From Arhodomonas aquaeolei DSM 8974 (GTDB lineage: Bacteria > Pseudomonadota > Gammaproteobacteria > Nitrococcales > Nitrococcaceae), in assembly GCF_000374645.1 (NCBI RefSeq), contig NZ_KB894801.1, forward strand, positions 372,001 through 436,000: a DNA stretch of 64,000 nucleotides. The letters are read 5' to 3'. Position 1 is the stretch's first letter; each line of letters begins with the position of its first letter. The translations under genes and the position numbers were made by a program. Below the pieces are notes generated by a model. The model was given only the letters and a program-made list of their open reading frames with translations, did not search any database and had not been told where the DNA came from. Below, in pieces: positions 1 to 64,000 of this stretch.

Positions 1-118
1 GGCCCCCGGCCTCCCCGTGCCATCGATCATGCCGCACCGGCGCGACGATGGCTGCCGGACCGGGGGTCAGCCAGGCGGAAGCCTTCCGGCACCATCGTCG
101 CCGGCGCCCGCACCAGAC

Positions 119-760
119 TCAGTGAACGCGGAGCACAATCGCTCGGCAGTACGTCGGATCCTCGGCGGACTCCCCGGGCGTCGGGACATACGGACCGACA
201 GTCTCGATCTCCGTGCAGGTACCGGCTTCAACAAGCTTTTCGATCCGGTCGCGGAACCCGTCGCGCTCGAACATCGCCTCGTTCACCGTGAACACGATCA
301 CGCCGTTGGGCCGGACCACCCGAACGAGGTCGTCGAGGCCCTCGGGACCCACGTGGCCCCGGGTGAACACGCCCATGCAGACAGCCGCCCCGAAACCGTC
401 ATCCGCGAACGGGATGTCCTCGCCGAGAAACGCCTTGCGCAGCACCGCATAGGCCTCCTTCCTGCCGGCAACCTCCAGCATGTCGTCCGAGGCGTCGAGG
501 CCCTCCACATGGGAGTAGCCGAGTTGCCGCAGCCACGGGCCGATCATGCCGGTCCCGCAGCCGGCATCAAGGAGCGGGGTGTCGCCCGACGCGACATAGC
601 GCGTGATCAACGGGAGGCAGACCACCGGGTGCGAATAGCCCGCGCCCGTCAGATCGTCCTCGTAGGTCTCGGCCCAATCGCGATAAATGGCCGCAAGCTC
701 TTCCCGGGAACCACTCCCGTACACCCTGGAAAGTCGTTGGTCTATTGCATCGTTCGCCAT
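119..760 (-). CDS. Class I SAM-dependent methyltransferase
   Basis: 213 aa. Residues 63-71 (LLDAGCGTG) are the SAM-binding motif I of class I methyltransferases, followed by the expected alternating beta/alpha pattern. The N-terminal stretch (VYGS...IYRDWAETYEDDL) resembles the Williams-Beuren-type methyltransferase family. Substrate cannot be read from the sequence. The ATG at 760 is preceded by AAGGAG with good spacing, so the start is secure. The gene stands alone, divergent from the GlxA-type regulator at 1104; nothing shows a functional link. Confidence 0.85.
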   Translation of the reverse strand: MANDAIDQRLSRVYGSGSREELAAIYRDWAETYEDDLTGAGYSHPVVCLPLITRYVASGDTPLLDAGCGTGMIGPWLRQLGYSHVEGLDASDDMLEVAGRKEAYAVLRKAFLGEDIPFADDGFGAAVCMGVFTRGHVGPEGLDDLVRVVRPNGVIVFTVNEAMFERDGFRDRIEKLVEAGTCTEIETVGPYVPTPGESAEDPTYCRAIVLRVH

Positions 761-1103
761 GCATTACTCCTTGATTGGCCAGGCCCGGTACATCGTCCAC
801 CGCCGGACTACCGATGTCCGGAAGGTCATCCCCTCAATCCCGCGGTCGTCAGGGGCCCCAGCCGACACGGCCGGCCCACGGACTGGCGGCAGAGGCCTGC
901 GTGCCTGCCCGTGTCATACCGGGATCGCGTGTCAGCGTGCCCCATGACGGTGGCCGTTGGCGGTCACCTGGTCCTTCACGTTGCATCAACCGGCGCAAGA
1001 GTGGCCGACTCCGTGTGTTAGCGTATTGCGAGACTCGCCTTCTTCTTGAGGAAATCCGCCATGGATACGGCGCCCGCAGCACGAGCGACCGGAAGCGGCA
1101 TTA
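761..1103. other. Divergent intergenic region, no gene seen
   Basis: About 340 bases between the divergent methyltransferase and GlxA-type regulator. Open frames here are short or continuations of antisense frames and lack homology I recognise. It should hold both promoters, but no operator or terminator stands out. Confidence 0.5.
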
Positions 1104-2099
1104 ATGACCTACGAAATAGCAATCGTGGTAACGAACGATTTCAACGCGATGGGGACCACCGCGTTCATCGATCCACTGCGGGCGGCCAACTATCTCGACA
1201 ATGAAACGCTCTATCACTGGGAGCTTTTCTCCAGTGACGGCGGGCTACTGCGTGCCAGCAATGGAATGATGATCGACACCCGTCCCATTCCGGACATTGA
1301 TGAGAAGTGCCTCGATCTCGCCGTCATATCATCGAGCTGGACACCGGAGCAGCATTACGACGACGCCACGCTGATAAAAAGCATAAAACGCTGGGGTCGA
1401 CGCGGCATTCCGCTGTGCGCAATCGACACCGGCGCATTCATCCTTGCTCACGCGGGACAGCTGAAAAACCATTCGGCAACGACGCATTATGAGCACCTCG
1501 ATTCCCTCATGGAGGTGAACCCACAGGTTACGGCGAGTGACAATCTATTCGTCATGGACGGGAACATCCTGTCCACGTCCGGCGGAACAGCCTCGATCGA
1601 CCTGGCTCTTCATATTATCGGCGCGCAGCACGGGTACGCACTCACCAATGCGGCCGCGCGTTATATTTTTCATCAGCGAATTCGCACAACGGACGAGCGC
1701 CAGAACCACCCGGCGCACGAGCCCCTCGGGAACACCCCGTCCCAGGGCATCCGCGATGCCATCCTGTTAATGGAGGAAAACCTGGAGACCCCGTTGTCCG
1801 TGCCGGATATCGCGGCACGTGTCGGTATATCCCAGCGCCACCTGACCCGGCTGTTCCAGCGCTACACCAGACAGTCCGCGGTGCAGTACTACCGGGACAT
1901 GCGGCTCGACCGCGGGCGGGCATTCGTGACACAGACCGAAATGAGCGTTATCGAGATCGCAATGGCATGTGGGTTCTCGAGCGTCGAGCACTTCTCGCGC
2001 GCCTACCGGAGACGCTTCCGTATCAGCCCCAGGGAGGACCGCGTGGCGGGCCGGGTCCCGTTCCAGTTCCGTGCCCTGCCGCTACAGTCGAGTCGTTGA
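1104..2099 (+). CDS. GlxA-family transcriptional regulator (DJ-1/PfpI-like domain plus AraC HTH)
   Basis: 331 aa. Residues 1-185 form a class I glutamine amidotransferase/DJ-1-like ligand domain; the nucleophile elbow reads AIDTGAF, with Asp instead of Cys, as is usual in these non-enzymatic regulators. Residues about 215-310 carry two AraC-type helix-turn-helix units (IAARVGISQRHLTRLFQRY and IAMACGFSSVEHFSRAYRR). Relatives such as GbdR, CdhR and ArgR-type activators respond to betaine, carnitine or amino acids. The convergent neighbour is a betaine/choline-type binding protein, which supports a quaternary-amine ligand; that is inference. Third codon positions are noticeably less GC-biased than in most of the window. 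Confidence 0.9.
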   Translation: MTYEIAIVVTNDFNAMGTTAFIDPLRAANYLDNETLYHWELFSSDGGLLRASNGMMIDTRPIPDIDEKCLDLAVISSSWTPEQHYDDATLIKSIKRWGRRGIPLCAIDTGAFILAHAGQLKNHSATTHYEHLDSLMEVNPQVTASDNLFVMDGNILSTSGGTASIDLALHIIGAQHGYALTNAAARYIFHQRIRTTDERQNHPAHEPLGNTPSQGIRDAILLMEENLETPLSVPDIAARVGISQRHLTRLFQRYTRQSAVQYYRDMRLDRGRAFVTQTEMSVIEIAMACGFSSVEHFSRAYRRRFRISPREDRVAGRVPFQFRALPLQSSR

Positions 2100-2380
2100 C
2101 GGGCTGCGCGTCCCCCTCCCCGCCCCTGTTGCGGGAGGTCCCGGCGCGACCGGGACGGCCCCGGTGAACACACGGACGCAACGCCCGGCGCAGTGCACAC
2201 ACCCGCGTCAGGCGGAGCCGGATAACGCGATTCCACGGGCGAACACGGGAAGGAGTATGGAGAAATGGGGCCCGGAAATCCGGACACCGGAGCCGCGGTA
2301 GTAGTCCGCGCAGCGCGCGATCAACGCCCGGCATTCCGGCGTCATGTGCCGGAATACCGGGCACGGCCCAGGTTCGCGCG

Positions 2381-3316
2381 TCAGTCGGCGTAGCGCTCGC
2401 GCACGGCCGCCATGGCCGAGCCGCCATCGACCGTTTTCACGCCCTCGAGCCACTCCCCGACGGTGTCGAGGTTGGATGCGATCCACGCCGAGGCGACCTC
2501 GGAGGGCTCCCGGTCCTTCTTCGCGTATTCAAGCACCCACTTCGACTGATCGTCCTTGTCAACGACGTACTGGTTGAGGAACTTGACCACCTCGGGGCTC
2601 CGGTCGGCCAGTTTCGGATTCACGACGGTAAGGACATCGCTGGTCGCCGGCGCGATCTTCGATTCGCCCACGGCCGCGGGATAGCGGATATCGTAGGTGA
2701 TGTTCATCCAGTGGGGTTCCCAACCGAGGAAAACGACCCATTCCTTGTTCTCGATCGCGCGCCCAACCTGACTCAGCATGGCGCTGGTACTGGAGGCGAC
2801 CAGCTCCCAATCGCCCAGACCGTGGCGATCGTTGTCGATGGCGTCCTGGACATTCGAATTAAAGCCACTTCCGGGCTCAATACCGTAAATTTTATGATCG
2901 AATTTCTCGGCATACTTGTCGAGATCCGCCTCGGTTCGCACGCCGGCGTCCCAGACGTATTTCGGGACAGCGATCGCGTTGTGCGCACCCGCAATATTCG
3001 TGGTCAGAACCTCGACCGTTCCCTCTTTCTCCGCAGGGCGTATCAGGTTCGTTTCGGCGGGAATCCAGCCGCCCAGATAGATGTCGAGATCATCATTCTT
3101 GAGTGCGTTAATGCAGAAAGCGGGACTGGCATTTGTCTGCATCGTGGAATAGCCGATCGCCTCGATGAGCTGGGAAGCGACCTCGCTTTTCACGGTAACC
3201 CCGGGCCAGGTGGGAACGCCGAAACGGATTTCGGATGAATTCTTGGCTACTGCCACTGAAGAGACCAGGCAAACAGCCAGACACAAATACTGGATACAAC
3301 AGCGGACGCGATGCAT
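2381..3316 (-). CDS. Glycine betaine/choline ABC transporter substrate-binding protein (OpuAC family)
   Basis: 311 aa. A hydrophobic N-terminal signal (residues 1-24) precedes a periplasmic OpuAC domain. Conserved segments for quaternary-ammonium binding are visible: FGVPTWPG, YLGGWIPAE, GIEPGSGF and VFLGWEPHWMN, the last typical of choline/betaine/carnitine binders (ChoX, CaiX, CbcX type) whose Trp residues box the cation. AGAGG sits upstream of the ATG at 3316. No ABC ATPase or permease is adjacent, so it is an orphan that probably works with a transporter elsewhere, as Pseudomonas CbcX and BetX do. Lower GC bias than the window average, like the regulator at 1104. Confidence 0.9.
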   Translation of the reverse strand: MHRVRCCIQYLCLAVCLVSSVAVAKNSSEIRFGVPTWPGVTVKSEVASQLIEAIGYSTMQTNASPAFCINALKNDDLDIYLGGWIPAETNLIRPAEKEGTVEVLTTNIAGAHNAIAVPKYVWDAGVRTEADLDKYAEKFDHKIYGIEPGSGFNSNVQDAIDNDRHGLGDWELVASSTSAMLSQVGRAIENKEWVVFLGWEPHWMNITYDIRYPAAVGESKIAPATSDVLTVVNPKLADRSPEVVKFLNQYVVDKDDQSKWVLEYAKKDREPSEVASAWIASNLDTVGEWLEGVKTVDGGSAMAAVRERYAD

Positions 3317-3783
3317 ACTTTTCCTCTTTCCGTCTGTGGCGCCCTTCTCTATGAGGGCCCCTATTATCGGTCAGTCAGGACCGGCGTATTGCGACGCCAG
3401 ATCCATTGTCAGGGGGCCTTGCGTCACCAACCTGATCATTTTCGTCGGGTACTTGATCAGATGCGCCCCCTTGCCCCCTATTGGTGGCCACCTCCGGATG
3501 TCAGCGCTCCCGGTTCAGACCGGCGTCAGACACTCTGCAGACGTTGCCCCACGGGGCCCGTCCGCCCCACTGCCGGCGCAGCCGGGATGACGCACGGATA
3601 ACGGACTGGCTGTCGCACCACCCCATCAGGCCAGTATGACGGCTGCACGCTGTCGGCGAACGACATCGCGCACGCCGACAGGCGGCGCCGACGGGGAACA
3701 TGCCCGGGGCAGACCAAGGGAAAGGGGGTTACCGGGACGGCGCACGACGGCGGAAGGCCGGCCATCGCCCGACACCGGCAATA
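3317..3783. other. Long intergenic region upstream of the betaine-binding protein
   Basis: About 470 bases without a convincing gene; frames on both strands are short and have no recognisable domains. It includes the inverted repeat at 3432-3460 and leads into the terminator of tRNA-Arg. Confidence 0.5.
3432..3460. promoter_or_regulatory. Inverted repeat, candidate operator of the betaine-binding protein gene
   Basis: CTGATCA at 3432-3438 and its reverse complement TGATCAG at 3454-3460 are spaced 22 bp apart start to start, two helical turns, about 120 bp upstream of the start codon at 3316. Position and spacing suit a dimeric activator; the GlxA-type regulator nearby is the obvious candidate, but this is inference. 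Confidence 0.35.
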
Positions 3784-3815
3784 CAAAAAGAAAGGGCCCC
3801 ATCTCTGGAGCCCTT
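3784..3815 (-). terminator. Rho-independent terminator of tRNA-Arg
   Basis: On the minus strand a 9-bp stem (one G-U pair, arms 3792-3800 and 3807-3815, 6-nt loop) is followed by a T-rich run (TCTTTTTG). It lies just beyond the 3' end of the tRNA. Confidence 0.85.
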
Positions 3816-3821
3816 GCTATA

Positions 3822-3898
3822 TGGCGCGCCCGGGAGGATTCGAACCCCCAACCTCCTGATCCGTAGTCAGGTGCTCTATCCAGTTGAGCTACAGGCGC
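3822..3898 (-). tRNA. tRNA-Arg (ACG anticodon)
   Basis: 77 nt with encoded CCA. The cloverleaf is complete: acceptor GCGCCTG, D-arm, anticodon stem CCTGA/TCAGG around loop CTACGGA (anticodon ACG, read as ICG), T-arm with GGTTCGAATCC, and GCGC-CCA end. Confidence 0.97.
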
Positions 3899-4054
3899 TA
3901 TATCTTGTGGAAGCGCGTATTCTCGCGGTTTCGCCGGAACGCGTCAACCTCTGGTTGATGCCGGCGCCACCGGCCCTCGCGTTGCGCCCCCGTTGCCGGC
4001 TTGCCGACAACGGAGGCGAATAGTACGCGAGTGACCGGCGGATCGCAACCGCCG

Positions 4055-5509
4055 TCACCCCAGTGTGCCGGCGACATGGATCCCGGGGCGACTCTTCGTC
4101 CATCCGGTCGCCGCTTCCAGCTGAGCGGCAAGCGCCAGCAGAGTCGCTTCCTCCCCGTGTCCGGCAATAGCCTGCGTTCCCAGCGGCAATCCGTCGGTGG
4201 TTCTGTGCACCGGCATGGATATGGCCGGGTGCCCGGTCATGTTGAACGGAGCGGAGTACTGGGCATACGAGAATGTGTGTTCGAAGTATCCGCGGCAATC
4301 CAGATCCGTACGGCTGCTGGCGAACGTACCCAACGGCTGCGGCGGTGCCGGCACGGTGGGAGTAAGCAGCACATCGACGTCAGCGAGTTGCCCGTCCATG
4401 TGCCGACTCATGCCAGCGACGACGGTGTCCACGCCCATCAGATCCACCGCAGACAGGCGCTGCGCATATTCGTAGGTCGCGAGGATGCAGGGCTCCACGG
4501 CATCGTCATTGATGCGACGGCCCGTGACGCCAGCCAGCTGCTCAAGCCCCGCGGCCACAAACGCGGCCCAAACCGTCAGCGTCGCCTCACTGAACGAGTT
4601 CCAGTCGAAGCCCAGATCGCGTTCCTCGACCCGATGGCCGAGGCTCTCCATCAATCCGGCAGTCTCCTCGACCGCTGCACGCGCCTCGGCATCCACCCCT
4701 ACCCCGGACCACGAATTCGACGTCCAGGCGACACGCAAAGGCCTCGGCGATTCCACGACAGCTTCCCGGAACGGAACCCGTGGACGGGGAATACGCGCGA
4801 AGGCCCCGGACTCCGGCCCCTCCACCGCATCCAGCAGCGCCGCAGCGTCGCGAACGCTCCGCGTCAGCGCGAACTCTATGCCGAAACCGAAGAGCGGACT
4901 GGAAAAGTCCGGGCCGACGGGGACACGGCCTCGTGTCGGCTTTAGCCCAACGAGACCGTTACATGCCGCAGGAATCCGGATTGAGCCGCCGCCGTCGTTG
5001 CCGTGAGCCATCGGCAGCGCCCCCGTCGCGACCGCGACCGCGGCACCGCCACTCGATCCACCGGGGCTCAGCTCCGGATTGTATGGATTCCGTGTCGGCC
5101 CATGGAGCAGGCCTTCCGTCGTTACACAGTACCCCATTTCCGGCGTGGCTGAACGGCCGATCACTCCAAGACCGGCGTTCCTGAAGCGCCGCGCCAGAGT
5201 CGTGTCGTGGGGGATTTGAACGCCGGCCGCGAGACGGCTGCCGAGCTCGTAGGTCTGACCGGCCTCGTGGCAGACCAGATCCTTGAGCAGAAACGGCACA
5301 CCTCCGAACGGGCCGTCGGCCTTGCCCGGCCGGGTACAGCTGACGTCATAGGTTTCAACAACCGGGTTCAGCGCGGGATTGATGCGCTCGACGGCCACCC
5401 GCGCGAGTGCCGCCAAGTCCTCCGCCCGGACTTCACCGCGCCGGACCAATCCGGCAAGAGCGACCGCATCGTAACGGGCATATTCTTCCAGGGACATGAC
5501 GAGAGACAT
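4055..5509 (-). CDS. Amidase (amidase-signature family)
   Basis: 484 aa, usual length for the family. The Ser-cisSer-Lys triad is visible: Lys76 in PFLLKDL, the GGSSGG loop at 151-155, and the nucleophile Ser176 in GNDGGGSIRIP. The enzyme should hydrolyse a small carboxamide or aryl/aliphatic amide; the substrate is unknown, and there is no GatB/GatC partner, so a tRNA amidotransferase role is unlikely. AAGGAG precedes the ATG at 5509; a second in-frame ATG lies four codons on. The porin-like gene at 5554 lies 44 nt upstream on the same strand, so the two may be co-transcribed. Confidence 0.92.
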   Translation of the reverse strand: MSLVMSLEEYARYDAVALAGLVRRGEVRAEDLAALARVAVERINPALNPVVETYDVSCTRPGKADGPFGGVPFLLKDLVCHEAGQTYELGSRLAAGVQIPHDTTLARRFRNAGLGVIGRSATPEMGYCVTTEGLLHGPTRNPYNPELSPGGSSGGAAVAVATGALPMAHGNDGGGSIRIPAACNGLVGLKPTRGRVPVGPDFSSPLFGFGIEFALTRSVRDAAALLDAVEGPESGAFARIPRPRVPFREAVVESPRPLRVAWTSNSWSGVGVDAEARAAVEETAGLMESLGHRVEERDLGFDWNSFSEATLTVWAAFVAAGLEQLAGVTGRRINDDAVEPCILATYEYAQRLSAVDLMGVDTVVAGMSRHMDGQLADVDVLLTPTVPAPPQPLGTFASSRTDLDCRGYFEHTFSYAQYSAPFNMTGHPAISMPVHRTTDGLPLGTQAIAGHGEEATLLALAAQLEAATGWTKSRPGIHVAGTLG

Positions 5510-5553
5510 GGTCCACTCCTTGTATTGAAATACCGAAAGGACGGGACTCCCCG

Positions 5554-6456
5554 TCAGTAGAAATGGGCATAGCGCAACAGAACCTGCTTCGTTTCGAAGC
5601 CGGCCTGCACCTCGACGTCCCGCGCGACCATCAGCATCAATTGGTCCCGGGGCGTGACCCAGTGGGCCAACTCCGCGCCGATTTGGTGGTTGCGCCGACG
5701 GGTGCCGCGGACATCCCTCCCGTCGATACTCACCGCGCCGCCGTGGCTGAAGTAATGCCGCGCGGCAACGTAGGTGCTGGGCGTGATATCAAAGGACAGG
5801 TGGGTCTGGAGCCGGTAGAGGGGATCCTGGGAAAGGGTTCGCCCGTAGTAGTCGTCGTTATCTCCGTAAAACTGTGCCTCTATCGTGCTCTCAAGATAAA
5901 TGCCCTGACCCAGGCCGACGGTGTAGTTGGCCAATGCAGAGAAGGCCCAGCGGTTGCCGCCCGGCGAGGCGTCGGCCCGGTCACTGTCGTAGTGCCCCAC
6001 CGGGACCGTGACGTAGCCGGTGACCCCGGCGTATTGCGCTGTCTCGGGGTCGTTCACCAGAGCGAAAGACGAGCCGAGCCGGGGATCGCCCACCCCGGAA
6101 ACACGCTGCTCCGGTGCCACCGTGCCAGCCCCGATCTCGAGCTCGGTACGCTGGTAAGGCAACACGAACTGCGGCGTGCAGAGCACCCCGCAGGCATCCG
6201 TAAACACGGCGTGTCGCAATGCCACGGCGCTCGCGTCGAGCGATGACCCCGGCACCCCGTCGTCGTCAGCCCGGTAGCTCCCGGCCTTCATATAGGGGTT
6301 CAGATAGACAAGACTCACCTGCGTCCCCGGCGGAGCCCAGATATAGTCGCGGGCATTGGTGTCGATAGCGGACGCAGGCCGTGCGGCTAATGCAAACAAC
6401 GCGGCCGCGGCCAAAACGGTGGCCCGAGCGTACCCAGCGTAACGACGTACGCGCAT
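5554..6456 (-). CDS. Outer-membrane porin-like protein (Phenol_MetA_deg family)
   Basis: 300 aa. A cleavable signal peptide (ending ARPASA, about residue 30) is followed by alternating aromatic beta-strand segments and a C-terminal Tyr, the terminal aromatic expected of a BAM-inserted barrel. Segments such as GVGDPRLGSSFALVND and VTGYVTVPVGHYD match the family annotated as 'MetA-pathway of phenol degradation', thought to be uptake channels for hydrophobic compounds. A strong GGGGAGG precedes the ATG. It faces the divergent LuxR-type gene across a short intergenic region with a palindrome, and the amidase follows on the same strand, suggesting import then hydrolysis of an amide; that is inference. 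Confidence 0.85.
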   Translation of the reverse strand: MRVRRYAGYARATVLAAAALFALAARPASAIDTNARDYIWAPPGTQVSLVYLNPYMKAGSYRADDDGVPGSSLDASAVALRHAVFTDACGVLCTPQFVLPYQRTELEIGAGTVAPEQRVSGVGDPRLGSSFALVNDPETAQYAGVTGYVTVPVGHYDSDRADASPGGNRWAFSALANYTVGLGQGIYLESTIEAQFYGDNDDYYGRTLSQDPLYRLQTHLSFDITPSTYVAARHYFSHGGAVSIDGRDVRGTRRRNHQIGAELAHWVTPRDQLMLMVARDVEVQAGFETKQVLLRYAHFY

Positions 6457-6537
6457 GGCATCCCCCTCCCCTGCTGCTTATCTTGGTCGGGGACACGCTA
6501 ACCGGGGTCGGATAACGCCATAAGCCCGCAGACGGAC

Positions 6538-6553
6538 CCGTTCATTTGAACGG
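6538..6553. promoter_or_regulatory. Palindrome between porin-like gene and LuxR gene
   Basis: CCGTTCATTTGAACGG: 7-bp inverted arms around TT, centred between divergent starts at 6456 and 6635. Size and position fit the binding site of a dimeric LuxR-type regulator. Confidence 0.5.
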
Positions 6554-6634
6554 CCGCCGCGTCCACCGCCTTTTCCTAAGCTTGGGTTGAAAGACGCGGC
6601 ACGCTGCAGTGCCCGTGCGGGGGGAGGAAGAGAC

Positions 6635-7675
6635 TTGCCGGAGATCGAGACGTTCAGCGCCTTCCTGCTGGACCTCTACCGCCTGGAGAAGGAACGCCCG
6701 ATGGCGGCGTTCCAGGACGAGGCCTTGAGCCAGCTACGCCAGGTGGTCCCCTTCGACAGCGCGTGGTGGGGCATGGCGGCGATGGACACCGTCGACATAC
6801 GGCTGCACTGCTCCCATGTGTATCGTCTACCGGCGGACTTCCCGGCCCAGTGGTATACCATACGGGCCAACGACACGCTTGCGCTTCGTGCCTACGAGCA
6901 ACCCGGCCGCACGCTCCGCTTCTGCCGCCGAGCCCTGCGCGAACAGCCCCATCTTTCCGAACTGACGGCCCGCCACGACATCGACACCGCCCTCACGACG
7001 GTCGTTACGCGGCCGAAGCTGGGGCTGCTGACATTTCTGTCCGTCTACCGAGGATACGGGAGCGCGGCGTTCACAGAAGCGGAACGTACATTTATTGAGA
7101 TCGCCATGCCGCATCTGGCGGCCGCATGGAACGGCAACTGGGTCGTGAACATCGACCGGCTGAGCGCCGAGTGCGCAGACACGCACTCGGCGGCGGCGGT
7201 CGCAGACACACAGGGCGTACTTCACGTCGCAGAGGATCGTTTCCAGGATCTGCTCACCCGTGAATGGCCGCGCTGGTTCGGCCCCCATTTGCCCGAGCCC
7301 CTTATCGCCTTGCTCGCCGGCGAACGTGGCCGGTGGCGAGGCAATACCCTGATAGCCGGCGTATACCGGCACGGGGGCCTCCACCTGCTCTGGCTGCGTC
7401 CGCGGGGACCGGCGGACCGGCTTACGCCCAGGGAACTGGCGGTAGTCCGCGTCTACGCGGGCGGGAGATCGCACAAGGAAGTCGCGGCCTCCCTTGGGCT
7501 CTCCCCCGCCACGGTCCGTCATTACCTGCGCAACGCCTATACCAAACTCGACGTCTCGGATAAGGCGCAGCTATCGACGTTGCTCCATAACACAGCGTCC
7601 ACGAACGACAGTCAGGCTCCCCGCCAGGCTTCAGCGAGGCAGTCGAAGGAGCGTAGACGGTCATCGAGCTCGTAA
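6635..7675 (+). CDS. LuxR-family transcriptional regulator
   Basis: 346 aa from the chosen TTG at 6635, which has GGAGGA six bases upstream; an upstream in-frame TTG at 6587 lacks a ribosome site. The C-terminal GerE/LuxR helix-turn-helix is clear ([36 protein letters not shown], split over roughly residues 255-300). The N-terminal 200 residues are a GAF/PAS-like sensor region without a family I can name. The reading frame runs 64 bp into the 3' end of the convergent LLM gene, giving a Ser/Arg-rich tail beyond the HTH. It probably controls the divergent porin-like gene. Confidence 0.85.
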
Positions 7676-8616
7676 GTGTCGGTGTTGACGATGAGCTCAT
7701 CGGCGCCCGTTTCCTCCACGAATGCCTCCAGCCAGTCCCGCACGCCGTCGACATCGCCGATGGCCGTGGCCGCGAGCTGGTTGCGGACCATCGCCGCCTC
7801 CCGGGCGTCGCAGACGGACTCCAGCGACTCCACCGGCGGCTCCAGTGGCCCGCGGCGGTTGCGGATCATGCCGAGGAAACGCTGCTGCAGCGACGTCGCC
7901 AGGTACTCGGCCCGCTCCGCCGTCTCTGCGGCGATCACGTTCACGCCCACCATCGCGTGGGGCCGTTCCAGCCACTGGGAGGGGCGGAAGTGGCGGCGGT
8001 ACAGCGCCAGCGCGTCGTACAGGTTCTGCGGGGCGAAGTGGCTGGCGAAGGCGAACGGCAGCCCCAGGTTGGCGGCAAGCTGGGCGCTGTAGTGCCCGGA
8101 GCCGAGCAGCCAGATCGGGACGTCGCTGCCCGCGCCGGGCACCGCACGCACCCGCTGGCCCGGCTCTGCTGGCGCGAGGTAGTGGCGCAGCTCCTCCAGC
8201 AATACGTCGAACTCCGGCTCCCCCGGGCCGAAACGCGCCCGCAGGGCGCGGGCGGTCTCGCCGTCCGTGCCCGGTGCCCGGCCGAGGCCGAGGTCGATGC
8301 GCCCCGGGTGCAGGGCCTCCAGGGTGCCGAACTGCTCGGCCACGGCGAGCGGCGCGTGGTTCGGCAGCATGATGCCACCGGCGCCGACGCGGATGCGCTC
8401 GGTGCGGTCCGCCACGTGGCCGATGAGCACCGTAGTGGCGGCACTGGCAATGCCGTCCAGGTTGTGGTGCTCGGCGATCCAGAAGCGGTTGAAGCCCAGG
8501 GACTCCACCCGCTGCGCGGCCGCGACGCTGCGCCGGAATGCGTCCGCCGGTGCGCTGCCGCGCGGGACCGTGGCCAGGTCGAGCACGGACAGCGGGATGT
8601 CGGCGAGCCGGCTCAT
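7612..8616 (-). CDS. LLM-class flavin-dependent oxidoreductase
   Basis: 334 aa, bacterial-luciferase fold. The N-terminus ([13 protein letters not shown]), FWIAEHHN at about residue 46 and [28 protein letters not shown] match the MsnO8-type luciferase-like monooxygenases. It should use reduced FMN and oxygen; substrate unknown. The ATG overlaps the stop of the SDR gene by 4 bp (ATGA), so the two are translationally coupled. The 3' end overlaps the convergent LuxR gene by 64 bp. Confidence 0.92.
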
Positions 8617-9308
8617 GACGCTTCCTCCTCCGGCGTCGGCCGCACCAGTACCTCGTTGACGTCGACACGCCGCGGCTGGCTCACCGCGTACATCACGGCC
8701 TCCGCCACGTCACCGGCCTCGAGCGCATGCTCCGGACGCTCGTCGAAGAACGGTGTATCCACCATGCCGGGCTCGATCAGCGTGACCCGCACGCCGCTGC
8801 CGCGAAGCTCCTCGCGCACGCCATAGCCGATGGCGCTCACGGCCCACTTGGAGGCGCTGTACATGGAACCGGGGATCGTGGTCCGGCCCGCCGCCGAGCC
8901 GGTGATCAGCAGGTGCCCGCGGCTCTCGCGCAGCGCCGGCAGCGTATGCTGCAGCGTCAGCCCGACGCCGTAGACATTGGTGAGGATCATGTCGCGCCAC
9001 ACCGAGGTGTCCGCGCCGCTGAAGCCACCGGGGCTGCCGCGCATGCCCGCGTTGGCGAACACCACGTCGATGCGCCCGAAGGCGTTCAGCGCCGCATCCA
9101 CCATGGCCTTCTGCTGCGCCTCGTCGGTGACGTCGCAGGCCACGGCCAGGGCGCGTTCGCTACCGCCCAGCGACTCCACGAGCCCGTCCAGACGCTCACG
9201 CCGCCGTGCGGCGAGGACCACGCGATAGCCCGCGGCGACGGCGCGGCGGGCGGTCTCCTCACCGATGCCGCTGGATGCCCCGGTGATCAGGAATACCGGA
9301 TCGGCCAT
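8613..9308 (-). CDS. Short-chain dehydrogenase/reductase
   Basis: 231 aa from the ATG at 9308, which has GGGAGG upstream; a longer frame exists but adds no conserved residues. The Rossmann motif TGASSGIG starts at residue 8, NAG occurs near 87, and the catalytic Ser and YSASK are present. The cofactor is probably NADP(H), given the basic AARRRERL after beta-2. It is coupled to the LLM oxidoreductase (4-bp overlap), so both may act on the same compound. Confidence 0.93.
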
Positions 9309-9384
9309 TGTTACCTCCCGAATCGTTCGTTTTCGGACTTTCAGGGCATGGGGGCGTGCCGTCGCCGGCACAACCCCCGCCCGG

Positions 9385-10734
9385 TCAGCCGCGCCCGAGG
9401 ACCGCCGTCACCGACTCGTGGACGATCTCCACGATCCGGTCGATGTCCTCGTCGCGGGTGACGATCGGCGGCGCGAGACAGAGCACGTCACCCCGCACCC
9501 GCGTGAACAGCCCGCGATCCATGACCTCACCGAGCACCCGCGGGCCGACCTTGTCCGCCGGGTCGAAGGTCTGGCGGCTGTCGCGATCGCGGACCAGCTC
9601 CACCGCCGCCATAAGACCGAGGCCGCGCACCTCGCCGACGTTGGGGTGATCGCCGATCGCCTCACGCAGGCCGCCGATCAGGCGCTCGCCCTTGCGCGCC
9701 GCCTGGGCGGGGAAATCCTCGCCCTCGACGATGTCGAGCATCGCCAGCGCGACCGCACAGCCGACCGGGTGGGCACTGTAAGTGTAGGCATGCATCCAGG
9801 GGGTGTCCGCCTGGGCGAGGGTCGCGGCTATCTCGTCGCTGATGCCGATACCGCCGAGCGGGAAGTAGCCCGAGGTCACCGCCTTGGCGAACTGGATAAG
9901 GTCCGGTTTCACGCCCCAGTGCTCCATGCCGAACATCCGGCCGGTGCGCCCGAAGCCGGTAATCACCTCGTCGGCGACCAGCAGCACGTCGTAGGCGTCG
10001 CAGATCTCGCGGATCCGCGGGAAGTAGTCGTCCGGCGGCACGATCACGCCGCCGGCGCCCTGCACCGGCTCGGCGATGAACATCGCCACGGTCTCCGGGC
10101 CCTCGCGCAGGATCGCCTGCTCCAGCTCGTTGGCCGCGGCCACCCCCGGAGAGACACCCGCGGGGGCGTCGTAGAAGTAGGGGTACGGCGAGGGGATGTG
10201 CACGAAGCCCGGCACCCGGGGCTCGAACAGGCCCCAGTACGGCGCCATGCCGGTGGCGGACATGGCCGCCAGGGTCACACCATGATAGCCCCACTGGCGG
10301 GCGATCACCTTGGTCTTCTCCGGTCGACCCTTCATCTTCCAGTACGAGCGCGCCATCTTGAAGTTGCTGTCGCTCGCCTCGCCCCCGCCGGAGGTGAAGA
10401 AGAAGCGGTTGATACCCTCGGCGGTGATGCCGGCGAGGCGCTCGCCCAGCTCGATTGCCCGCTCGTTGGTGCTCCCGGAGTAGCCGGACGCATAGGGCAG
10501 GCGCATCATCTGTGCGCTCGCGGCATCCACCAGCTCCCGGCGGCCATGCCCCGCAGAGACGTTCCACAGCCCGGAGAGGCCGTCGATGAAGCGCCGGCCG
10601 TCCGCGTCCGTGAGCCAGGCGCCCTCGCCGCTCACCCACACGCGCCCGCCCTGATGGGCGGCGTTGTGCTGCAGCGGATGAACCAGGTGGGCGAGATCGC
10701 GCTCGATGAGCGCAGCGTTGCCGTCGGTAGCCAT
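9385..10734 (-). CDS. Class III (omega) aminotransferase
   Basis: 449 aa, PLP-dependent fold type I. The PLP Lys lies in IQFAKAVTSGYFPLGG; LLVADEVITGFGRTG holds the Asp that contacts the pyridine nitrogen; FFTSGGGEASDSNFKMAR is the phosphate-binding region. It resembles the putrescine/beta-alanine/taurine:pyruvate aminotransferases, so an omega-amino substrate with pyruvate as acceptor is likely. GAGGG precedes the ATG. It lies upstream of the SDR-LLM pair (76-bp gap, same strand) and could be co-transcribed; a shared pathway is not demonstrated. Confidence 0.92.
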   Translation of the reverse strand: MATDGNAALIERDLAHLVHPLQHNAAHQGGRVWVSGEGAWLTDADGRRFIDGLSGLWNVSAGHGRRELVDAASAQMMRLPYASGYSGSTNERAIELGERLAGITAEGINRFFFTSGGGEASDSNFKMARSYWKMKGRPEKTKVIARQWGYHGVTLAAMSATGMAPYWGLFEPRVPGFVHIPSPYPYFYDAPAGVSPGVAAANELEQAILREGPETVAMFIAEPVQGAGGVIVPPDDYFPRIREICDAYDVLLVADEVITGFGRTGRMFGMEHWGVKPDLIQFAKAVTSGYFPLGGIGISDEIAATLAQADTPWMHAYTYSAHPVGCAVALAMLDIVEGEDFPAQAARKGERLIGGLREAIGDHPNVGEVRGLGLMAAVELVRDRDSRQTFDPADKVGPRVLGEVMDRGLFTRVRGDVLCLAPPIVTRDEDIDRIVEIVHESVTAVLGRG

Positions 10735-10952
10735 GCAATACCCTCACTGTTGTCTGTCTGGGATCGGATTACTCCCGCATGTTAGACCTCATCGGCGATC
10801 GGGGCACCCTCGGGGGAGCGAACGAAGGGAAGGGCGGGGAACAAGAGCCCCGGTTCGCCGGTCCACGTACATGTTGCGCCCGCCCGTGCACGGCACGGAC
10901 GGACCGACGTCGACCCAGGTCTCTCGGCAACAAACGCAACAGAGGCGTACCC

Positions 10953-12332
10953 ATGAAGCGACTCAAAACACTCACTGCCGCACTACTTATGGGCGTGGCC
11001 ACCGTGGTCATGCAGCCCGCCTTCGCCGCCCTGCCCGATGCGGGTGGCAGCGAATCCGGCATGCCCACCCTCGCCCCGCTCGTGCAGAAGGTCTCGCCCG
11101 CCGTGGTGAACGTCTCCACCCGGGGCACGATCGAGACCGAACAGAACCCCCTGATGCAGGACCCCTTCTTCCGCCGTTTCTTCGGCGACCAGATGCCCCA
11201 GCAGCAGCGCGAGGTCCGCGCCCTGGGCTCGGGCGTGATCGTCAACGCGGATAAGGGCTACATCCTCACCAATAACCACGTGATCGCCAATGCGGACGAG
11301 ATCACCGTGGGCACCACCGACGACCGCCAGTTCAAGGCCAAGGTCATCGGCGCGGACCCGGAGACGGATATCGCCGTCATCCAGATCGACGCCGACAACC
11401 TCACCCAGGTGAAGATGGGCGACTCCAGCACACTGCGCACCGGCGACTACGTCGTCGCGCTGGGTAACCCGTTCGGCCTGGAACACACGGTGACCAGCGG
11501 CATCGTCAGCGGCCTCGGCCGCAGCCTGTCCGGGCAGATCCGCGACACCCGCATCCAGGACTTCATCCAGACGGACGCCTCGATCAACCCCGGCAACTCC
11601 GGCGGCGCACTGGTCAACCTCAAGGGCGAGCTGGTCGGCATCAACACCGCCATCCTCTCGCGTAGCGGCGGCAACATCGGCATCGGCTTCGCCGTGCCGA
11701 TCAACCTGGCCAGCCAGGTCATGGACCAGCTCATCAAGTACGGCGAGGTCCACCGCGGTGTGCTCGGCGTGCGCGTGCAGGACGTCACGCCGGACATCGC
11801 CGAGGCGATGGGGCTCGATGACCGTCACGGTGCGCTGATCTCCCAGGTCAGCCCGGACTCCGCCGCCGAGAAGGCCGGTCTGAAGGCCGGTGACGTGGTC
11901 ACCGAGGTGGACGGCAAGCCCATTGGTGACGCCGCGGAGCTCGCCAAGGTCATCGGCCTGCGCGAGGTCGGCGAGCAGGTGAAGCTGACCGTCGTGCGCG
12001 ACGGCGAGACCCAGACCATCAAGGCCAAGGTGGGCAAGCGCCCCGATGAGGCGACGCAGGCCACCGTCGAGGGTGGTCCGCTGGAGGGCATCCAGGTCGG
12101 CGAGCTGGACGAGCGCTCCAAGCTCTACGGTAAGGTCGAGGGCGTTCTCGTCACCGGCGTCAGCCGCGACGCCCCCGCCGCCGGCACGCTGCAGCCCGGC
12201 GACGTCATCACCTCCGTGAATCGTCAGCCGGTGACCTCCGTGGCGGAGTTCAACCGCGCCGCGTCGGGCAAGGACAAACTCCTGCTGCACGTGCGCCGTG
12301 GCAACGCCGCACTGTTCGTCGTGCTGCGCTGA
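10953..12332 (+). CDS. degQ: Periplasmic serine protease of the DegP/DegQ (HtrA) family
   Basis: 459 aa from the ATG at 10953; the frame opens earlier, but this Met begins a clear signal peptide (MKRLKT... to PAFA, about 25 residues). The trypsin-like domain carries the catalytic His in LTNNHVIAN, Asp in PETDIAVIQID and Ser in NPGNSGGALVN. Two PDZ domains follow (about 255-345 and 370-455). The length fits DegQ (about 455) better than DegP. It degrades or refolds misfolded envelope proteins. A strong stem-loop follows the stop. Confidence 0.95.
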   Translation: MKRLKTLTAALLMGVATVVMQPAFAALPDAGGSESGMPTLAPLVQKVSPAVVNVSTRGTIETEQNPLMQDPFFRRFFGDQMPQQQREVRALGSGVIVNADKGYILTNNHVIANADEITVGTTDDRQFKAKVIGADPETDIAVIQIDADNLTQVKMGDSSTLRTGDYVVALGNPFGLEHTVTSGIVSGLGRSLSGQIRDTRIQDFIQTDASINPGNSGGALVNLKGELVGINTAILSRSGGNIGIGFAVPINLASQVMDQLIKYGEVHRGVLGVRVQDVTPDIAEAMGLDDRHGALISQVSPDSAAEKAGLKAGDVVTEVDGKPIGDAAELAKVIGLREVGEQVKLTVVRDGETQTIKAKVGKRPDEATQATVEGGPLEGIQVGELDERSKLYGKVEGVLVTGVSRDAPAAGTLQPGDVITSVNRQPVTSVAEFNRAASGKDKLLLHVRRGNAALFVVLR

Positions 12333-12339
12333 CGACGCC

Positions 12340-12366
12340 ACCGGGGCCGCCGCCGGCGGCCCCGGT
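12340..12366. terminator. Stem-loop between convergent degQ and TVP38 genes
   Basis: Perfect 11-bp stem (arms 12340-12350 and 12356-12366) with a 5-nt loop, directly after degQ. It lacks a T-run on either side, so termination may be Rho-assisted or act simply as a barrier between converging transcripts. Confidence 0.55.
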
Positions 12367-13040
12367 TATCCGCGGTAGCGCGCCACGGCCACGCGCAGCG
12401 CCGCGATCACGCCCAGCGCCAGGGCGATCCCGCCCAGCGTCCACGCCACCCCACTGAAGCTCTCTGCACGCACCAGCGAGGCGAGCTGGCTGCCCAGCAC
12501 CGTCATCGCCAGCACCCCGGGCAGGATGCCGACCAGCGTGCCTAGCATGTAGTCGCGGAAGCGCAGGTGAAAGGCACCGGCGACCATGTTGGTCACCGTG
12601 AACGGCGCCAGCGGCAACAGCGAAATGACGATCATCGTACGCACGCCCCGGGCCGACAGCGCCGAGGCCAGCGCATTGAGCCGCCGGCCGCCGTGGCGCA
12701 CCACCGCCTCGCGGCCCATGTAGCGCCCGATCCAGTAGGTCGCCGCCGCGGCGAGCAGCGTGCCCGCAACGGCGTAGAAGGACCCCGTGAACGCCCCGAA
12801 GATAAGCCCGGTAGCCGTCACCATAACGCTCAGCGGAAACACCACGAGCGAGGCCAGCACGTAGGCAAGCAGCACCAGCGGCGGCATCCAGCGGCTGTCA
12901 CCGAGGGCGGTGACCCAGCGCAGCCAGTCCTCCAGGACCGCTACGGTGATGACCTCCTTCAGCGCGAGCCACTGCCAGAGTCCGGCAAGCAACCCCAGCG
13001 TCAGCAAAAACGCCAGGACCAGCCACAGTCGTCTCGGCAA
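12366..13040 (-). CDS. TVP38/TMEM64 (DedA-related) inner-membrane protein
   Basis: 224 aa with about five or six membrane segments. The SNARE-associated/VTT core is visible: FPLSVMVTATGLIFGAFTGSFYAVAGTLLAAAATYWIGRYMG and RTMIVISLLPLAPFTVTNMVAGA are split across residues 65-165. The family is related to DedA proteins, some of which move undecaprenyl phosphate or other lipids; the role here is unknown. The start is a TTG at 13040 preceded by GGGAGA; no in-frame ATG fits. Confidence 0.88.
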   Translation of the reverse strand: MPRRLWLVLAFLLTLGLLAGLWQWLALKEVITVAVLEDWLRWVTALGDSRWMPPLVLLAYVLASLVVFPLSVMVTATGLIFGAFTGSFYAVAGTLLAAAATYWIGRYMGREAVVRHGGRRLNALASALSARGVRTMIVISLLPLAPFTVTNMVAGAFHLRFRDYMLGTLVGILPGVLAMTVLGSQLASLVRAESFSGVAWTLGGIALALGVIAALRVAVARYRG

Positions 13041-13159
13041 GACACATCTCCCTTGTCCACGGGCACGGTGCAGCCGTCACCCGGCGCGCCGGCGCCCGAC
13101 GTTCACGGCCGCGGACGCGACCCTGGCAGCGGCGTCCGCTGACCACACGGCGGATTCTC

Positions 13160-13615
13160 TCACGTCGCACGGCGGCACGCCGGACGCGGCCGGCCGGCCA
13201 GGCGAAGCCCGTCGCGCATGTTGAGCCCCATGAGCGTGAGATTCACCGCCCCGGCGAGGAGTTCCAGCGCCTGTACGGCAAAGAAGGTCCCGTCCAGCAT
13301 TCCCACCGAAGCCCGCATCTGCAGGAACACGGCACAGGGCACGAGCACCAGCACCCCGTTGGCCGCGATGACCGGCATCCGCCGACGTTTCCTCCCGAGT
13401 AGCGCGCCGCCACGTCCGCGGGCCATACGCGAGCCGCTGGCGGCGGTCGCCATCAGCGCCGGGATCAGCACTGTCATGGCCCAGAGGATGTCCGTCTTGA
13501 CGCGTACCACCGCGGCCTCCCCGAGCCAGAGCTCGGAGATCACCGTGGACATCCAGAAGATCGCGATGAGGGCCAGGGCGAGCACACCCGCCCCGGCATG
13601 AACGCGCGCGCTCAC
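13160..13615 (-). CDS. Four-helix inner-membrane protein, function unknown
   Basis: 151 aa with four predicted membrane helices and a basic loop (GRKRRRM) in the middle. I do not recognise a named family. The GTG start at 13615 overlaps the stop of the MarR gene by 4 bp, so it is translationally coupled to that regulator and presumably under the same palindromic operator. MarR-coupled small membrane proteins are often stress- or efflux-related, but nothing in this sequence proves transport. Confidence 0.7.
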   Translation of the reverse strand: MSARVHAGAGVLALALIAIFWMSTVISELWLGEAAVVRVKTDILWAMTVLIPALMATAASGSRMARGRGGALLGRKRRRMPVIAANGVLVLVPCAVFLQMRASVGMLDGTFFAVQALELLAGAVNLTLMGLNMRDGLRLAGRPRPACRRAT

Positions 13616-14085
13616 GACCCACCCGCCCCGACGGCGGTCACCGCCGGCTCGTGGGCCGTCTCAAGAAGACTGAGCACGCGCAACGCCGCGCGGAGGTCCG
13701 ACTCGTCCAGGTGACCGGCGAGGCGCGCGGCATGCTCGCGCCACTGCGCCTCCGCCGCGGCATACGCGGACTCGCCGCGGGGCGTGAGCGCATACAGCGG
13801 CGAGCGCCGGTGGCCGGGGTTGGGCCGCTCGACCACCAGTCCCTCCGCCGCCAGCCGCTGGAGCTGCTTGCGCGCCCCCTGCCGGCTGACGCCCATGGCA
13901 TCCGCGATGCGGGGTGTGGTCAACGCCTCGCCCGCGAGGGCGAGCGCCCCCAGCATCTGCCAGCGCGCGCTGGTGAGACCCAGCGGGGCGACGAAGCTGT
14001 CGCCCCACTCGATCAGGCGCCCGTGGGCGCGGAAGACGGCGAGCACCGTCTCAGTGATTCGCTCGACACTCGACCCGGGCATGGC
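13612..14085 (-). CDS. MarR-family transcriptional regulator
   Basis: 157 aa from the ATG at 14085 (CCGGAG with 8-nt spacing). The winged helix is clear: ALTTPRIADAMGVSRQGARKQLQRLAAEGLV and GHRRSPLYALTPRGESA. The longer frame starting TTG at 14130 would begin inside the perfect palindrome at 14124-14141, arguing against it. It heads an operon with the coupled membrane-protein gene and is probably autoregulated. Confidence 0.9.
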   Translation of the reverse strand, partial: AMPGSSVERITETVLAVFRAHGRLIEWGDSFVAPLGLTSARWQMLGALALAGEALTTPRIADAMGVSRQGARKQLQRLAAEGLVVERPNPGHRRSPLYALTPRGESAYAAAEAQWREHAARLAGHLDESDLRAALRVLSLLETAHEPAVTAVGAGGS

Positions 14086-14123
14086 GTTACTCCGGTAGGG
14101 ACCATGGGGTCGATCGTCAGTTA

Positions 14124-14141
14124 TTGACAACCGGTTGTCAA
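14124..14141. promoter_or_regulatory. Perfect 18-bp palindrome, predicted MarR operator
   Basis: TTGACAACCGGTTGTCAA lies 39 bp upstream of the marR start. Its first six bases form a perfect -35 box (TTGACA) on the minus strand, with a weak -10 (GACGAT) 17 nt later, so a bound dimer would block RNA polymerase. Confidence 0.75.
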
Positions 14142-14170
14142 ATGCCGCCGGTCGGCAACGGCGGGCTCGG

Positions 14171-15154
14171 TCAGCGGTTCACGTCGACGACCCGCCGGCC
14201 GCGGACCTCGCCGGCCATAAGTGCCGACGCCCCGGGAATCACGGCCTCCAGACCGATCTCCCCGGCGATGGTCTCCAGAACACCCTCGTCGAGGCTGTCC
14301 GCGAGCCGGCCCCACGCCTCCAGGCGGTCCTCACGAGGCCGCATCACGCTGTCCACCCCCGCGAGAGTCACACCCCGCAGGATGAACGGCGCCACCGTCG
14401 CAGGCAGGTCCATGCCCTGGGCGAGGCCGCAGGCGGCCACCGTACCGCCGTAGCGCGTGCCGGCGCAGACGTTCGCGAGCGTGTGGCTACCGGCGGTGTC
14501 CACCGCGCCGGCCCAGCGCTCCTTGCCGAGCGGCTTCCCCGCCCCGGAGAGCTCGGCGCGGTCGATAATCTCCGCCGCGCCCAGGCCATGGAGATAGTCC
14601 GCCTCCTGGGTGCGCCCGGTGGCCGCGATCACCCGATAACCCAGGTGCGAGAGCAGCGCGATCGCGAAGCCACCGACACCGCCGCCCGCACCGGTGACGA
14701 GCACGTCCCCGCGATCCGGCGTTACCCCGTTGCGCTCCAGGGCCATCACGCAGAGCATCGCCGTGTAGCCCGCGGTGCCGATAGCCATGGCGTCCCGCGT
14801 GGAGAAGCGCTCCGGCAGCGGGATCAGCCACTCGCCTTTCAGGCGCGCCCGCTGGGCGAGGCCGCCCCAGTGGGTCTCGCCCACGCCCCAGCCGTTGAGC
14901 ACGACCCGGTCACCCGGCGAGAGGCCCGGCGCCGTCGTCTCCTCGACCGTGCCGGCAAGGTCGATGCCCGGGACCATCGGAAACCGGCGGACCACCGGCC
15001 CCTTGCCGGTGATCGCAAGCGCGTCCTTGTAGTTGATAGTGCTGTAGTCAACCCGGACGGTCGTGTCCCCTTCCGGCAGCTGGCCCTCATCCAGCTCTGC
15101 CACCCGGGCGCTGTAGTCGTCGCCGTCCTTCTCGATGAGGATGCCCTTGAACAT
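14171..15154 (-). CDS. acuI: Acrylyl-CoA reductase (NADPH), AcuI/YhdH type
   Basis: 327 aa, zinc-free medium-chain dehydrogenase/quinone-oxidoreductase fold. The N-terminus ([10 protein letters not shown]), [18 protein letters not shown] and the nucleotide motif [10 protein letters not shown] are characteristic of AcuI/YhdH, which reduces toxic acryloyl-CoA to propionyl-CoA, for example during DMSP or acrylate breakdown. Start: ATG at 15154 with AGGAGG; the frame stays open upstream into non-homologous sequence, which I exclude. It follows the TetR gene at 15199 (44-nt gap), the same pairing as acuR-acuI in Rhodobacter. Confidence 0.93.
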
Positions 15155-15198
15155 GCGTGCTCCTCCTGGGATCTGCATTGCCGATGGATCGCCGCCAC

Positions 15199-15834
15199 TC
15201 AGCGGGGCAGGCCCGCCACGAAGCCGGCGAAGAAGACGTCGAGGGGGTGCTCGGTGCGCGTCAGGCGCGCGCGCATCACCGCCCCCTCCCAACCAATCCA
15301 GAAACACTCCGCGAGCGCGTCGCAGTCCGCGTCCGGCGCGAGCTCGCCGGCCTCCTGTGCCGCAGCCAGACAGCGCGCCACCCGCGCCTGCCAGTCCGCC
15401 AGCGTGTCGAGGAGCTGCTCGCGAAAGCCCTCGGGCAGCGCGCCCACCTCCTGGCCAAGATTCCCCACCAGGCACCCGCGGCGGAAGCCGTGCCGGGCCA
15501 TACCCGCCTTGGCGTCGTCCACGAACGCGGCGAGCCGGTCCAGCGGCGGGGTCGACGCATCCAGCAGCCAACGGTCCAGCTTGCCGGCGAAGTACGCCGC
15601 GTAATCCGCCAGCACCGCGCGGCCGAAGGCCTCCTTGCTGTCGAAGTAGTGATAGAACGAGCCCTTGGGTACGCCCACGCGGCGGAGGATCCCGTCGATC
15701 CCCGTGGCGGTGAAGCCCTGCTCCGTGAGCACCGCCGTACCGCTGCGGATCAGCGCCTCGCGCGTATCCGCATACGCCCTGGGTATCTTCGGCGGCCGCC
15801 CGCGGCGACGTTTCGGCGTGGCTGTCGTGTTCAT
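15199..15834 (-). CDS. acuR: TetR-family repressor, AcuR-like
   Basis: 211 aa from the ATG at 15834. A basic leader (KRRRGRPPK) precedes the TetR helix-turn-helix ([28 protein letters not shown]). The C-terminal ligand domain matches the TetR group that includes AcuR, which senses acrylate. It precedes acuI in an apparent operon. The start codon has no Shine-Dalgarno; a perfect -10 box lies only 7 nt upstream, predicting a leaderless mRNA. Confidence 0.85.
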
Positions 15835-15841
15835 GCCGTTA

Positions 15842-15863
15842 ATTATAGACCGATCGTCTATAA
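15842..15863 (-). promoter_or_regulatory. acuR promoter overlapping a TetR-type operator
   Basis: Arms TTATAGAC (15843-15850) and GTCTATAA (15856-15863) flank CGATC: a perfect 8-bp inverted repeat. On the minus strand a consensus -10 TATAAT occupies 15842-15847, placing the start of transcription within about one base of the acuR ATG. On the plus strand the other arm gives TATAAA, possibly a -10 for the divergent DUF1232 gene. Confidence 0.75.
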
Positions 15864-15936
15864 ATACCCAAACGCCCCCATGAAAGGCACGATATGCGCC
15901 AGAGATAAGGCGCCGGGAACCCGGCCGGAGGTCGCG

Positions 15937-16266
15937 ATGGGACGATGGCGGACGTTCGCGGCGAGCATCGGGCAGGAGGTCGCCACCTACCGGGCGATCG
16001 CGCGGCACCCGAATACGCCTGTTGCCTCCCGCGCCCTGATCGCCGTCGCCGTGGGCTACCTGCTCTCACCCATCGACCTGATCCCGGATTTCGTGCCGGT
16101 ACTCGGCCATCTCGACGACGTGCTCATCGTGCCGGGCCTTATCGCGCTGGCCCTCTGGCTCGTGCCGGACGACGTTGTCAGGGATGCCCGGGAGGCGACG
16201 CAGCGGAAAACTACGTCGCCGAAAGGGCATGAACGCGGGCAGACGCCCTCACCGTGCAGGCGCTGA
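15937..16266 (+). CDS. DUF1232 (YkvA-like) membrane protein
   Basis: 109 aa. The core AVGYLLSPIDLIPDFVPVLGHLDDV at residues 38-62 is the DUF1232 signature (listed here as SPIDLIPDF and GHLDDV), followed by a hydrophobic helix. Start: ATG at 15937 with GGAGG; an upstream ATG at 15880 lacks one. Function unknown. It diverges from acuR and may share its operator region. Confidence 0.82.
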   Translation: MGRWRTFAASIGQEVATYRAIARHPNTPVASRALIAVAVGYLLSPIDLIPDFVPVLGHLDDVLIVPGLIALALWLVPDDVVRDAREATQRKTTSPKGHERGQTPSPCRR

Positions 16267-16383
16267 CTCCCGGACAGCGCAGGCGCAACCGGGGCGGAGG
16301 GTCTCCGGGCAACGCAACGGGCCCTCGCCCGTCGGACGAAAAGACGACCGCCCGCGGGATCGTGGCGCGGTCGCACCGTAAGT

Positions 16384-16421
16384 CGGGCATACCGGGCACG
16401 CCGGGCGGACCGGCATGCCCG
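16384..16421. terminator. Stem-loop downstream of catalase and DUF1232 gene
   Basis: CGGGCATACCGG and CCGGCATGCCCG pair at 11 of 12 positions around a 14-nt loop. It sits between convergent genes and has no T-run, so a terminator role is tentative. Confidence 0.4.
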
Positions 16422-16435
16422 GGATTCAGGCCGCG

Positions 16436-17887
16436 TCAGCCACCGCGGACGCCCTTCTCGATGCGCTTGCCGATCGCCAGGTCGACGTTGCGCCAGTACT
16501 CGAACGCCCGCTCGAGCACCGGCTCCGAGACGCCGCCCTTGAGGTGGCCGACAACGTTGCTGACCAGCCGCTCGCGGGCGGCCTCGTCCATCACCTCGCG
16601 GACCAGGGTGCCGGCCTGGCCGAAGTCGTCGTCGTCCCTGCGCAGGGTATAGGCCTGGCGGACGAAATCACCGCTGGCCTCCCAGGTCGCCGCCTCCGGG
16701 TATCGCTCCGGATCCGCGGCGGGCCCGCCCTTGGAGTTGGGCGCGTAGACCGGGTCCGAGACCTTCTGCACCCGCATCGCCCCGTCCTTGGAGTAGCTGT
16801 GCACCGGGCACTGCGGCGCGTTCACCGGGATCTGCTTGTAGTTCACCCCGAGCCGGGCCCGGTGGGCGTCGGCGTAGGAGAACACCCGCGCGAGCAGCAT
16901 CTTGTCCGGACTGACGCCGGTGCCGGGCACCATGTTGTTGGGCTCGAACGCCGCCTGCTCGATCTCGGTGTGGTAGTCGGTCGGATTGCGGTCCAGGGTC
17001 AGCCGGCCGACCTCGATCAGTGGGTAGTCCTCGTGCGGCCAGACCTTGGTGAGGTCGAAGGGGTTGAAGCGGTAGGTCTCCGCATCCTCGAACGGCATGA
17101 TCTGCATGTACAGCGTCCAGCTCGGGTAGTTGCCGCGCCGGATCGCCTCGTAGAGGTCGCGGGTGTGGTAGTCGCCGTCCGAACCGGCGAGCTGGTCCGC
17201 CTCCTCCTGGGTGAGGCACTCGATGCCCTGGTCGGTCTTGAAGTGATACTTCACCCAGAACTTCTCGCCCTGGGCGTTCACCCACATGTACGTGTGGCTG
17301 GAGTAGCCGTTCATGTGGCGCCAGGTCTTCGGGATCCCCCGGTCGCCCATCAGCCAGGCCACCTGGTGGGCGGACTCCGGCGAGAGCGTCCAGAAGTCCC
17401 ACTGCATGTCATGGTCGCGGAGGTTGGTGTCGGCACGGCGCTTCTGCGAGCGGATGAAGTGCTGGAACTTCATCGGATCGCGGAGGAAGAACACCGGTGT
17501 GTTGTTCCCCACCATGTCGAAGTTGCCCTCGGGGGTGTAGAACTTCACCGCGAAGCCCCGCGGATCGCGCCAGGTGTCCGGGCTGCCCCGCTCGCCGGCA
17601 ACGGTGGAGAAGCGGATCAGCACGTCCGTCTTCGCCCCCGGCTGGAACAGCGCCGCCTTGGTATAGCGACTGACATCGCTGGTCACCTCGAAGCGCCCGA
17701 ACGCCCCTCCCCCCTTGGCATGCGGCTGGCGCTCCGGGATCCGCTCCCGGTTGAAGTTCGCCATCTGCTCGATCAGGTAGTGATCGTGCAGCACGATCGG
17801 CCCGTTCGGTCCGACCGTAAGGGAGTGTTCATCGCTGGAGACAGGGATGCCAGCATCCGTTGTCGTGGGCTTTCCTTTATCAGCCAT
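16436..17887 (-). CDS. Haem catalase (clade 3 type)
   Basis: 483 aa, the short-subunit monofunctional catalase length. Distal His56 lies in [16 protein letters not shown]; the proximal haem ligand is Tyr338 in [10 protein letters not shown]; the NADPH-binding and wrapping segments ([24 protein letters not shown]) are present. It breaks down hydrogen peroxide in the cytoplasm. The distal motif has QP where many catalases have VV, a small departure that does not touch catalytic residues. Start ATG at 17887 with AGGAGG. Monocistronic; no OxyR gene is adjacent. Confidence 0.96.
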
Positions 17888-18029
17888 GGCGAATCCTCCT
17901 GATGCCGCTGTCCGCGGCTACACCATCCTGGGGATATCCTCTACACCACTTGCAGCATGGTTCAGACGCAGGACGTCGACAAGGCGAAAAGCCATTGACG
18001 AACCGGGAAAAAGCGGGACGATACGCGGC

Positions 18030-18872
18030 TCACGCGGCGGTAGCGATGAACGTCGATGCAGACAGATGACAGGTTCCGGAAAGCTGGCCCTCGAGGATGA
18101 ACAGCCGCGGCGCTGCCGCGAAATCGAACAACCGGTAGAGGTGATATTGCCCCTGCGCCTCCGCAGAGACATCCACCTCGTTGCGGGAGAGGAAGAACGG
18201 CGTGTCCTGGCCGTACTTGGTAGTCTTCACCTCGATCAGCCGGGGGGCACCGGAGGACTCGAAGGACAGGACATCGTAACCCGCTCCGTCGCCACGGGTC
18301 CTGGCGACATGCTCTATGCGTGCCGCCAGCGGTTCCCTGCCCGCCTGAATGAGCCGGGCGCACTCGTAGTTGATGACGAACCGCTCGCCGGCCTCGCCCA
18401 GGGATCGATTCCGCGCCTCGCGCTCCAGGTAATTCACGCTGAACGGCGGCCGGCGCACCGGTGCCTCCGCGACCCGAGGCTGTCGTGTCCGGCCTTTCGG
18501 CCGTTCTGTCAGGACGGCGAGGATGTCGTCGACCTCCGGCACGGTGACCCGCCGATCCGCGCTATCCGCCGCGATCTCCAGCAGTCGCTCCCGCGTCGCA
18601 AGCTGCTCCGAGACCTCCTCGAGAAGCGCGCCCTGGTAGTTGCTGCGACGCTTGTAGCCCGCGATGAACGGGAAGCCGAGATCGATGAGCGCGGCACTTA
18701 TATTCGCGTGCTTGTACTCCACCGCCTGTGCCGAACGGCCGTTCAGGCGGGGGAGAAGCCGCTGCCGATGCGCCGTCTTGTTGTAGCGCACCCCCGAGAG
18801 CTCGGCCTCGAGCATATCCAGGTAGTCGGCTACCGTCGCGGCCACCTCCGCACGGGACCAGCTGTCCGTCAT
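18030..18872 (-). CDS. DUF3883 domain protein (PD-(D/E)XK nuclease-like)
   Basis: 280 aa. Residues about 160-265 form a DUF3883 domain: GEAGERFV, GAGYDVLSF and IEVKTT give the E...D...ExK arrangement of PD-(D/E)XK folds. The N-terminal 110 residues are helical, with a segment (YNKTAHRQRLLPRL...KHANISAALIDLGFPFIAGYKRR) resembling the N-terminal region of other DUF3883 proteins. Such domains occur in restriction- and defence-related proteins, but none of the usual partners is nearby. It lies just downstream of tRNA-Ser. GC content matches the surroundings. Confidence 0.8.
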   Translation of the reverse strand: MTDSWSRAEVAATVADYLDMLEAELSGVRYNKTAHRQRLLPRLNGRSAQAVEYKHANISAALIDLGFPFIAGYKRRSNYQGALLEEVSEQLATRERLLEIAADSADRRVTVPEVDDILAVLTERPKGRTRQPRVAEAPVRRPPFSVNYLEREARNRSLGEAGERFVINYECARLIQAGREPLAARIEHVARTRGDGAGYDVLSFESSGAPRLIEVKTTKYGQDTPFFLSRNEVDVSAEAQGQYHLYRLFDFAAAPRLFILEGQLSGTCHLSASTFIATAA

Positions 18873-19063
18873 TGCCCCAAGTCCCCTTGCCGGATCACGG
18901 TCACGAACAGGGCATACACCCGATTGCTCAGTACGTACGACCAGGTTAGAGGGTACAGCGCGCCGCCGTCACCTCCGCCGGCAACGGGCGCCAGTTACTC
19001 TGGCACTCCGCGTGGTACCGGCCGGCCTGCCGAGGGCTATGCAACGAGCTTTTCGGGAAGGAT

Positions 19064-19085
19064 AAGCCCGCCGAACGGCGGGCTT
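19064..19085 (-). terminator. Stem-loop after tRNA-Ser
   Basis: 9-bp GC-rich stem (arms 19064-19072 and 19077-19085) with a 4-nt loop, 9 nt beyond the tRNA 3' end. The T-tract is poor (TTATCCTT). Confidence 0.6.
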
Positions 19086-19093
19086 GAGGAATC

Positions 19094-19183
19094 TGGCGGA
19101 GAGGGAGGGATTCGAACCCCCGGACCCCGTAAAGGGTCACCGCATTTCGAGTGCGGCGCTTTCGACCACTCAGCCACCTCTCC
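19094..19183 (-). tRNA. tRNA-Ser (CGA anticodon)
   Basis: 90 nt with encoded CCA. Acceptor GGAGAGG pairs with CCTCTCC; anticodon stem CCGCA/TGCGG encloses CTCGAAA (anticodon CGA); a long variable arm typical of class II tRNAs (GACCCTTTACGGGGTC) and a standard T-arm follow. Confidence 0.97.
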
Positions 19184-19265
19184 GTGCCGTCACGCCGGGA
19201 CGTCTGCGCCCGACGAGTGGCGTAGTCTACAATAAAGCCTTCGCTGGCGAACACCCCTGGACCAC

Positions 19266-20714
19266 ATGTCGAGACTCGCGCCACATCTCGCGATCGCCAC
19301 GACGCTGCTCGCCCTGCTCGCGCTCACCGGAGCGGGCGGGTTCGACGGCCCCGACCGCCTGGACCAGATACGCGACGGCGGCGTGCTCTCGGTCGCCATG
19401 CGCGTGGGCCCGGCCTCCTATGCCCCGGCGGCGGGAGACGAGCCCAGCGGCTTCGAGTACGAGCTGCTCAAGGACATCGCCAGCGGGCTCGACGTCAAGC
19501 TCGAGATCCAGCCCGTCACCACCCCCGCGGAGGCGACGGCGCTGCTGGAGAACGGTGGCGTGGACCTGGTCGCCGCGACGATGAGCCCGACGCAGGAGCG
19601 CCGGCGGCGGTTCATTTTCAGTGACAGCTACCTCCAGACCCAGCCCCGTGTGATCTATCGCCAGGGCGCGAAGGCGCCGGAGTCCATCGACGACCTGTCC
19701 GGCCGGCACATCGAGGCCATCGCCCACTCCGTGCATGCCGAGCGCCTCGCCGAGCTGGCCGCCGAGCATCCAGGCATCGAATGGAAGCCCCTCGCCAACC
19801 ACACGGCGGAGGACCTGCTCTACCGCGTCTGGCGCGAACGCTCGGACTACGCGGTGACGGACAAGCTGCGCCTGGCGCTGAACCGCCCGTTCTACCCGGA
19901 GCTGCGCGCAGGGATGAAGCTGGGACCGCCCCGGGGGCTGGCTTTCATGATGCGCGCGAGTGACGGCGCCCTGCGCGATGCGATCAATGAGCACCTCGCC
20001 GCGGTGCGCGATGCCGGCATGCTCGCCGTACTGCGCGACGAGTATTTCGGCCACCTGAGCGAGTTCGACTACGTCGGCACCCGGACCTTCCTCCGCCACA
20101 TCACGAAGCGGCTGCCCCCGCTACGCCGGGCCTTCCAACAGGCAGCGAAAAAGGAGGACCTGGACTGGCGGCTGCTCGCGGCCATCGGCTACCAGGAGTC
20201 CCACTGGAACCCGGACGCGGTATCCCCCACCGGGGTGCGCGGGGTGATGATGCTCACACAGGACACCGCGCAGTTCGTCGGCATCGACAACCGCCGCGAC
20301 CCGGCCCAGAGCATCAGCGGCGGCGCGACCTACTTGAATTCCCTGCGCGGGCGCCTGCCTGACGACATCGAGGAGCCAAACCGCACCTGGTTCACCCTGG
20401 CGGCGTACAACGTCGGCCTCGGTCACCTGGAGGACGCCCGGCGGATCACGGAGATGCGCGGCGGCGACCCGGATAAATGGCTGGACGTGCGTGACAACCT
20501 GCCCCTGCTGGCGAAGAAGCGCTGGTACAGCCGTGTCCAGCACGGCTACGCCCGTGGCTGGGAGCCGGTACGCTACGTCGCCAATATCCGCCGCTACTAT
20601 GAGCTGCTACGCCGGGTGACGAGGCTCGGCCAGCCCACGCCGCCGGATGTCACTCGGGAGTCGATGATGCCGGCGCCGCTTCACATCCCGGCACCGCTGG
20701 AGTCCATTCTCTGA
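19266..20714 (+). CDS. mltF: Membrane-bound lytic murein transglycosylase F
   Basis: 482 aa. A hydrophobic N-terminus is followed by a periplasmic amino-acid-binding-protein-like domain (about 35-265) and a C-terminal SLT domain. Catalytic Glu311 lies in GYQESHWNP; GVRGVMMLT and AAYNVGLGHLEDAR are conserved SLT motifs. It cleaves peptidoglycan glycan strands with formation of anhydromuramic ends. No lipobox Cys is visible, so attachment is probably by the N-terminal helix. Confidence 0.95.
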   Translation: MSRLAPHLAIATTLLALLALTGAGGFDGPDRLDQIRDGGVLSVAMRVGPASYAPAAGDEPSGFEYELLKDIASGLDVKLEIQPVTTPAEATALLENGGVDLVAATMSPTQERRRRFIFSDSYLQTQPRVIYRQGAKAPESIDDLSGRHIEAIAHSVHAERLAELAAEHPGIEWKPLANHTAEDLLYRVWRERSDYAVTDKLRLALNRPFYPELRAGMKLGPPRGLAFMMRASDGALRDAINEHLAAVRDAGMLAVLRDEYFGHLSEFDYVGTRTFLRHITKRLPPLRRAFQQAAKKEDLDWRLLAAIGYQESHWNPDAVSPTGVRGVMMLTQDTAQFVGIDNRRDPAQSISGGATYLNSLRGRLPDDIEEPNRTWFTLAAYNVGLGHLEDARRITEMRGGDPDKWLDVRDNLPLLAKKRWYSRVQHGYARGWEPVRYVANIRRYYELLRRVTRLGQPTPPDVTRESMMPAPLHIPAPLESIL

Positions 20715-20749
20715 GAACCCGGTGGAGGCCACCACGAGCGGAGACGGAC

Positions 20750-21571
20750 ATGACGGATACGCCCAGCCCCATCCACGCCGGCGATCGCCTCGCACGCATG
20801 CGCGAGACGGCACCGCTGGTGCACAACATCACCAACGACGTGTCGATGAACTTCCTCGCCAACGTCCTGCTCGCCGTCGGGGCCTCGCCGGCGATGGTCC
20901 AGGCGAACGAGGAGGTCGGCGAGTTCGCGGCGCTGGCGGATGCCCTCGCGATCAATATCGGCACGATCACCGCGCCTCAGGCGACGGCAATGGAGACGGC
21001 GGTGGACGCGGCCCGCAGCGCGGATACGCCCTGGGTGCTCGACCCGGTGGCCTTGGGCGCCACGGCCTACCGCCGCGAGCTGGGCTCCCGGCTCGTCGAG
21101 CTGGGCCCCGCGGTTATCCGCGGCAACGCCTCCGAGATCCTGACCCTGGCCGGCGCGCACGCCGCCGGCCGCGGCGTCGACACCGGCGACACCGTCACCG
21201 CCGCGGAGACCGGGGCCGACGCCCTTGCCCGCCACACCGGCGCGGTGGTCGCCGTCACCGGCCCGGAGGACTACGTCACCAACGGTGTCCGTGCCCTGCG
21301 CATCGCCAACGGTCACGCGATGATGCCGCGGGTCACCGCCATGGGCTGTGCACTCACCGGCGTGGTGGCGGCATTCGTGGCTGCCGGCGGCATGCCCCTG
21401 GAGGATACCGCCGCCGCCCTCGCCGGCTTCGCCGTCGCCGGGGAACACGCCGGGGAGCGCGCCGCCGGCCCGGGCAGCTTTGCGGTGCACTTCATCGACG
21501 CGCTGTACACCCTCGACCCGGCCACGCTGGACGCCGGGGCGCACATCCGGGCGGACCGGCCCCGGGGCTGA
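20750..21571 (+). CDS. thiM: Hydroxyethylthiazole kinase
   Basis: 273 aa. Typical ThiM segments: PLVHNITNDVSMNFLANVLLAVGASPAM near the N-terminus, VIRGNASEIL, VAVTGPEDYV and the active-site region VTAMGCALTGVVAAF with the conserved Cys. It phosphorylates 5-(2-hydroxyethyl)-4-methylthiazole in thiamine salvage. GGAG precedes the ATG. The 35-nt gap after mltF leaves no room for a TPP riboswitch and suggests read-through from mltF. No thiD or thiE follows. Confidence 0.95.
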   Translation: MTDTPSPIHAGDRLARMRETAPLVHNITNDVSMNFLANVLLAVGASPAMVQANEEVGEFAALADALAINIGTITAPQATAMETAVDAARSADTPWVLDPVALGATAYRRELGSRLVELGPAVIRGNASEILTLAGAHAAGRGVDTGDTVTAAETGADALARHTGAVVAVTGPEDYVTNGVRALRIANGHAMMPRVTAMGCALTGVVAAFVAAGGMPLEDTAAALAGFAVAGEHAGERAAGPGSFAVHFIDALYTLDPATLDAGAHIRADRPRG

Positions 21572-21577
21572 GCGGCC

Positions 21578-21991
21578 TCAGCCGTCGCCGATCAGGCGGG
21601 CGTGCTCGATCTTCAGGCAGCGGTCCATCACCACGGTGAGGCCGGCGTCGCGGGCGCGCTGCGCCGCGGCCTCGTCGATCACGCCGAGCTGGAGCCAGAG
21701 CGACGGCGCGCCGATGGCGACGGCGTCTTCCACCACCGCCGCCACCTGGTCCGGACGGCGGAAGACGTCGACCATGTCCACCGGCTCCGGGATCGAGCGC
21801 AGGTCCGGATAGCTGGTCTCGCCGAGGATGGTCTCGTGCCCCGGGTTCACCGGGATGACGCGGTAGCCGTGGGCCTGCAGGTACTGCGCGACACCGTGGC
21901 TCGGCCGCTGCGGCTTCGGCGAGAGCCCCACCACGGCGATGGTGTGTGTGTGCTGCAGCAACGCCCGCAGCGACGTGTCGGTATCGGTCAT
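21578..21991 (-). CDS. CoA-binding domain protein (YccU-like)
   Basis: 137 aa, a single Rossmann-type CoA_binding_2 domain: IAVVGLSPKPQRPSHGVAQYL at residues 18-38 and GYRVIPVNPG, then SLWLQLGVIDEAAAQRARDAGLTVVMDRCLK, each typical. AAGGAGG lies 4 nt before the ATG at 21991. The role is uncharacterised in most bacteria. The open frame extends upstream antisense to recQ, but only this part is real. Confidence 0.9.
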   Translation of the reverse strand: MTDTDTSLRALLQHTHTIAVVGLSPKPQRPSHGVAQYLQAHGYRVIPVNPGHETILGETSYPDLRSIPEPVDMVDVFRRPDQVAAVVEDAVAIGAPSLWLQLGVIDEAAAQRARDAGLTVVMDRCLKIEHARLIGDG

Positions 21992-22078
21992 TCGGCCTCC
22001 TTGCGGTTCCGCGGGGGCGGACACTCTCGGCGGAATACGATAGATTAGCGGACCCTTTCGGCACCAGCCCGCGCGATC

Positions 22079-23893
22079 ATGCAGACAGCCCCGGACACGG
22101 ATGCGGCGCTCGCCATCCTGCGCGAGACCTTCGGCTACGAGGACTTCCGCGGCCGCCAGCGCGAGATCATCGACGCCGTTGCCGGCGGCCGCTCGGCGCT
22201 CGCGCTCATGCCCACCGGCGGCGGCAAGTCCCTGTGCTACCAGATCCCCGCGCTGCTGCGCGAGGGCACGGGCGTGGTGGTCTCGCCGCTGATCGCCCTG
22301 ATGCAGGACCAGGTCGAGGCCCTGCGCCACTACGGCGTGCGCGCCGCCTGCCTGCACTCCGGGCTGGCCCCGGACGAGCGCGAGCGCTGCGAGCGCGACC
22401 TCGCCGCCGGCGAGCTGGACCTGCTCTACGTCGCCCCCGAGCGCCTGCTCGGCGGCGGCCTGCTGCCACGGCTGGAGCGCCAGCGCATCGCGCTGTTCGC
22501 CATCGACGAGGCCCACTGCGTCTCCCAGTGGGGCCACGACTTCCGCCCGGAGTACCTCCAGCTCGGCCGCATCGCCGAGCGCTTCCCGGATGTGCCGCTG
22601 GTCGCCCTCACCGCGACCGCGGACGCCCGCACCCGCGGCGAGATCGAGCGCAACCTCCTGCCCGCCGGGGCGGAGACCTTCGTCGCGAGCTTCGACCGGC
22701 CCAACATCCGCTACCGCATCCGCGCCAAGGAGCGGGCACGCCAGCAGATCCTGGAGTTCATCCGCGACGCTCACCCGGGCGAGTCCGGCATCATCTACTG
22801 CATGAGCCGTCGTGCCACGGAGGACGTCGCCGAGTGGCTGATGGCCCGGGACGTCAACGCCCTGCCCTACCACGCCGGCCTGCCCGCCAGCCTGCGCGAG
22901 ACCCACCAGCGCCGATTCCTGCGCGAGGACGGCATCGTGATGGTGGCGACCATCGCCTTCGGCATGGGTATCGACAAGCCGGACGTGCGCTTCGTGGTGC
23001 ACATGGACCTGCCCAAGAGCCTGGAGGCGTACTACCAGGAGACCGGCCGCGCCGGGCGCGATGGCCTGCCCGCCGAGGCACTGCTGCTCTACGGCACCCG
23101 CGACGTCTACCGCCTGCGCGCCATGCTCGAGGACTCCGAGGCGGACGAGCGCCACAAGCGCCTGGAGGGCCAGCGCCTGGAGGCACTGCTCGGCTTCTGC
23201 GAGCACACCGGCTGCCGGCGCCAGGCCCTGCTCGGCTGGTTCGACGAAAGCCATCCGGGTGCGTGTGGCAACTGCGACAACTGCCTCGATCCGCCGGAGA
23301 CCTGGGACGCCACCGAGGCCGCGCAGAAGCTGCTCTCGTGCATCTACCGCACGGGCCAGCGCTTCGGTGCCAATCACATCATCGAGGTCCTCACCGGCGG
23401 CACCGCCGCGCGCATCGGCGAGCTCGGTCACGACCGCCTCTCCACCTACGGCATCGGCCGCGACATCGCCCGCGGCACGTGGCAGTCCCTGATCCGGCAG
23501 ATGCTCGCCCAGGGGCTGGTACAGCCGGACCCGGAGGGCCACGGCGGCCTGCGCCTGGCCGAGGCCTGCCGGCCGCTGCTGCGCGGCGAGCAGGGCTTCG
23601 TCGCGCGGCGGGATCCGGCGCGGCCCCAGCGCCGCAGTGCCGAACGCGGCAGCAGCGCCCAGATCCAGCCCGCCGACCGGGAGCGCTGGGACGCGCTGCG
23701 CCAGTGCCGGCGCGAGATCGCCGAGGCCGAGGGCGTGCCGCCCTACGTCGTCTTCCACGACGCCACGCTCATGGAGATGCTCTGGCAGCGCCCCGGCACC
23801 CTGGAGGAGCTCGCCGGCGTCAGCGGCGTGGGCCGGCACAAGCTGGAGAAGTACGGCGAGGCGTTCCTGCAGGCTCTCGCAAGGGCGTCCTGA
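22079..23893 (+). CDS. recQ: ATP-dependent DNA helicase RecQ
   Basis: 604 aa, close to E. coli RecQ (about 610). Order: helicase core with Walker A PTGGGKSLCYQ (near residue 43), DEAH box with aromatic-rich loop (DEAHCVSQWGHDFRPEY), motif VI ETGRAGRDG, zinc-binding cysteines (CEHTGCRR... and CGNCDNC), winged helix, and a C-terminal HRDC domain ending the protein. It unwinds DNA 3' to 5' in RecF-pathway recombination and fork repair. No clear Shine-Dalgarno. Confidence 0.97.
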   Translation: MQTAPDTDAALAILRETFGYEDFRGRQREIIDAVAGGRSALALMPTGGGKSLCYQIPALLREGTGVVVSPLIALMQDQVEALRHYGVRAACLHSGLAPDERERCERDLAAGELDLLYVAPERLLGGGLLPRLERQRIALFAIDEAHCVSQWGHDFRPEYLQLGRIAERFPDVPLVALTATADARTRGEIERNLLPAGAETFVASFDRPNIRYRIRAKERARQQILEFIRDAHPGESGIIYCMSRRATEDVAEWLMARDVNALPYHAGLPASLRETHQRRFLREDGIVMVATIAFGMGIDKPDVRFVVHMDLPKSLEAYYQETGRAGRDGLPAEALLLYGTRDVYRLRAMLEDSEADERHKRLEGQRLEALLGFCEHTGCRRQALLGWFDESHPGACGNCDNCLDPPETWDATEAAQKLLSCIYRTGQRFGANHIIEVLTGGTAARIGELGHDRLSTYGIGRDIARGTWQSLIRQMLAQGLVQPDPEGHGGLRLAEACRPLLRGEQGFVARRDPARPQRRSAERGSSAQIQPADRERWDALRQCRREIAEAEGVPPYVVFHDATLMEMLWQRPGTLEELAGVSGVGRHKLEKYGEAFLQALARAS

Positions 23894-23905
23894 CGCCCCG
23901 GACGC

Positions 23906-24214
23906 TCACACCGCCGGGCGCACGTCTATCGCCGGCGCGCGGTCGAGCACGCCGGGCGCCCAGTCCCGAAGGGCCCGCAGGCAGGCGTCCAGCGCCGAAC
24001 CGAGGGTCGCCCCGCTGGCCTCGCAACGCAGCAGCCCGCCGCCACGGCGCTCCAGCATCAGCCGGCAGGATACCCGCGCCCCGGCCTGGACCGGGTGCAC
24101 CCACAGCCGGCCGGGCCAGTCCGGGTCCGCCAGACAGGCCTTGATACGCCGCCGGATCAGCCGGTAACTGCTGCGCGTCAGTGGATAGCCGGCGGCGTGA
24201 ATGGTGATTCGCAT
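23906..24214 (-). CDS. Small HPF/RaiA-fold-like protein
   Basis: 102 aa, no close family recognised. The predicted secondary structure (strand MRITIHA, helix SSYRLIRRRIKACL, three strands around RLWVHPV, ARVSCRLMLER and GLLRCEASG, then helix TLGSALDACLRALRDW) follows the beta-alpha-beta-beta-beta-alpha order of HPF/RaiA ribosome-hibernation factors, and the MRITI start is typical of them. The HPF-characteristic basic residues are partly present (RRRIK). Function is inferred from topology only. It lies tail to tail with recQ. Confidence 0.6.
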   Translation of the reverse strand: MRITIHAAGYPLTRSSYRLIRRRIKACLADPDWPGRLWVHPVQAGARVSCRLMLERRGGGLLRCEASGATLGSALDACLRALRDWAPGVLDRAPAIDVRPAV

Positions 24215-24315
24215 CGGGTCCCGCTCCCTGTACCCCGTGAACCGGGCGGGCAGTGTGGCGGAGCGGCGTTACACCGGCGTGACGGCCGCGCCGGGCGGGC
24301 GCGGCCGTGGGTGCA

Positions 24316-25005
24316 CTACTTCAGGGCCTCGATCAGCGCCTCGGCGGTACCCTTGGAGGACGGCGGATTCTGCCCGGTGACGAGCCGGCCGTCGCGCACG
24401 ACGTGGGCGGTGAAGGGCTTCTCCGCCTTGGTGTGGCGGGCACCACGCTCGGTGAGCCGCTGGTCGAGCAGGAACGGCACGACCCCGTCGAGCTTGACCG
24501 CCTGCTCCTCTTCAGTGGTGAACCCGGCGACCTCGCGCCCGGCCACCAGGTACGAGCCGTCGGAGAGGCGCACGTTCACCAGCGCGGACGGGCCGTGGCA
24601 GACGGCGCCGACCGCGCCGCCGCCCTCGTAGATGCCGGCGGTGAGGCGCTGCAGGGCCTCGCTGTCCGGGAAATCCCACATCGTGCCGTGACCGCCGACG
24701 AAGAACACCGCCGCGTAATCCTCGGCACGCAATGTCCGGGCGTCGAGGGTGTCCTGCAGGCGGCCCTGGATGGCCTCGTCGCTGTAGAACGCATCGGAGA
24801 CCGGATCACGGTCGCCGGTGCTGCGCGGGTCGAAGTGCACCGGACCGCCGGTGGGGCTGGCGAAGTCCACCTCGTAGCCGGCCTTCGTGACGACGTCATA
24901 CGGGTGTGCAGCCTCGGCGAGGAATACCCCCGTGGGCTCGCCGGTATCGCCGAGACGGTCGTTGCCCGTGAGCACGAAAAGGATACGGCGACTTGCATCA
25001 CTCAT
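24316..25005 (-). CDS. DJ-1/PfpI superfamily protein, Hsp31-like
   Basis: 229 aa from the ATG at 25005 with GGAGA upstream. The nucleophile-elbow Cys lies in GAVCHGPSALVNV; the acidic residue of the site is in the N-terminal half (TGVFLAEAAHPYDV) and FFVGGHGTMWDF is typical of the class I glutamine-amidotransferase-like Hsp31/YhbO group, often glyoxalase III or protein-repair enzymes. It is divergent from a MarR gene, and a 20-bp imperfect palindrome sits just before its ribosome site, so it is probably induced by an electrophile or oxidant. Confidence 0.9.
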   Translation of the reverse strand: MSDASRRILFVLTGNDRLGDTGEPTGVFLAEAAHPYDVVTKAGYEVDFASPTGGPVHFDPRSTGDRDPVSDAFYSDEAIQGRLQDTLDARTLRAEDYAAVFFVGGHGTMWDFPDSEALQRLTAGIYEGGGAVGAVCHGPSALVNVRLSDGSYLVAGREVAGFTTEEEQAVKLDGVVPFLLDQRLTERGARHTKAEKPFTAHVVRDGRLVTGQNPPSSKGTAEALIEALK

Positions 25006-25016
25006 AAGATATCTCC

Positions 25017-25036
25017 ATTGTTCGTATAAGGACAAT
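25017..25036. promoter_or_regulatory. Imperfect palindrome, predicted MarR operator
   Basis: ATTGTTCGTATAAGGACAAT matches its own reverse complement at 16 of 20 positions (8 of 10 base pairs). It lies between the divergent MarR and Hsp31-like genes, immediately upstream of the latter's ribosome site. Confidence 0.55.
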
Positions 25037-25118
25037 TCGTTAGCTGGCGTGTCTCACCGCCACTTTCAAGCCGGTGGGGCTTTGCCGAGGTGCCAATGCC
25101 CGATATGATTCCGTCCCC

Positions 25119-25616
25119 ATGAGCCGCTATCACACCAGCAGCGCACCGTTCGCTCGCGTTATCCGAGCCCTTGCCGAGGCCTGGCAGTCCTTCGAGCAGT
25201 ACTCCGGGGCCCATATCCGCACCACCGGCCTCAGCGCCCCGCAGTTCGACGTCATCTGCACGCTCGGCAACACCGAGGGCATGACCTTCTCCGAGCTCGG
25301 CCACCGGACGCTGATCTACAAGACCACCCTCACCGGCGTGGTCGACCGGCTGGAGCAGAAGGGGCTGGTGGAGCGCGTGCCCTGCGAGCAGGACCGCCGC
25401 TGCGTCTACGTCCGGCTCACCGGCGAGGGCGAGGCACTGTTCGACGAGGTCTTCCCGGCCCACATGGCGCACCTCGGCGACCGGCTCGACGCCCTCTCCC
25501 TCGAGGAGCTGGAGACCGTGGAGCACAGCCTGCGCCGCCTGGCCTCGGCGCTGTCGGGGCATGCCGGGGATGCCGAATCGGGTGAGCGCGTCATCGGCAA
25601 CCAGGGCCGGGGCTAG
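25119..25616 (+). CDS. MarR-family transcriptional regulator
   Basis: 165 aa from the ATG at 25119; a GTG at 25074 in frame is possible, and neither has a strong ribosome site. Winged helix: MTFSELGHRTLIYKTTLTGVVDRLEQKGLV followed by the wing CEQDRRCVYVRLTGEG. Family members often sense phenolics or oxidants. It diverges from the Hsp31-like gene and probably represses it. Its stop overlaps the stop of the convergent flavin-reductase-like gene by 3-4 bases. Confidence 0.88.
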   Translation: MSRYHTSSAPFARVIRALAEAWQSFEQYSGAHIRTTGLSAPQFDVICTLGNTEGMTFSELGHRTLIYKTTLTGVVDRLEQKGLVERVPCEQDRRCVYVRLTGEGEALFDEVFPAHMAHLGDRLDALSLEELETVEHSLRRLASALSGHAGDAESGERVIGNQGRG

Positions 25617-26185
25617 CCCGAAGGCGACAGCAGCATCTCAGCCCGGAAGTCGGCGCTCCGGTCGACGGTCCCGCCGGAGACCATGAACACCCCGTCGCCG
25701 GTGTAGTGCACCGTCCGCGGCCACGCCGGCGCCGGTTTCACCCAGGCGCGCACGATCTCCCAGACGAAGAAGTTGTAGTCCGGGACCAGGCGGTCCCCGG
25801 CCAGCCGGCACTCGAACGCCGCGTGGCACTCGCGGATCAGCGGCGCCGCCACGACCTCACCCGACGCCGGCGTGAGGCCGAAGCGCTCGAACTTGTCCAC
25901 CGAGGCGCCGGTGGTATTGCCCACGCCCACCACCGCGTCGAGCAGCTCGAGGGTCGGCAGATTGATGACGCACTCGCCGGCCTCGCGGATCAGCCCGAAG
26001 CTGTGGTTGCCCGCGGAGATCATGCAGCCGACGAGCGCAGGCGAGAACTCCATGACCGTGTGCCAGCCGAGCGTCATCACGTTGCGCCCGCCCGCCCATG
26101 CCGAGGACACCAGCACCACGGGCCCCGGCTCCAGGTAACGCCGCGCGCGTTCGACGGGATACGGCTGCCAGTGATTCCCTGCCAT
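25613..26185 (-). CDS. Flavin reductase-like / FMN-binding protein
   Basis: 190 aa. Split-barrel flavin-reductase domain: PGPVVLVSSAWAGGRNVMTLGWH, GECVINLP and GNTTGASVDKFERFGL are typical of the DIM6/NTAB family that binds FMN. The ATG at 26185 has GGAGG at 7 nt; an ATG at 26191 overlaps the stop of the VOC gene (ATGA). It is translationally coupled to that gene; substrate unknown. Confidence 0.85.
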   Translation of the reverse strand: MAGNHWQPYPVERARRYLEPGPVVLVSSAWAGGRNVMTLGWHTVMEFSPALVGCMISAGNHSFGLIREAGECVINLPTLELLDAVVGVGNTTGASVDKFERFGLTPASGEVVAAPLIRECHAAFECRLAGDRLVPDYNFFVWEIVRAWVKPAPAWPRTVHYTGDGVFMVSGGTVDRSADFRAEMLLSPSG

Positions 26186-26187
26186 GG

Positions 26188-26748
26188 TCATTCCTCCCCC
26201 GCCGCCTCCTCGCGGGAGGGCAGCGTGCGCTGCATCTCGCGCACGGGGTGCTGGCGCCATTCCGGGTGTTCCCGCCGGAGCTGCCGCGCGACCCGCAGTG
26301 AGCGGCGGATTGCCCCGATGCCGGGCAGGAACGGCGTGTGCGCGAGCTCCCAGCGTATCCCGGTCGGGTCGGAGAAGAACACCGCGTAATAGCCCGGCGC
26401 GTAGACCGGGTACTCCGCCGGCTCGTCGGTGACGGTGACCGGCGCGTTGGCGAGGAACTCGCGGCGGAAGTCGTCAACCTCCCGCCGGCGGCGCGCCCAC
26501 AGCGCGATGTGATGGATACCGGTGGCGTGCTCGTCGTGGTGCAGCCGCTCACCGGTCCGCGCCGGCTGAATACCGATGTAGCTGTGCGCGAAGGGGTAAC
26601 GCGCCATGTAGTAGGTGGAGCGATATCCGACGTCCAGCGTCCAGAAGCTGTGATAACCGAGCCAGCCGAACATCCGGTCGTAGAAGGCGATGGAACGCTC
26701 GTAATCGAGCACCGAGAACTCCACATGATGCACACCGCGCCAGCGCAT
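26188..26748 (-). CDS. Glyoxalase/VOC-superfamily protein
   Basis: 186 aa from the ATG at 26748 (GGAGGGAG upstream). Residues 4-130 form a paired beta-alpha-beta-beta-beta VOC fold: VHHVEFSVLDYERSIAFYDRMFGWLGY, GIHHIALWA with the metal His, and VFFSDPTGIRWELAHTP with the metal Glu. The basic C-terminal 50 residues are unusual. It could be a lyase, dioxygenase or isomerase; substrate unknown. It is followed by the coupled flavin-binding gene. Confidence 0.85.
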   Translation of the reverse strand: MRWRGVHHVEFSVLDYERSIAFYDRMFGWLGYHSFWTLDVGYRSTYYMARYPFAHSYIGIQPARTGERLHHDEHATGIHHIALWARRRREVDDFRREFLANAPVTVTDEPAEYPVYAPGYYAVFFSDPTGIRWELAHTPFLPGIGAIRRSLRVARQLRREHPEWRQHPVREMQRTLPSREEAAGEE

Positions 26749-27192
26749 GGCTCCCTCCGTTGGTCGGTCCCCCGCGGCGTCGCCCGGCACTGTCCGCCAG
26801 CCGGCGGTTGCGGGCGTCCCCGGCAGTGCCCGGCCGCGCCGGCCGGGGTGAACCGGTATTGCAGCACGACACCACCCCCGCCGCCCACCGCGGAAGGCGT
26901 CGGCTCACCGTGCCCTCCCGGAAACGGATCGCGGATGACGGGTCGGGAGCAGGCGATGCCCGGCGTCCGCCTGGGGCGTTGCACGCCTGCGGCGCCCAAC
27001 CGGCGCGGGGGCGTTGCGATAGATGCCGTCTCGCGTATCAGGCGATTCGCGGGGACCGCTGCTCCTGGCAGCCGGCAGTCGCGGGGAGCGGTGGTCGCGC
27101 ACGGCCGTGTGCGACCTCCGTGCCCGGCGTCTCCTGGACAGGCAAGGTGCGGGCGGAAACGCCGATTCGCTTCCGCCCGGTGCGACCAACCG
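26749..27192. other. Intergenic region between acx terminator and VOC gene
   Basis: About 440 bases with no convincing gene on either strand. Frames that cross it are continuations of antisense frames. It presumably holds the promoter of the VOC-flavoprotein pair; no operator stands out. Confidence 0.5.
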
Positions 27193-27223
27193 AAAAAAAC
27201 GGGCCGCCTCGACGGCGGCCCGT
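27193..27223 (-). terminator. Rho-independent terminator of the acx operon
   Basis: Perfect 10-bp GC-rich stem (arms 27199-27208 and 27214-27223, 5-nt loop) followed on the minus strand by seven T's, 6 nt beyond the acxC stop. Confidence 0.95.
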
Positions 27224-27228
27224 GCGGT

Positions 27229-27732
27229 TCATTGACCGCGTTGCGGGAGCGGGATCTCCAGCCAGTCCCGGTAGAACGTCTCGATGTCGGGCTCGAAGTC
27301 GTGGATGACCGGGTACCACGGCGTCGGCGCCTCGACGTCGTGCTGGACGCCGCACTTCGGACAGTAGTACTCGCGGTAGACCTGCCACTCGGGGTCCGGC
27401 GACATCAGCTCCGGGTAGAGCTCGTTGAGCTCGTCCTTGCTGTCACGGACGTGGACGAGGGCCTCGAGCTTCCAGTTCTGGCGATAGTCGCAGAACTCGT
27501 GCCCGCAGGAGCACTGGGTCACCCAGTCGCCGTCGGCGTTGACCACGACGTAGAGGTGGGGCCCCAGCGGCAGGAGTATCGGGTCGTCCCAGTCGACCTT
27601 CTCCTGCAGCACCTCCCGGTAGAGGACGAAACGTTGCGCGTCCTTGGGCATGGAGAGCATGCGGTGGGTCGTCTCCCAGCCCAGGGTGCCGTCGACCAGC
27701 TCCTGGACGTCCTTCTTCGTATAGCTGCTCAT
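27229..27732 (-). CDS. acxC: Acetone carboxylase gamma subunit
   Basis: 167 aa, the expected size of the small subunit. Two Cys pairs (CSCGHEFC and CPKCG) suggest a zinc site, as in known gamma subunits. Conserved start (YTKKDVQELVDGTL) and end (DFEPDIETFYRDWL). With AcxA and AcxB it forms the heterohexamer that uses ATP and bicarbonate to carboxylate acetone to acetoacetate. It lies 15 nt after acxB. Confidence 0.95.
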   Translation of the reverse strand: MSSYTKKDVQELVDGTLGWETTHRMLSMPKDAQRFVLYREVLQEKVDWDDPILLPLGPHLYVVVNADGDWVTQCSCGHEFCDYRQNWKLEALVHVRDSKDELNELYPELMSPDPEWQVYREYYCPKCGVQHDVEAPTPWYPVIHDFEPDIETFYRDWLEIPLPQRGQ

Positions 27733-27747
27733 GATGTGGTCTCTCCC

Positions 27748-30075
27748 CTATTCCTCGACCAGAATCACCTTGCGCACGTCCGGCAGCTCGCCGAGATCCA
27801 TGCGGTGTTCGGGACGCGCCCCGTAGGTGGGCACCCCGAGATCCTCCTCCACGAGCTTCCAGTCCTCGGGCAGCTCCCAGAAGGCCCGGAACTCCTCGAG
27901 GAAACGCTCGCTGAGCCCGAAGCTGCAGGCGAACATCTGCCGGACCTGGGTGGAGGCGTCGTGGGCGATGATCCGCTCACGCTCCTCGCGCATCCACTCG
28001 CGGGTGGGACGGGCCCGGGCGATGCGCTCCTGGCGGATCTCCTCGCGGCGCCGCTGCGTCGCCTCGGCATCCACCCGCCACTGCCCGTCACCGTCCTGAT
28101 GGATCACGGCGCCGTAGACCTTCTCGGCGTAACGCGGCAGCAGGTAGCCGCCGTTGAGGTCCGCCTCGATCCCGGCGGGGGCTCGCTCCAGGGGGTCGCC
28201 GAAGCCGGGTCCGCCGCGGAGGTAGTTGAGGTAGAGGTCGGTGTTCTCGAAGCAGTCCTCCGTGGTCATGCCCTGCTGGTCCCGCTTGACGCGGGCGTTG
28301 GGGCCCAGGTGGTTCTCGTAGTCGGGGTGGTCCGGGTCGGTGTCGCCGCCGAGGGGCAGCGACAGGCCCTTGTCGATGCGCTCGCGCAGCCCCGTGTCGT
28401 GGGCCTCGAAGCGGTAGCCGGTCGCGGCGGGATAGCCGCCCATGAGCCCCCAGTCGCTCACCATGTAGCCGTTGCCCATGAAGTACATGGTCCAGTCGCC
28501 GGCGTTGTGCACCATGCGCAGGGTCTCGAAACCGCAGCCGCCGCGGTACTTGCCGTAGCCGCCGGAGTTGGTCTTGATCGAACGGCCCAGGTAGACGAGG
28601 GGCTCGGCGAGCTCCCAGATCTCCATGTCGCCCATGTCGCCCTCCGGGTTCCAGATCGCGGCGGCATGGTCGAGGCCGTCCTTGACCGCACAGGCACCGG
28701 TGCCCTCGGCGGCGGACTCGAAGCTGTTCACCGCGTGGAGCTCGCCGTCCTGGTTGAAGCCGCCGCCCTGCAGCCAGTTGCTGGTGTTGGCGTTACCGGC
28801 GTTGACCTCTTCCAGGTAGCCGCGGCCGAAGTAGTTCCGGGACAGGCCCCGCCACAGGGCGCTCCATCCCGAGACCAGGAAGTGCCAGGCGTAGGAGTGG
28901 CCGGTACGGCGGTCGTCGGGGTTCATCCAGGTGCCCTTCGGCAGCCGGAAGGTCGTGCCGTAGTAGGCGCCGTCGTTGACCCGCTCCGTGGGCACGAGGG
29001 TCTGGGTCATCATCACCCAGATACCGCTGGTGAACGCCACCTGGTTCGCGTTGAAGGTATGCCAGCCCCAGCGGCTCGCGCCGTCGAAGTCCAGGGTCCA
29101 GGTCCCGTCCTTGTGGATCTCCACGGTGGAGGGCGCGTGCATGATGCTGTTGGTCTTGGCGAACATGGACGGCAGGTGCACGTCCTCGTGCTCGTAGGGC
29201 ACGTCCACGAACGCGACCTGACGCGTCCTGCCGGGGATCGTCAGCGACTTGATGCGGTTCTGCAGGCCGCGGCGCCCGTCCTCGACCACCTCGTAGGCGA
29301 ACTCCTCCCAGGCGTCGATGCCCTCCTCGCGGATGAGCTCCTCGACCATGTCACGGATCATGTGGCAGCCGGCCACCCGGGTGCGCTCGTCGAGGACCCA
29401 GAAGCTGGTGGCCCGCACCGAGCGCTGGCTCTCGTGCAGCCAGTCCTTGTGCAGCCGGTCGTTGGTGCCGGTCTTGCGGCAGGTCACCTGGTAGCCGTCG
29501 CCGAAACGCTGGACCTGGCCGGTGGACATCGACCCGGGCGCCACCGAGCCGGTGTCGATGACGTGGGTGACGCCGCCGACCCAGCCCACCAGCACGCCCT
29601 CGTGGAAGATGGGCACGATGCTGGCGATATCGCAGGGATGCACGTTGCCGATGGAGCAGTCGTTGTTGGTGAAGATGTCACCGGGCTCGATACCGGGATT
29701 GCCCTCCCAGTCGTTCTCGATCATGTACTTGATCGCCGCGCCCATGGTGCCGACATGGATGATGATGCCGGTGGAGGTCACCACGCAGTCGCCGGCGGCG
29801 TTGTAGAGGGTGAAGCACAGCTCCCCCTCCTGCTCGACGATCGGCGAGGCCGCGATCCGCTTGGCCGTCTCGCGGGCGTCGACGACCCCGCCGCGCAGCC
29901 GCGAGAAGATCTTCTCGTAGCGGATCGGCTCGCGTTCCTTCAGGGCCAGGCTCGTGAAGCCGTTGTAATGCCCGGTCTCACGGGTGCGTGCCAGCACCTC
30001 GTCCCGGTGGGACTTGAGCGAGGCACCGCCCCATGTGAGGCCGTCGCGGCCACCCATGTCCATTACTGCACTCAT
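27748..30075 (-). CDS. acxB: Acetone carboxylase alpha subunit (hydantoinase B/HyuB family)
   Basis: 775 aa, near-identical in length to known alpha subunits. HyuB-family segments include IIVHVGTMGAAIKYMIEND, GDIFTNNDCSIGNVHPCD and the glycine-rich GGGF/GGPGFGDPLERAP. This subunit holds the catalytic Mn site in characterised enzymes. Ribosome site GGAGAG before the ATG. Middle gene of acxA-acxB-acxC. Confidence 0.96.
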   Translation of the reverse strand: MSAVMDMGGRDGLTWGGASLKSHRDEVLARTRETGHYNGFTSLALKEREPIRYEKIFSRLRGGVVDARETAKRIAASPIVEQEGELCFTLYNAAGDCVVTSTGIIIHVGTMGAAIKYMIENDWEGNPGIEPGDIFTNNDCSIGNVHPCDIASIVPIFHEGVLVGWVGGVTHVIDTGSVAPGSMSTGQVQRFGDGYQVTCRKTGTNDRLHKDWLHESQRSVRATSFWVLDERTRVAGCHMIRDMVEELIREEGIDAWEEFAYEVVEDGRRGLQNRIKSLTIPGRTRQVAFVDVPYEHEDVHLPSMFAKTNSIMHAPSTVEIHKDGTWTLDFDGASRWGWHTFNANQVAFTSGIWVMMTQTLVPTERVNDGAYYGTTFRLPKGTWMNPDDRRTGHSYAWHFLVSGWSALWRGLSRNYFGRGYLEEVNAGNANTSNWLQGGGFNQDGELHAVNSFESAAEGTGACAVKDGLDHAAAIWNPEGDMGDMEIWELAEPLVYLGRSIKTNSGGYGKYRGGCGFETLRMVHNAGDWTMYFMGNGYMVSDWGLMGGYPAATGYRFEAHDTGLRERIDKGLSLPLGGDTDPDHPDYENHLGPNARVKRDQQGMTTEDCFENTDLYLNYLRGGPGFGDPLERAPAGIEADLNGGYLLPRYAEKVYGAVIHQDGDGQWRVDAEATQRRREEIRQERIARARPTREWMREERERIIAHDASTQVRQMFACSFGLSERFLEEFRAFWELPEDWKLVEEDLGVPTYGARPEHRMDLGELPDVRKVILVEE

Positions 30076-30108
30076 TATGGTCTCTCCTCTCTCTCCTGTC
30101 GGAATCGT

Positions 30109-32253
30109 TTACAGCTGCCTGAGATGGAACAGCCGGTGCTTGTCGAGGTGGGTCTCGAAGCCGTCGGGGACAACGAAGGTGGTGGCCGGCGACTCGATCA
30201 CCACCGGCCCCCGCAGCCGGTTACCCGCCTGCAGCGTCTCCATCTGGTAGAGGTCCGCGTCGTACCAGCGGCCACGCCGGAAGAACCGCCGGGTACCGAG
30301 ATGGGCCTCCGCGGGGGGCGCCTCGCCGGCCTCCGGCTCCACCGGGATCTTCGGCTTGGTGGTATCCACCACCCCGCGCATGATCGCGCCGGTGACGCTG
30401 TAACCGAGCTCCGGTGAGCGGGCCGAGTTGGCGTAGACGCGGCCGTACTGCTCGTTGAAGGCATCGACGAGCTGGTCCCAGTCGTCGGCGGAACCGGCCT
30501 TCGGGATGGGCGAGTCGATCTCCAGGTCGTTGAGCTGGCCGCGGTATTGCATGCGGTAACCGGGCTTGAGCTGCACGTCCGAGGGCGAGAAGCCGTTGAT
30601 ACGGAACTCCTCGATGACCTTCTCGGTGAGCTCCGACCAGCCCTTCTGCAGGGTCTCCGCCGCGCTGCGGCGTTCCGCCTCGCCCGCGTCCGGGGCCAGG
30701 GAGATGTCCTGGCTCATGTCGTAACGGTATTCGAACTCCGCGGCCGCGCAGCCGAACGCCGAGAACCCCGCGGCGAAGGCCGGGACGATGATGTCCTCGA
30801 AGCCCAGGTCCTCGGTGTAGCCGTAGGTGTGCACCGGCCCGGCGCCGCCGTAGGAGAAACACACGAAGTCCTGGGGGTTGTAGCCCTTGGCGCTGACCAT
30901 GGAGCGCAGGTACTGCCGCAGCTCGAAGTCGAGCAGCTCGATGACCCCGGAGGCCGCCTCCTCGACGGGGAGGTTGAGGGGGTCGGCGAGCTGCTCCCTC
31001 ACGGCCTGGTAGGCACGCTCGCGGTCGAGCTTGACCACGCCGCCGAGGAAGTTGTCCGGGTTGAGATAGCCCAGCACGAGGTGGCAGTCGGAGACGGTCA
31101 CGGTCTCCAGCCCGCTGTCGGGCCAGCACACCCCGACGCGGTAGCCGGCGCTGTCGGGCCCGAGCTTGAGCCCGCCGGTGTACGGGTCGAGCCGCACGAA
31201 GCTGCCCGCACCCGCGCCGACGGTGTCCATCGCCACCAGCGGCAGGGACAGCACCAGGCGGGCCATGTCCGGGTCCTGCTTGATGGTGAAGTCGCCACCG
31301 GTGATCAGCGCCATGTCGAAGCTGGTGCCGCCGATGTCCGAGCACGCGATGTTCTTGTAGCCGAGCTGGTCGCCGAGGTACTTGGCGCCGATAACCCCGC
31401 CGATGGGACCGGAAACCAGGGTCCGTGCCAGCTCCTTGGCCTTCCAGCCGATCGTACCGCCGTGGCTCGCCATCACCCGCAGGTCGAAGTGAGTGCCGTG
31501 GTCGCGCAGCCGGTCCGAGATCCGATGGAGGGTCTTGCGGGAGGGCTCGGCGGCGTACGCCTCCAGCACCGTGGTGTTGATCCGGTGGGATTCCTTGCGC
31601 ACCGGGTAGTAGTCCGCCGAGGCGACGATGGTCACGTCCCGCCCCATCTCGCGGGCGACCTCGGTGCACAGGTCGCGGACGCGACGCTCGTGGACCGGAT
31701 TCTTGTACGAGTGCATCAGGCAGATGACGAGCCCGTGGACACCGTCCCCGAGCAGCTCGCGGGCGGCCTCCCGCACCTCCTCGTCACGCAGGGGGATGAC
31801 CACGTCGCCCTTGGAGTCGATGCGTTCGGTCACGCCCCGGGTGTGGCGACGCGGGACCAGCGGCTCGTCGTAGCGGTGGGTGTTGAGGTGCAGACGGTCC
31901 TCGTAGGCATAGCCGAGATACGACTGAATGGCCCGGCCCATCCGGGGGACGTCCTCCATGCCCCGGTTGACGATCAGCCCCACCTCCAGGCCCTTGCGCG
32001 AGACGACCCGGTTGAGCATGGCGGTCCCGGAATACACGGCGGTGACCATGTCCGGGAACGCCTGTTCCACGGTGGTCCCCCACAGCGCCAGGGCGTCCTC
32101 CGCCGAGTTCAGCAGGGCCACGGACTCGTCATCCGGACTGGACTGCGCCTTGCCGACGACGAAGTCGCCGGCGGCATCGACGAAGAAGGTATCGGTCATC
32201 GTGCCCCCGGCATCGATACCCAACACCTCCACGGCCTCGGTATGTGCTTCCAC
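30109..32253 (-). CDS. acxA: Acetone carboxylase beta subunit (hydantoinase A/HyuA family)
   Basis: 714 aa. The N-terminal actin-like ATPase motif IDAGGTMTDTFFVD (residues 13-26) and IACSDIGGTSFDM bind and activate with ATP; PIGGVIGAK and CFSYGGAGPVH are further HyuA marks. It phosphorylates acetone and bicarbonate in known enzymes. The start is GTG with AGGAGGAG upstream. First gene of the operon, transcribed from the sigma-54 promoter at 32310-32325. Confidence 0.96.
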   Translation of the reverse strand: MEAHTEAVEVLGIDAGGTMTDTFFVDAAGDFVVGKAQSSPDDESVALLNSAEDALALWGTTVEQAFPDMVTAVYSGTAMLNRVVSRKGLEVGLIVNRGMEDVPRMGRAIQSYLGYAYEDRLHLNTHRYDEPLVPRRHTRGVTERIDSKGDVVIPLRDEEVREAARELLGDGVHGLVICLMHSYKNPVHERRVRDLCTEVAREMGRDVTIVASADYYPVRKESHRINTTVLEAYAAEPSRKTLHRISDRLRDHGTHFDLRVMASHGGTIGWKAKELARTLVSGPIGGVIGAKYLGDQLGYKNIACSDIGGTSFDMALITGGDFTIKQDPDMARLVLSLPLVAMDTVGAGAGSFVRLDPYTGGLKLGPDSAGYRVGVCWPDSGLETVTVSDCHLVLGYLNPDNFLGGVVKLDRERAYQAVREQLADPLNLPVEEAASGVIELLDFELRQYLRSMVSAKGYNPQDFVCFSYGGAGPVHTYGYTEDLGFEDIIVPAFAAGFSAFGCAAAEFEYRYDMSQDISLAPDAGEAERRSAAETLQKGWSELTEKVIEEFRINGFSPSDVQLKPGYRMQYRGQLNDLEIDSPIPKAGSADDWDQLVDAFNEQYGRVYANSARSPELGYSVTGAIMRGVVDTTKPKIPVEPEAGEAPPAEAHLGTRRFFRRGRWYDADLYQMETLQAGNRLRGPVVIESPATTFVVPDGFETHLDKHRLFHLRQL

Positions 32254-32309
32254 GGTCTCTCCTCCTCGTTGTGCGTTAGCGGACGGCGGATGCCGTCGCC
32301 AGGCGCTAT

Positions 32310-32325
32310 TGCACGGCGTGTGCCA
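32310..32325 (-). promoter_or_regulatory. Sigma-54 (-24/-12) promoter of acxABC
   Basis: Minus strand reads TGGCACACGCCGTGCA: the invariant GG and GC are exactly 10 nt apart and the flanks match the TGGCAC-N5-TTGC consensus at all but one or two positions. It lies about 57 nt upstream of the acxA start and just below a gene for a sigma-54 activator. Confidence 0.88.
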
Positions 32326-32400
32326 GAACGGGCGAGGAGGTGATTGATCGCTGTTTCAAATGGGATTTTATGGATTAACAGGAGCTACCGGGACGCCTGG

Positions 32401-32481
32401 GGAACGTCCGGAAATCGAACGTCCAAACGTTCGACGCACGCCGCTATCGGACGCCGGCAGCAGTGCCGGGATCGAACGCCC
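32401..32481. promoter_or_regulatory. Upstream activator sites for acx operon
   Basis: A perfect inverted repeat with 8-bp arms TCGAACGT/ACGTTCGA spaced by CCAA occupies 32415-32434. Related half-sites GGAACGTCC (32401-32409) and TCGAACGCCC (32472-32481) flank it. All lie 75-170 bp upstream of the -24/-12 promoter, the usual place for a bacterial enhancer-binding protein. Confidence 0.7.
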
Positions 32482-32496
32482 GCGCCGGCCCGGGAT

Positions 32497-34470
<1,974 letters not shown>

Positions 34471-34579
34471 GGCATCCTCCTCGCCCAAACCCGCCGCAGC
34501 GGAACGATGGCTTGTGCCATTCTCGTATTGTCAGGGAACTACATTAGCACCACTGGCCGTCCGTGCCGCACCGCCCCGC

Positions 34580-35356
34580 TCACCGCCGCTTGCGGTTGAG
34601 GAAGGCGTCGATGCCCGCCTGGGCGTCCTCGGCCATCATGTTGCGTGCCATGGTGCGGCTCGCATCGGCATAGGCGTCCGGCAGACTCATGCCGAGCTGG
34701 CGGTAGAACAGCTGCTTGCCGAGCCGCCGCGCGGTGGGCGCCTTGGCGGCGATGGTCTCCGCCAGCCGGTCCACCTCGCCCTCCAGCTCATCGGCGGGCA
34801 CGGCGCGGTTGATCAGGCCGATGCGCGCCGCGGTGGCGGCGTCGATGAACTCGCCGGTGAGCAGCATCTCCATGGCGTGTTTCGGCGCGATGGCCCGGCT
34901 GACCGCCACCGAGGGCGTGCCGCAGAACAGGCCCAGGTTGATGCCGGAGGTGGCGAGACGGGCGTCATCGCTGGCGACGGCGAGGTCGCAGGCGGCGACG
35001 AGCTGGCAACCGGCGCCGGTGGCAATGCCCTGGACCTGGGCGATTACCGGCTGGGGCATACGATTGATCTGCAGCATGAGGTCGCCGCAGGCGTCGAACA
35101 GGGACTGGTGCTCGGCCTCGGTGGTGCCGCTGCGCACCTCGGCGAGGTCATGGCCGGCCGAGAAGGCCTTGCCCTCGGCGGCGATGACCACGACGCGCAC
35201 GGCATCATCGTCCGCCGCCTCCGCCAGCCGCTCGCGCAGATCGTCCAGCAGCTCACGGGTCAGCGGGTTGTAACGCCCGGCGTTGGTGAGCGTCAGGGTG
35301 AGCACGCCGGTATCGCTCATCCGCTCCGTGAATCCACGTTCCATTGTCGCGGCCAT
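34580..35356 (-). CDS. Crotonase-family protein (ECHDC3-like)
   Basis: 258 aa with the crotonase fold: FSAGHDLAEV and GIATGAGCQLVAACDLAVAS form the oxyanion hole. Both catalytic Glu of enoyl-CoA hydratase are absent: the GGGCEL position reads AGCQL, and the PE(I/T) position reads SGI. It is therefore unlikely to be an ordinary hydratase; ECHDC3-type proteins share this. AGGGAGGAG precedes the ATG. The stop lies 110 nt before the acxR start, so it may be transcribed into that region. Any tie to acetone use is inference. Confidence 0.85.
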   Translation of the reverse strand: MAATMERGFTERMSDTGVLTLTLTNAGRYNPLTRELLDDLRERLAEAADDDAVRVVVIAAEGKAFSAGHDLAEVRSGTTEAEHQSLFDACGDLMLQINRMPQPVIAQVQGIATGAGCQLVAACDLAVASDDARLATSGINLGLFCGTPSVAVSRAIAPKHAMEMLLTGEFIDAATAARIGLINRAVPADELEGEVDRLAETIAAKAPTARRLGKQLFYRQLGMSLPDAYADASRTMARNMMAEDAQAGIDAFLNRKRR

Positions 35357-35680
35357 GGTTCTCCTCCCTCTATTCCCCTGTCCACACGGAACACGCCTTG
35401 TGCGGATAGGTTATTCTCCCGCATACTATATATAGGGTGAGTCTTTATCGACAGGCTCGTGGATTCCTTTTCCAGAGAGGTCCCTTATCTCACCCGCTCC
35501 GCGCCCGTGACGAACACGTCGATCCGCGATGGCTCGGCGACGACGTGCCCCTTTTTGCATCTTCATTGCAATGGGGCCGCCCTCAATGTCTCGTCTAAAA
35601 CTGGCTCGCTCGCACGCTGATCTTCTGTCGGGCGGCGCCGGCCTCGCGTCCACGGGCGTGGACGGGAGGACTGTGCACGA
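35357..35680. other. Divergent intergenic region, crotonase / ClC genes
   Basis: About 320 bases with an AT-rich core (CTATATATAG at 35426-35435) that could supply -10 elements on either strand. No riboswitch, including no fluoride (crcB) motif, is seen upstream of the ClC gene. Confidence 0.45.
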
Positions 35681-37006
35681 ATGAACGAACTACTGCTCGG
35701 ACTGCGACGCTCGAAACGCAACCTGCTCTCACCGCTCCTCTGGCGTGTCCGAATCGTCTTCTGGCTGGCCTCCATTGTCGTTGGCCTCGCGGGCGTCGCT
35801 TTCGCGATGGGCGCCGATTACGCCCAGGGCATTCACAACCGTCTCATGGACCTCTCGCCCTGGGCGACCCTGATCATCACCCCGCTGGGCATCGGCGCCC
35901 TCGTCTGGTTCACCGAGCGCTTCATCCCCGCCGCCTCGGGCAGCGGCATCCCCCAGGTCATCGTGGCCCTGCAGGGCCGCACCGGCGACCCGGTGCGCCA
36001 GCGGGTGCTCTCGCCGGTCGTCGGCGTCGCCAAGATCGTGGTGACGATGTTCGGCCTCATGCTCGGCGCCTCCATCGGCCGCGAGGGACCGACCATCCAC
36101 GTCGGTGCGGCGGTGATGCACCTCGCGGGGCGTATCGGCCGTTTCCCGTCACATTACCTCGAGAAGGGCCTTATCCTCGCCGGCGGTGCGGCGGGCCTGT
36201 CGGCGGCGTTCAACACACCACTCGCCGGTGTGGTCTTCGCCATCGAGGAGCTGCACCGGGACTACGAGGAGGGCACCAGCGGCCTCGTGCTGCTCTCGGT
36301 CATCCTCGCGGGTCTGACCTCGCTGGTCGTGATCGGCGACTACGCCTACTTCGGCCACATCTCCACGACCATGCCCCAGGACTGGAGCTGGGTGGCGGTG
36401 CCGGTCTGCGGGCTGGTCGGCGGCCTGGCCGGCGGGCTTTTCTCCTGGACGCTGCAGGTCGGCGTGCGCGGCCTCGGCCCGATCCGCCGCGGCTGGCCGC
36501 TGCTCTTCGGTCTCGGCTGCGGACTGGTGATCGCGCTGATCGGCATTGCCGCAGGCGGGCGTACCTTCGGCACGGGCTACGAGCAGGCCAAGCACCTGCT
36601 GGATGCCGGCTCCATGGCCGAACCGGGGGCGATGCTGAGCACGCCGCTGCTGGCCATCGGCAAGTGGCTCGCCACCGTCGTGTCGTACCTCAGCGGCATC
36701 CCCGGTGGCCTGTTCTCGCCGAGCCTCTCCGCCGGCGCCGAGCTCGGTGCCGCGCTGACCGGCGTTCTACCCTACGCCCCGGCGGGCGTGGTGATCCTTC
36801 TGGGCATGACCGCCTACTTCTCCGGCGTGGTACAGACGCCCATTACCACTTTCGTGATCGTGCTGGAGATGACGGACAACAACGCCATGCTGGTACCGCT
36901 GATGGCCACCAGCGTGATCGCCTTCGGCGTCTCCCGGGCCATCTGCCCCTATCCGGTCTATCACGCCCTGGCCAAGACCTTCATAGGCCGGCGCGACGAC
37001 GCCTGA
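35681..37006 (+). CDS. ClC-family chloride/proton antiporter or channel
   Basis: 441 aa with about 10-12 hydrophobic helices. Signature filters are intact: GSGIPQ, GREGPTIHVGA (with the gating Glu), and GGLFSPSLSAGAELG. An acidic residue follows in AIEELHRDY, consistent with a Cl-/H+ exchanger like E. coli ClcA, but channel versus exchanger cannot be settled by eye. No CBS domains. In a salt-adapted organism it could serve acid resistance or chloride balance. Confidence 0.93.
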   Translation: MNELLLGLRRSKRNLLSPLLWRVRIVFWLASIVVGLAGVAFAMGADYAQGIHNRLMDLSPWATLIITPLGIGALVWFTERFIPAASGSGIPQVIVALQGRTGDPVRQRVLSPVVGVAKIVVTMFGLMLGASIGREGPTIHVGAAVMHLAGRIGRFPSHYLEKGLILAGGAAGLSAAFNTPLAGVVFAIEELHRDYEEGTSGLVLLSVILAGLTSLVVIGDYAYFGHISTTMPQDWSWVAVPVCGLVGGLAGGLFSWTLQVGVRGLGPIRRGWPLLFGLGCGLVIALIGIAAGGRTFGTGYEQAKHLLDAGSMAEPGAMLSTPLLAIGKWLATVVSYLSGIPGGLFSPSLSAGAELGAALTGVLPYAPAGVVILLGMTAYFSGVVQTPITTFVIVLEMTDNNAMLVPLMATSVIAFGVSRAICPYPVYHALAKTFIGRRDDA

Positions 37007-37013
37007 CCCGGCC

Positions 37014-37045
37014 CCTGGCGGTGGCCGTCTACGGTCACCGCCAGG
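37014..37045. terminator. Stem-loop after ClC gene
   Basis: Perfect 10-bp stem (arms 37014-37023 and 37036-37045) enclosing a smaller CCGT/ACGG hairpin, 8 nt after the ClC stop and before the convergent acyl-CoA dehydrogenase. No T-run. Confidence 0.5.
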
Positions 37046-37157
37046 CGGGGCAACGCCGGTCACGGGCCACGGGCGCGGCATCACACGGACACCGACGACG
37101 GCACGGGCGCCGGCGTGCCCTTCGCCCGCCTCCTCATGAAACGGGCCGGCGAGGCCG

Positions 37158-38933
37158 TCACAGCTCGCCCAGGACCGCGGCCGTCGGCACGCCGGCCACC
37201 ACCCCGCCCCGACTTCGTGCCGCCGCGCCGTGAGCCTCCGCCCGGGGCAGCACGTGCGCGGCGTAGAACCGCGCCACGTCGACACGGGCCCGGTTGAAGG
37301 CGTCGTCCTCCGAGCCGGCCGCGACCCTGGCGGCGCGCGCTAGCAGCCAGCCGCCGGCGACGAAACCGGTCTGCATCAGCAGCGGGAACGCGGCCGCCCC
37401 GGCGGCGGCCGGGTCATCCGCAGCGTTCTCCAGTACCCGGGCGGTGCTTCGGCGCAACGCGGCGATCGCCGAGACCATGCCGCTGCCGATCTCCGAGAGC
37501 CCCGGCGAGGCGCAGTCGCCCAGGCCGTCGACGTCCGCCGCCATGTCGTCGAGTAGAGCGGTCATCGCCGCACCGCTGTCCCGCAACAGCTTGCGACCCA
37601 TGAAGTCGTTGGCCTGGATGCCGTTGGTGCCCTCGTAGATCGCGGCGATACGGGCGTCGCGCAGGTACTGGGCGGCCCCGGTCTCCTCGATGTAGCCCAT
37701 GCCCCCATGCACCTGGATGCCGAGCGAGGCGACCTCGATACCGAGCTCCGTGCACCAGGCCTTGATCACCGGGATGAGCAGGTCTGCCCTCGCCTGCTGG
37801 CGACCGCGCTCGTGGCCGTCCGTGGCACGCCGTGCGCGGTCCATGGCGGCGGCCCCGGCGTAGCAGAGCGCGCGCATGGCCTCGGTGCACGACTTCATGG
37901 TCAGCAGCATGCGGCGCACGTCCGGGTGACCGACGATGCTCGCCTCGCCGCTGACGGTACGCCCCTGGGTGCGCTCGGCAGCATACGCCGCGGCCTGCTG
38001 GTAGGCCCGTTCGGCAATGGACAGCCCCTGCATGCCGACCTTGTGGCGGGCCTCGTTCATCATCGTGAACATGTACTCCAGCCCGCGCCCCTCCTCGCCG
38101 ACGAGGTAGCCCACGGCGCCGTCGGTCTCGCCGTAGATCATGGTGCAGGTGGGGCTGGCATGGATGCCGAGCTTGTGCTCGATGCCGCCGCAGTACATGT
38201 CGTTGCGCTCGCCAGGCTGCCCGGCGGCGTCCGGCAGGTACTTGGGCACGATGAACATGGAGATACCGCGCACGCCCGCGGGGGCGTCCGGGGTGCGGGC
38301 GAGCACGAGGTGGACGATGTTGTCCGTCATGCCGTGTTCGCCCCAGGTGATGTAGATCTTCTGGCCGAAGATCCGGTAGTGATCGTCACGACGCTCGGCG
38401 CGGGTGCGGATGGCCCCCAGGTCCGAGCCGGCCTGGGGCTCGGTCAGGTCCATGGTCCCCGTCCACTCGCCGCTCACCAGCCGCGGGAGATAGCGCGCCT
38501 GCTGGGCCTCGCTGCCGTGACGCTCCAGGGCCTCGATGGCACCGGCGGTGAGCATCGGGCACAGCGAGAACGACAGGTTCGCCGCCTGCCACATCTCCTG
38601 GGTGGCGGTAGCCACCAGCGCCGGCAGCCCCATGCCGCCATGCGCCGGATCGCAGGCAACGGCGTTCCAGCCCGCCTCCGCGTAGGCACGGTAAGCCGCG
38701 GCGAAGCCCTCCGGCACGACCACGTCACGCCCCTCCAGCCTGGCGCCGGCCCGGTCGCCCGGCGCATTGAGCGGCGCGAGCTCGCCGCCGGCGAAGCGCG
38801 CCGCCTCCTCCAGGATCGCGGCCACCGTCTCCGGCGTCGCCTCCTCGAAACCGGGCAGTGAGGCGATGTCCGCCAGATTGAAAACCTCCTCCATGAGGAA
38901 GCGCATGTGCCGCACGGGCGCATCGTAGCTCAT
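37158..38933 (-). CDS. Acyl-CoA dehydrogenase, DmdC/FadE-like
   Basis: 591 aa, the long acyl-CoA dehydrogenase type with a C-terminal extension. FAD/substrate motifs: MDLTEPQAGSDLGAIRTRA and IFGQKIYITWGEHGMTDN; the catalytic base Glu lies in AAIYEGTNGIQANDF. This group includes 3-methylmercaptopropionyl-CoA dehydrogenase DmdC and medium/long-chain enzymes; the substrate cannot be told apart here. It follows the photolyase gene by a single base, so it is the last gene of an M23-photolyase-dehydrogenase operon. Confidence 0.92.
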   Translation of the reverse strand: MSYDAPVRHMRFLMEEVFNLADIASLPGFEEATPETVAAILEEAARFAGGELAPLNAPGDRAGARLEGRDVVVPEGFAAAYRAYAEAGWNAVACDPAHGGMGLPALVATATQEMWQAANLSFSLCPMLTAGAIEALERHGSEAQQARYLPRLVSGEWTGTMDLTEPQAGSDLGAIRTRAERRDDHYRIFGQKIYITWGEHGMTDNIVHLVLARTPDAPAGVRGISMFIVPKYLPDAAGQPGERNDMYCGGIEHKLGIHASPTCTMIYGETDGAVGYLVGEEGRGLEYMFTMMNEARHKVGMQGLSIAERAYQQAAAYAAERTQGRTVSGEASIVGHPDVRRMLLTMKSCTEAMRALCYAGAAAMDRARRATDGHERGRQQARADLLIPVIKAWCTELGIEVASLGIQVHGGMGYIEETGAAQYLRDARIAAIYEGTNGIQANDFMGRKLLRDSGAAMTALLDDMAADVDGLGDCASPGLSEIGSGMVSAIAALRRSTARVLENAADDPAAAGAAAFPLLMQTGFVAGGWLLARAARVAAGSEDDAFNRARVDVARFYAAHVLPRAEAHGAAARSRGGVVAGVPTAAVLGEL

Positions 38934-38934
38934 T

Positions 38935-40479
38935 TCACTCTCCTCCTTTGTCGCGCAGCGCCGCCGCCTGCGCCCGGATGGCCGGCAGCTCCTCCGAGCG
39001 CCGCTGCAGGTTCTTCAGCTGCAGCCGCATGCGGTGGTTGCCCGTCAGGCGTTCACGGTGGCGGTCGAGAAAATCCCAGTAGAGGGTGGTCAGCGGACAG
39101 GCATCCGGCCCGCTGGCCTTTGCCGGGTCGAACCGGCAGCCCCGGCAGTAATTGCTCATGCGCCGCACGTAGGCGCCACTCGCGCAGTACGGCTTGGTGG
39201 CCATCACCCCGCCATCGCCGAACTGGCTCATGCCCAGCGTATTGGGCAGGCTCACCCAGTCGACGGCGTCGAGGTACATGGCCATGTGCCATTCGTGGAA
39301 ACGGTAGGGGTGCACGCCGTAGAGCTGGGCGTAGAGCCCAAGCACCATCAGCCGCTGGATGTGGTGGGCGTAACCGTTGGTGAGGACGTTGTCCATGGCG
39401 TCCGCCATGCAGCGCATGGACGTCTCCCCGCTCCAGTAGGCCGCCGGCAGCGCCCCCTCGTGGCCGAGGTGATTGAGCCCGGCATAGCCCGGCATGCGGC
39501 TCCAGTAGATGCCGCGGACGTACTCGCGCCAGCCGAGGATCTGGCGTACGAACCCTTCGACGTGGTTGAGCGCCGCCCGCCCCTCCCGCCAGGCGGCCAC
39601 GGCCGCCTCCACACAGGCCTGTGGTGTGATCAGGTGCATGTTCAGCGCCGCCGACAGGCGCGAGTGGTAGAGCTGGTGGCCACCGGTCCACATCGCGTCC
39701 TGCCAGGTGCCGAAGGCCGGGAGGCGCACGTCGATGAAGTGCACCAGCACCTGCTGGGCCTGTGCCGGCGTCACCGCAAGGTCGAAGCCCGCCATGTCGC
39801 CGGGATGGTCGCCGAAACGCGCCGTGACGGTCTCCATCACCGCACGGGTGGTGGCATCCGGGCGGAAGGACGGCGGCGGCTCGATCCACCCCGGCCCCTG
39901 GCGGCCAAAGGCACGGCGGTTGTCGTGATCGAGGTTCCAGACCCCGCCGGCGGGACTGCCGCCGTCCATGAGCACGCCGTGGCGCCGGCGCAGGCGGCGG
40001 TAGAAGTCCTCGAGCAACAGGGATCGGCGGCCCCGCGCCCAGTGTTCGAAGTCCGCGACGGTGGTGTAGAAGTGCCGGTCCGTGCGGATGTCCAGCGCCA
40101 GGCCCAGTGTCTCGGCGACGGCCTCGAGCGAGCGCCGCACGTGGTAGTCACCGGGCTCGAGGACCACCAGCCGTTCGGGTGCGAGGCGCGGCACGTCCTC
40201 CGCGAGGATGTCGGCGAGCCCGTGTCCCCGCTCCGCCCCCGGTGCCAGTGCCAGCGCGTGGTAGCACACATGCACGCCGCGGGCGCGAAGGCCGTCGCGG
40301 AAGTGGCGCATGGCGGAGAAGAACAGCACCAGCCGGCGCTGGTGGGCCGGGAAGGTGCCGGTACGGGTCTCGGCCTGCGCCTCGGCCATCCATACGCTGT
40401 CGCGTGTGGGGTCGAAATCGTCGAACGCCGCCGATGCCGGATCCAGCTGGTCGCCGAGGACGATCACCAGATCGCGCAC
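38935..40479 (-). CDS. Cryptochrome/photolyase of the FeS-BCP (bacterial 6-4 photolyase) group
   Basis: 514 aa. N-terminal Rossmann half (LVIVLGDQLDPASAAFDDFDP) and C-terminal FAD-binding half (RQILGWREYVRGIYW, HHIQRLMVLGLYAQLYGVHP, GGVMATKPYCASGAYVRRMSNYCRGCRFDP). The clustered Cys (PYCASG, YCRGCRF, ACPL) fit the [4Fe-4S] cluster of PhrB-type enzymes, which repair 6-4 photoproducts with light. Ten bases separate it from the upstream M23 gene. Confidence 0.93.
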   Translation of the reverse strand: MRDLVIVLGDQLDPASAAFDDFDPTRDSVWMAEAQAETRTGTFPAHQRRLVLFFSAMRHFRDGLRARGVHVCYHALALAPGAERGHGLADILAEDVPRLAPERLVVLEPGDYHVRRSLEAVAETLGLALDIRTDRHFYTTVADFEHWARGRRSLLLEDFYRRLRRRHGVLMDGGSPAGGVWNLDHDNRRAFGRQGPGWIEPPPSFRPDATTRAVMETVTARFGDHPGDMAGFDLAVTPAQAQQVLVHFIDVRLPAFGTWQDAMWTGGHQLYHSRLSAALNMHLITPQACVEAAVAAWREGRAALNHVEGFVRQILGWREYVRGIYWSRMPGYAGLNHLGHEGALPAAYWSGETSMRCMADAMDNVLTNGYAHHIQRLMVLGLYAQLYGVHPYRFHEWHMAMYLDAVDWVSLPNTLGMSQFGDGGVMATKPYCASGAYVRRMSNYCRGCRFDPAKASGPDACPLTTLYWDFLDRHRERLTGNHRMRLQLKNLQRRSEELPAIRAQAAALRDKGGE

Positions 40480-40489
40480 GGGACGTACC

Positions 40490-41320
40490 TCAGCCGCCGG
40501 GCATGGGCGGAACCAGCAGGGTCGGGTCGACCCGGCGGTCGAACCAGTTCATGCGCCAGTCCAGGTGCGGACCGGTAGCCCGGCCGCTGGCGCCGACCTC
40601 GGCGATGGGATCGCCGCGGCGGACGCGCTCGCCCTCCTTCACGGTGATCCGGGAGAGATGGAGGAAGGCGGAGGAGACGCCCTGGCCGTGGTCGATGAGC
40701 AGGGTACCGCCGGAGTAGTACATGTCGTCGTGGACGAGGCTGACCACGCCGTCCGCCGGCGCGACCACGGTGGCCCCCCTCGGAGCGGCGATGTCCACGC
40801 CGTAGTGGGGCCGCCGCGGCTCGCCGTTGAGCACGCGCTGGCTGCCGTACACACCGGTGATGCGCCCGGTCACCGGCCACCGCCAGCCGCTGGTGTAGTC
40901 GGCGCGGGGATCGTTGCGCCGGCGCGCCTCGCGCACCATCGCCACCTCCCGGCGGATGCGCTTCAGGGCGTCCTCATCCGGGCTGACGGTACGGGGCGGC
41001 AGGCCGTCGATGTGCTGGATGCGGTAGTGCCGCCGCGCCACGCTCATCTCGCGTCGTACCCGGCTGCCGTCGGCCCACTCGGCCACGAGCGTCTCGCGAC
41101 GTTCGGCGTCGCGGCCGAAGCCGATCACGAACGTACCGTCATCGGCCACGCGTACCTCCCGCCCCGCGAAGCGTACCGTGGCGGACGCCGGGGCGACGTG
41201 CCCGGTGAGCAACGCCCCCTGAACCGGCTCGCCGTCGAGCCGCAGCTGCCCCGCCACAGCGGGCAGGGCCGCCATCCATCCGATCAGCATCAGGGCCAGC
41301 GCCCACCAGCGTCCGCGCAT
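40490..41320 (-). CDS. M23-family peptidoglycan peptidase with Asp in the HxH motif
   Basis: 276 aa from the ATG at 41320 (GGAGGGAG). Signal peptide (ending AALPAVAG) then a small beta domain and a C-terminal LytM/M23 fold: HYGVDIAAP gives the first zinc His and Asp; HLSRI follows. The last motif reads GPHLDW where LytM enzymes have HxH, so the third zinc ligand is Asp or the enzyme is altered. Probably a periplasmic D,D-endopeptidase or amidase activator. First gene of the operon with the photolyase. Confidence 0.88.
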   Translation of the reverse strand: MRGRWWALALMLIGWMAALPAVAGQLRLDGEPVQGALLTGHVAPASATVRFAGREVRVADDGTFVIGFGRDAERRETLVAEWADGSRVRREMSVARRHYRIQHIDGLPPRTVSPDEDALKRIRREVAMVREARRRNDPRADYTSGWRWPVTGRITGVYGSQRVLNGEPRRPHYGVDIAAPRGATVVAPADGVVSLVHDDMYYSGGTLLIDHGQGVSSAFLHLSRITVKEGERVRRGDPIAEVGASGRATGPHLDWRMNWFDRRVDPTLLVPPMPGG

Positions 41321-41420
41321 CGTCTCCCTCCGGTTGCCCCACCGGCCGGTGGCAGCCGGCGGTGGACGGCCCCAGCCTACCACCCCGCCGGGCACCGCCG
41401 CGCCCCCGGCAGCGGCGTGT

Positions 41421-41903
41421 TCAGTGGCAGTGCTTGAGGTTGCGTCCGATGAGCCAGTAGTTGACCGGCAGCGCGGCGAGGAAGCCCACCGGCAGCGCCG
41501 CCACGAAGCCGGCCCAGAACATCGGGCTGGCGAGGCTACCGACCTGGACACCGCCGACCAGATAGTCGGTGACGTTCATCGCTACCTCCATGGCCGCGAT
41601 GGAGACCGTCTCGCCGAGCCAGATCGTGCGGATGCCGTCCAGGTAGCTCATCCCCTGCTCGCGCATCAGCGGCTGCACCGCCAGGTTGAGCCCGGCGATG
41701 AAGGACAGGACGACCGCCAGAGTGAGGGTCAGGGTCGTGCCCAGCCCCAGCGCGACGCCGATGGAGAGCCCGGCGAACTCACCGATGGAGCAGCCGACGA
41801 GGCAGTGCACCGTCGCGTGCACCGAGGTGCGCAGCCGCCCGCCGTGGTCCCCGTGGGCGCCGTGGTGATGCGCGTGCCCGGCATGGCCTGCGTGCGTCGC
41901 CAT
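41421..41903 (-). CDS. DUF4396 membrane protein with His-rich ends
   Basis: 160 aa. Residues 3-22 are rich in His (HAGHAGHAHHHGAHGDH); the protein ends HCH. Between lie about four helices, with CLVGCSIGEFAGL and VAMNVTDYLVGG typical of DUF4396. His-rich termini suggest metal binding. It lies 87 nt after znuB on the same strand, so it may be part of the zinc operon or have its own promoter; function unknown. Confidence 0.78.
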   Translation of the reverse strand: MATHAGHAGHAHHHGAHGDHGGRLRTSVHATVHCLVGCSIGEFAGLSIGVALGLGTTLTLTLAVVLSFIAGLNLAVQPLMREQGMSYLDGIRTIWLGETVSIAAMEVAMNVTDYLVGGVQVGSLASPMFWAGFVAALPVGFLAALPVNYWLIGRNLKHCH

Positions 41904-41990
41904 GATTCGTCCTGCATTGCAAGTGACCTGTCCCGGAGGGTTGGGATGCCACCCCCTCCCCTCAAGGGGGGGATAGCGGAATCCCCGGTG

Positions 41991-42833
41991 TCAGGCCGCT
42001 CGCTCTGACCCCCTGTGGCGACGCTCGCGCCACAGACGCGCCGCCAGGGACAGGACGTAGACCCCGCACAGGGTGAGCACGATGGTCGCGCCGGCGGGCC
42101 AGTCGGGCTGCCACGCCAGGGCGAGACCGAGATAGCCGGTGCCTGCCGCGATCCCCGCCGCGAGCAGCATCATCGAGCCCAGCGAACGCACCCAGTCGCC
42201 CGCCGTGGCCGCCGGCAGGCTGAGCAGCGCGATCAGCAGGATCAGCCCGGAGACCTGTACCAGGATCACCACGGTCACCGCCACGAGGCACAGGAGCAGG
42301 ATATGGAAGAAGGGCACGGGGACACCGCGCAGGCGAGCGAACTCGGCGTCGAAGCACACCGCGGTGAACTGGCGGTAGAAAAGCATCAGCACCGTGAGCA
42401 TGAGCACGTCCAGCCCCGCCATGAGCCACAGCGTGGGCGCGTCCACGAGCAGGATATTGCCGAACAGGTAGCCGAAGAGGTCGGCGCGGTAGCCCTCGGT
42501 CTGGGAGATGAACACGATCCCCACCGCCATGCCGCCGGACCACAGGGCGCTGATGAGCATGTCCTCGTGGGCGCGGAAACGCAGGTTCACCCAGCCGACA
42601 ATCAACGCCGCAAGCAACGCGGCCACCAGTGCGCCGGCCAGCGGGCTGGCGCCGAAATACCACGCCACGCCCATGCCGCCGAGCACGGAGTGGGCGATGC
42701 CGCCGGCGAGATAGCCGATGCGGCGCACCACCACGAACGGCCCGATCAGCCCGGAGGCGACCGACGCCAGGGCGATACCGATCGCCGCATGCTGAAGGAA
42801 GCCCTGGCGCAGCAGCGCCTCAATGAACGCCAT
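41991..42833 (-). CDS. znuB: Zinc ABC transporter permease
   Basis: 280 aa, ABC-3 family with eight or nine membrane helices: FVVVRRIGYLAGGIAHSVLGGMGVAWY and VSGLILLIALLSLPAATA are conserved. The ATG at 42833 lies inside the last codons of znuC (14-bp overlap). It forms the channel with ZnuC and receives metal from ZnuA. Confidence 0.92.
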   Translation of the reverse strand: MAFIEALLRQGFLQHAAIGIALASVASGLIGPFVVVRRIGYLAGGIAHSVLGGMGVAWYFGASPLAGALVAALLAALIVGWVNLRFRAHEDMLISALWSGGMAVGIVFISQTEGYRADLFGYLFGNILLVDAPTLWLMAGLDVLMLTVLMLFYRQFTAVCFDAEFARLRGVPVPFFHILLLCLVAVTVVILVQVSGLILLIALLSLPAATAGDWVRSLGSMMLLAAGIAAGTGYLGLALAWQPDWPAGATIVLTLCGVYVLSLAARLWRERRHRGSERAA

Positions 42834-43581
42834 GACCACCCCCATGGACGTGATCGACATGGGCATGGTCGACGAACCGCACCGGGTGCCCGTAGAGGCG
42901 CTCCAGCACCCCGGGCCCCAGGGGCTCGGCGGTATGGCAGACGAGCTCGCGGTTGATGCAGGCCACATGGGAGACGTACTCGCTGACGAAGGCGATGTCG
43001 TGGCTGACCACCACGATGGTCATGCGCTCGTTGAGCCGCCGCAGCAGCTCGAAGAACGCCCGCTCGGCCCGGGGGTCGACGCTCGCCGTGGGTTCGTCGA
43101 GGAGCAGCAGGGCCGGGCGCACCGCCAGCGCGCGGGCAATGAGCACCCGCTGGAGCTGGCCGCCGGAGAGCTGGTCCACCGTGCGCCCGGCAAGGGCGTC
43201 CACCTCCACCTCCGCCATGGCGGCATCGGCGGCGGCCCGCTGCTCCGCGCGGTAACGCGGCCACGGCTGCCAGGGCCGCAGGGTGGCGGAGCGGACCACG
43301 TCCGCCACGGTGATCGGGAAACTGCGGGTGAACGCGGCGTACTGCGGGACGTAGCCCACGTGCCGGCGCGCCCGCGCCGGCGACGTACCGAGCACCCGAA
43401 CCCTGCCGGCCGAGGGGCGGATTAGCCCCAGCACCACCTTGAGCAGCGTGCTCTTGCCGCTGCCGTTGGGTCCGACCAGACCGAGAAACTCGCCGTCGGA
43501 GACGCTCAGGGTGACGTCCCGGATGGCGACGTAGCCGTCGTAGCCGGCGGTGACGCCTTCGAGCTCGACGGCTGGCGTCAC
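42820..43581 (-). CDS. znuC: Zinc ABC transporter ATP-binding protein
   Basis: 253 aa. Walker A GPNGSGKST, Q-loop YVPQYAAFTRSFPITVADVV, signature LSGGQLQR, Walker B LLLLDEPTASVD and H-loop SHD are all present. The C-terminus is His-rich (DHAHVDHVHGGGHGVH), as in other ZnuC proteins. The GTG start overlaps the znuA stop by 4 bp; the longer frame upstream is antisense-type shadow. Confidence 0.94.
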   Translation of the reverse strand: MTPAVELEGVTAGYDGYVAIRDVTLSVSDGEFLGLVGPNGSGKSTLLKVVLGLIRPSAGRVRVLGTSPARARRHVGYVPQYAAFTRSFPITVADVVRSATLRPWQPWPRYRAEQRAAADAAMAEVEVDALAGRTVDQLSGGQLQRVLIARALAVRPALLLLDEPTASVDPRAERAFFELLRRLNERMTIVVVSHDIAFVSEYVSHVACINRELVCHTAEPLGPGVLERLYGHPVRFVDHAHVDHVHGGGHGVH

Positions 43582-44534
43582 TGCAGCGCCTCGGCGATAC
43601 GCTGGCTGACGCGGTCGAGGTTGTCGATGTAGTCCGCGGCCAGCGGATCGATACTCACCACCTTGATCCCCAGCGCGTCGGCAATGGTCCGGGCACTGCG
43701 CTGGCTGAACTGGTCCTGGACGAACACCGCGGAGACGTCCAGCCCGCGGATCTCCTCGATGAGCTTGTCCAGCTCCGATCCCCCCGGGCTCTTGCCGTCC
43801 GCCTCTATGGCGAGCTGCACCAGCCCGTAGCGGTCCGCAAAATATCCCCACGCCGGATGGAAGACCACAAAGCGGCGCCCCTTCAGCGGTGCGAGGCGCT
43901 CGGCGATGCGCTTGTCCAGGGCATTGAGACGCTCGATATAGTCGGCGGCACGCTGCTCGTATTCCGCCCGGTGGGCGGGGTCCTCGCGGGTCAGCGCATC
44001 GCGTATCCGCTTGACCATCGGTACCGCGTTGGCCGGGCTGGTCCAGAGGTGGGGGTCCGCCACCTCGCGCGGCACACGGCCCTCCCCCATGGCGTCCACG
44101 ACCTTCGCCACGTCCGGCGACAGGCCGGCGAGATCGTCCGCAGCATTCGCCTCGTCACTATGCTCGTGGGCATGGGCGCCGATCGCCCGGAGCTTGACGT
44201 CATCGCGCAGGTCCACGACCGACATGCGCGGGGCGGCGGCACGCAGACGCGCCATCCAGGAGCGCTCGAAGGGCACGCCGACGCGGAAATAGACCTCGGT
44301 GCCCTCCAGGGACGCCAGCGTCCGCGGACCGGGATCGAAGGTCGCCGGGCTCTGCCCCGGCTGCACCAGGGCGGTAACGGCCACGCGGTCCCCGCCGACG
44401 GCCTCGACCAGCGTCTTCACCGGGATCACGCTGGTGTACACCTGCATTGGCGCCTCCGCCGCGGGGGCCGCCGCCGGCCAGGCGAGCACGGCGGCCAGGA
44501 CGAGGACGCAACGGGCGAGCTGTCGTCGCAACAT
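43578..44534 (-). CDS. znuA: Zinc-type metal substrate-binding protein
   Basis: 318 aa from the ATG at 44534. Signal peptide to APAAEA, then a cluster A-I (TroA-like) fold with a short His/acidic loop (HAHEHSDEANAADD). Metal-ligand candidates: His in DPHLWTSP, His in VFHPAWGYF and Asp in FVQDQFS. The usual first ligand His (P-H-x-Y/F-E-P) is missing: the sequence reads SPATFDPGPRTL. Linked directly to zur, znuC and znuB. Confidence 0.9.
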   Translation of the reverse strand: MLRRQLARCVLVLAAVLAWPAAAPAAEAPMQVYTSVIPVKTLVEAVGGDRVAVTALVQPGQSPATFDPGPRTLASLEGTEVYFRVGVPFERSWMARLRAAAPRMSVVDLRDDVKLRAIGAHAHEHSDEANAADDLAGLSPDVAKVVDAMGEGRVPREVADPHLWTSPANAVPMVKRIRDALTREDPAHRAEYEQRAADYIERLNALDKRIAERLAPLKGRRFVVFHPAWGYFADRYGLVQLAIEADGKSPGGSELDKLIEEIRGLDVSAVFVQDQFSQRSARTIADALGIKVVSIDPLAADYIDNLDRVSQRIAEALQ

Positions 44535-44549
44535 GGTCGACTCCAAGGA

Positions 44550-45047
44550 TTACGCTGGTTGGGACTGCCGACAGGCGGCACACACGCCCGCCAGCTCGAT
44601 GGTCTCGTGCTCCAGGGCGAAGCCCTGCTCGGCGGCACGCTCGCCCAGCAGCTCGTCCACATCCGGGGCATCCAGCTCCGCGACGCGCTCGCAGCGCGTG
44701 CAGATCAGGAAATGCCCCGCGTGGGGATGCTCCGGCGCGGCACAGCCGACAAACGCGTTGAGCGAGGCGAGCCGGTGCACCAGCCCCGCCTCCATGAGGA
44801 AATCCAGCGCCCGGTAGACCGTGGGCGGCGCCACCGGCCGCTCGCCCTCCGCGAGCGCCTGCATGAGCTCGTAGGCCTTGGCGGGGCGGTGACCGCGCCA
44901 GACCAGCTCCAGCACCCGCCGGCGCTGTGGCGTCAGCCGCGCCCCCTGCTCCCGGCACAGCCGCTCCGCCGCGGCGAGGGCCGTCGCCACGCAGTCGCGG
45001 TGATCGTGTCCTTCGGCGGGAAACGCCATCAGTACGGACTCACTCAT
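44550..45047 (-). CDS. zur: Zinc uptake regulator Zur (Fur family)
   Basis: 165 aa from the ATG at 45047 (GGGGAG). Winged helix: RLTPQRRRVLELVWRGHRPAKAYELMQAL and APPTVYRALDFLMEAGLVHRL. The metal sites are visible: HPHAGHFLICTRC and CAAC form the structural zinc Cys4, with His/Glu around them for sensing. It precedes znuA by 15 nt, so the repressor lies in the operon it controls, behind a Zur box at 45072-45086. Confidence 0.93.
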   Translation of the reverse strand: MSESVLMAFPAEGHDHRDCVATALAAAERLCREQGARLTPQRRRVLELVWRGHRPAKAYELMQALAEGERPVAPPTVYRALDFLMEAGLVHRLASLNAFVGCAAPEHPHAGHFLICTRCERVAELDAPDVDELLGERAAEQGFALEHETIELAGVCAACRQSQPA

Positions 45048-45071
45048 TGCGGACTCCCCGCGTTCCGATAC

Positions 45072-45086
45072 CGTTATATCATTACA
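45072..45086 (-). promoter_or_regulatory. Zur box
   Basis: Minus strand TGTAATGATATAACG matches the gammaproteobacterial Zur consensus TGTTATANTATAACA at 12 of 15 positions (one free). It lies 25 bp before zur and overlaps a possible -10. Confidence 0.72.
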
Positions 45087-45185
45087 TATCGATTCCACGC
45101 CCACCATACCCGTCTCCATTCAGGCACCGTTCAGCTCACCCCGTTCAAACTCGCGGCCACGATCACCATTCAGGAGGCGTCCGTC

Positions 45186-45704
45186 ATGCACTACCGCATC
45201 CCCGCCATCGCCCTCGCCCTCTCCGTGGCCAGCGCCCCGGCGCTCGCCCGGGGCGGGCACGACGATTACGCCCGGGTCACCCACGTCGAGCCGCTGACCC
45301 GGACGGTGGAAGTGAGCACACCCCGGGAGGAGTGCTGGTACGAGACCGTGCGCTACCGCGAGCCTCGTCGGGGCAACGACACCGCCGGGCTGGTCATCGG
45401 CGGTATCGTCGGTGGCGTCCTCGGCAACCAGGTCGGCGGCGGCGACGGCCGGCGCGTGGCCACCGTGGCCGGCACCATCCTCGGCGCCGGGATCGGCCGC
45501 GGGATCGCCGGCCGGGACGAGCACCGCTATGGCGGCAGCCGGCGCGAACGCCGCTGCGAGACCGTCGAGGAGACCCACTACGAGACCCGCACCATCGGCT
45601 ACCGTGTGCATTACCGCTATCATGGCGAGGAGTATGTCACCCGCATGGACCACGATCCGGGCCGACGCGTTCGCGTGCGGCTGGATGTGACGCCCTTGGA
45701 GTAG
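45186..45704 (+). CDS. Glycine-zipper 2TM envelope protein
   Basis: 172 aa. Signal peptide (to PALA), then a glycine zipper (AGLVIGGIVGGVLGNQVGGGDGR, residues about 66-88) of the 17-kDa surface-antigen type, flanked by two related Cys-containing segments (ECWYETVRYREP and RRCETVEETHYETRTIGYRVHY). Such proteins are outer-membrane or periplasmic structural factors. AGGAGG precedes the ATG. First of four tandem genes leading to a two-component system. Confidence 0.85.
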   Translation: MHYRIPAIALALSVASAPALARGGHDDYARVTHVEPLTRTVEVSTPREECWYETVRYREPRRGNDTAGLVIGGIVGGVLGNQVGGGDGRRVATVAGTILGAGIGRGIAGRDEHRYGGSRRERRCETVEETHYETRTIGYRVHYRYHGEEYVTRMDHDPGRRVRVRLDVTPLE

Positions 45705-45706
45705 CC

Positions 45707-45958
45707 ATGGCATCCCGTCTCGCCCTGTTCGCCCTGCTCGCCGCGGCGGTCTGCACGACCGCCGCGCCGGTTCACGCCGCCCGCGCCGCTGACGGCCGCG
45801 ACCAGGCGGTCCGCCAGGTGGAGCGGCGCACCGGCGGGCAGGTGATCTCCGTGGAGACACGCACCCGCGCCGACGGCCAGCAGGTCTATCGCATGCGCGT
45901 GCTTCTCGGCGAGGGGCGGGTCCGGGTGATCGAGGTTCCGGCCGGACGGAGGCGCTGA
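45707..45958 (+). CDS. Small PepSY-like periplasmic protein
   Basis: 83 aa. Signal peptide (to PVHA) followed by one PepSY-like repeat: DQAVRQVERRTGGQVISVETRTRADGQQVYRMRVLL, split over residues 31-66, with the typical G-x-V-x-S-V and VYRVRVL pattern. It lies 2 nt after the glycine-zipper gene and 3 nt before the response regulator; PepSY proteins next to PhoP/PhoQ-type systems are thought to modulate sensing. Confidence 0.82.
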   Translation: MASRLALFALLAAAVCTTAAPVHAARAADGRDQAVRQVERRTGGQVISVETRTRADGQQVYRMRVLLGEGRVRVIEVPAGRRR

Positions 45959-45961
45959 ACG

Positions 45962-46636
45962 GTGCGCGCGCTGGTCATCGAGGACGAGATCCGGCTGCGC
46001 CGCGAGGTCGCGGACGCCCTGAGCGGGGCGGGCTTCGTCGTCGATGAGGCCGGCGACGGCGACGAGGGCGTGTACATGGCCCTGGACTACCCCGTGGACG
46101 TCGCCATCGTGGACCTGGGACTACCCGGCCCCGACGGCCTGGAGCTCATCCGCCGTGTCCGTGCCGCCGGCCGGCGCTACCCGGTGCTCATCCTCACCGC
46201 CCGGAGCCGCTGGCAGGAAAAGGTCACCGGCCTCGAGGCCGGCGCCGACGACTACCTCGTCAAGCCCTTCGAGATGCCCGAACTCCTCGCCCGGGTGCAG
46301 GCACTGCTGCGCCGTGCCGGGGGGTGGGCCAGTCCGGTGCTCAACCACGGCCCGATCACGCTGGACACGCGCACCTCGGAGGTTCACTTGGACGGCGAAC
46401 CGATCACCCTCACGGCGTTCGAGTACCGCCTTCTCGCCTACCTCATGCACCACCCCGGCGAGGTGCTGTCGAAGACACAGCTCATGGAGCACCTCTACGC
46501 CGACGACGACCAGCGCGACTCCAACGTCCTCGAGGTCTTCGTCCGCCGCCTGCGCCGCAAGCTCGATCCGCACCGGCGCTGGCAGCCCATAGAGACCCTG
46601 CGCGGCCAGGGCTACCGGCTCGCGCCGTGGCGGTAA
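45962..46636 (+). CDS. OmpR-family response regulator (PhoP/QseB-like)
   Basis: 224 aa, GTG start. Receiver domain with acidic pair IEDE, phosphoacceptor Asp51 in VAIVDLGLPG, Thr in LTARSRW and Lys in LVKPFEMPEL; C-terminal winged helix (TLTAFEYRLLAYLMHHPGEVLSKTQLMEHLYADD and VLEVFVRRLRRKL). Pairs with the kinase that overlaps its 3' end by 10 bp. Confidence 0.95.
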   Translation: MRALVIEDEIRLRREVADALSGAGFVVDEAGDGDEGVYMALDYPVDVAIVDLGLPGPDGLELIRRVRAAGRRYPVLILTARSRWQEKVTGLEAGADDYLVKPFEMPELLARVQALLRRAGGWASPVLNHGPITLDTRTSEVHLDGEPITLTAFEYRLLAYLMHHPGEVLSKTQLMEHLYADDDQRDSNVLEVFVRRLRRKLDPHRRWQPIETLRGQGYRLAPWR

Positions 46637-47970
46637 CGGCCTCACTCCACAGACGGCTGCTGGTCACCGCCGGCATCGTTACCGTGGCATTCACCCTGCT
46701 CGCAGCGACCGGCCTGGAGCAGGCGTTCCGCCGCAGCGCGATCGCCGCCGAGCGCGACCGCCTGCGTGGCCAGGTCCATACCCTGCTCGCGGCCATGCGC
46801 GTGGGCGAGAAAGGCATACGCCCCGGAGCCAGCCTGCCGGAGCCCCGGTTCGCCCGCCCGGGCTCCGGGCTGTATGCGTGGGTGCTCACGCCGGAGGGAG
46901 GCCAGGTCTGGCACTCGCGCTCCGCGATCGGCCAGTCCCTGCCGGCCCCGGAGTGGGTCACCCCCGGCACGGTCCGGTTCCGGCACAGTGACGGGCGCTT
47001 CCGCATGGACTACGGCGTGTCCTGGGAGCCGCTATCCGGCCCCACCCGGCGCTTCAGCATCACCCTGATCGCCGGGGACGAGGCCTATCGCGCCAGCATC
47101 GCCGGTTTCCGCCGCACCCTCTGGGCCTGGATGAGTGTGGGCTGTGCCGGGCTGCTGCTCGCCCTGTGGCTGACCCTGCGCTGGGGCCTCGCGCCGCTGC
47201 GGCGGGTCACCGCCGAAGTCGACGCCATGCACCGCGGCTGGCGTGACCGCCTCGGCGGCCATCACCCGCGGGAGATCGCCGTGCTCACGGACAACATCAA
47301 CCGCCTCGCCGACGGCGAGCGCGAGCGCACGCGGCGCTACCGCGAGACCCTGGACAATCTCGCCCACAGCCTGAAGACCCCGCTCGCGGTGATACGCGGC
47401 GCCCTGGCCAGCCGCACACCGGCGGACCTGGACGCCGCTGCCGAGCAGATCACCCGCATCGACCGACAGATCGAGTACCACGTGCGCCGCAGCGGCGCAG
47501 GGCGGCTGGAAGGTGGCGGCCGCACGGCGGTGGCGCCCGTGATCCACCGCCTCGCCCGGGCGCTGCACCATGCCCGGCTGGAGCGCGACGTCGAGCTGCA
47601 GGTGCACTGCCCCGACGGCCTCTGGTATGCCGGCACCGAAGACGACCTCATGGAGATGCTCGGCAACATCCTGGACAACGCCTGGCGCTACGGCGCCGGC
47701 CACGTTGCCGTCACCGCCGCGGACGACGGCGGCGGGCGGCGCATCCGTATCGACGTGGATGACAACGGCCCGGGCATCGCCGCTGACGTGCGCGAGGCCG
47801 CGCTCACCCGCGGCCGGCGTCTGGACACCGGCGGCGACGGCCAGGGCATTGGTCTTGCGGTGGTCCGCGAGCTCGCTGGACAGGCCGGCGGCACGCTGGC
47901 ACTGGACGGGGCCCCGGAACTGGGAGGCACCCGCGTGACCCTCATCCTGCCCGGCGGTGAGGACGGCTGA
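46627..47970 (+). CDS. Sensor histidine kinase (PhoQ-like)
   Basis: 447 aa from the GTG at 46627, overlapping the response regulator by 10 bp. Two helices (about residues 13-33 and 160-182) bracket a periplasmic sensor of about 125 residues. HAMP, then the H-box NLAHSLKTPLAVI (phospho-His), N-box NILDNAWRYG and G-boxes DDNGPGI and GQGIGLAVV. Ligand unknown; antimicrobial peptides or divalent cations are usual for the family. Confidence 0.94.
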   Translation: MAVTASLHRRLLVTAGIVTVAFTLLAATGLEQAFRRSAIAAERDRLRGQVHTLLAAMRVGEKGIRPGASLPEPRFARPGSGLYAWVLTPEGGQVWHSRSAIGQSLPAPEWVTPGTVRFRHSDGRFRMDYGVSWEPLSGPTRRFSITLIAGDEAYRASIAGFRRTLWAWMSVGCAGLLLALWLTLRWGLAPLRRVTAEVDAMHRGWRDRLGGHHPREIAVLTDNINRLADGERERTRRYRETLDNLAHSLKTPLAVIRGALASRTPADLDAAAEQITRIDRQIEYHVRRSGAGRLEGGGRTAVAPVIHRLARALHHARLERDVELQVHCPDGLWYAGTEDDLMEMLGNILDNAWRYGAGHVAVTAADDGGGRRIRIDVDDNGPGIAADVREAALTRGRRLDTGGDGQGIGLAVVRELAGQAGGTLALDGAPELGGTRVTLILPGGEDG

Positions 47971-48205
47971 CCCCGGCCGCCAGGGGATGTGGCCGCCGTT
48001 CCGGGCGACGACGCGCCACTGTCGGCCGGCGTGAGCCCCCGGACCGCGGGTCCCGGGCCTGGAACGATGCCGGACAGCGCGGTATCCCTGGCCTCCGGAT
48101 GCAGCGCCGGCACTGCCTCCTGTGCGTGGCGGGCGACGGTGGACGACAGAGGGCCGGGTTAACGCATAGAATACGTGCCCCTGTCGAACCCCGACCCGGA
48201 CCGCA

Positions 48206-49471
48206 ATGAACTGCAACCGCATACTCGTGCACTACGCCGAGGTGGCCCTGAAGGGGCGGAACCGCCGCGACTTCGAGAGCCGGCTCAAGCGCAACATCAA
48301 GATCCGCCTCCAGAGCGAGGGCCTGGACTGGGAGGTGCACCGCGGCCGCGACCGCATCACCGTCCATCCCCGCGACCCGAACGCCGCCGCGCTGGAACGC
48401 GCGCTGGAGGCGGTCGGCGAGACCGCCGGCGTCGCAACCTTCGCGCCGGCGGTGTTCTTCCCCCGCGACGCCCTCTATGCCGGCGGCGACGGCCCGGACG
48501 TGGACGCCATCGAATCCGCAGCCCTCGCCCAGGCGGCGGAGCCGGCGAAGGGCAGGAGCTTCGCCGTGCGCGTCAACCGCGCGGACAAGGGCTTCCCACT
48601 GACTTCCGAGGCGTTCGCCCGACGCCTCGGCGCACGCATCATCGAGACCACGAGCTGGCAGCACGTGGACCTGCGCCGGCCGGACCGCGCCATCCACGTG
48701 GATATCTACCCCGAGGGCGTCTACGTCTACCATGACCGCCGGCGTGGGCCGGGCGGCCTGCCGGTATTCTCCGGCGGACACGTGCTCTCGCTGCTCTCCG
48801 GCGGCATGGACTCCCCGGTGGCCGCCTGGATGATGGCCAAGCGCGGCTGCCGTGTGGACTTCCTGCACATGACGGCCACGCACCTGCGCCCGGAAGACGC
48901 CGGGAACAACCTCGTCGCCCGCATCGCCGCGCACCTGAGCCGCTTCACCCTGCGCTCGCGGCTGCTGCTCGTGCCCTATACCCACTTCGACCTGGCTCTC
49001 ACCGGGCAGGACAGCCAGGGCTACGACATGATCCTCTTCCGGCGCTTCATGACCCGGCTCGCCGAGCACGTCGCCGCGAACCTGCACGCCAGCGCGCTGG
49101 TCAGCGGCGACAGCCTCGGCCAGGTCGCCTCGCAGACGCTCGCGAACATGGTCTCCACCTCCCAGGCGGGCACGGTCCCGATCCTCCGCCCGCTGGTGGG
49201 GCTGGACAAGCACGAGATCATCGAGCGTGCCCGCGACATCGGTACCTTCGACATGGGCACGGAGCAGTACAAGGACTGCTGCGCGCTGCTCAGCCGCAAC
49301 CCGCAGACGAAATCCCGCCACACCCGGCTGGAGGCGCTCGAGACGCGATTGTTCCCCGACTACGACGGGCTTATCGAGTCCAGTCTGGCGGACGCACTGA
49401 TGCTCACCTTCGAGACCGGGCGGCTCACCGGCGTCGAGCCCGCTCTGTCCTCGTTGAGCGATGCGGGGTAA
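48206..49471 (+). CDS. thiI: tRNA 4-thiouridine synthetase ThiI without rhodanese domain
   Basis: 421 aa. N-terminal ferredoxin-like and THUMP domains (YAEVALKGRNRRDFESRL), then the adenylating PP-loop SGGMDSPVAAW and the conserved DCCALLSR segment that carries the Cys equivalent to E. coli Cys344. The C-terminal rhodanese domain of E. coli ThiI (482 aa) is absent and the frame ends cleanly, so sulfur must come from a separate rhodanese or directly from a desulfurase. It thiolates U8 of tRNA. Confidence 0.93.
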   Translation: MNCNRILVHYAEVALKGRNRRDFESRLKRNIKIRLQSEGLDWEVHRGRDRITVHPRDPNAAALERALEAVGETAGVATFAPAVFFPRDALYAGGDGPDVDAIESAALAQAAEPAKGRSFAVRVNRADKGFPLTSEAFARRLGARIIETTSWQHVDLRRPDRAIHVDIYPEGVYVYHDRRRGPGGLPVFSGGHVLSLLSGGMDSPVAAWMMAKRGCRVDFLHMTATHLRPEDAGNNLVARIAAHLSRFTLRSRLLLVPYTHFDLALTGQDSQGYDMILFRRFMTRLAEHVAANLHASALVSGDSLGQVASQTLANMVSTSQAGTVPILRPLVGLDKHEIIERARDIGTFDMGTEQYKDCCALLSRNPQTKSRHTRLEALETRLFPDYDGLIESSLADALMLTFETGRLTGVEPALSSLSDAG

Positions 49472-49507
49472 TCTCGGGGAGAGCACCACGGCAACCCCCG
49501 GGCAGGC

Positions 49508-50242
49508 ATGAGCGCAAACCTAGCCGGGCGCATCCGGAACTACTTCCTCGCCGGCGTTCTCACGGTGATCCCCATCTGGATCACCTGGGTGACCTTCCGT
49601 TTCGTCGCCCAGCGGCTGTCCGATTTCGGTCAGCCGTGGGTGGTGACGCTGGCGAGCCTGGTGAGCCCGTACTCGCCGGACGTGGCGGCGATCATGGTCA
49701 CGCCGGCATTCGAGAACGCCGTCGGTCTGCTGCTCACCCTGCTCGGGCTGCTGCTGCTCGGCTGGGCCACCAGTCGTGTCGTGGGCCGGCGGATCATCGA
49801 GGGATTCGACGGCCTGATCAATCACATCCCGCTGGTGAAGAAGCTCTACGGCGCCACCAAGGCGCTGCTCGGCGCGCTCCAGCAGCAGCCCGACGAGGTC
49901 CAGCGGGTGGTGCTCATCGCCTTCCCCCACCGGGACATGAAGACCGTCGGCTTCGTCACCCGGGTGCTCACCGACCGCCGCACCGGCGACCGGATCGCGG
50001 CGGTCTACGTCCCCACCACGCCCAACCCCACCTCCGGCTACCTGGAGCTGGTGCCGCTGGAGTTCATTACCTCCACGGACTGGACCATGGACCAGGCCAT
50101 GAGCTTCGTGATCTCCGGCGGCACCGTCTCCCCGGAGTACATCGACTATCACGATCACGGTGAACTCCCGGAGGAGTTCGCCAGGTCGGCGGACCGGGCG
50201 GAAGACACGGACAGGGAGGACCGTCCCGCGCAGGAGCGCTGA
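49508..50242 (+). CDS. DUF502 membrane protein
   Basis: 244 aa. Two N-terminal helices (GVLTVIPIWITWVTF near residue 16, then FENAVGLLLTLLGLLLLGW) and a conserved cytoplasmic part with IPLVKKLYGATKALLGAL, FPHRDMKTVGFVT and VYVPTTPNPTSGYLELVP, all DUF502 signatures. Function unknown. The acidic, Asp/Glu-rich tail fits a salt-adapted proteome. It follows thiI by 36 nt. Confidence 0.9.
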   Translation: MSANLAGRIRNYFLAGVLTVIPIWITWVTFRFVAQRLSDFGQPWVVTLASLVSPYSPDVAAIMVTPAFENAVGLLLTLLGLLLLGWATSRVVGRRIIEGFDGLINHIPLVKKLYGATKALLGALQQQPDEVQRVVLIAFPHRDMKTVGFVTRVLTDRRTGDRIAAVYVPTTPNPTSGYLELVPLEFITSTDWTMDQAMSFVISGGTVSPEYIDYHDHGELPEEFARSADRAEDTDREDRPAQER

Positions 50243-50343
50243 CCGCCGGCCGGCGCCGGTCCCGGCATCGGCACGATCCGCCGGCAAGGCGGGACAGCAG
50301 CCCCGGCGATGGCACGGGGACCGCCGCGCTTACGGCCCGACGG

Positions 50344-51957
50344 TCAGGTCCCCGTACGCAGGTCCATGACCAGCGTCTGGAGCTCGCCGACTTCGCGGCG
50401 GATCTCCTCCATTGCCTGCACGTTCTCCCGCGCCGCACGCGCGGTCTGGTCGGAGACCTCCGCTATGCGGGAGATGTTCTGGTCGATCTCCTCGGCGACG
50501 TGGCTCTGCTCCTCGGCGCCGGTGGCGATCTGGCTGTTCATGTCGGTGATCGTACCCACCGCGTGGACGATGCCATCCAGCGCGGTGCCGGCCTCGTTAG
50601 TCTGGGCGAGTCCGGTGCGTGCGTTCTCCCGGCTGCGGGCGATCACCTCGGAGGCCTCCTGCGCCTGGCTCTGGAGACGCTCGATGATCTGCCGGACCTC
50701 CTCGGTGGAATCCTGCGTGCGCCGTGCGAGCGTGCGCACCTCCTCCGCCACCACCGCGAAGCCGCGGCCCTGCTCGCCGGCACGGGCCGCCTCGATGGCG
50801 GCGTTGAGCGCAAGCAGGTTGGTCTGCTCGGAGATGCCGCGGATCACCTCCAGGACCTGTCCCACCTCCTGGCTGTCCGTGGCGAGCTTGTCCATGGCCG
50901 TTCCGGCCTGCTCGACCTGGCCCGCGAGTGCCTCGATACTCTCCACCGTGCGCCGGCCGATCTGCTGGCCATTGCGCGCCTCACCGTCCGCCTCACCGGC
51001 AGCCTCGGCGGCCTGATTGGTGCTCCGCGCGACCTCCTGAACCGTCGAGGCCATCTCGTTGACCGCCGTCGCCACCTGGTCGATATCGCTGTGCTGCCGG
51101 CCGACGTCGCCCTCGGTGCGCTGCAGCGCCGCGGCGATGGTCTCGGCGTTCTCGCTCACCCGGCGCACAGTGCCGTGGACCCCCTGCACGATCTCGCCGA
51201 CCTGTTCGAGCATGCGGTTGTAGGCGGTGTACATGTGACCGAGCTCGTTGTCCTCGTACTCGACCTCCAGCGGCCGCGAGAAATCGCCGTCACCCACCGA
51301 CCACAACCGGCCGCGCAGGCGCTCGATACGCTGCATCAGCGGATTGACCCCGCCGAACCAGCTCAGCAAAGCCACAAGCAGGATCGCCAGAGCCGTGCCC
51401 ACGGCGATGAACTGCTGCTCGCGCACCGCCTGGTTGGATGCCTCCGCCATCATGCCCACTCCGGCATTCATCTCGCGGAGCACCACCGGCGCACGCTCGT
51501 GGATGGCCTGGAGCCCGTCGTTCGTGGGCTCGTCCAGATAGGCCTGGATGTCACCGCGGTAGCGCTGCCACAGCGACTGGACCTCGCGGAGCTGATCGCG
51601 GATCGCCGGATCCTGCACCGGCTCGATCCCCATCCCCGGATCCCCCTGCAGGAGCTTGCGGTGAGAGGACTCGAACAGCGCGATGGTCTTCTCGACATCC
51701 TCACGGCTGCCCACGCCCTGCACGGCCATCACGGCCTCCTTCGCGACCCGCTGGCTGAGCATGCGCTGTCGCCCGGCGATATCCACTGCGGTGGCGCTCG
51801 ATCCGAGGCTGAAATAGAGCGAGGCGACGGTGGCCAGGGCGAATACCGCGATCAGGGCATACGAGGCCAGGAACTGGCGCCCCAGCGTTCGCAACCCGAC
51901 ACCCCGCAATACCCGCTGGATCGCATGCCCGAAGTGTCCCTGCATCATCGCCCCCAT
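50344..51957 (-). CDS. Methyl-accepting chemotaxis protein with PilJ-type sensor
   Basis: 537 aa. Helices at about 29-49 and 184-204 enclose a periplasmic PilJ/NIT-like sensor containing [12 protein letters not shown], the hallmark of type IV pili methyl-accepting N-terminal domains. HAMP follows, then a full signalling domain with the hairpin tip [32 protein letters not shown]. No che genes are near, so it feeds a chemosensory array encoded elsewhere. The start may be the ATG at 51957 or 51948. Confidence 0.92.
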
Positions 51958-52020
51958 TTCCTTGATTCATGACCGAGCAGTCACCTTCCGCCCGGGTTAT
52001 CGGCGTCGGGAAACCATGCT

Positions 52021-52410
52021 TTACCCCCGCCGGGACACGGCGTCGGCGATCAGCAGCGCCCAACCCACCAGCCAGACCATACCGCCGAACGGCGTCACCA
52101 CCCCGAAGGCCCCGACCCCGGTGAGGCAGAGCAGGTAGAGGCTGCCGGGGAAGAGCACCAACCCGGTCACGAAGCATCCCACCGCCCCCCGGCGGCAGCG
52201 ACCGACGGCCCCGGGCAGCGCCGCGACCGCCACCAGTGCGAGGGCGTGAACGAACTGATAGTGCACCGCGGTCTCCCACACGGCCATGCGCTCGGCACTG
52301 AGTACGTCGCGCAGCGCGTGCGAGCCGAAGGCACCGAGCGCCACGCCGAGCAGCCCCGCCACGGCGCCGGCGGCCAGGGGCAGTCGACCGCTCATCGCGT
52401 TATCCGCCAT
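52021..52410 (-). CDS. DUF423 membrane protein
   Basis: 129 aa from the ATG at 52410 (AGAGG nine bases upstream; ATGs at 52419 and 52395 are alternatives). Four helices with GALGAFGSHALRD and YQFVHALALV, the DUF423 signature. Function unknown; the family is widespread in Proteobacteria. Divergent from the aminotransferase, with a short AT-rich promoter region between. Confidence 0.88.
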   Translation of the reverse strand: MADNAMSGRLPLAAGAVAGLLGVALGAFGSHALRDVLSAERMAVWETAVHYQFVHALALVAVAALPGAVGRCRRGAVGCFVTGLVLFPGSLYLLCLTGVGAFGVVTPFGGMVWLVGWALLIADAVSRRG

Positions 52411-52501
52411 AAAATGCATCCTCTATTTGCACATTAAAAAACACTACGCAAAAATAAGTAGCACACACGTAGCGAATGGCCACCATTCCAGGAGTCCAGC
52501 C

Positions 52502-53809
52502 GTGTCCGACGCCGACGCGCACCGCCCCGGGGAGACCCGCTCCCCCCACGTCCATCTGAACCTCAATGTCCGCGGCCTCTCCCCCTCGGCGACCCTCGCG
52601 ATCAACGAACGTTCCGCCGAACTGCAGCGCCAGGGCCGCGAGGTTTACCGCCTCGGCCTCGGACAGTCGCCGTTCCCGGTGCCGCAGTTCGTGGTGGACG
52701 CCCTGCGCGAGCACGCCCACGAGAAAGACTATCTGCCGGTCAAGGGTCTGGCGGCGCTGCGCCAGGCCATCGCCGGCTATCTCCGGCGCACGGAGGGACT
52801 GGATTACGCCCCGGAGAATATCCTCGTGGGGCCGGGTACCAAAGAGCTGATGTTCATCGTCCAGCTCGTCTACTACGGCGATCTGGTCATCCCCACGCCG
52901 AGCTGGGTGTCCTACGCGCCGCAGGCGCACATCCTCGGCCGCCAGATCCGCTGGCTGCCCACCGACCCCGGCGCCGGCATGGGCGTGAGCGCGGAGGCAC
53001 TGGAATCGCTGTGTGCCGCCGACCCGGAGCGGCCCCGCCTGCTCATCCTCAACTACCCGGGCAACCCCACCGGTGTGGCCTATTCGCCGGAGCAGCTCCA
53101 GGGGATCGCCGAGGTCGCACGCCGTTATCGCGTGCTGGTGCTCTCCGACGAGATCTACAGCGGCACCCACTTCGACGGCGGGCACGTCTCCATCGCCCGC
53201 TACTACCCGGAAGGGACGGTGATCAGCAACGGCCTGTCCAAGTGGTGCGGCGCCGGCGGCTGGCGGCTCGGCACCTTCGCCTTTCCCTCGGAGCTGCGCT
53301 GGCTGCTCGACGGCATGGCGGCGGTGGCGAGCGAGACCTTCACCTCCACCAGCGCACCGATCCAGTACGCCGCCACCACCGCGTTCGACGGCGGCCCGGC
53401 GCTCGAGCGCTACCTGGCCGACAGTCGCCGGATACTGAGTGCGCTGGCCCGGCGCTTCCACGCCACGCTCACCGGGGCGGGCGCGGCCTGCCGGCCGGCC
53501 CAGGGCGGGTTCTACCTGTTCCCGAGCTTCGAGGCACTGCGCCCGCAGCTCGAGGCACGGGGTATCACCGACAGCGCCACCCTGTGCGAGTCGCTGCTGG
53601 AGGATACCGGCGTCGCCGTGCTGCCCGGCTCGAATTTCGGCCGGCCCGCCCGGGAGCTGTCCATGCGTCTCGCCTACGTGGACTTCGACGGGGGGCCGGC
53701 ACTGGCAGCCGCGGCGGAGCACACCGAGATCGACGAGCACTTCCTGCAGCGCTATTGCCCGAGGGTGGTAACCGCCGCGGACCGCATGGCGGCCTGGCTG
53801 AAGGGCTGA
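52502..53809 (+). CDS. Class I/II aminotransferase
   Basis: 435 aa from the GTG at 52502 (AGGAG eight bases upstream). PLP fold type I: LVGPGTKELMFIVQL binds the phosphate, NYPGNPTG and SDEIYSGTHFDG contact the ring, and the Schiff-base Lys is in SNGLSKWCGAGGWRLG. An aspartate/aromatic-type enzyme; the exact amino donor is unclear. Confidence 0.9.
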   Translation: MSDADAHRPGETRSPHVHLNLNVRGLSPSATLAINERSAELQRQGREVYRLGLGQSPFPVPQFVVDALREHAHEKDYLPVKGLAALRQAIAGYLRRTEGLDYAPENILVGPGTKELMFIVQLVYYGDLVIPTPSWVSYAPQAHILGRQIRWLPTDPGAGMGVSAEALESLCAADPERPRLLILNYPGNPTGVAYSPEQLQGIAEVARRYRVLVLSDEIYSGTHFDGGHVSIARYYPEGTVISNGLSKWCGAGGWRLGTFAFPSELRWLLDGMAAVASETFTSTSAPIQYAATTAFDGGPALERYLADSRRILSALARRFHATLTGAGAACRPAQGGFYLFPSFEALRPQLEARGITDSATLCESLLEDTGVAVLPGSNFGRPARELSMRLAYVDFDGGPALAAAAEHTEIDEHFLQRYCPRVVTAADRMAAWLKG

Positions 53810-53878
53810 CCGGGGGCCTTGCAAAACCGCGCTGGCGCCGTCACGTCCGGCGGCGGTACAACCGGAAAGGAGGCGACA

Positions 53879-54196
53879 ATGGAGCTTCAGGTCAACGCCG
53901 CCGAAGGCATGCAGACATCCACGGCGCTGGAGGATCATATCCGGGCCAAGCTCGCCGGCGTGGAACGCCGCTTCGGTGAGCGTGTCACCCGCGTGGAGAC
54001 CTACCTCAAGGACGTGAATGCCGGCAAGGGCGGCGTCGATACGACATGCACGCTGGAGGCTCATCCCTCCGGGCTGAATCCGGTAGTCGTCGAGTCGCAG
54101 GCGACGGACGCCTACTCCGCGACTCACGACGCCGCCAGGAAGCTGGAGAAGGCACTGGAGCACCGCTTCGCCCGGGCTGAGGGACCACATCGTTAG
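53879..54196 (+). CDS. HPF/RaiA-family ribosome-associated protein
   Basis: 105 aa from the ATG at 53879 with AAGGAGG upstream. beta-alpha-beta-beta-beta-alpha pattern with LEDHIRAKLAGVERRFGERVTRVETYLKD and AYSATHDAARKLEKALEHRF, the second a good match to HPF helix 2. It is a short, hibernation-factor-like protein binding the ribosomal decoding region. Not next to rpoN, unlike housekeeping hpf, so probably a second copy. It is followed by a 12-bp stem-loop. Confidence 0.88.
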   Translation: MELQVNAAEGMQTSTALEDHIRAKLAGVERRFGERVTRVETYLKDVNAGKGGVDTTCTLEAHPSGLNPVVVESQATDAYSATHDAARKLEKALEHRFARAEGPHR

Positions 54197-54219
54197 GTCC
54201 GGGAAAAACCCATCGCACC

Positions 54220-54248
54220 GGCCGCCGGCGGCCCTCCCGCCGGCGGCC
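54220..54248 (+). terminator. Stem-loop after HPF-like gene
   Basis: Perfect 12-bp GC-rich stem (arms 54220-54231 and 54237-54248), 5-nt loop, 23 nt after the stop. No T-run, so terminator activity is probable rather than certain. Confidence 0.55.
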
Positions 54249-54288
54249 CCATACCCGCCTCCAGCCGCTGTCACGCGGCTGTCACCGG

Positions 54289-54323
54289 TTGTTCACAAAA
54301 GCTGTGGATAACGCTGTGCAAAA
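54289..54323. promoter_or_regulatory. Cluster of DnaA-box-like 9-mers beside AT-rich DNA
   Basis: TTGTTCACA (54289-54297, one off consensus), TGTGGATAA (54303-54311, perfect TTATCCACA in reverse) and TGTGCAAAA (54315-54323, fits TTWTNCACA in reverse) lie in 35 bp. An AT-rich run follows at 54390-54415. No dnaA, rep or par gene is near. Confidence 0.4.
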
Positions 54324-54486
54324 CCCGTAGAGACCGTCCCCAAACCCCTGACGCGGGCGGCCTCGCGTCAGATTGACGGGTTTTTCACCAGCTTATTAAA
54401 TTTCCTAAAAAACAATGGGTTGCTAGTTTCTCACGTTGTTTTCCCCGGACCCCTGGTCGCCGGGCAGTCGTGCGCCGACGACGGCT

Positions 54487-54642
54487 CCCCGCTGTGCACA
54501 ACAGGTAGCCACCAACGGCATCCCGCCCCTCAGTCAGCGACGCCCCGGGGCCCCACCCGTCCGGCAGCATCATGTTCACGAGGACAGCGCTCACGGCCCC
54601 GGGATCAGCCCCCGGCTCAGGGACACGAGCACCGGCAGGCCC
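54487..54642 (-). pseudogene. Remnant of an NCS2 permease 3' end (direct repeat copy A)
   Basis: The minus strand encodes PGAVSAVLVNMMLPDGWGPG, clearly related to the last residues of the intact NCS2 permease (PGAVTAILLNLILPGGWRPG). DNA similarity to 57511-57673 runs through the permease end and its 3' flank, starting at the shared CCCCGCTGTGCACAAC. Small indels break the frame; the rest of the gene is gone. Confidence 0.75.
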
Positions 54643-54867
54643 GTCTTTGCCATCACTGCCACGTTCCTGCGGCACGGCTTTCACCGTCGCAGTCTTGCTG
54701 TGCTCGCGGCGACGGTGCTGACCGCATTCCCGCAGGCGTACACCGGGACTCAATACGTGAGCGATGTGCTGGGTGGCGCGGCCACCGGCATCATCGCTGC
54801 CATAATGGTGCGCATCCTTTACCGCGAAGGCTCGCGGCTTGACCGCCTGCTCACGAGCACTTGGTGA
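54643..54867 (+). pseudogene. C-terminal remnant of a PAP2-type phosphatase
   Basis: The plus-strand frame reads VFAITATFLRHGFHRRSLAV and then YTGTQYVSDVLGGAATGI, matching the end of PAP2/PgpB-like proteins (third catalytic motif HYxSDVxxG with His changed to Gln). Motifs 1 and 2 are missing. The frame has no start or ribosome site of its own and abuts the NCS2 remnant, so it is a truncated relic. Confidence 0.7.
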
Positions 54868-54887
54868 TTGGGGGCACGGATCCTTTG

Positions 54888-57035
54888 ATGGAGCGATTGT
54901 TCCACGCCATCCTGCCATCCATCGAGCACTTCCACATGCTCGGTTACTGGGTGGCCTTCTTCGCAGCGCTGCTGGAGACGGCGCTCGTGGCCGGATGGTT
55001 TTTGCCCGGCTCTACCCTCCTGCTGTTGCTGGGAGGCATGGCGGCTGGCAGCTACCTGGATTTCGGGGACCTGCTGCTGTTCGCCATCGCCGGCGCAGTG
55101 CTGGGGGATAACGTCAACTACTGGCTGGGCGAGCGCTACGGCAGCCAATGGGCACGTGACGGCGTCTGGTTCCTGACACCCGGCCATTTTGAACGGGCCC
55201 ACCGCTTTTTTGACCGGCATGGTGCCAGGAGCGTTTTCCTCGGCCGCTTTATACCTAGCGTGAAGGAAATCGCGCCGTTCGTGGCAGGCACCGTGAGAAT
55301 GCGCTATCGCACGTTCCTGTTCTGGAACCTGCTGGGCGCCGTCGGATGGGGACTGCAGTGGGTCGGCGGCGGCTATCTGTTCGGGCAGTCGTTCAGGGTT
55401 GCGCAGACCTGGATGTCGCGGGCCGGTATGGCGTTACTGGCCGTCCTGCTCTTGTGGGCGCTGCTTTGGCTTCTGCAGCGCTTCATCAAGCGCAAGGGCC
55501 GCGACCTCTGGTGGGTGGCGGTTTCGCTCACGCGTTCGGTAATGACGGCCCTGGCTCGCAATGCCTACGTGCGGCGCTGGGTACGCCGCCACCCACGAAG
55601 CGTCCGCCTCGTGATGAATCGTTTCGATCGCCGGCATTTTTCGGGCCTGCCGCTGACGGTTCCAGCCCTGGCGTTTACCTATGTGCTGGCCCTGTTCGCG
55701 GGCATCGTCGAGGACGTCGTCACCTCCGATCCAATCGTCGCAATCGATCATGCGACAGCCCAACTGGTCGCCGCCTTTCGCACACCGTCGGCTATTCCTC
55801 CGTTCGTGTGGATAACGGATCTCGGTCAGCCGCCCGTGGTCTTCGCGCTGCTGGCCTCGACCGGCCTGGTGCTCTGGCTCGTCAATCGGAAATACGCGGT
55901 TGCGGGGTTGCTGATGTCGAGCCTGGGAGCAACGGCTTTCACCACCCTGGGCAAATTGGCCTTTGAGCGGCCACGGCCGGCCGGGGCCGTACTGCTCGAG
56001 ACCTCCTATTCCTTCCCTAGTGGGCACGCCACCATCGCCGTCGCCTGCTACGGTTTCCTGGGCTACCTGCTGATCCGCTCGGCGGCCCGCTGGAAGGCCC
56101 GTGTCAATCTGTTCTTCGCGACTGCCGGAGTTATCCTCCTGATCGGTCTCAGCCGCATCGTGCTCGGCGTGCACTATTTGAGTGATGTCTGGGCCGGTTA
56201 CCTGGTCGGTGCACTGTGGCTGATCGCTGGCGTCACCCTGACCGAATGGCTCACTGCGGGCGGCAGGATCGACTGGCGGGCACCCACCGAACGATTCCGA
56301 AAGGCCTCGGCCTTCGGCGTGATCGCCATCGCGTCCGCTGGGTTCGTGACCTATGCAGCCACCCGCACGCCGCCAGCCCCGGTTCCCGCAGCGGAAACAG
56401 TCATCCAGGTCAATCGTCCTCTGGACGAAATGTTACGTGCGCGGAAACTTACCAACACCTCATCCGTGCTCGGCGCACCGGGACAACCGCTATCCTTTGC
56501 CATCGTCACGCCTGGCGCGGACAAACTGTCCGCGCTTCTGGACCGAGCAGGCTGGCTCTCCGCCGACAGTCCAGATCCAACGAACCTGCTGCGCCTCGCC
56601 CGACAGGGGCTCGACTACACCACGGCTCCCCTCGCGCCGGCCCTCTGGAACGACCGTGTCAACGATCTGGCTTTCGAACGACCGATCCAGAACTCGCAGG
56701 GCAAGGCGGTCGTAACCGTCAGGCTATGGCAAACCGCCTTCCGTGTCGGTGCGGAACCGATCTTCGTGGGGGTGGCGCGGACATATACCGGGGTCCGCTG
56801 GGGCGTTCTGCACACGGTCTCGCCTGATGTGGATGCCGCAACCGAACGATTCGTCGAATCGCTCAAACACACCGCGCAGCCGCTCACGTTATGCCAGCGC
56901 TCGTTGATGGCCCCGATGACAGGCTCCTATGTGATGGGCGATCGCTTCTTTACGCAGGGGCAGCTATGGCTGCTCGATCCGGGCGGCCGCACCAATACGG
57001 CAGCCCTTTGTGGCGCTCACAGGTCGAGGCAATGA
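54888..57035 (+). CDS. DedA - PAP2 phosphatase - LssY fusion membrane protein
   Basis: 715 aa from the ATG at 54888 (a TTG nine codons upstream is less likely). Domain 1 (about 20-200) is a DedA/SNARE-associated protein with the family motif GRFIPSVKEIAPFVAG. Domain 2 (about 255-450) is a PAP2 phosphatase with all three catalytic motifs: KLAFERPRP, SFPSGHAT and SRIVLGVHYLSD. Domain 3 (about 480-690) is an LssY C-terminal domain (DRVNDLAFE, VGVARTYTGVRWGVLHTVSPDVDAATERF). DedA proteins include the undecaprenyl-phosphate translocase; PAP2 enzymes dephosphorylate undecaprenyl pyrophosphate or phosphatidyl lipids. Codons are less GC-biased than in neighbours. It is coupled to dgkA. Confidence 0.9.
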   Translation: MERLFHAILPSIEHFHMLGYWVAFFAALLETALVAGWFLPGSTLLLLLGGMAAGSYLDFGDLLLFAIAGAVLGDNVNYWLGERYGSQWARDGVWFLTPGHFERAHRFFDRHGARSVFLGRFIPSVKEIAPFVAGTVRMRYRTFLFWNLLGAVGWGLQWVGGGYLFGQSFRVAQTWMSRAGMALLAVLLLWALLWLLQRFIKRKGRDLWWVAVSLTRSVMTALARNAYVRRWVRRHPRSVRLVMNRFDRRHFSGLPLTVPALAFTYVLALFAGIVEDVVTSDPIVAIDHATAQLVAAFRTPSAIPPFVWITDLGQPPVVFALLASTGLVLWLVNRKYAVAGLLMSSLGATAFTTLGKLAFERPRPAGAVLLETSYSFPSGHATIAVACYGFLGYLLIRSAARWKARVNLFFATAGVILLIGLSRIVLGVHYLSDVWAGYLVGALWLIAGVTLTEWLTAGGRIDWRAPTERFRKASAFGVIAIASAGFVTYAATRTPPAPVPAAETVIQVNRPLDEMLRARKLTNTSSVLGAPGQPLSFAIVTPGADKLSALLDRAGWLSADSPDPTNLLRLARQGLDYTTAPLAPALWNDRVNDLAFERPIQNSQGKAVVTVRLWQTAFRVGAEPIFVGVARTYTGVRWGVLHTVSPDVDAATERFVESLKHTAQPLTLCQRSLMAPMTGSYVMGDRFFTQGQLWLLDPGGRTNTAALCGAHRSRQ

Positions 57036-57388
57036 AAAACCAGTCATTCCCGAAAAAACTACGCCATGCCATCTCCGGCATCGGTTTCGCATGGAATAGG
57101 GAACAGAACTTTCGCACGCAGGTCGTTCTCGGCGCCGTCACCTTCGTGGTGTTCTCCATCGTTCGGCCGGCCACATTCTGGTGGGCACTTATCGTGCTGT
57201 GTGTCGCGTTGGTACTCGTTGCAGAGTTGCTGAATTCGGCCATCGAGGCGCTGACCGATCACCTCCACCCGGATCTGCACCCGGTCGTGGGCAGGGTAAA
57301 GGATATGCTCGCCGGAATGGTGCTGGTAATGAGCATCGGCGCAGCGATCGTGGCGATGATCACCCTGTACGCCACGCTCGCCGCCTAG
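57032..57388 (+). CDS. dgkA: Diacylglycerol/undecaprenol kinase
   Basis: 118 aa with three membrane helices. Conserved DgkA positions are intact: W/N-E-NFR near residue 22, VAELLNSAIEALTD (catalytic Glu and Asn) and HPVVGRVKDM. In proteobacteria DgkA phosphorylates diacylglycerol; homologues elsewhere phosphorylate undecaprenol. The ATG overlaps the stop of the DedA-PAP2 gene (ATGA), so the two are translated together. AT-richer third positions than the surroundings. Confidence 0.93.
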   Translation: MKNQSFPKKLRHAISGIGFAWNREQNFRTQVVLGAVTFVVFSIVRPATFWWALIVLCVALVLVAELLNSAIEALTDHLHPDLHPVVGRVKDMLAGMVLVMSIGAAIVAMITLYATLAA

Positions 57389-57510
57389 GGCCACCGCGGT
57401 TCGACAGGGAATGCGCCGGACTGCGTTGTCGACGAAGCGCTACTCCGCAGCCCCTCCCGGTGCGGCCGGCCCCTGCCCTTTCGCGTTCCGAAAAGGACAC
57501 CGGCGGCGGC

Positions 57511-57673
57511 CCCCGCTGTGCACAACGGGTGGTCACCGACGGCATCCTGCTCCTCAACCGGCGCCGTCCCCCGGTCGCCATCCGCCGGGCAGGATCAGGT
57601 TCAGGAGGATGGCGGTCACGGCCCCCGGGATCAGGCCCGAGTCCATCATCGAGCGCGCGCTCTCCGGCAGGCC
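57511..57673. repeat. Direct repeat copy B (3' end of NCS2 permease and flank)
   Basis: Matches 54487-54642 in the same orientation, with CCCCGCTGTGCACAAC identical in both. It covers the last 120 bases of the permease gene and 43 bases beyond its stop. The two copies bracket the DedA-PAP2-dgkA segment. Confidence 0.75.
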
Positions 57674-58885
57674 GGCATAGATTTCCGGGTGTTCGGGCAG
57701 GCCGAAGGCCATCGCCAGCGACATGCCGATAATGACCATGTTGCGCCGGCTGAACGGCACGTGGCTGAGCATCTTGATACCCGCGCTGGCGATCATGCCG
57801 AACATGATCAGCACCGCACCGCCGAGCACCGCGTTGGGGATGGCACCGATGATCGCGCCGAATTTGGGGAACAGCCCTGCGACCAGCAGGAACACGCCGC
57901 CGATGGCCACGACATAACGGCTGATCACGCCAGTGAGGGCCACCATGCCCACGTTCTGTGAAAAGCTGATCTGCGGGAAGGCACTCCAGAACGCGGCGAG
58001 CACGGTGGACAGCCCGTCCGCGGTAACCCCGCCGCTGAGCTCTCGCTCGCTGGGCTCCCGGTCCGCCCCGCCGACGGTGATCCCCACGAGGTCGCCGACG
58101 GACTCGGAGACGGTGACCAGCGAGAGCAGCACCATGGGCACAATCGCGCTCAGGTGGAACTCCATGCCGATCTCCCAGGGCAGCGGCACGGACACCCATG
58201 AGGCAGCCGCGACGTCGGAGAAATCCACCAGTCCGAACAGCGCGGCGATCACGAAGCCCGCCACCAGCCCCACCAGCGGCCCGATCTCGGCGATGAAGCC
58301 ACGGGCAAACTGATGTAGACCCACGGTGATCACGAACACCAGCGCCGCCAGCGCGATATGGTAGGGTGCGCCGAAGTCCGGCGCCCCGAAACCGCCCGCC
58401 GTGTATGCGAATCCGACCGGCAGCAGCAGCACGCCGATCATGATCACGAACGTCCCCATCACCACCGGCGGGAACAGGAAGCGCACCCAGCGCATGCACA
58501 GGCCGACGACGGCCATGGCGACACCCCCGGCCAACGCCGCACCGAACACAGACGGCAGTCCCTGGGTACTGGCGATAGGGATCATCACCGGCACGAAGCC
58601 GAAGCTGGTGCCCATCACCACCGGCAACCGTGCACCGATGCGTCCGACACCGAGTGACTGAACCAGTGTCGCGACACCGGCGATGAACATCGCGGCCTGG
58701 ATCAGCGCCGTGGTCTGCGCCGCCGGCAGATCCACCGCCCCGGCGATCACCACCGGTACGGTGACGTTGCCGACGAACATCGCCAGCACGTGCTGAATGC
58801 TCAGCGGAATGGCACGCCGCAGCGGCGGCATGTAATCGACATCCCCCCTCTGCTCCGGGCGCACTTCTTCTGTCTGCTCGCTCAT
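57554..58885 (-). CDS. NCS2 nucleobase:cation symporter (xanthine/uracil permease family)
   Basis: 443 aa, about 12-14 helices, from the ATG at 58885 (GAGAGGAG). NCS2 marks: NVTVPVVIAGAVDL, PVVMGTSFGF and the signature SESVGDLVG; QNVGMVALTGVISRYV is typical of the xanthine/uric acid branch, so purine uptake is more likely than uracil. Divergent from the MATE gene across a 217-nt region with repeats. Confidence 0.92.
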   Translation of the reverse strand: MSEQTEEVRPEQRGDVDYMPPLRRAIPLSIQHVLAMFVGNVTVPVVIAGAVDLPAAQTTALIQAAMFIAGVATLVQSLGVGRIGARLPVVMGTSFGFVPVMIPIASTQGLPSVFGAALAGGVAMAVVGLCMRWVRFLFPPVVMGTFVIMIGVLLLPVGFAYTAGGFGAPDFGAPYHIALAALVFVITVGLHQFARGFIAEIGPLVGLVAGFVIAALFGLVDFSDVAAASWVSVPLPWEIGMEFHLSAIVPMVLLSLVTVSESVGDLVGITVGGADREPSERELSGGVTADGLSTVLAAFWSAFPQISFSQNVGMVALTGVISRYVVAIGGVFLLVAGLFPKFGAIIGAIPNAVLGGAVLIMFGMIASAGIKMLSHVPFSRRNMVIIGMSLAMAFGLPEHPEIYAGLPESARSMMDSGLIPGAVTAILLNLILPGGWRPGDGAG

Positions 58886-58979
58886 GACAGCTCCTCTCCC
58901 CCTCCGGCAATGGCGGTCACTGTGATTGCCGCACGGCGCCCTCCGGCCCGGCGGCCCCACAGGCCTTCGGGGAATCCTT

Positions 58980-59035
58980 GATCATGGGTACAACCCTGTC
59001 AACAATTATGTATCCATTTTTGATACCGATCATGG
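58980..59035. promoter_or_regulatory. Repeats between NCS2 permease and MATE genes
   Basis: GATCATGG occurs at 58980-58987 and 59028-59035; between them GTATC/GATAC arms (59010-59014, 59022-59026) flank an AT-rich core, and TTGACA lies on the minus strand as a possible permease -35. Plausible control region for one or both divergent genes. Confidence 0.4.
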
Positions 59036-59102
59036 ACACCCGGGCGATCCGACCGACCCCCTGCGGTGGTATCCTGCCGCGACACCGCAACCCGGGAGCG
59101 AC

Positions 59103-60440
59103 ATGACCCCCGAAGAACTCCACCGCACCGGCCTGGGCCGGGGACTGTTCCAGATGACCTGGCCGATGCTGTTCGGCGTGCTCTCCCTGCTGGGCTTCCA
59201 GCTCGTGGACAGCGCCTTCATCGGCCAGCTCGGCGGCCGCCCGCTGGCCGCCCTGGGCTTCACCATACCCTTCATGCAGCTGGTGATCGGCACCCAGGTG
59301 GGCATCGGCATCGCCACCACCGCGCTGGTTTCGCGCGCGCTCGGCGGCGGCGAGCCCGAGCGCGCCCAGCGTCTGTGTGGACTGGTGGTGATGACCGGCA
59401 GCGCGATCGTGCTGGCGCTGGTGGTGATCCTGTGGTTCCTGCGCTCGTGGGCGGTGAGCCTGCTCGGCGCCGAACCCTCGCTGCTGCCGCTGATCGCCCG
59501 GTACTGGGCGCCGTGGCTCGCCAGTGCGTGGATGGGGGCGTTCCTGTACTTCGGTTACAGCGTGCTGCGCGCCCACGGCAACACCCGCCTGCCCGGACTG
59601 TGGATGGTCCTCACCAGCCTGATCAACCTGGTGCTGGACCCGCTGTTCATCTTCGTCTTCGACTGGGGTCTGCCCGGTGCCGCCTGGGCGACGCTCACCG
59701 CCTTCGGCGTCGGCGCGCTGGCGGTCTACCCCGCCCTGGCCCGTCGCCAGTGCCTGCGCCTGGACGTGCGCGTTCTGGGGGTGCTGCGGGCACTGGGCGG
59801 CATTGCCGCCATCAGCGGGCCGGCGATGCTCAGCCAGCTCATGCCACCGCTCTCGGCAATGCTCGCCACGCGGGTAATCGCCGGTTTCGGCGTGGACGCG
59901 GTCGGTGCCTGGGGCCTGGGTACTCGCATGGAGTTCTTTTCCATCGTGGTCGTGCTCGCGCTGACCATGTCCCTGCCGCCGCTGGTCGGGCGGCTGCGTG
60001 GTGCGGGCGATATCGTCACGATCCGCCGGCTGGTGCGCCTCGCCGTGGGCTTCGTGCTCGCCTGGCAGCTGCTGCTCGCGCTGATCTGGTTCCTGGCGAG
60101 CACGCCGCTGGCGGGGGTGCTGAGCGCGGATCCGGCCGTGGCTGACCGCCTCGCCGCCTATCTCCGGCTGGTGCCGTGGAGCTTTGGGGCACTCGGGGTG
60201 ACCATGATCATGGTCTCTGTGAACAACGCACTGGGGCTGCCGCTGCGCGCCATGATCACCTCGGCGCTACGACTCTTCGCGTGCTACCTGCCGGCACTCT
60301 GGGGCGGTGCCCAGCTCGTCGGGCTGACCGGTGCATTCGCCGGAGCCCTGGCGGGCAATCTCGCCGCCGGCGCCACCGCCGTTACCCTCTATCGTGCGGG
60401 TATGGCCCGGCTGCGCGGGCCGGAACCCGCGAGCGCCTGA
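59103..60440 (+). CDS. MATE-family efflux transporter
   Basis: 445 aa, 12 helices, from the ATG at 59103. MATE features: FQMTWPMLFGVLSLLGFQLVDSAFIGQLG at the start, then ALGFTIPFMQLVIG and the matching second half GPAMLSQLMPPLSAMLATRVIAGFGVDAVGAWG. Expels cationic compounds in exchange for Na+ or H+. It overlaps nothing but is followed 2 nt later by an EamA transporter. Confidence 0.92.
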   Translation: MTPEELHRTGLGRGLFQMTWPMLFGVLSLLGFQLVDSAFIGQLGGRPLAALGFTIPFMQLVIGTQVGIGIATTALVSRALGGGEPERAQRLCGLVVMTGSAIVLALVVILWFLRSWAVSLLGAEPSLLPLIARYWAPWLASAWMGAFLYFGYSVLRAHGNTRLPGLWMVLTSLINLVLDPLFIFVFDWGLPGAAWATLTAFGVGALAVYPALARRQCLRLDVRVLGVLRALGGIAAISGPAMLSQLMPPLSAMLATRVIAGFGVDAVGAWGLGTRMEFFSIVVVLALTMSLPPLVGRLRGAGDIVTIRRLVRLAVGFVLAWQLLLALIWFLASTPLAGVLSADPAVADRLAAYLRLVPWSFGALGVTMIMVSVNNALGLPLRAMITSALRLFACYLPALWGGAQLVGLTGAFAGALAGNLAAGATAVTLYRAGMARLRGPEPASA

Positions 60441-60442
60441 GG

Positions 60443-61366
60443 ATGCCGGGCGCACGCACCGGGGACGGCCGGGATGGCGCCTCACTCCGCGGCGCGGCGC
60501 TGGTCGCCACCGCCGCGGGTCTGTGGAGCACCACCAGCATCGTTGCGAGACTGGCATTCACCGCGGGGGCACTGCCACCGCTGGTACTCGGGAGCGTGCG
60601 GCTCCTGCTGGTCACGCCGCTGTTCCTGGTCGCCATCGCCGTGCTGCGCGGCCGGCGCGGCATCGTGCCGGCACGCGCGGCATGGCCGTTCATCACCGGC
60701 CTGGGTCTGGCACAGGCCGCCTACCAGGGCCTGTATCTCACCGCCGTGAGCTGGGTCGGCGCCGGCCTCGCGACCCTGGTGACGCTGTGCTCCGCGCCGG
60801 TCATTACCGCCGTGCTCGCCGGCGTCGTGCTGGGCGAGCCGCTGACCCGGCGCACTGCGGAGGGTATGGTCGGGGCGATCACCGGCACCGTCCTCGTGGT
60901 CGCCTTTGGCGAGACCATCACCGCCGGTCCGATGCTCTGGTGGGGCGTGGCCGCGTCGCTCGCGGCGGGACTGGTCTACGCACTTTTCACACTGCTCTCA
61001 CGCCGGGCCGGCCACTACTGCCACCCCCTGCAGAGCGCATGCTTCGGTTTCGCCGTCGGCGGCATCGCCCTCGCTCCGGCGGCGGCATGGAGCGCCTCCG
61101 CCGCGGCACCACTGACCGTCACCGGTCTCGCTGCGGTGGTCTACATCACCCTGGTCCCGACGTTCGTCGGCTACATCGCCTTCTTTCAGGGGATGCGCGT
61201 CACGCCGGCCACCGCCTCGACCATCATCGTCACCCTGGAGCCACTTGTCGTGGCCGTGCTTGCCTGGGCCCTGCTCGGCGAGGCCCTCGGCCCGTGGGGC
61301 ATGGCAGGCGCCGTGCTACTCACCGCCTCCGTGCTGCGCGTCACCGGTGTCGGACGGCGGCGCTGA
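60443..61366 (+). CDS. DMT/EamA-family transporter
   Basis: 307 aa, ten helices in two EamA repeats (LVATAAGLWSTTSIVARLAF at the start; GVAASLAAGLVYALFTLLSRRAG in the second half; end TIIVTLEPLVVAVLAWALLGEALG). Exports metabolites or drugs; substrate unknown. It lies 2 nt after the MATE gene and its 3' end overlaps the convergent trmO gene by 51 bp. Confidence 0.9.
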   Translation: MPGARTGDGRDGASLRGAALVATAAGLWSTTSIVARLAFTAGALPPLVLGSVRLLLVTPLFLVAIAVLRGRRGIVPARAAWPFITGLGLAQAAYQGLYLTAVSWVGAGLATLVTLCSAPVITAVLAGVVLGEPLTRRTAEGMVGAITGTVLVVAFGETITAGPMLWWGVAASLAAGLVYALFTLLSRRAGHYCHPLQSACFGFAVGGIALAPAAAWSASAAAPLTVTGLAAVVYITLVPTFVGYIAFFQGMRVTPATASTIIVTLEPLVVAVLAWALLGEALGPWGMAGAVLLTASVLRVTGVGRRR

Positions 61367-62056
61367 GATCTCCAGCGACAGCACCACCAGGGTCCCGCCC
61401 TGAACCGTCCAGAGCACGTTGTGACCGGCCAGGGTCACGCCATGGACGCGGTTCTGCTCGCCACGCCGATAGGCCGGCCGGGGATCGAGCGCCAGGGTCT
61501 CGGCAATAAGCCGCCGCAGGCCCGCCGGGGCCGCCGCAAGCGCCGCTTCCGCCTCGGCGGCGAAGTGCACCGGCATCGGCGCCGGTGCCTCGTCGAAGCG
61601 CACCGGCGGACACGCCTCCGGGATGGCGTCGCTGTAAGGGATATAGGGTTTGATATCGTAGACCGGCGTGCCGTCGACGAGGTCATGCCCCGCGATGGCA
61701 AGCCCGCGCCGTCCGGGCATATCCACCACGCGATCCAGAGTGACCACCGACAGCCCCAGCCCGTTGGGCCGAAACGGCGAGCGGGTGGCAAAGACCCCGA
61801 GCCGGCGGTTACCGCCGAGCCGAGGCGGGCGCACCGTCGGCGACCATTCCCGCAGCGGGTTGAGATGGAAGCCGAAGATCACCCAGACGTGGCTGCAGGC
61901 CTCCAGACCGCGCAGGGCCTGGGGATCGTCGTAGGGCGGCTCGAGCTCGATGAACGCCCTCGCCGAGGGCACCAGGCCGGGCTGGCGAGGCGTGCCGAAT
62001 TTCTCCGCGAAGTCGCCGCGGATATGGCCTACCGGGGTCAGGGTCACGGCGTTCAC
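61316..62056 (-). CDS. trmO: tRNA (t6A37) N6-methyltransferase TrmO (TsaA/YaeB)
   Basis: 246 aa from the GTG at 62056, overlapping the hydrolase stop by 4 bp. UPF0066/TsaA marks: PVGHIRGDFAEKFGTPRQPGLVPSARAFIEL, CSHVWVIFGFH and RSPFRPNGLGLSVV. TrmO methylates t6A at tRNA position 37 using SAM, on a beta-barrel fold. Confidence 0.93.
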   Translation of the reverse strand: MNAVTLTPVGHIRGDFAEKFGTPRQPGLVPSARAFIELEPPYDDPQALRGLEACSHVWVIFGFHLNPLREWSPTVRPPRLGGNRRLGVFATRSPFRPNGLGLSVVTLDRVVDMPGRRGLAIAGHDLVDGTPVYDIKPYIPYSDAIPEACPPVRFDEAPAPMPVHFAAEAEAALAAAPAGLRRLIAETLALDPRPAYRRGEQNRVHGVTLAGHNVLWTVQGGTLVVLSLEISAPPSDTGDAQHGGGE

Positions 62057-62829
62057 GGCCTCCCCAGCCGCTCGGCGAGGAAGCCCTGGAGGGCATCCCA
62101 TGACGCCATGTCCGCCTCCGGCCGGTAACGCTCGCCGGACCAGACCGTAAAGGCGTGCGGGGCGCCGCCATAGATCTCCATCCGGTGCGGGACCCCCGCG
62201 GCGTCCAGGGCGCCGGCCAGCGCAGCGACGTCGCTCATCGGCGAGGCCCGGTCGGCGGAGCCGTGCAGGATCAGCACCGGGGCGCGAACATCGGCGTAAT
62301 CCTGGCCCTCCGGCGTGCCTAGACCACCGTGGAAAGTCACGAATCCCTGCATGTCTGCCCCGCTGCGTGCGAGTTCCAGCACCGCCGAGCCGCCAAAGCA
62401 GTAACCGATGGCGACGGCCCGTTCCGGATCCACGCCCTCCAGACCGCGCAGGGCATTCACGGCCGCATTCACGCGCGTGCGCATCAGGGCGCGGTCACCG
62501 TAGAGCTCGCCGCTCCGGGCGCGCGCGTCCTCCACCGTTTGCGGGCGTACACCGGCACCGTAGAGATCCGCGGCGAACGCCGCGTAGCCTGCCCGGGCAA
62601 GCATCCGCGCCCGGGTGCGCTCGTAGTCGTCGAGCCCGTCCCAGTCGTGAATGATCAGCACGACGGGCTGGGGCCCCGGCAACGCCGTATTGCGGGCATA
62701 GTAGCCCTCGAAGCGCGTATCGCCGGAACGGTAGGAAACGTCCTCGCCGACGATGTCGGCCACCGCGACGGCCGGCAGGCACGCGGCGGCGAGCGCAAGG
62801 GTGGTGATGACACTGCGGATCGTCGTCAT
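62053..62829 (-). CDS. Dienelactone hydrolase-family protein, exported
   Basis: 258 aa from the ATG at 62829 (GGGAGG). A signal peptide (to VAVA) makes it periplasmic, unlike most of the family. Catalytic triad: Cys in GYCFGGS, Asp in HGSADRASP and His in APHAF; IHDWDGLDDYER is the usual N-terminal loop. Hydrolyses a lactone or ester. Coupled to trmO by a 4-bp overlap. Confidence 0.9.
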   Translation of the reverse strand: MTTIRSVITTLALAAACLPAVAVADIVGEDVSYRSGDTRFEGYYARNTALPGPQPVVLIIHDWDGLDDYERTRARMLARAGYAAFAADLYGAGVRPQTVEDARARSGELYGDRALMRTRVNAAVNALRGLEGVDPERAVAIGYCFGGSAVLELARSGADMQGFVTFHGGLGTPEGQDYADVRAPVLILHGSADRASPMSDVAALAGALDAAGVPHRMEIYGGAPHAFTVWSGERYRPEADMASWDALQGFLAERLGRP

Positions 62830-62987
62830 ACGGCCTCCCGTGGCACGTCGTCTGTGCCGGCAGAGATTGCAGTCCTGCGGGACTCGGCCAGACTGTCCCT
62901 GCTGGAGTATAGTGGGCGCTCCGGGCCGCTGCGCCGCGACCATGCACGGGCGGCAGACTGCGCCGCCGGGATGACAGGGAGGCCGCC

Positions 62988-63341
62988 ATGACCCACCGTC
63001 AACGCCTGGCAAGCTGGCTGTTCGCCGGCTGGCACCTCGCACGCATGCCGGTACCCGACGACCCCGCTACGCTCGCCGCACGACGGCGCTGGTGCCGCGA
63101 CCACTGCGGCGATTTCGCCGGCCGCTGGTTCGGCATCGGCGCCGCCCTGTGGCTGTTCTACGTCTTCCCGCTGCGCCCCGCGCTGCCGATGGAGACCGAC
63201 TACGGCTGGCCGGGGATCGCCGCGCTCGTCGCCTTCGTCATCGGCGTGTGGTACATCGTCCGGCAGATCTACGCACAGTCCAAGGTCGGGCCGCCGCCGA
63301 TCGACCCGCCCATGGACATGCGCGGGCCAGACGACCGTTAA
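62988..63341 (+). CDS. Small two-helix membrane protein, unknown
   Basis: 117 aa with helices at about 47-62 and 72-92 and a Cys-containing basic segment before the first (RRRWCRDHCGDFAGRWFG). No family recognised. AGGGAGG precedes the ATG. Divergent from the hydrolase. Confidence 0.6.
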   Translation: MTHRQRLASWLFAGWHLARMPVPDDPATLAARRRWCRDHCGDFAGRWFGIGAALWLFYVFPLRPALPMETDYGWPGIAALVAFVIGVWYIVRQIYAQSKVGPPPIDPPMDMRGPDDR

Positions 63342-63349
63342 CCCCCGCG

Positions 63350-63553
63350 CTAGCCAGTCTGGCGCTGGAGCAGCTGCAGGTAGCCCTCGAGGACGTCGAG
63401 CAGCCGCAGGGCCTCGTCGAGGTCCGCCCTGCCGTCGTCCGCCACCGGCAGGGCATTCAGCCGCTCGCGGATATGGTGAGCATAGTCGGCGGCCGCATCC
63501 AGCGTGGTCGGGCCTTCCTCCCACGCGCCTTCGTCCTGGGTGGAATCCGTCAT
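63350..63553 (-). CDS. Small acidic hypothetical protein
   Basis: 67 aa from the ATG at 63553 (GGAGGGGGA upstream). Acidic and helical (ADYAHHIRERLNALPV and DLDEALRLLDVLEGYLQLLQRQ). No family recognised. Convergent with the small membrane-protein gene, 8 nt between stops. Confidence 0.55.
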   Translation of the reverse strand: MTDSTQDEGAWEEGPTTLDAAADYAHHIRERLNALPVADDGRADLDEALRLLDVLEGYLQLLQRQTG

Positions 63554-63708
63554 AATCCGTTCCCCCTCCAATGCGTCGCATGGCCCGTAGTGCGGCAGTG
63601 TACCCGCCCGCGGCGGCGGAGTTCGAATAACGACCTTGATTTGCGGTGGCGTCGATCCCACCCGGGCAGAGAGACGGTAGTCCCATTCACCCCATCAAGG
63701 AGCCAGCG

Positions 63709-64000
63709 ATGAGCGAATTACTGGCCGGCAAGCGCGTTTGCCTGCTCGCCGAGGACGAGTTCGAGGACATCGAGCTGCTCTATCCGCTGCACCGCTTCGC
63801 CGAGGAAGGCGCTGAGGTCATCGTCGTGGGGCCGCGCAAGGCGACCTATACCGGCAAGCACGGCTGCACCGTGGAGGCCCACATCGCGTCGGCGGAAGCG
63901 GCGAGCCAGGATTTCGACATCGTCGTCGTGCCCGGGGGCTATGCACCGGACCGCATGCGCCGCCACCGCGAGATGCTGGAGATCGTGCGCCGGGCGGATA
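63709..64000 (+). CDS. PfpI/DJ-1-family protein, cut by window end
   Basis: First 97 residues only. ATG at 63709 with AAGGAG. EDEFEDIELLYPLHRFAEEGAEVIVVG and VVVPGGYAPDRMRR are PfpI/YhbO marks; the catalytic Cys lies beyond the edge. Probably a deglycase-like or stress-protein homologue. Confidence 0.9.
   Translation, partial: MSELLAGKRVCLLAEDEFEDIELLYPLHRFAEEGAEVIVVGPRKATYTGKHGCTVEAHIASAEAASQDFDIVVVPGGYAPDRMRRHREMLEIVRRAD

Follow-up and report, generated by a model that had tools for sequence, protein, structure and literature searches.

Lipid genes between two copies of a permease 3' end in Arhodomonas aquaeolei, most likely a scar of old DNA uptake

Introduction

The closest described counterparts of the arrangement analysed here come from conjugation experiments in E. 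coli, in which 56 of 60 clones gave a duplication PCR product and 14 sequenced clones had 109-950 bp of a gene end duplicated, which was ascribed to a single crossover of a shortened circle (PMC3240628). True HFIR accounted for 4 of the 60 clones and, according to that report, generally deletes recipient DNA (PMC3240628). An HFIR-like mechanism has also been proposed for effector-immunity module insertions in Vibrio T6SS loci, where module gain leaves displaced gene 3' ends behind (PMC5361080). As to the genes concerned, DedA-PAP2 fusions have already been described, e.g. P. aeruginosa PA4011 (PMC10127716, PMC12893004), for which PMC12893004 gives a partial colistin phenotype. LssY is absent from the literature found that combines two of LssY, DedA and PAP2, within the parts of those sources that were available.

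Here we describe a natural locus in a window of 64,000 nucleotides (the whole stretch of A. aquaeolei DNA that was analysed) in which an insert of ~2.9 kb, filled by lipid genes, is flanked by two copies of the 3' end of an NCS2 permease gene. As in the E. coli integrations, apparently foreign DNA lies between gene-end copies with no integrase seen nearby, and the ~170 bp duplicated here compare with the 109-950 bp reported there; those integrations were experimental and recent, whereas this one is old and one copy has decayed. The locus resembles the Vibrio modules in the gene 3' end that is left behind, and differs from those toxin locus arrays in being a non-toxin locus and a single event (PMC5361080). 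We consider the observation real and most likely an ordinary gene-transfer scar of old DNA uptake, which would make it a readable natural case of foreign genes entering a chromosome without a dedicated integrase and leaving a gene-end scar.

The direct repeat

The features of the locus, in window coordinates and with the basis of each call in brackets, are as follows.

53879..54196, plus strand: left neighbour, a ribosome hibernation factor-like (S30AE) gene (PF02482)
54475..54641, minus strand: R1, decayed second copy of the end of the permease gene with its 3' flank (local alignment, blastn)
54642..54867, plus strand: PAP2 relic, 5' half missing (PF01569 at E 0.018, below cut-off; translation)
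54888..57035, plus strand: intact gene for a DedA(VTT)-PAP2-LssY_C fusion of 715 aa (Pfam VTT_dom, PAP2 and LssY_C)
57032..57388, plus strand: dgkA, 118 aa (PF01219 DAGK_prokar, 102 bits)
57389..57499, no strand: spacer between dgkA and R2 with no recognised feature (sequence; Rfam)
57500..57673, minus strand: R2, end of the intact permease gene with its 3' flank (local alignment)
57554..58885, minus strand: intact NCS2 permease gene, PbuX subfamily, 443 aa (profile searches)
59103..60440, plus strand: right neighbour, a MATE efflux gene (PF01554)

The initial annotation had proposed that two copies of a permease 3' end bracket the cassette, the downstream one belonging to an intact permease and the upstream one being degenerate. 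Local alignment of R1 (54475-54641) with R2 (57500-57673) scores 82.5, against a maximum of 22.0 in 300 single-base shuffles and a 99th percentile of 29.5 among 1963 random pairs of 500 bases from the window, where the maximum of 82.5 presumably represents the repeat itself in swapped order, the exclusion having been one-sided. By blastn the copies are 80% identical over 140 columns (E 1.4e-28). Searched with its surroundings against the whole genome at E 1e-3, R1 finds two copies, itself and R2, and a search of 250,257 bases of the contig for direct pairs of at least 60 bases, no more than 10 kb apart, ranks it first of three. Chance likeness is ruled out by the shuffles, the blastn E value and this contig-wide ranking, and the bracketing by two copies of the permease end stands.

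The repeat comprises ~112 terminal coding bases of the permease gene and 54 bases of 3' flank, at ~80% identity. Both copies contain the previously noted 16-mer (54487-54502 and 57511-57526) and encode the PGAV-x-A-x-L-x-N peptide, as PGAVSAVLVN in R1 and PGAVTAILLN in R2; the segment had been taken to begin at the 16-mer, 12 bases inside the repeat, which starts at 54475.

R2 is the end of an intact gene, as proposed: its 443-aa product exceeds the PbuX cut-off (436.6 vs 414.15 bits). R1 is frameshifted relative to this end, and 7 of 23 aligned residues differ, by conservative changes. At four of the seven sites the R1 residue occurs in none of 55 homologues; at the remaining three it occurs in 1 or 2 of them, and the R2 residue in 4 to 20. 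Because the R1 residues are mostly unlike those of the homologues, the changes appear to lie mainly on R1, which would thus have decayed after duplication, and the four residues seen in no homologue speak against derivation of R1 from a functional paralogue or xenologue. Two further comparisons are weak because the stretch is short: third codon positions differ at 9 of 28 sites versus 10 of 57 first and second positions (p 0.17, not significant), and the 3' flank is no more diverged (8 of 54 columns) than the coding part (24 of 112; Fisher p 0.40). A permease profile detected no convincing further permease fragment in 54200-57550, in a weak scan that scored R1 itself at only E 0.86; its best match (E 0.009) is on the opposite strand and to a different part of the profile, and was taken as chance.

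Some minor observations concern the DNA next to R1 and repeats elsewhere. Just to its left, a 24-base stretch (54312-54335) resembles the R1/R2 core, a likeness whose chance estimate is biased in that the pattern was derived from the two copies themselves. The surrounding 54280-54475 is AT-rich, with a possible long hairpin and two neighbouring DnaA-box-like sites (54303-54311 and 54315-54323); the window holds three such sites vs 0.27 expected. A chromosomal origin at this position was rejected, the best DnaA match being on another contig and GC skew staying below zero in each 10-kb step across 250 kb. Outside the window, a second direct repeat is present on contig C2 of G000 (449175-449344 and 450848-451019; 72% over 172 columns, 1.7 kb apart).

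Genes between the repeats

R1 ends where the PAP2 relic begins, so that a single joint, at 54641/54642, truncates permease as well as PAP2; the joint is without proven microhomology, the ancestral PAP2 sequence not being available for comparison. The relic covers profile positions 66-124 of 130 (15.2 bits vs a cut-off of 27.2), and its translation, read by eye, lacks the S, R and H of the SRx5Hx3D motif, leaving an incomplete domain. The fusion, on the other hand, has all three PAP2 motifs (KX6RP, PSGH and SRX5HX3D at residues 356, 377 and 422), and its stop is overlapped by 4 bases by the start of dgkA. DgkA is recognised by profile and by motif (ExxNSAIExxxD at residue 65); NCBIfam models gave no match to it at E 0.01. 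An Rfam scan of the spacer found nothing above a gathering score, a single miRNA match (22.2 bits vs a gathering score of 70) being taken as chance and not as an RNA element, and a promoter/terminator scan returned one of each, no excess over shuffles.

The cassette had been described as less GC-biased in its codons, and this holds. GC3 is 0.759 for the fusion and 0.763 for dgkA, with 12 of 137 ORFs at or below each, compared with a mean of 0.875 (sd 0.063) over these ORFs, which were called mechanically and include the fusion ORF itself and apparently some wrong-frame ORFs at the low end. In codon adaptation, 6 of the 137 are at or below the fusion and 8 at or below dgkA. The permease, by contrast, is ordinary (GC3 0.867, 46 of 137 at or below), as are the MATE gene and the aminotransferase gene to the left by the same measures. 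Low GC3 by itself does not set the insert apart, because the S30AE gene to its left is also low (0.790, 15 of 137 at or below). Overall, codon use supports a foreign origin of the cassette. Another block of low-GC3 ORFs, at ~1104-5509 of the window, is possibly a second foreign stretch.

Neighbourhood and relatives

No integrase or transposase was detected among 16 proteins, a subset of the ORFs, scanned between 45962 and 63661. Other genera have close homologues of either the left aminotransferase or the right MATE gene, but none of 16 loci around these flank genes showed both, and the flanks are thus not syntenic there. A contig scan, which may omit records very near the genome of the window, yielded 53 relatives of the permease, almost all of them in Halomonas and allied genera; cassette proteins had no match at E 1e-4 in the DNA examined around them. 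Leaving aside L101, which has an early stop, the 52 permease loci of other species show no second 3' end of similar length in the DNA examined; short second matches occur at 14 of the 52, none longer than 52 columns. In three genomes of one genus (loci L186, L187 and L188), the MATE gene has a remote NCS2 homologue (29-31%) 1-7 kb upstream, in the same relative orientation, because of which the permease-MATE neighbourhood may be old.

The fusion has matches in 64 of 76 relatives at E 1e-3, a set with no other genome of the genus (best outside its own genome 8.9e-41), and in 250 of 369 genomes of a class-wide sample, many of them over the DedA and PAP2 parts at ~25-40% identity. Far stronger matches occur in G101 (48%), G215 (45%) and G409 (47%; by tblastn 48.0, 44.6 and 41.3%, respectively). 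In G101 and G215 the fusion is followed directly by dgkA (47.8 and 50.4% identity), as in the cassette; the neighbours there are different, with an MFS-like transporter gene read from translations, and no permease match was found in the stretches examined. G308 has a partial fusion and then dgkA, whereas G409 has no dgkA match in the 19 kb examined and has a PAP2-like ORF upstream of the fusion, whose resemblance to the relic is weak (25% over 48 residues). Within the flanks examined, a dgkA match is present at 8 of 57 distinct loci that match the fusion; the pairing thus recurs in scattered Gammaproteobacteria, but at a minority of loci. Plasmid carriage was considered and rejected: 384 plasmid records match the fusion, all below 60% identity and 7 covering at least 80%.

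Origin of the segment

The insert is not bounded alike on its two sides. At R2 the spacer meets the permease flank tail to tail, and at R1 two cut genes abut, which one homologous and one illegitimate joint would explain in one event. We favour, at about even chances, an old horizontal acquisition in which a joined donor fragment entered by a single crossover in a shared permease end. On this fragment, a partial PAP2 gene, the fusion and dgkA would have met the 3' end of the donor's own permease gene tail to tail. Its ends would have been joined illegitimately, with the permease cut 112 bases from its stop and PAP2 cut mid-gene, and the resulting circle would have entered the chromosome through one crossover in the common permease end. 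This single event would yield R1, the cassette, R2 and the intact permease; later, R1 and the PAP2 stump would have decayed while the fusion and dgkA stayed open.

The uniqueness of the repeat in the genome, the changes lying mainly on R1, the truncation at the joint and the low GC3 and codon adaptation of the cassette, unlike the permease, all count for acquisition, as do the lack of a recombinase among the 16 proteins, the distant fusion-dgkA pairs and the E. coli precedent. The repeat, the polarity of its decay, the composition and the truncation are observations, whereas the donor arrangement, the end joining and the crossover are inferred; against the account, the searches turned up no empty site and no donor arrangement. 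Since HFIR generally deletes recipient DNA and the permease here is intact, the single-crossover variant is favoured (PMC3240628).

The initial annotation had left insertion with duplication and loss of most of a tandem permease side by side. The former is now the better supported, because the changes are mainly on R1, the flank is not more diverged and no convincing extra permease fragment was detected. The latter, though rather unlikely, keeps real weight, as the 76 relatives searched include no other genome of the genus and the flanks are not syntenic in other genera. It would have the permease gene duplicated with its 3' flank, a lipid operon between the copies, and a deletion of the 5' parts of both the left permease and PAP2; two divergent genes have lost their 5' ends at the joint, as one deletion would bring about, and the conservative nature of the R1 changes also fits. 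However, the four R1 residues found in no homologue are unlike a functional paralogue, the insert has no convincing permease fragment in the (weak) scan, and a comparable second 3' end is missing from the DNA examined at all 52 loci of other species.

Two other routes appear improbable to a similar degree. Repair of a staggered break could have captured a foreign fragment, with end filling duplicating ~170 bases of the target; this would give the same final layout with no permease end needed in the donor, but duplications of ~170 bases would be long for bacterial end filling. The locus shares the layout of islands inserted at gene 3' ends, which typically pair an intact gene end with a degenerate copy at the opposite side, and might be what is left of an integrative element that attached at the permease 3' end, restored the gene end, left a degenerate far copy and lost its integrase. 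Against such a remnant are the 16 scanned neighbours, free of recombinases, the small size of the insert, occupied by lipid genes, and the 52 related permease ends, none with a comparable repeat. A still bolder version, with a true attachment site in the permease 3' end and the segment as a stripped integrative element shuttling a lipid-recycling module among Gammaproteobacteria, is very improbable. Recurrent integration at permease ends was rejected, none of the same 52 loci having a comparable copy.

Predicted function

The name 'lipid-carrier' cassette, given in the initial annotation, describes a role that can be assigned at the family level only. Our best guess at this level is that the fusion and DgkA form an inner-membrane pair for recycling lipid phosphate, in which the PAP2 domain would dephosphorylate a lipid phosphate or pyrophosphate, the DedA domain would move lipid phosphate across the membrane, and DgkA would re-phosphorylate a lipid alcohol or diacylglycerol. 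DedA undecaprenyl-phosphate flippases depend on E39 and D51 (12 apart) and R130 and R136 (6 apart) in YghB, according to the section of PMC10127716 cited here. By spacing, without a YghB alignment, the DedA part of the fusion has E30 and R120, the other two positions being S42 and K126, and the fusion falls below the NCBIfam cut-offs for PRK10847 (99.4 vs 236 bits) and UptA (46.3 vs 250 and 39.9 vs 300). Because two of the four essential residues are missing by spacing and the DedA and UptA cut-offs are not reached, labelling this part an undecaprenyl-phosphate flippase would be premature.

In domain order, the fusion resembles PA4011-type proteins as described, with an N-terminal DedA domain and then PAP2; the cassette differs in its additional LssY_C domain and downstream dgkA. 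The recurrent pairing of DedA-PAP2-LssY_C with dgkA may offer a modest lead to a role of LssY_C in lipid-phosphate turnover.

A PAP2 protein that stands alone and shares 50.7% identity with the PAP2 part of the fusion is encoded on an Acinetobacter plasmid (L132, 7776-8771), close to metal efflux genes of CusA/CzcA type. In G409 (L135, 7631-15088) the PAP2-like ORF and the fusion lie ~2.4 kb from a mercuric reductase-like ORF, identified by reading.
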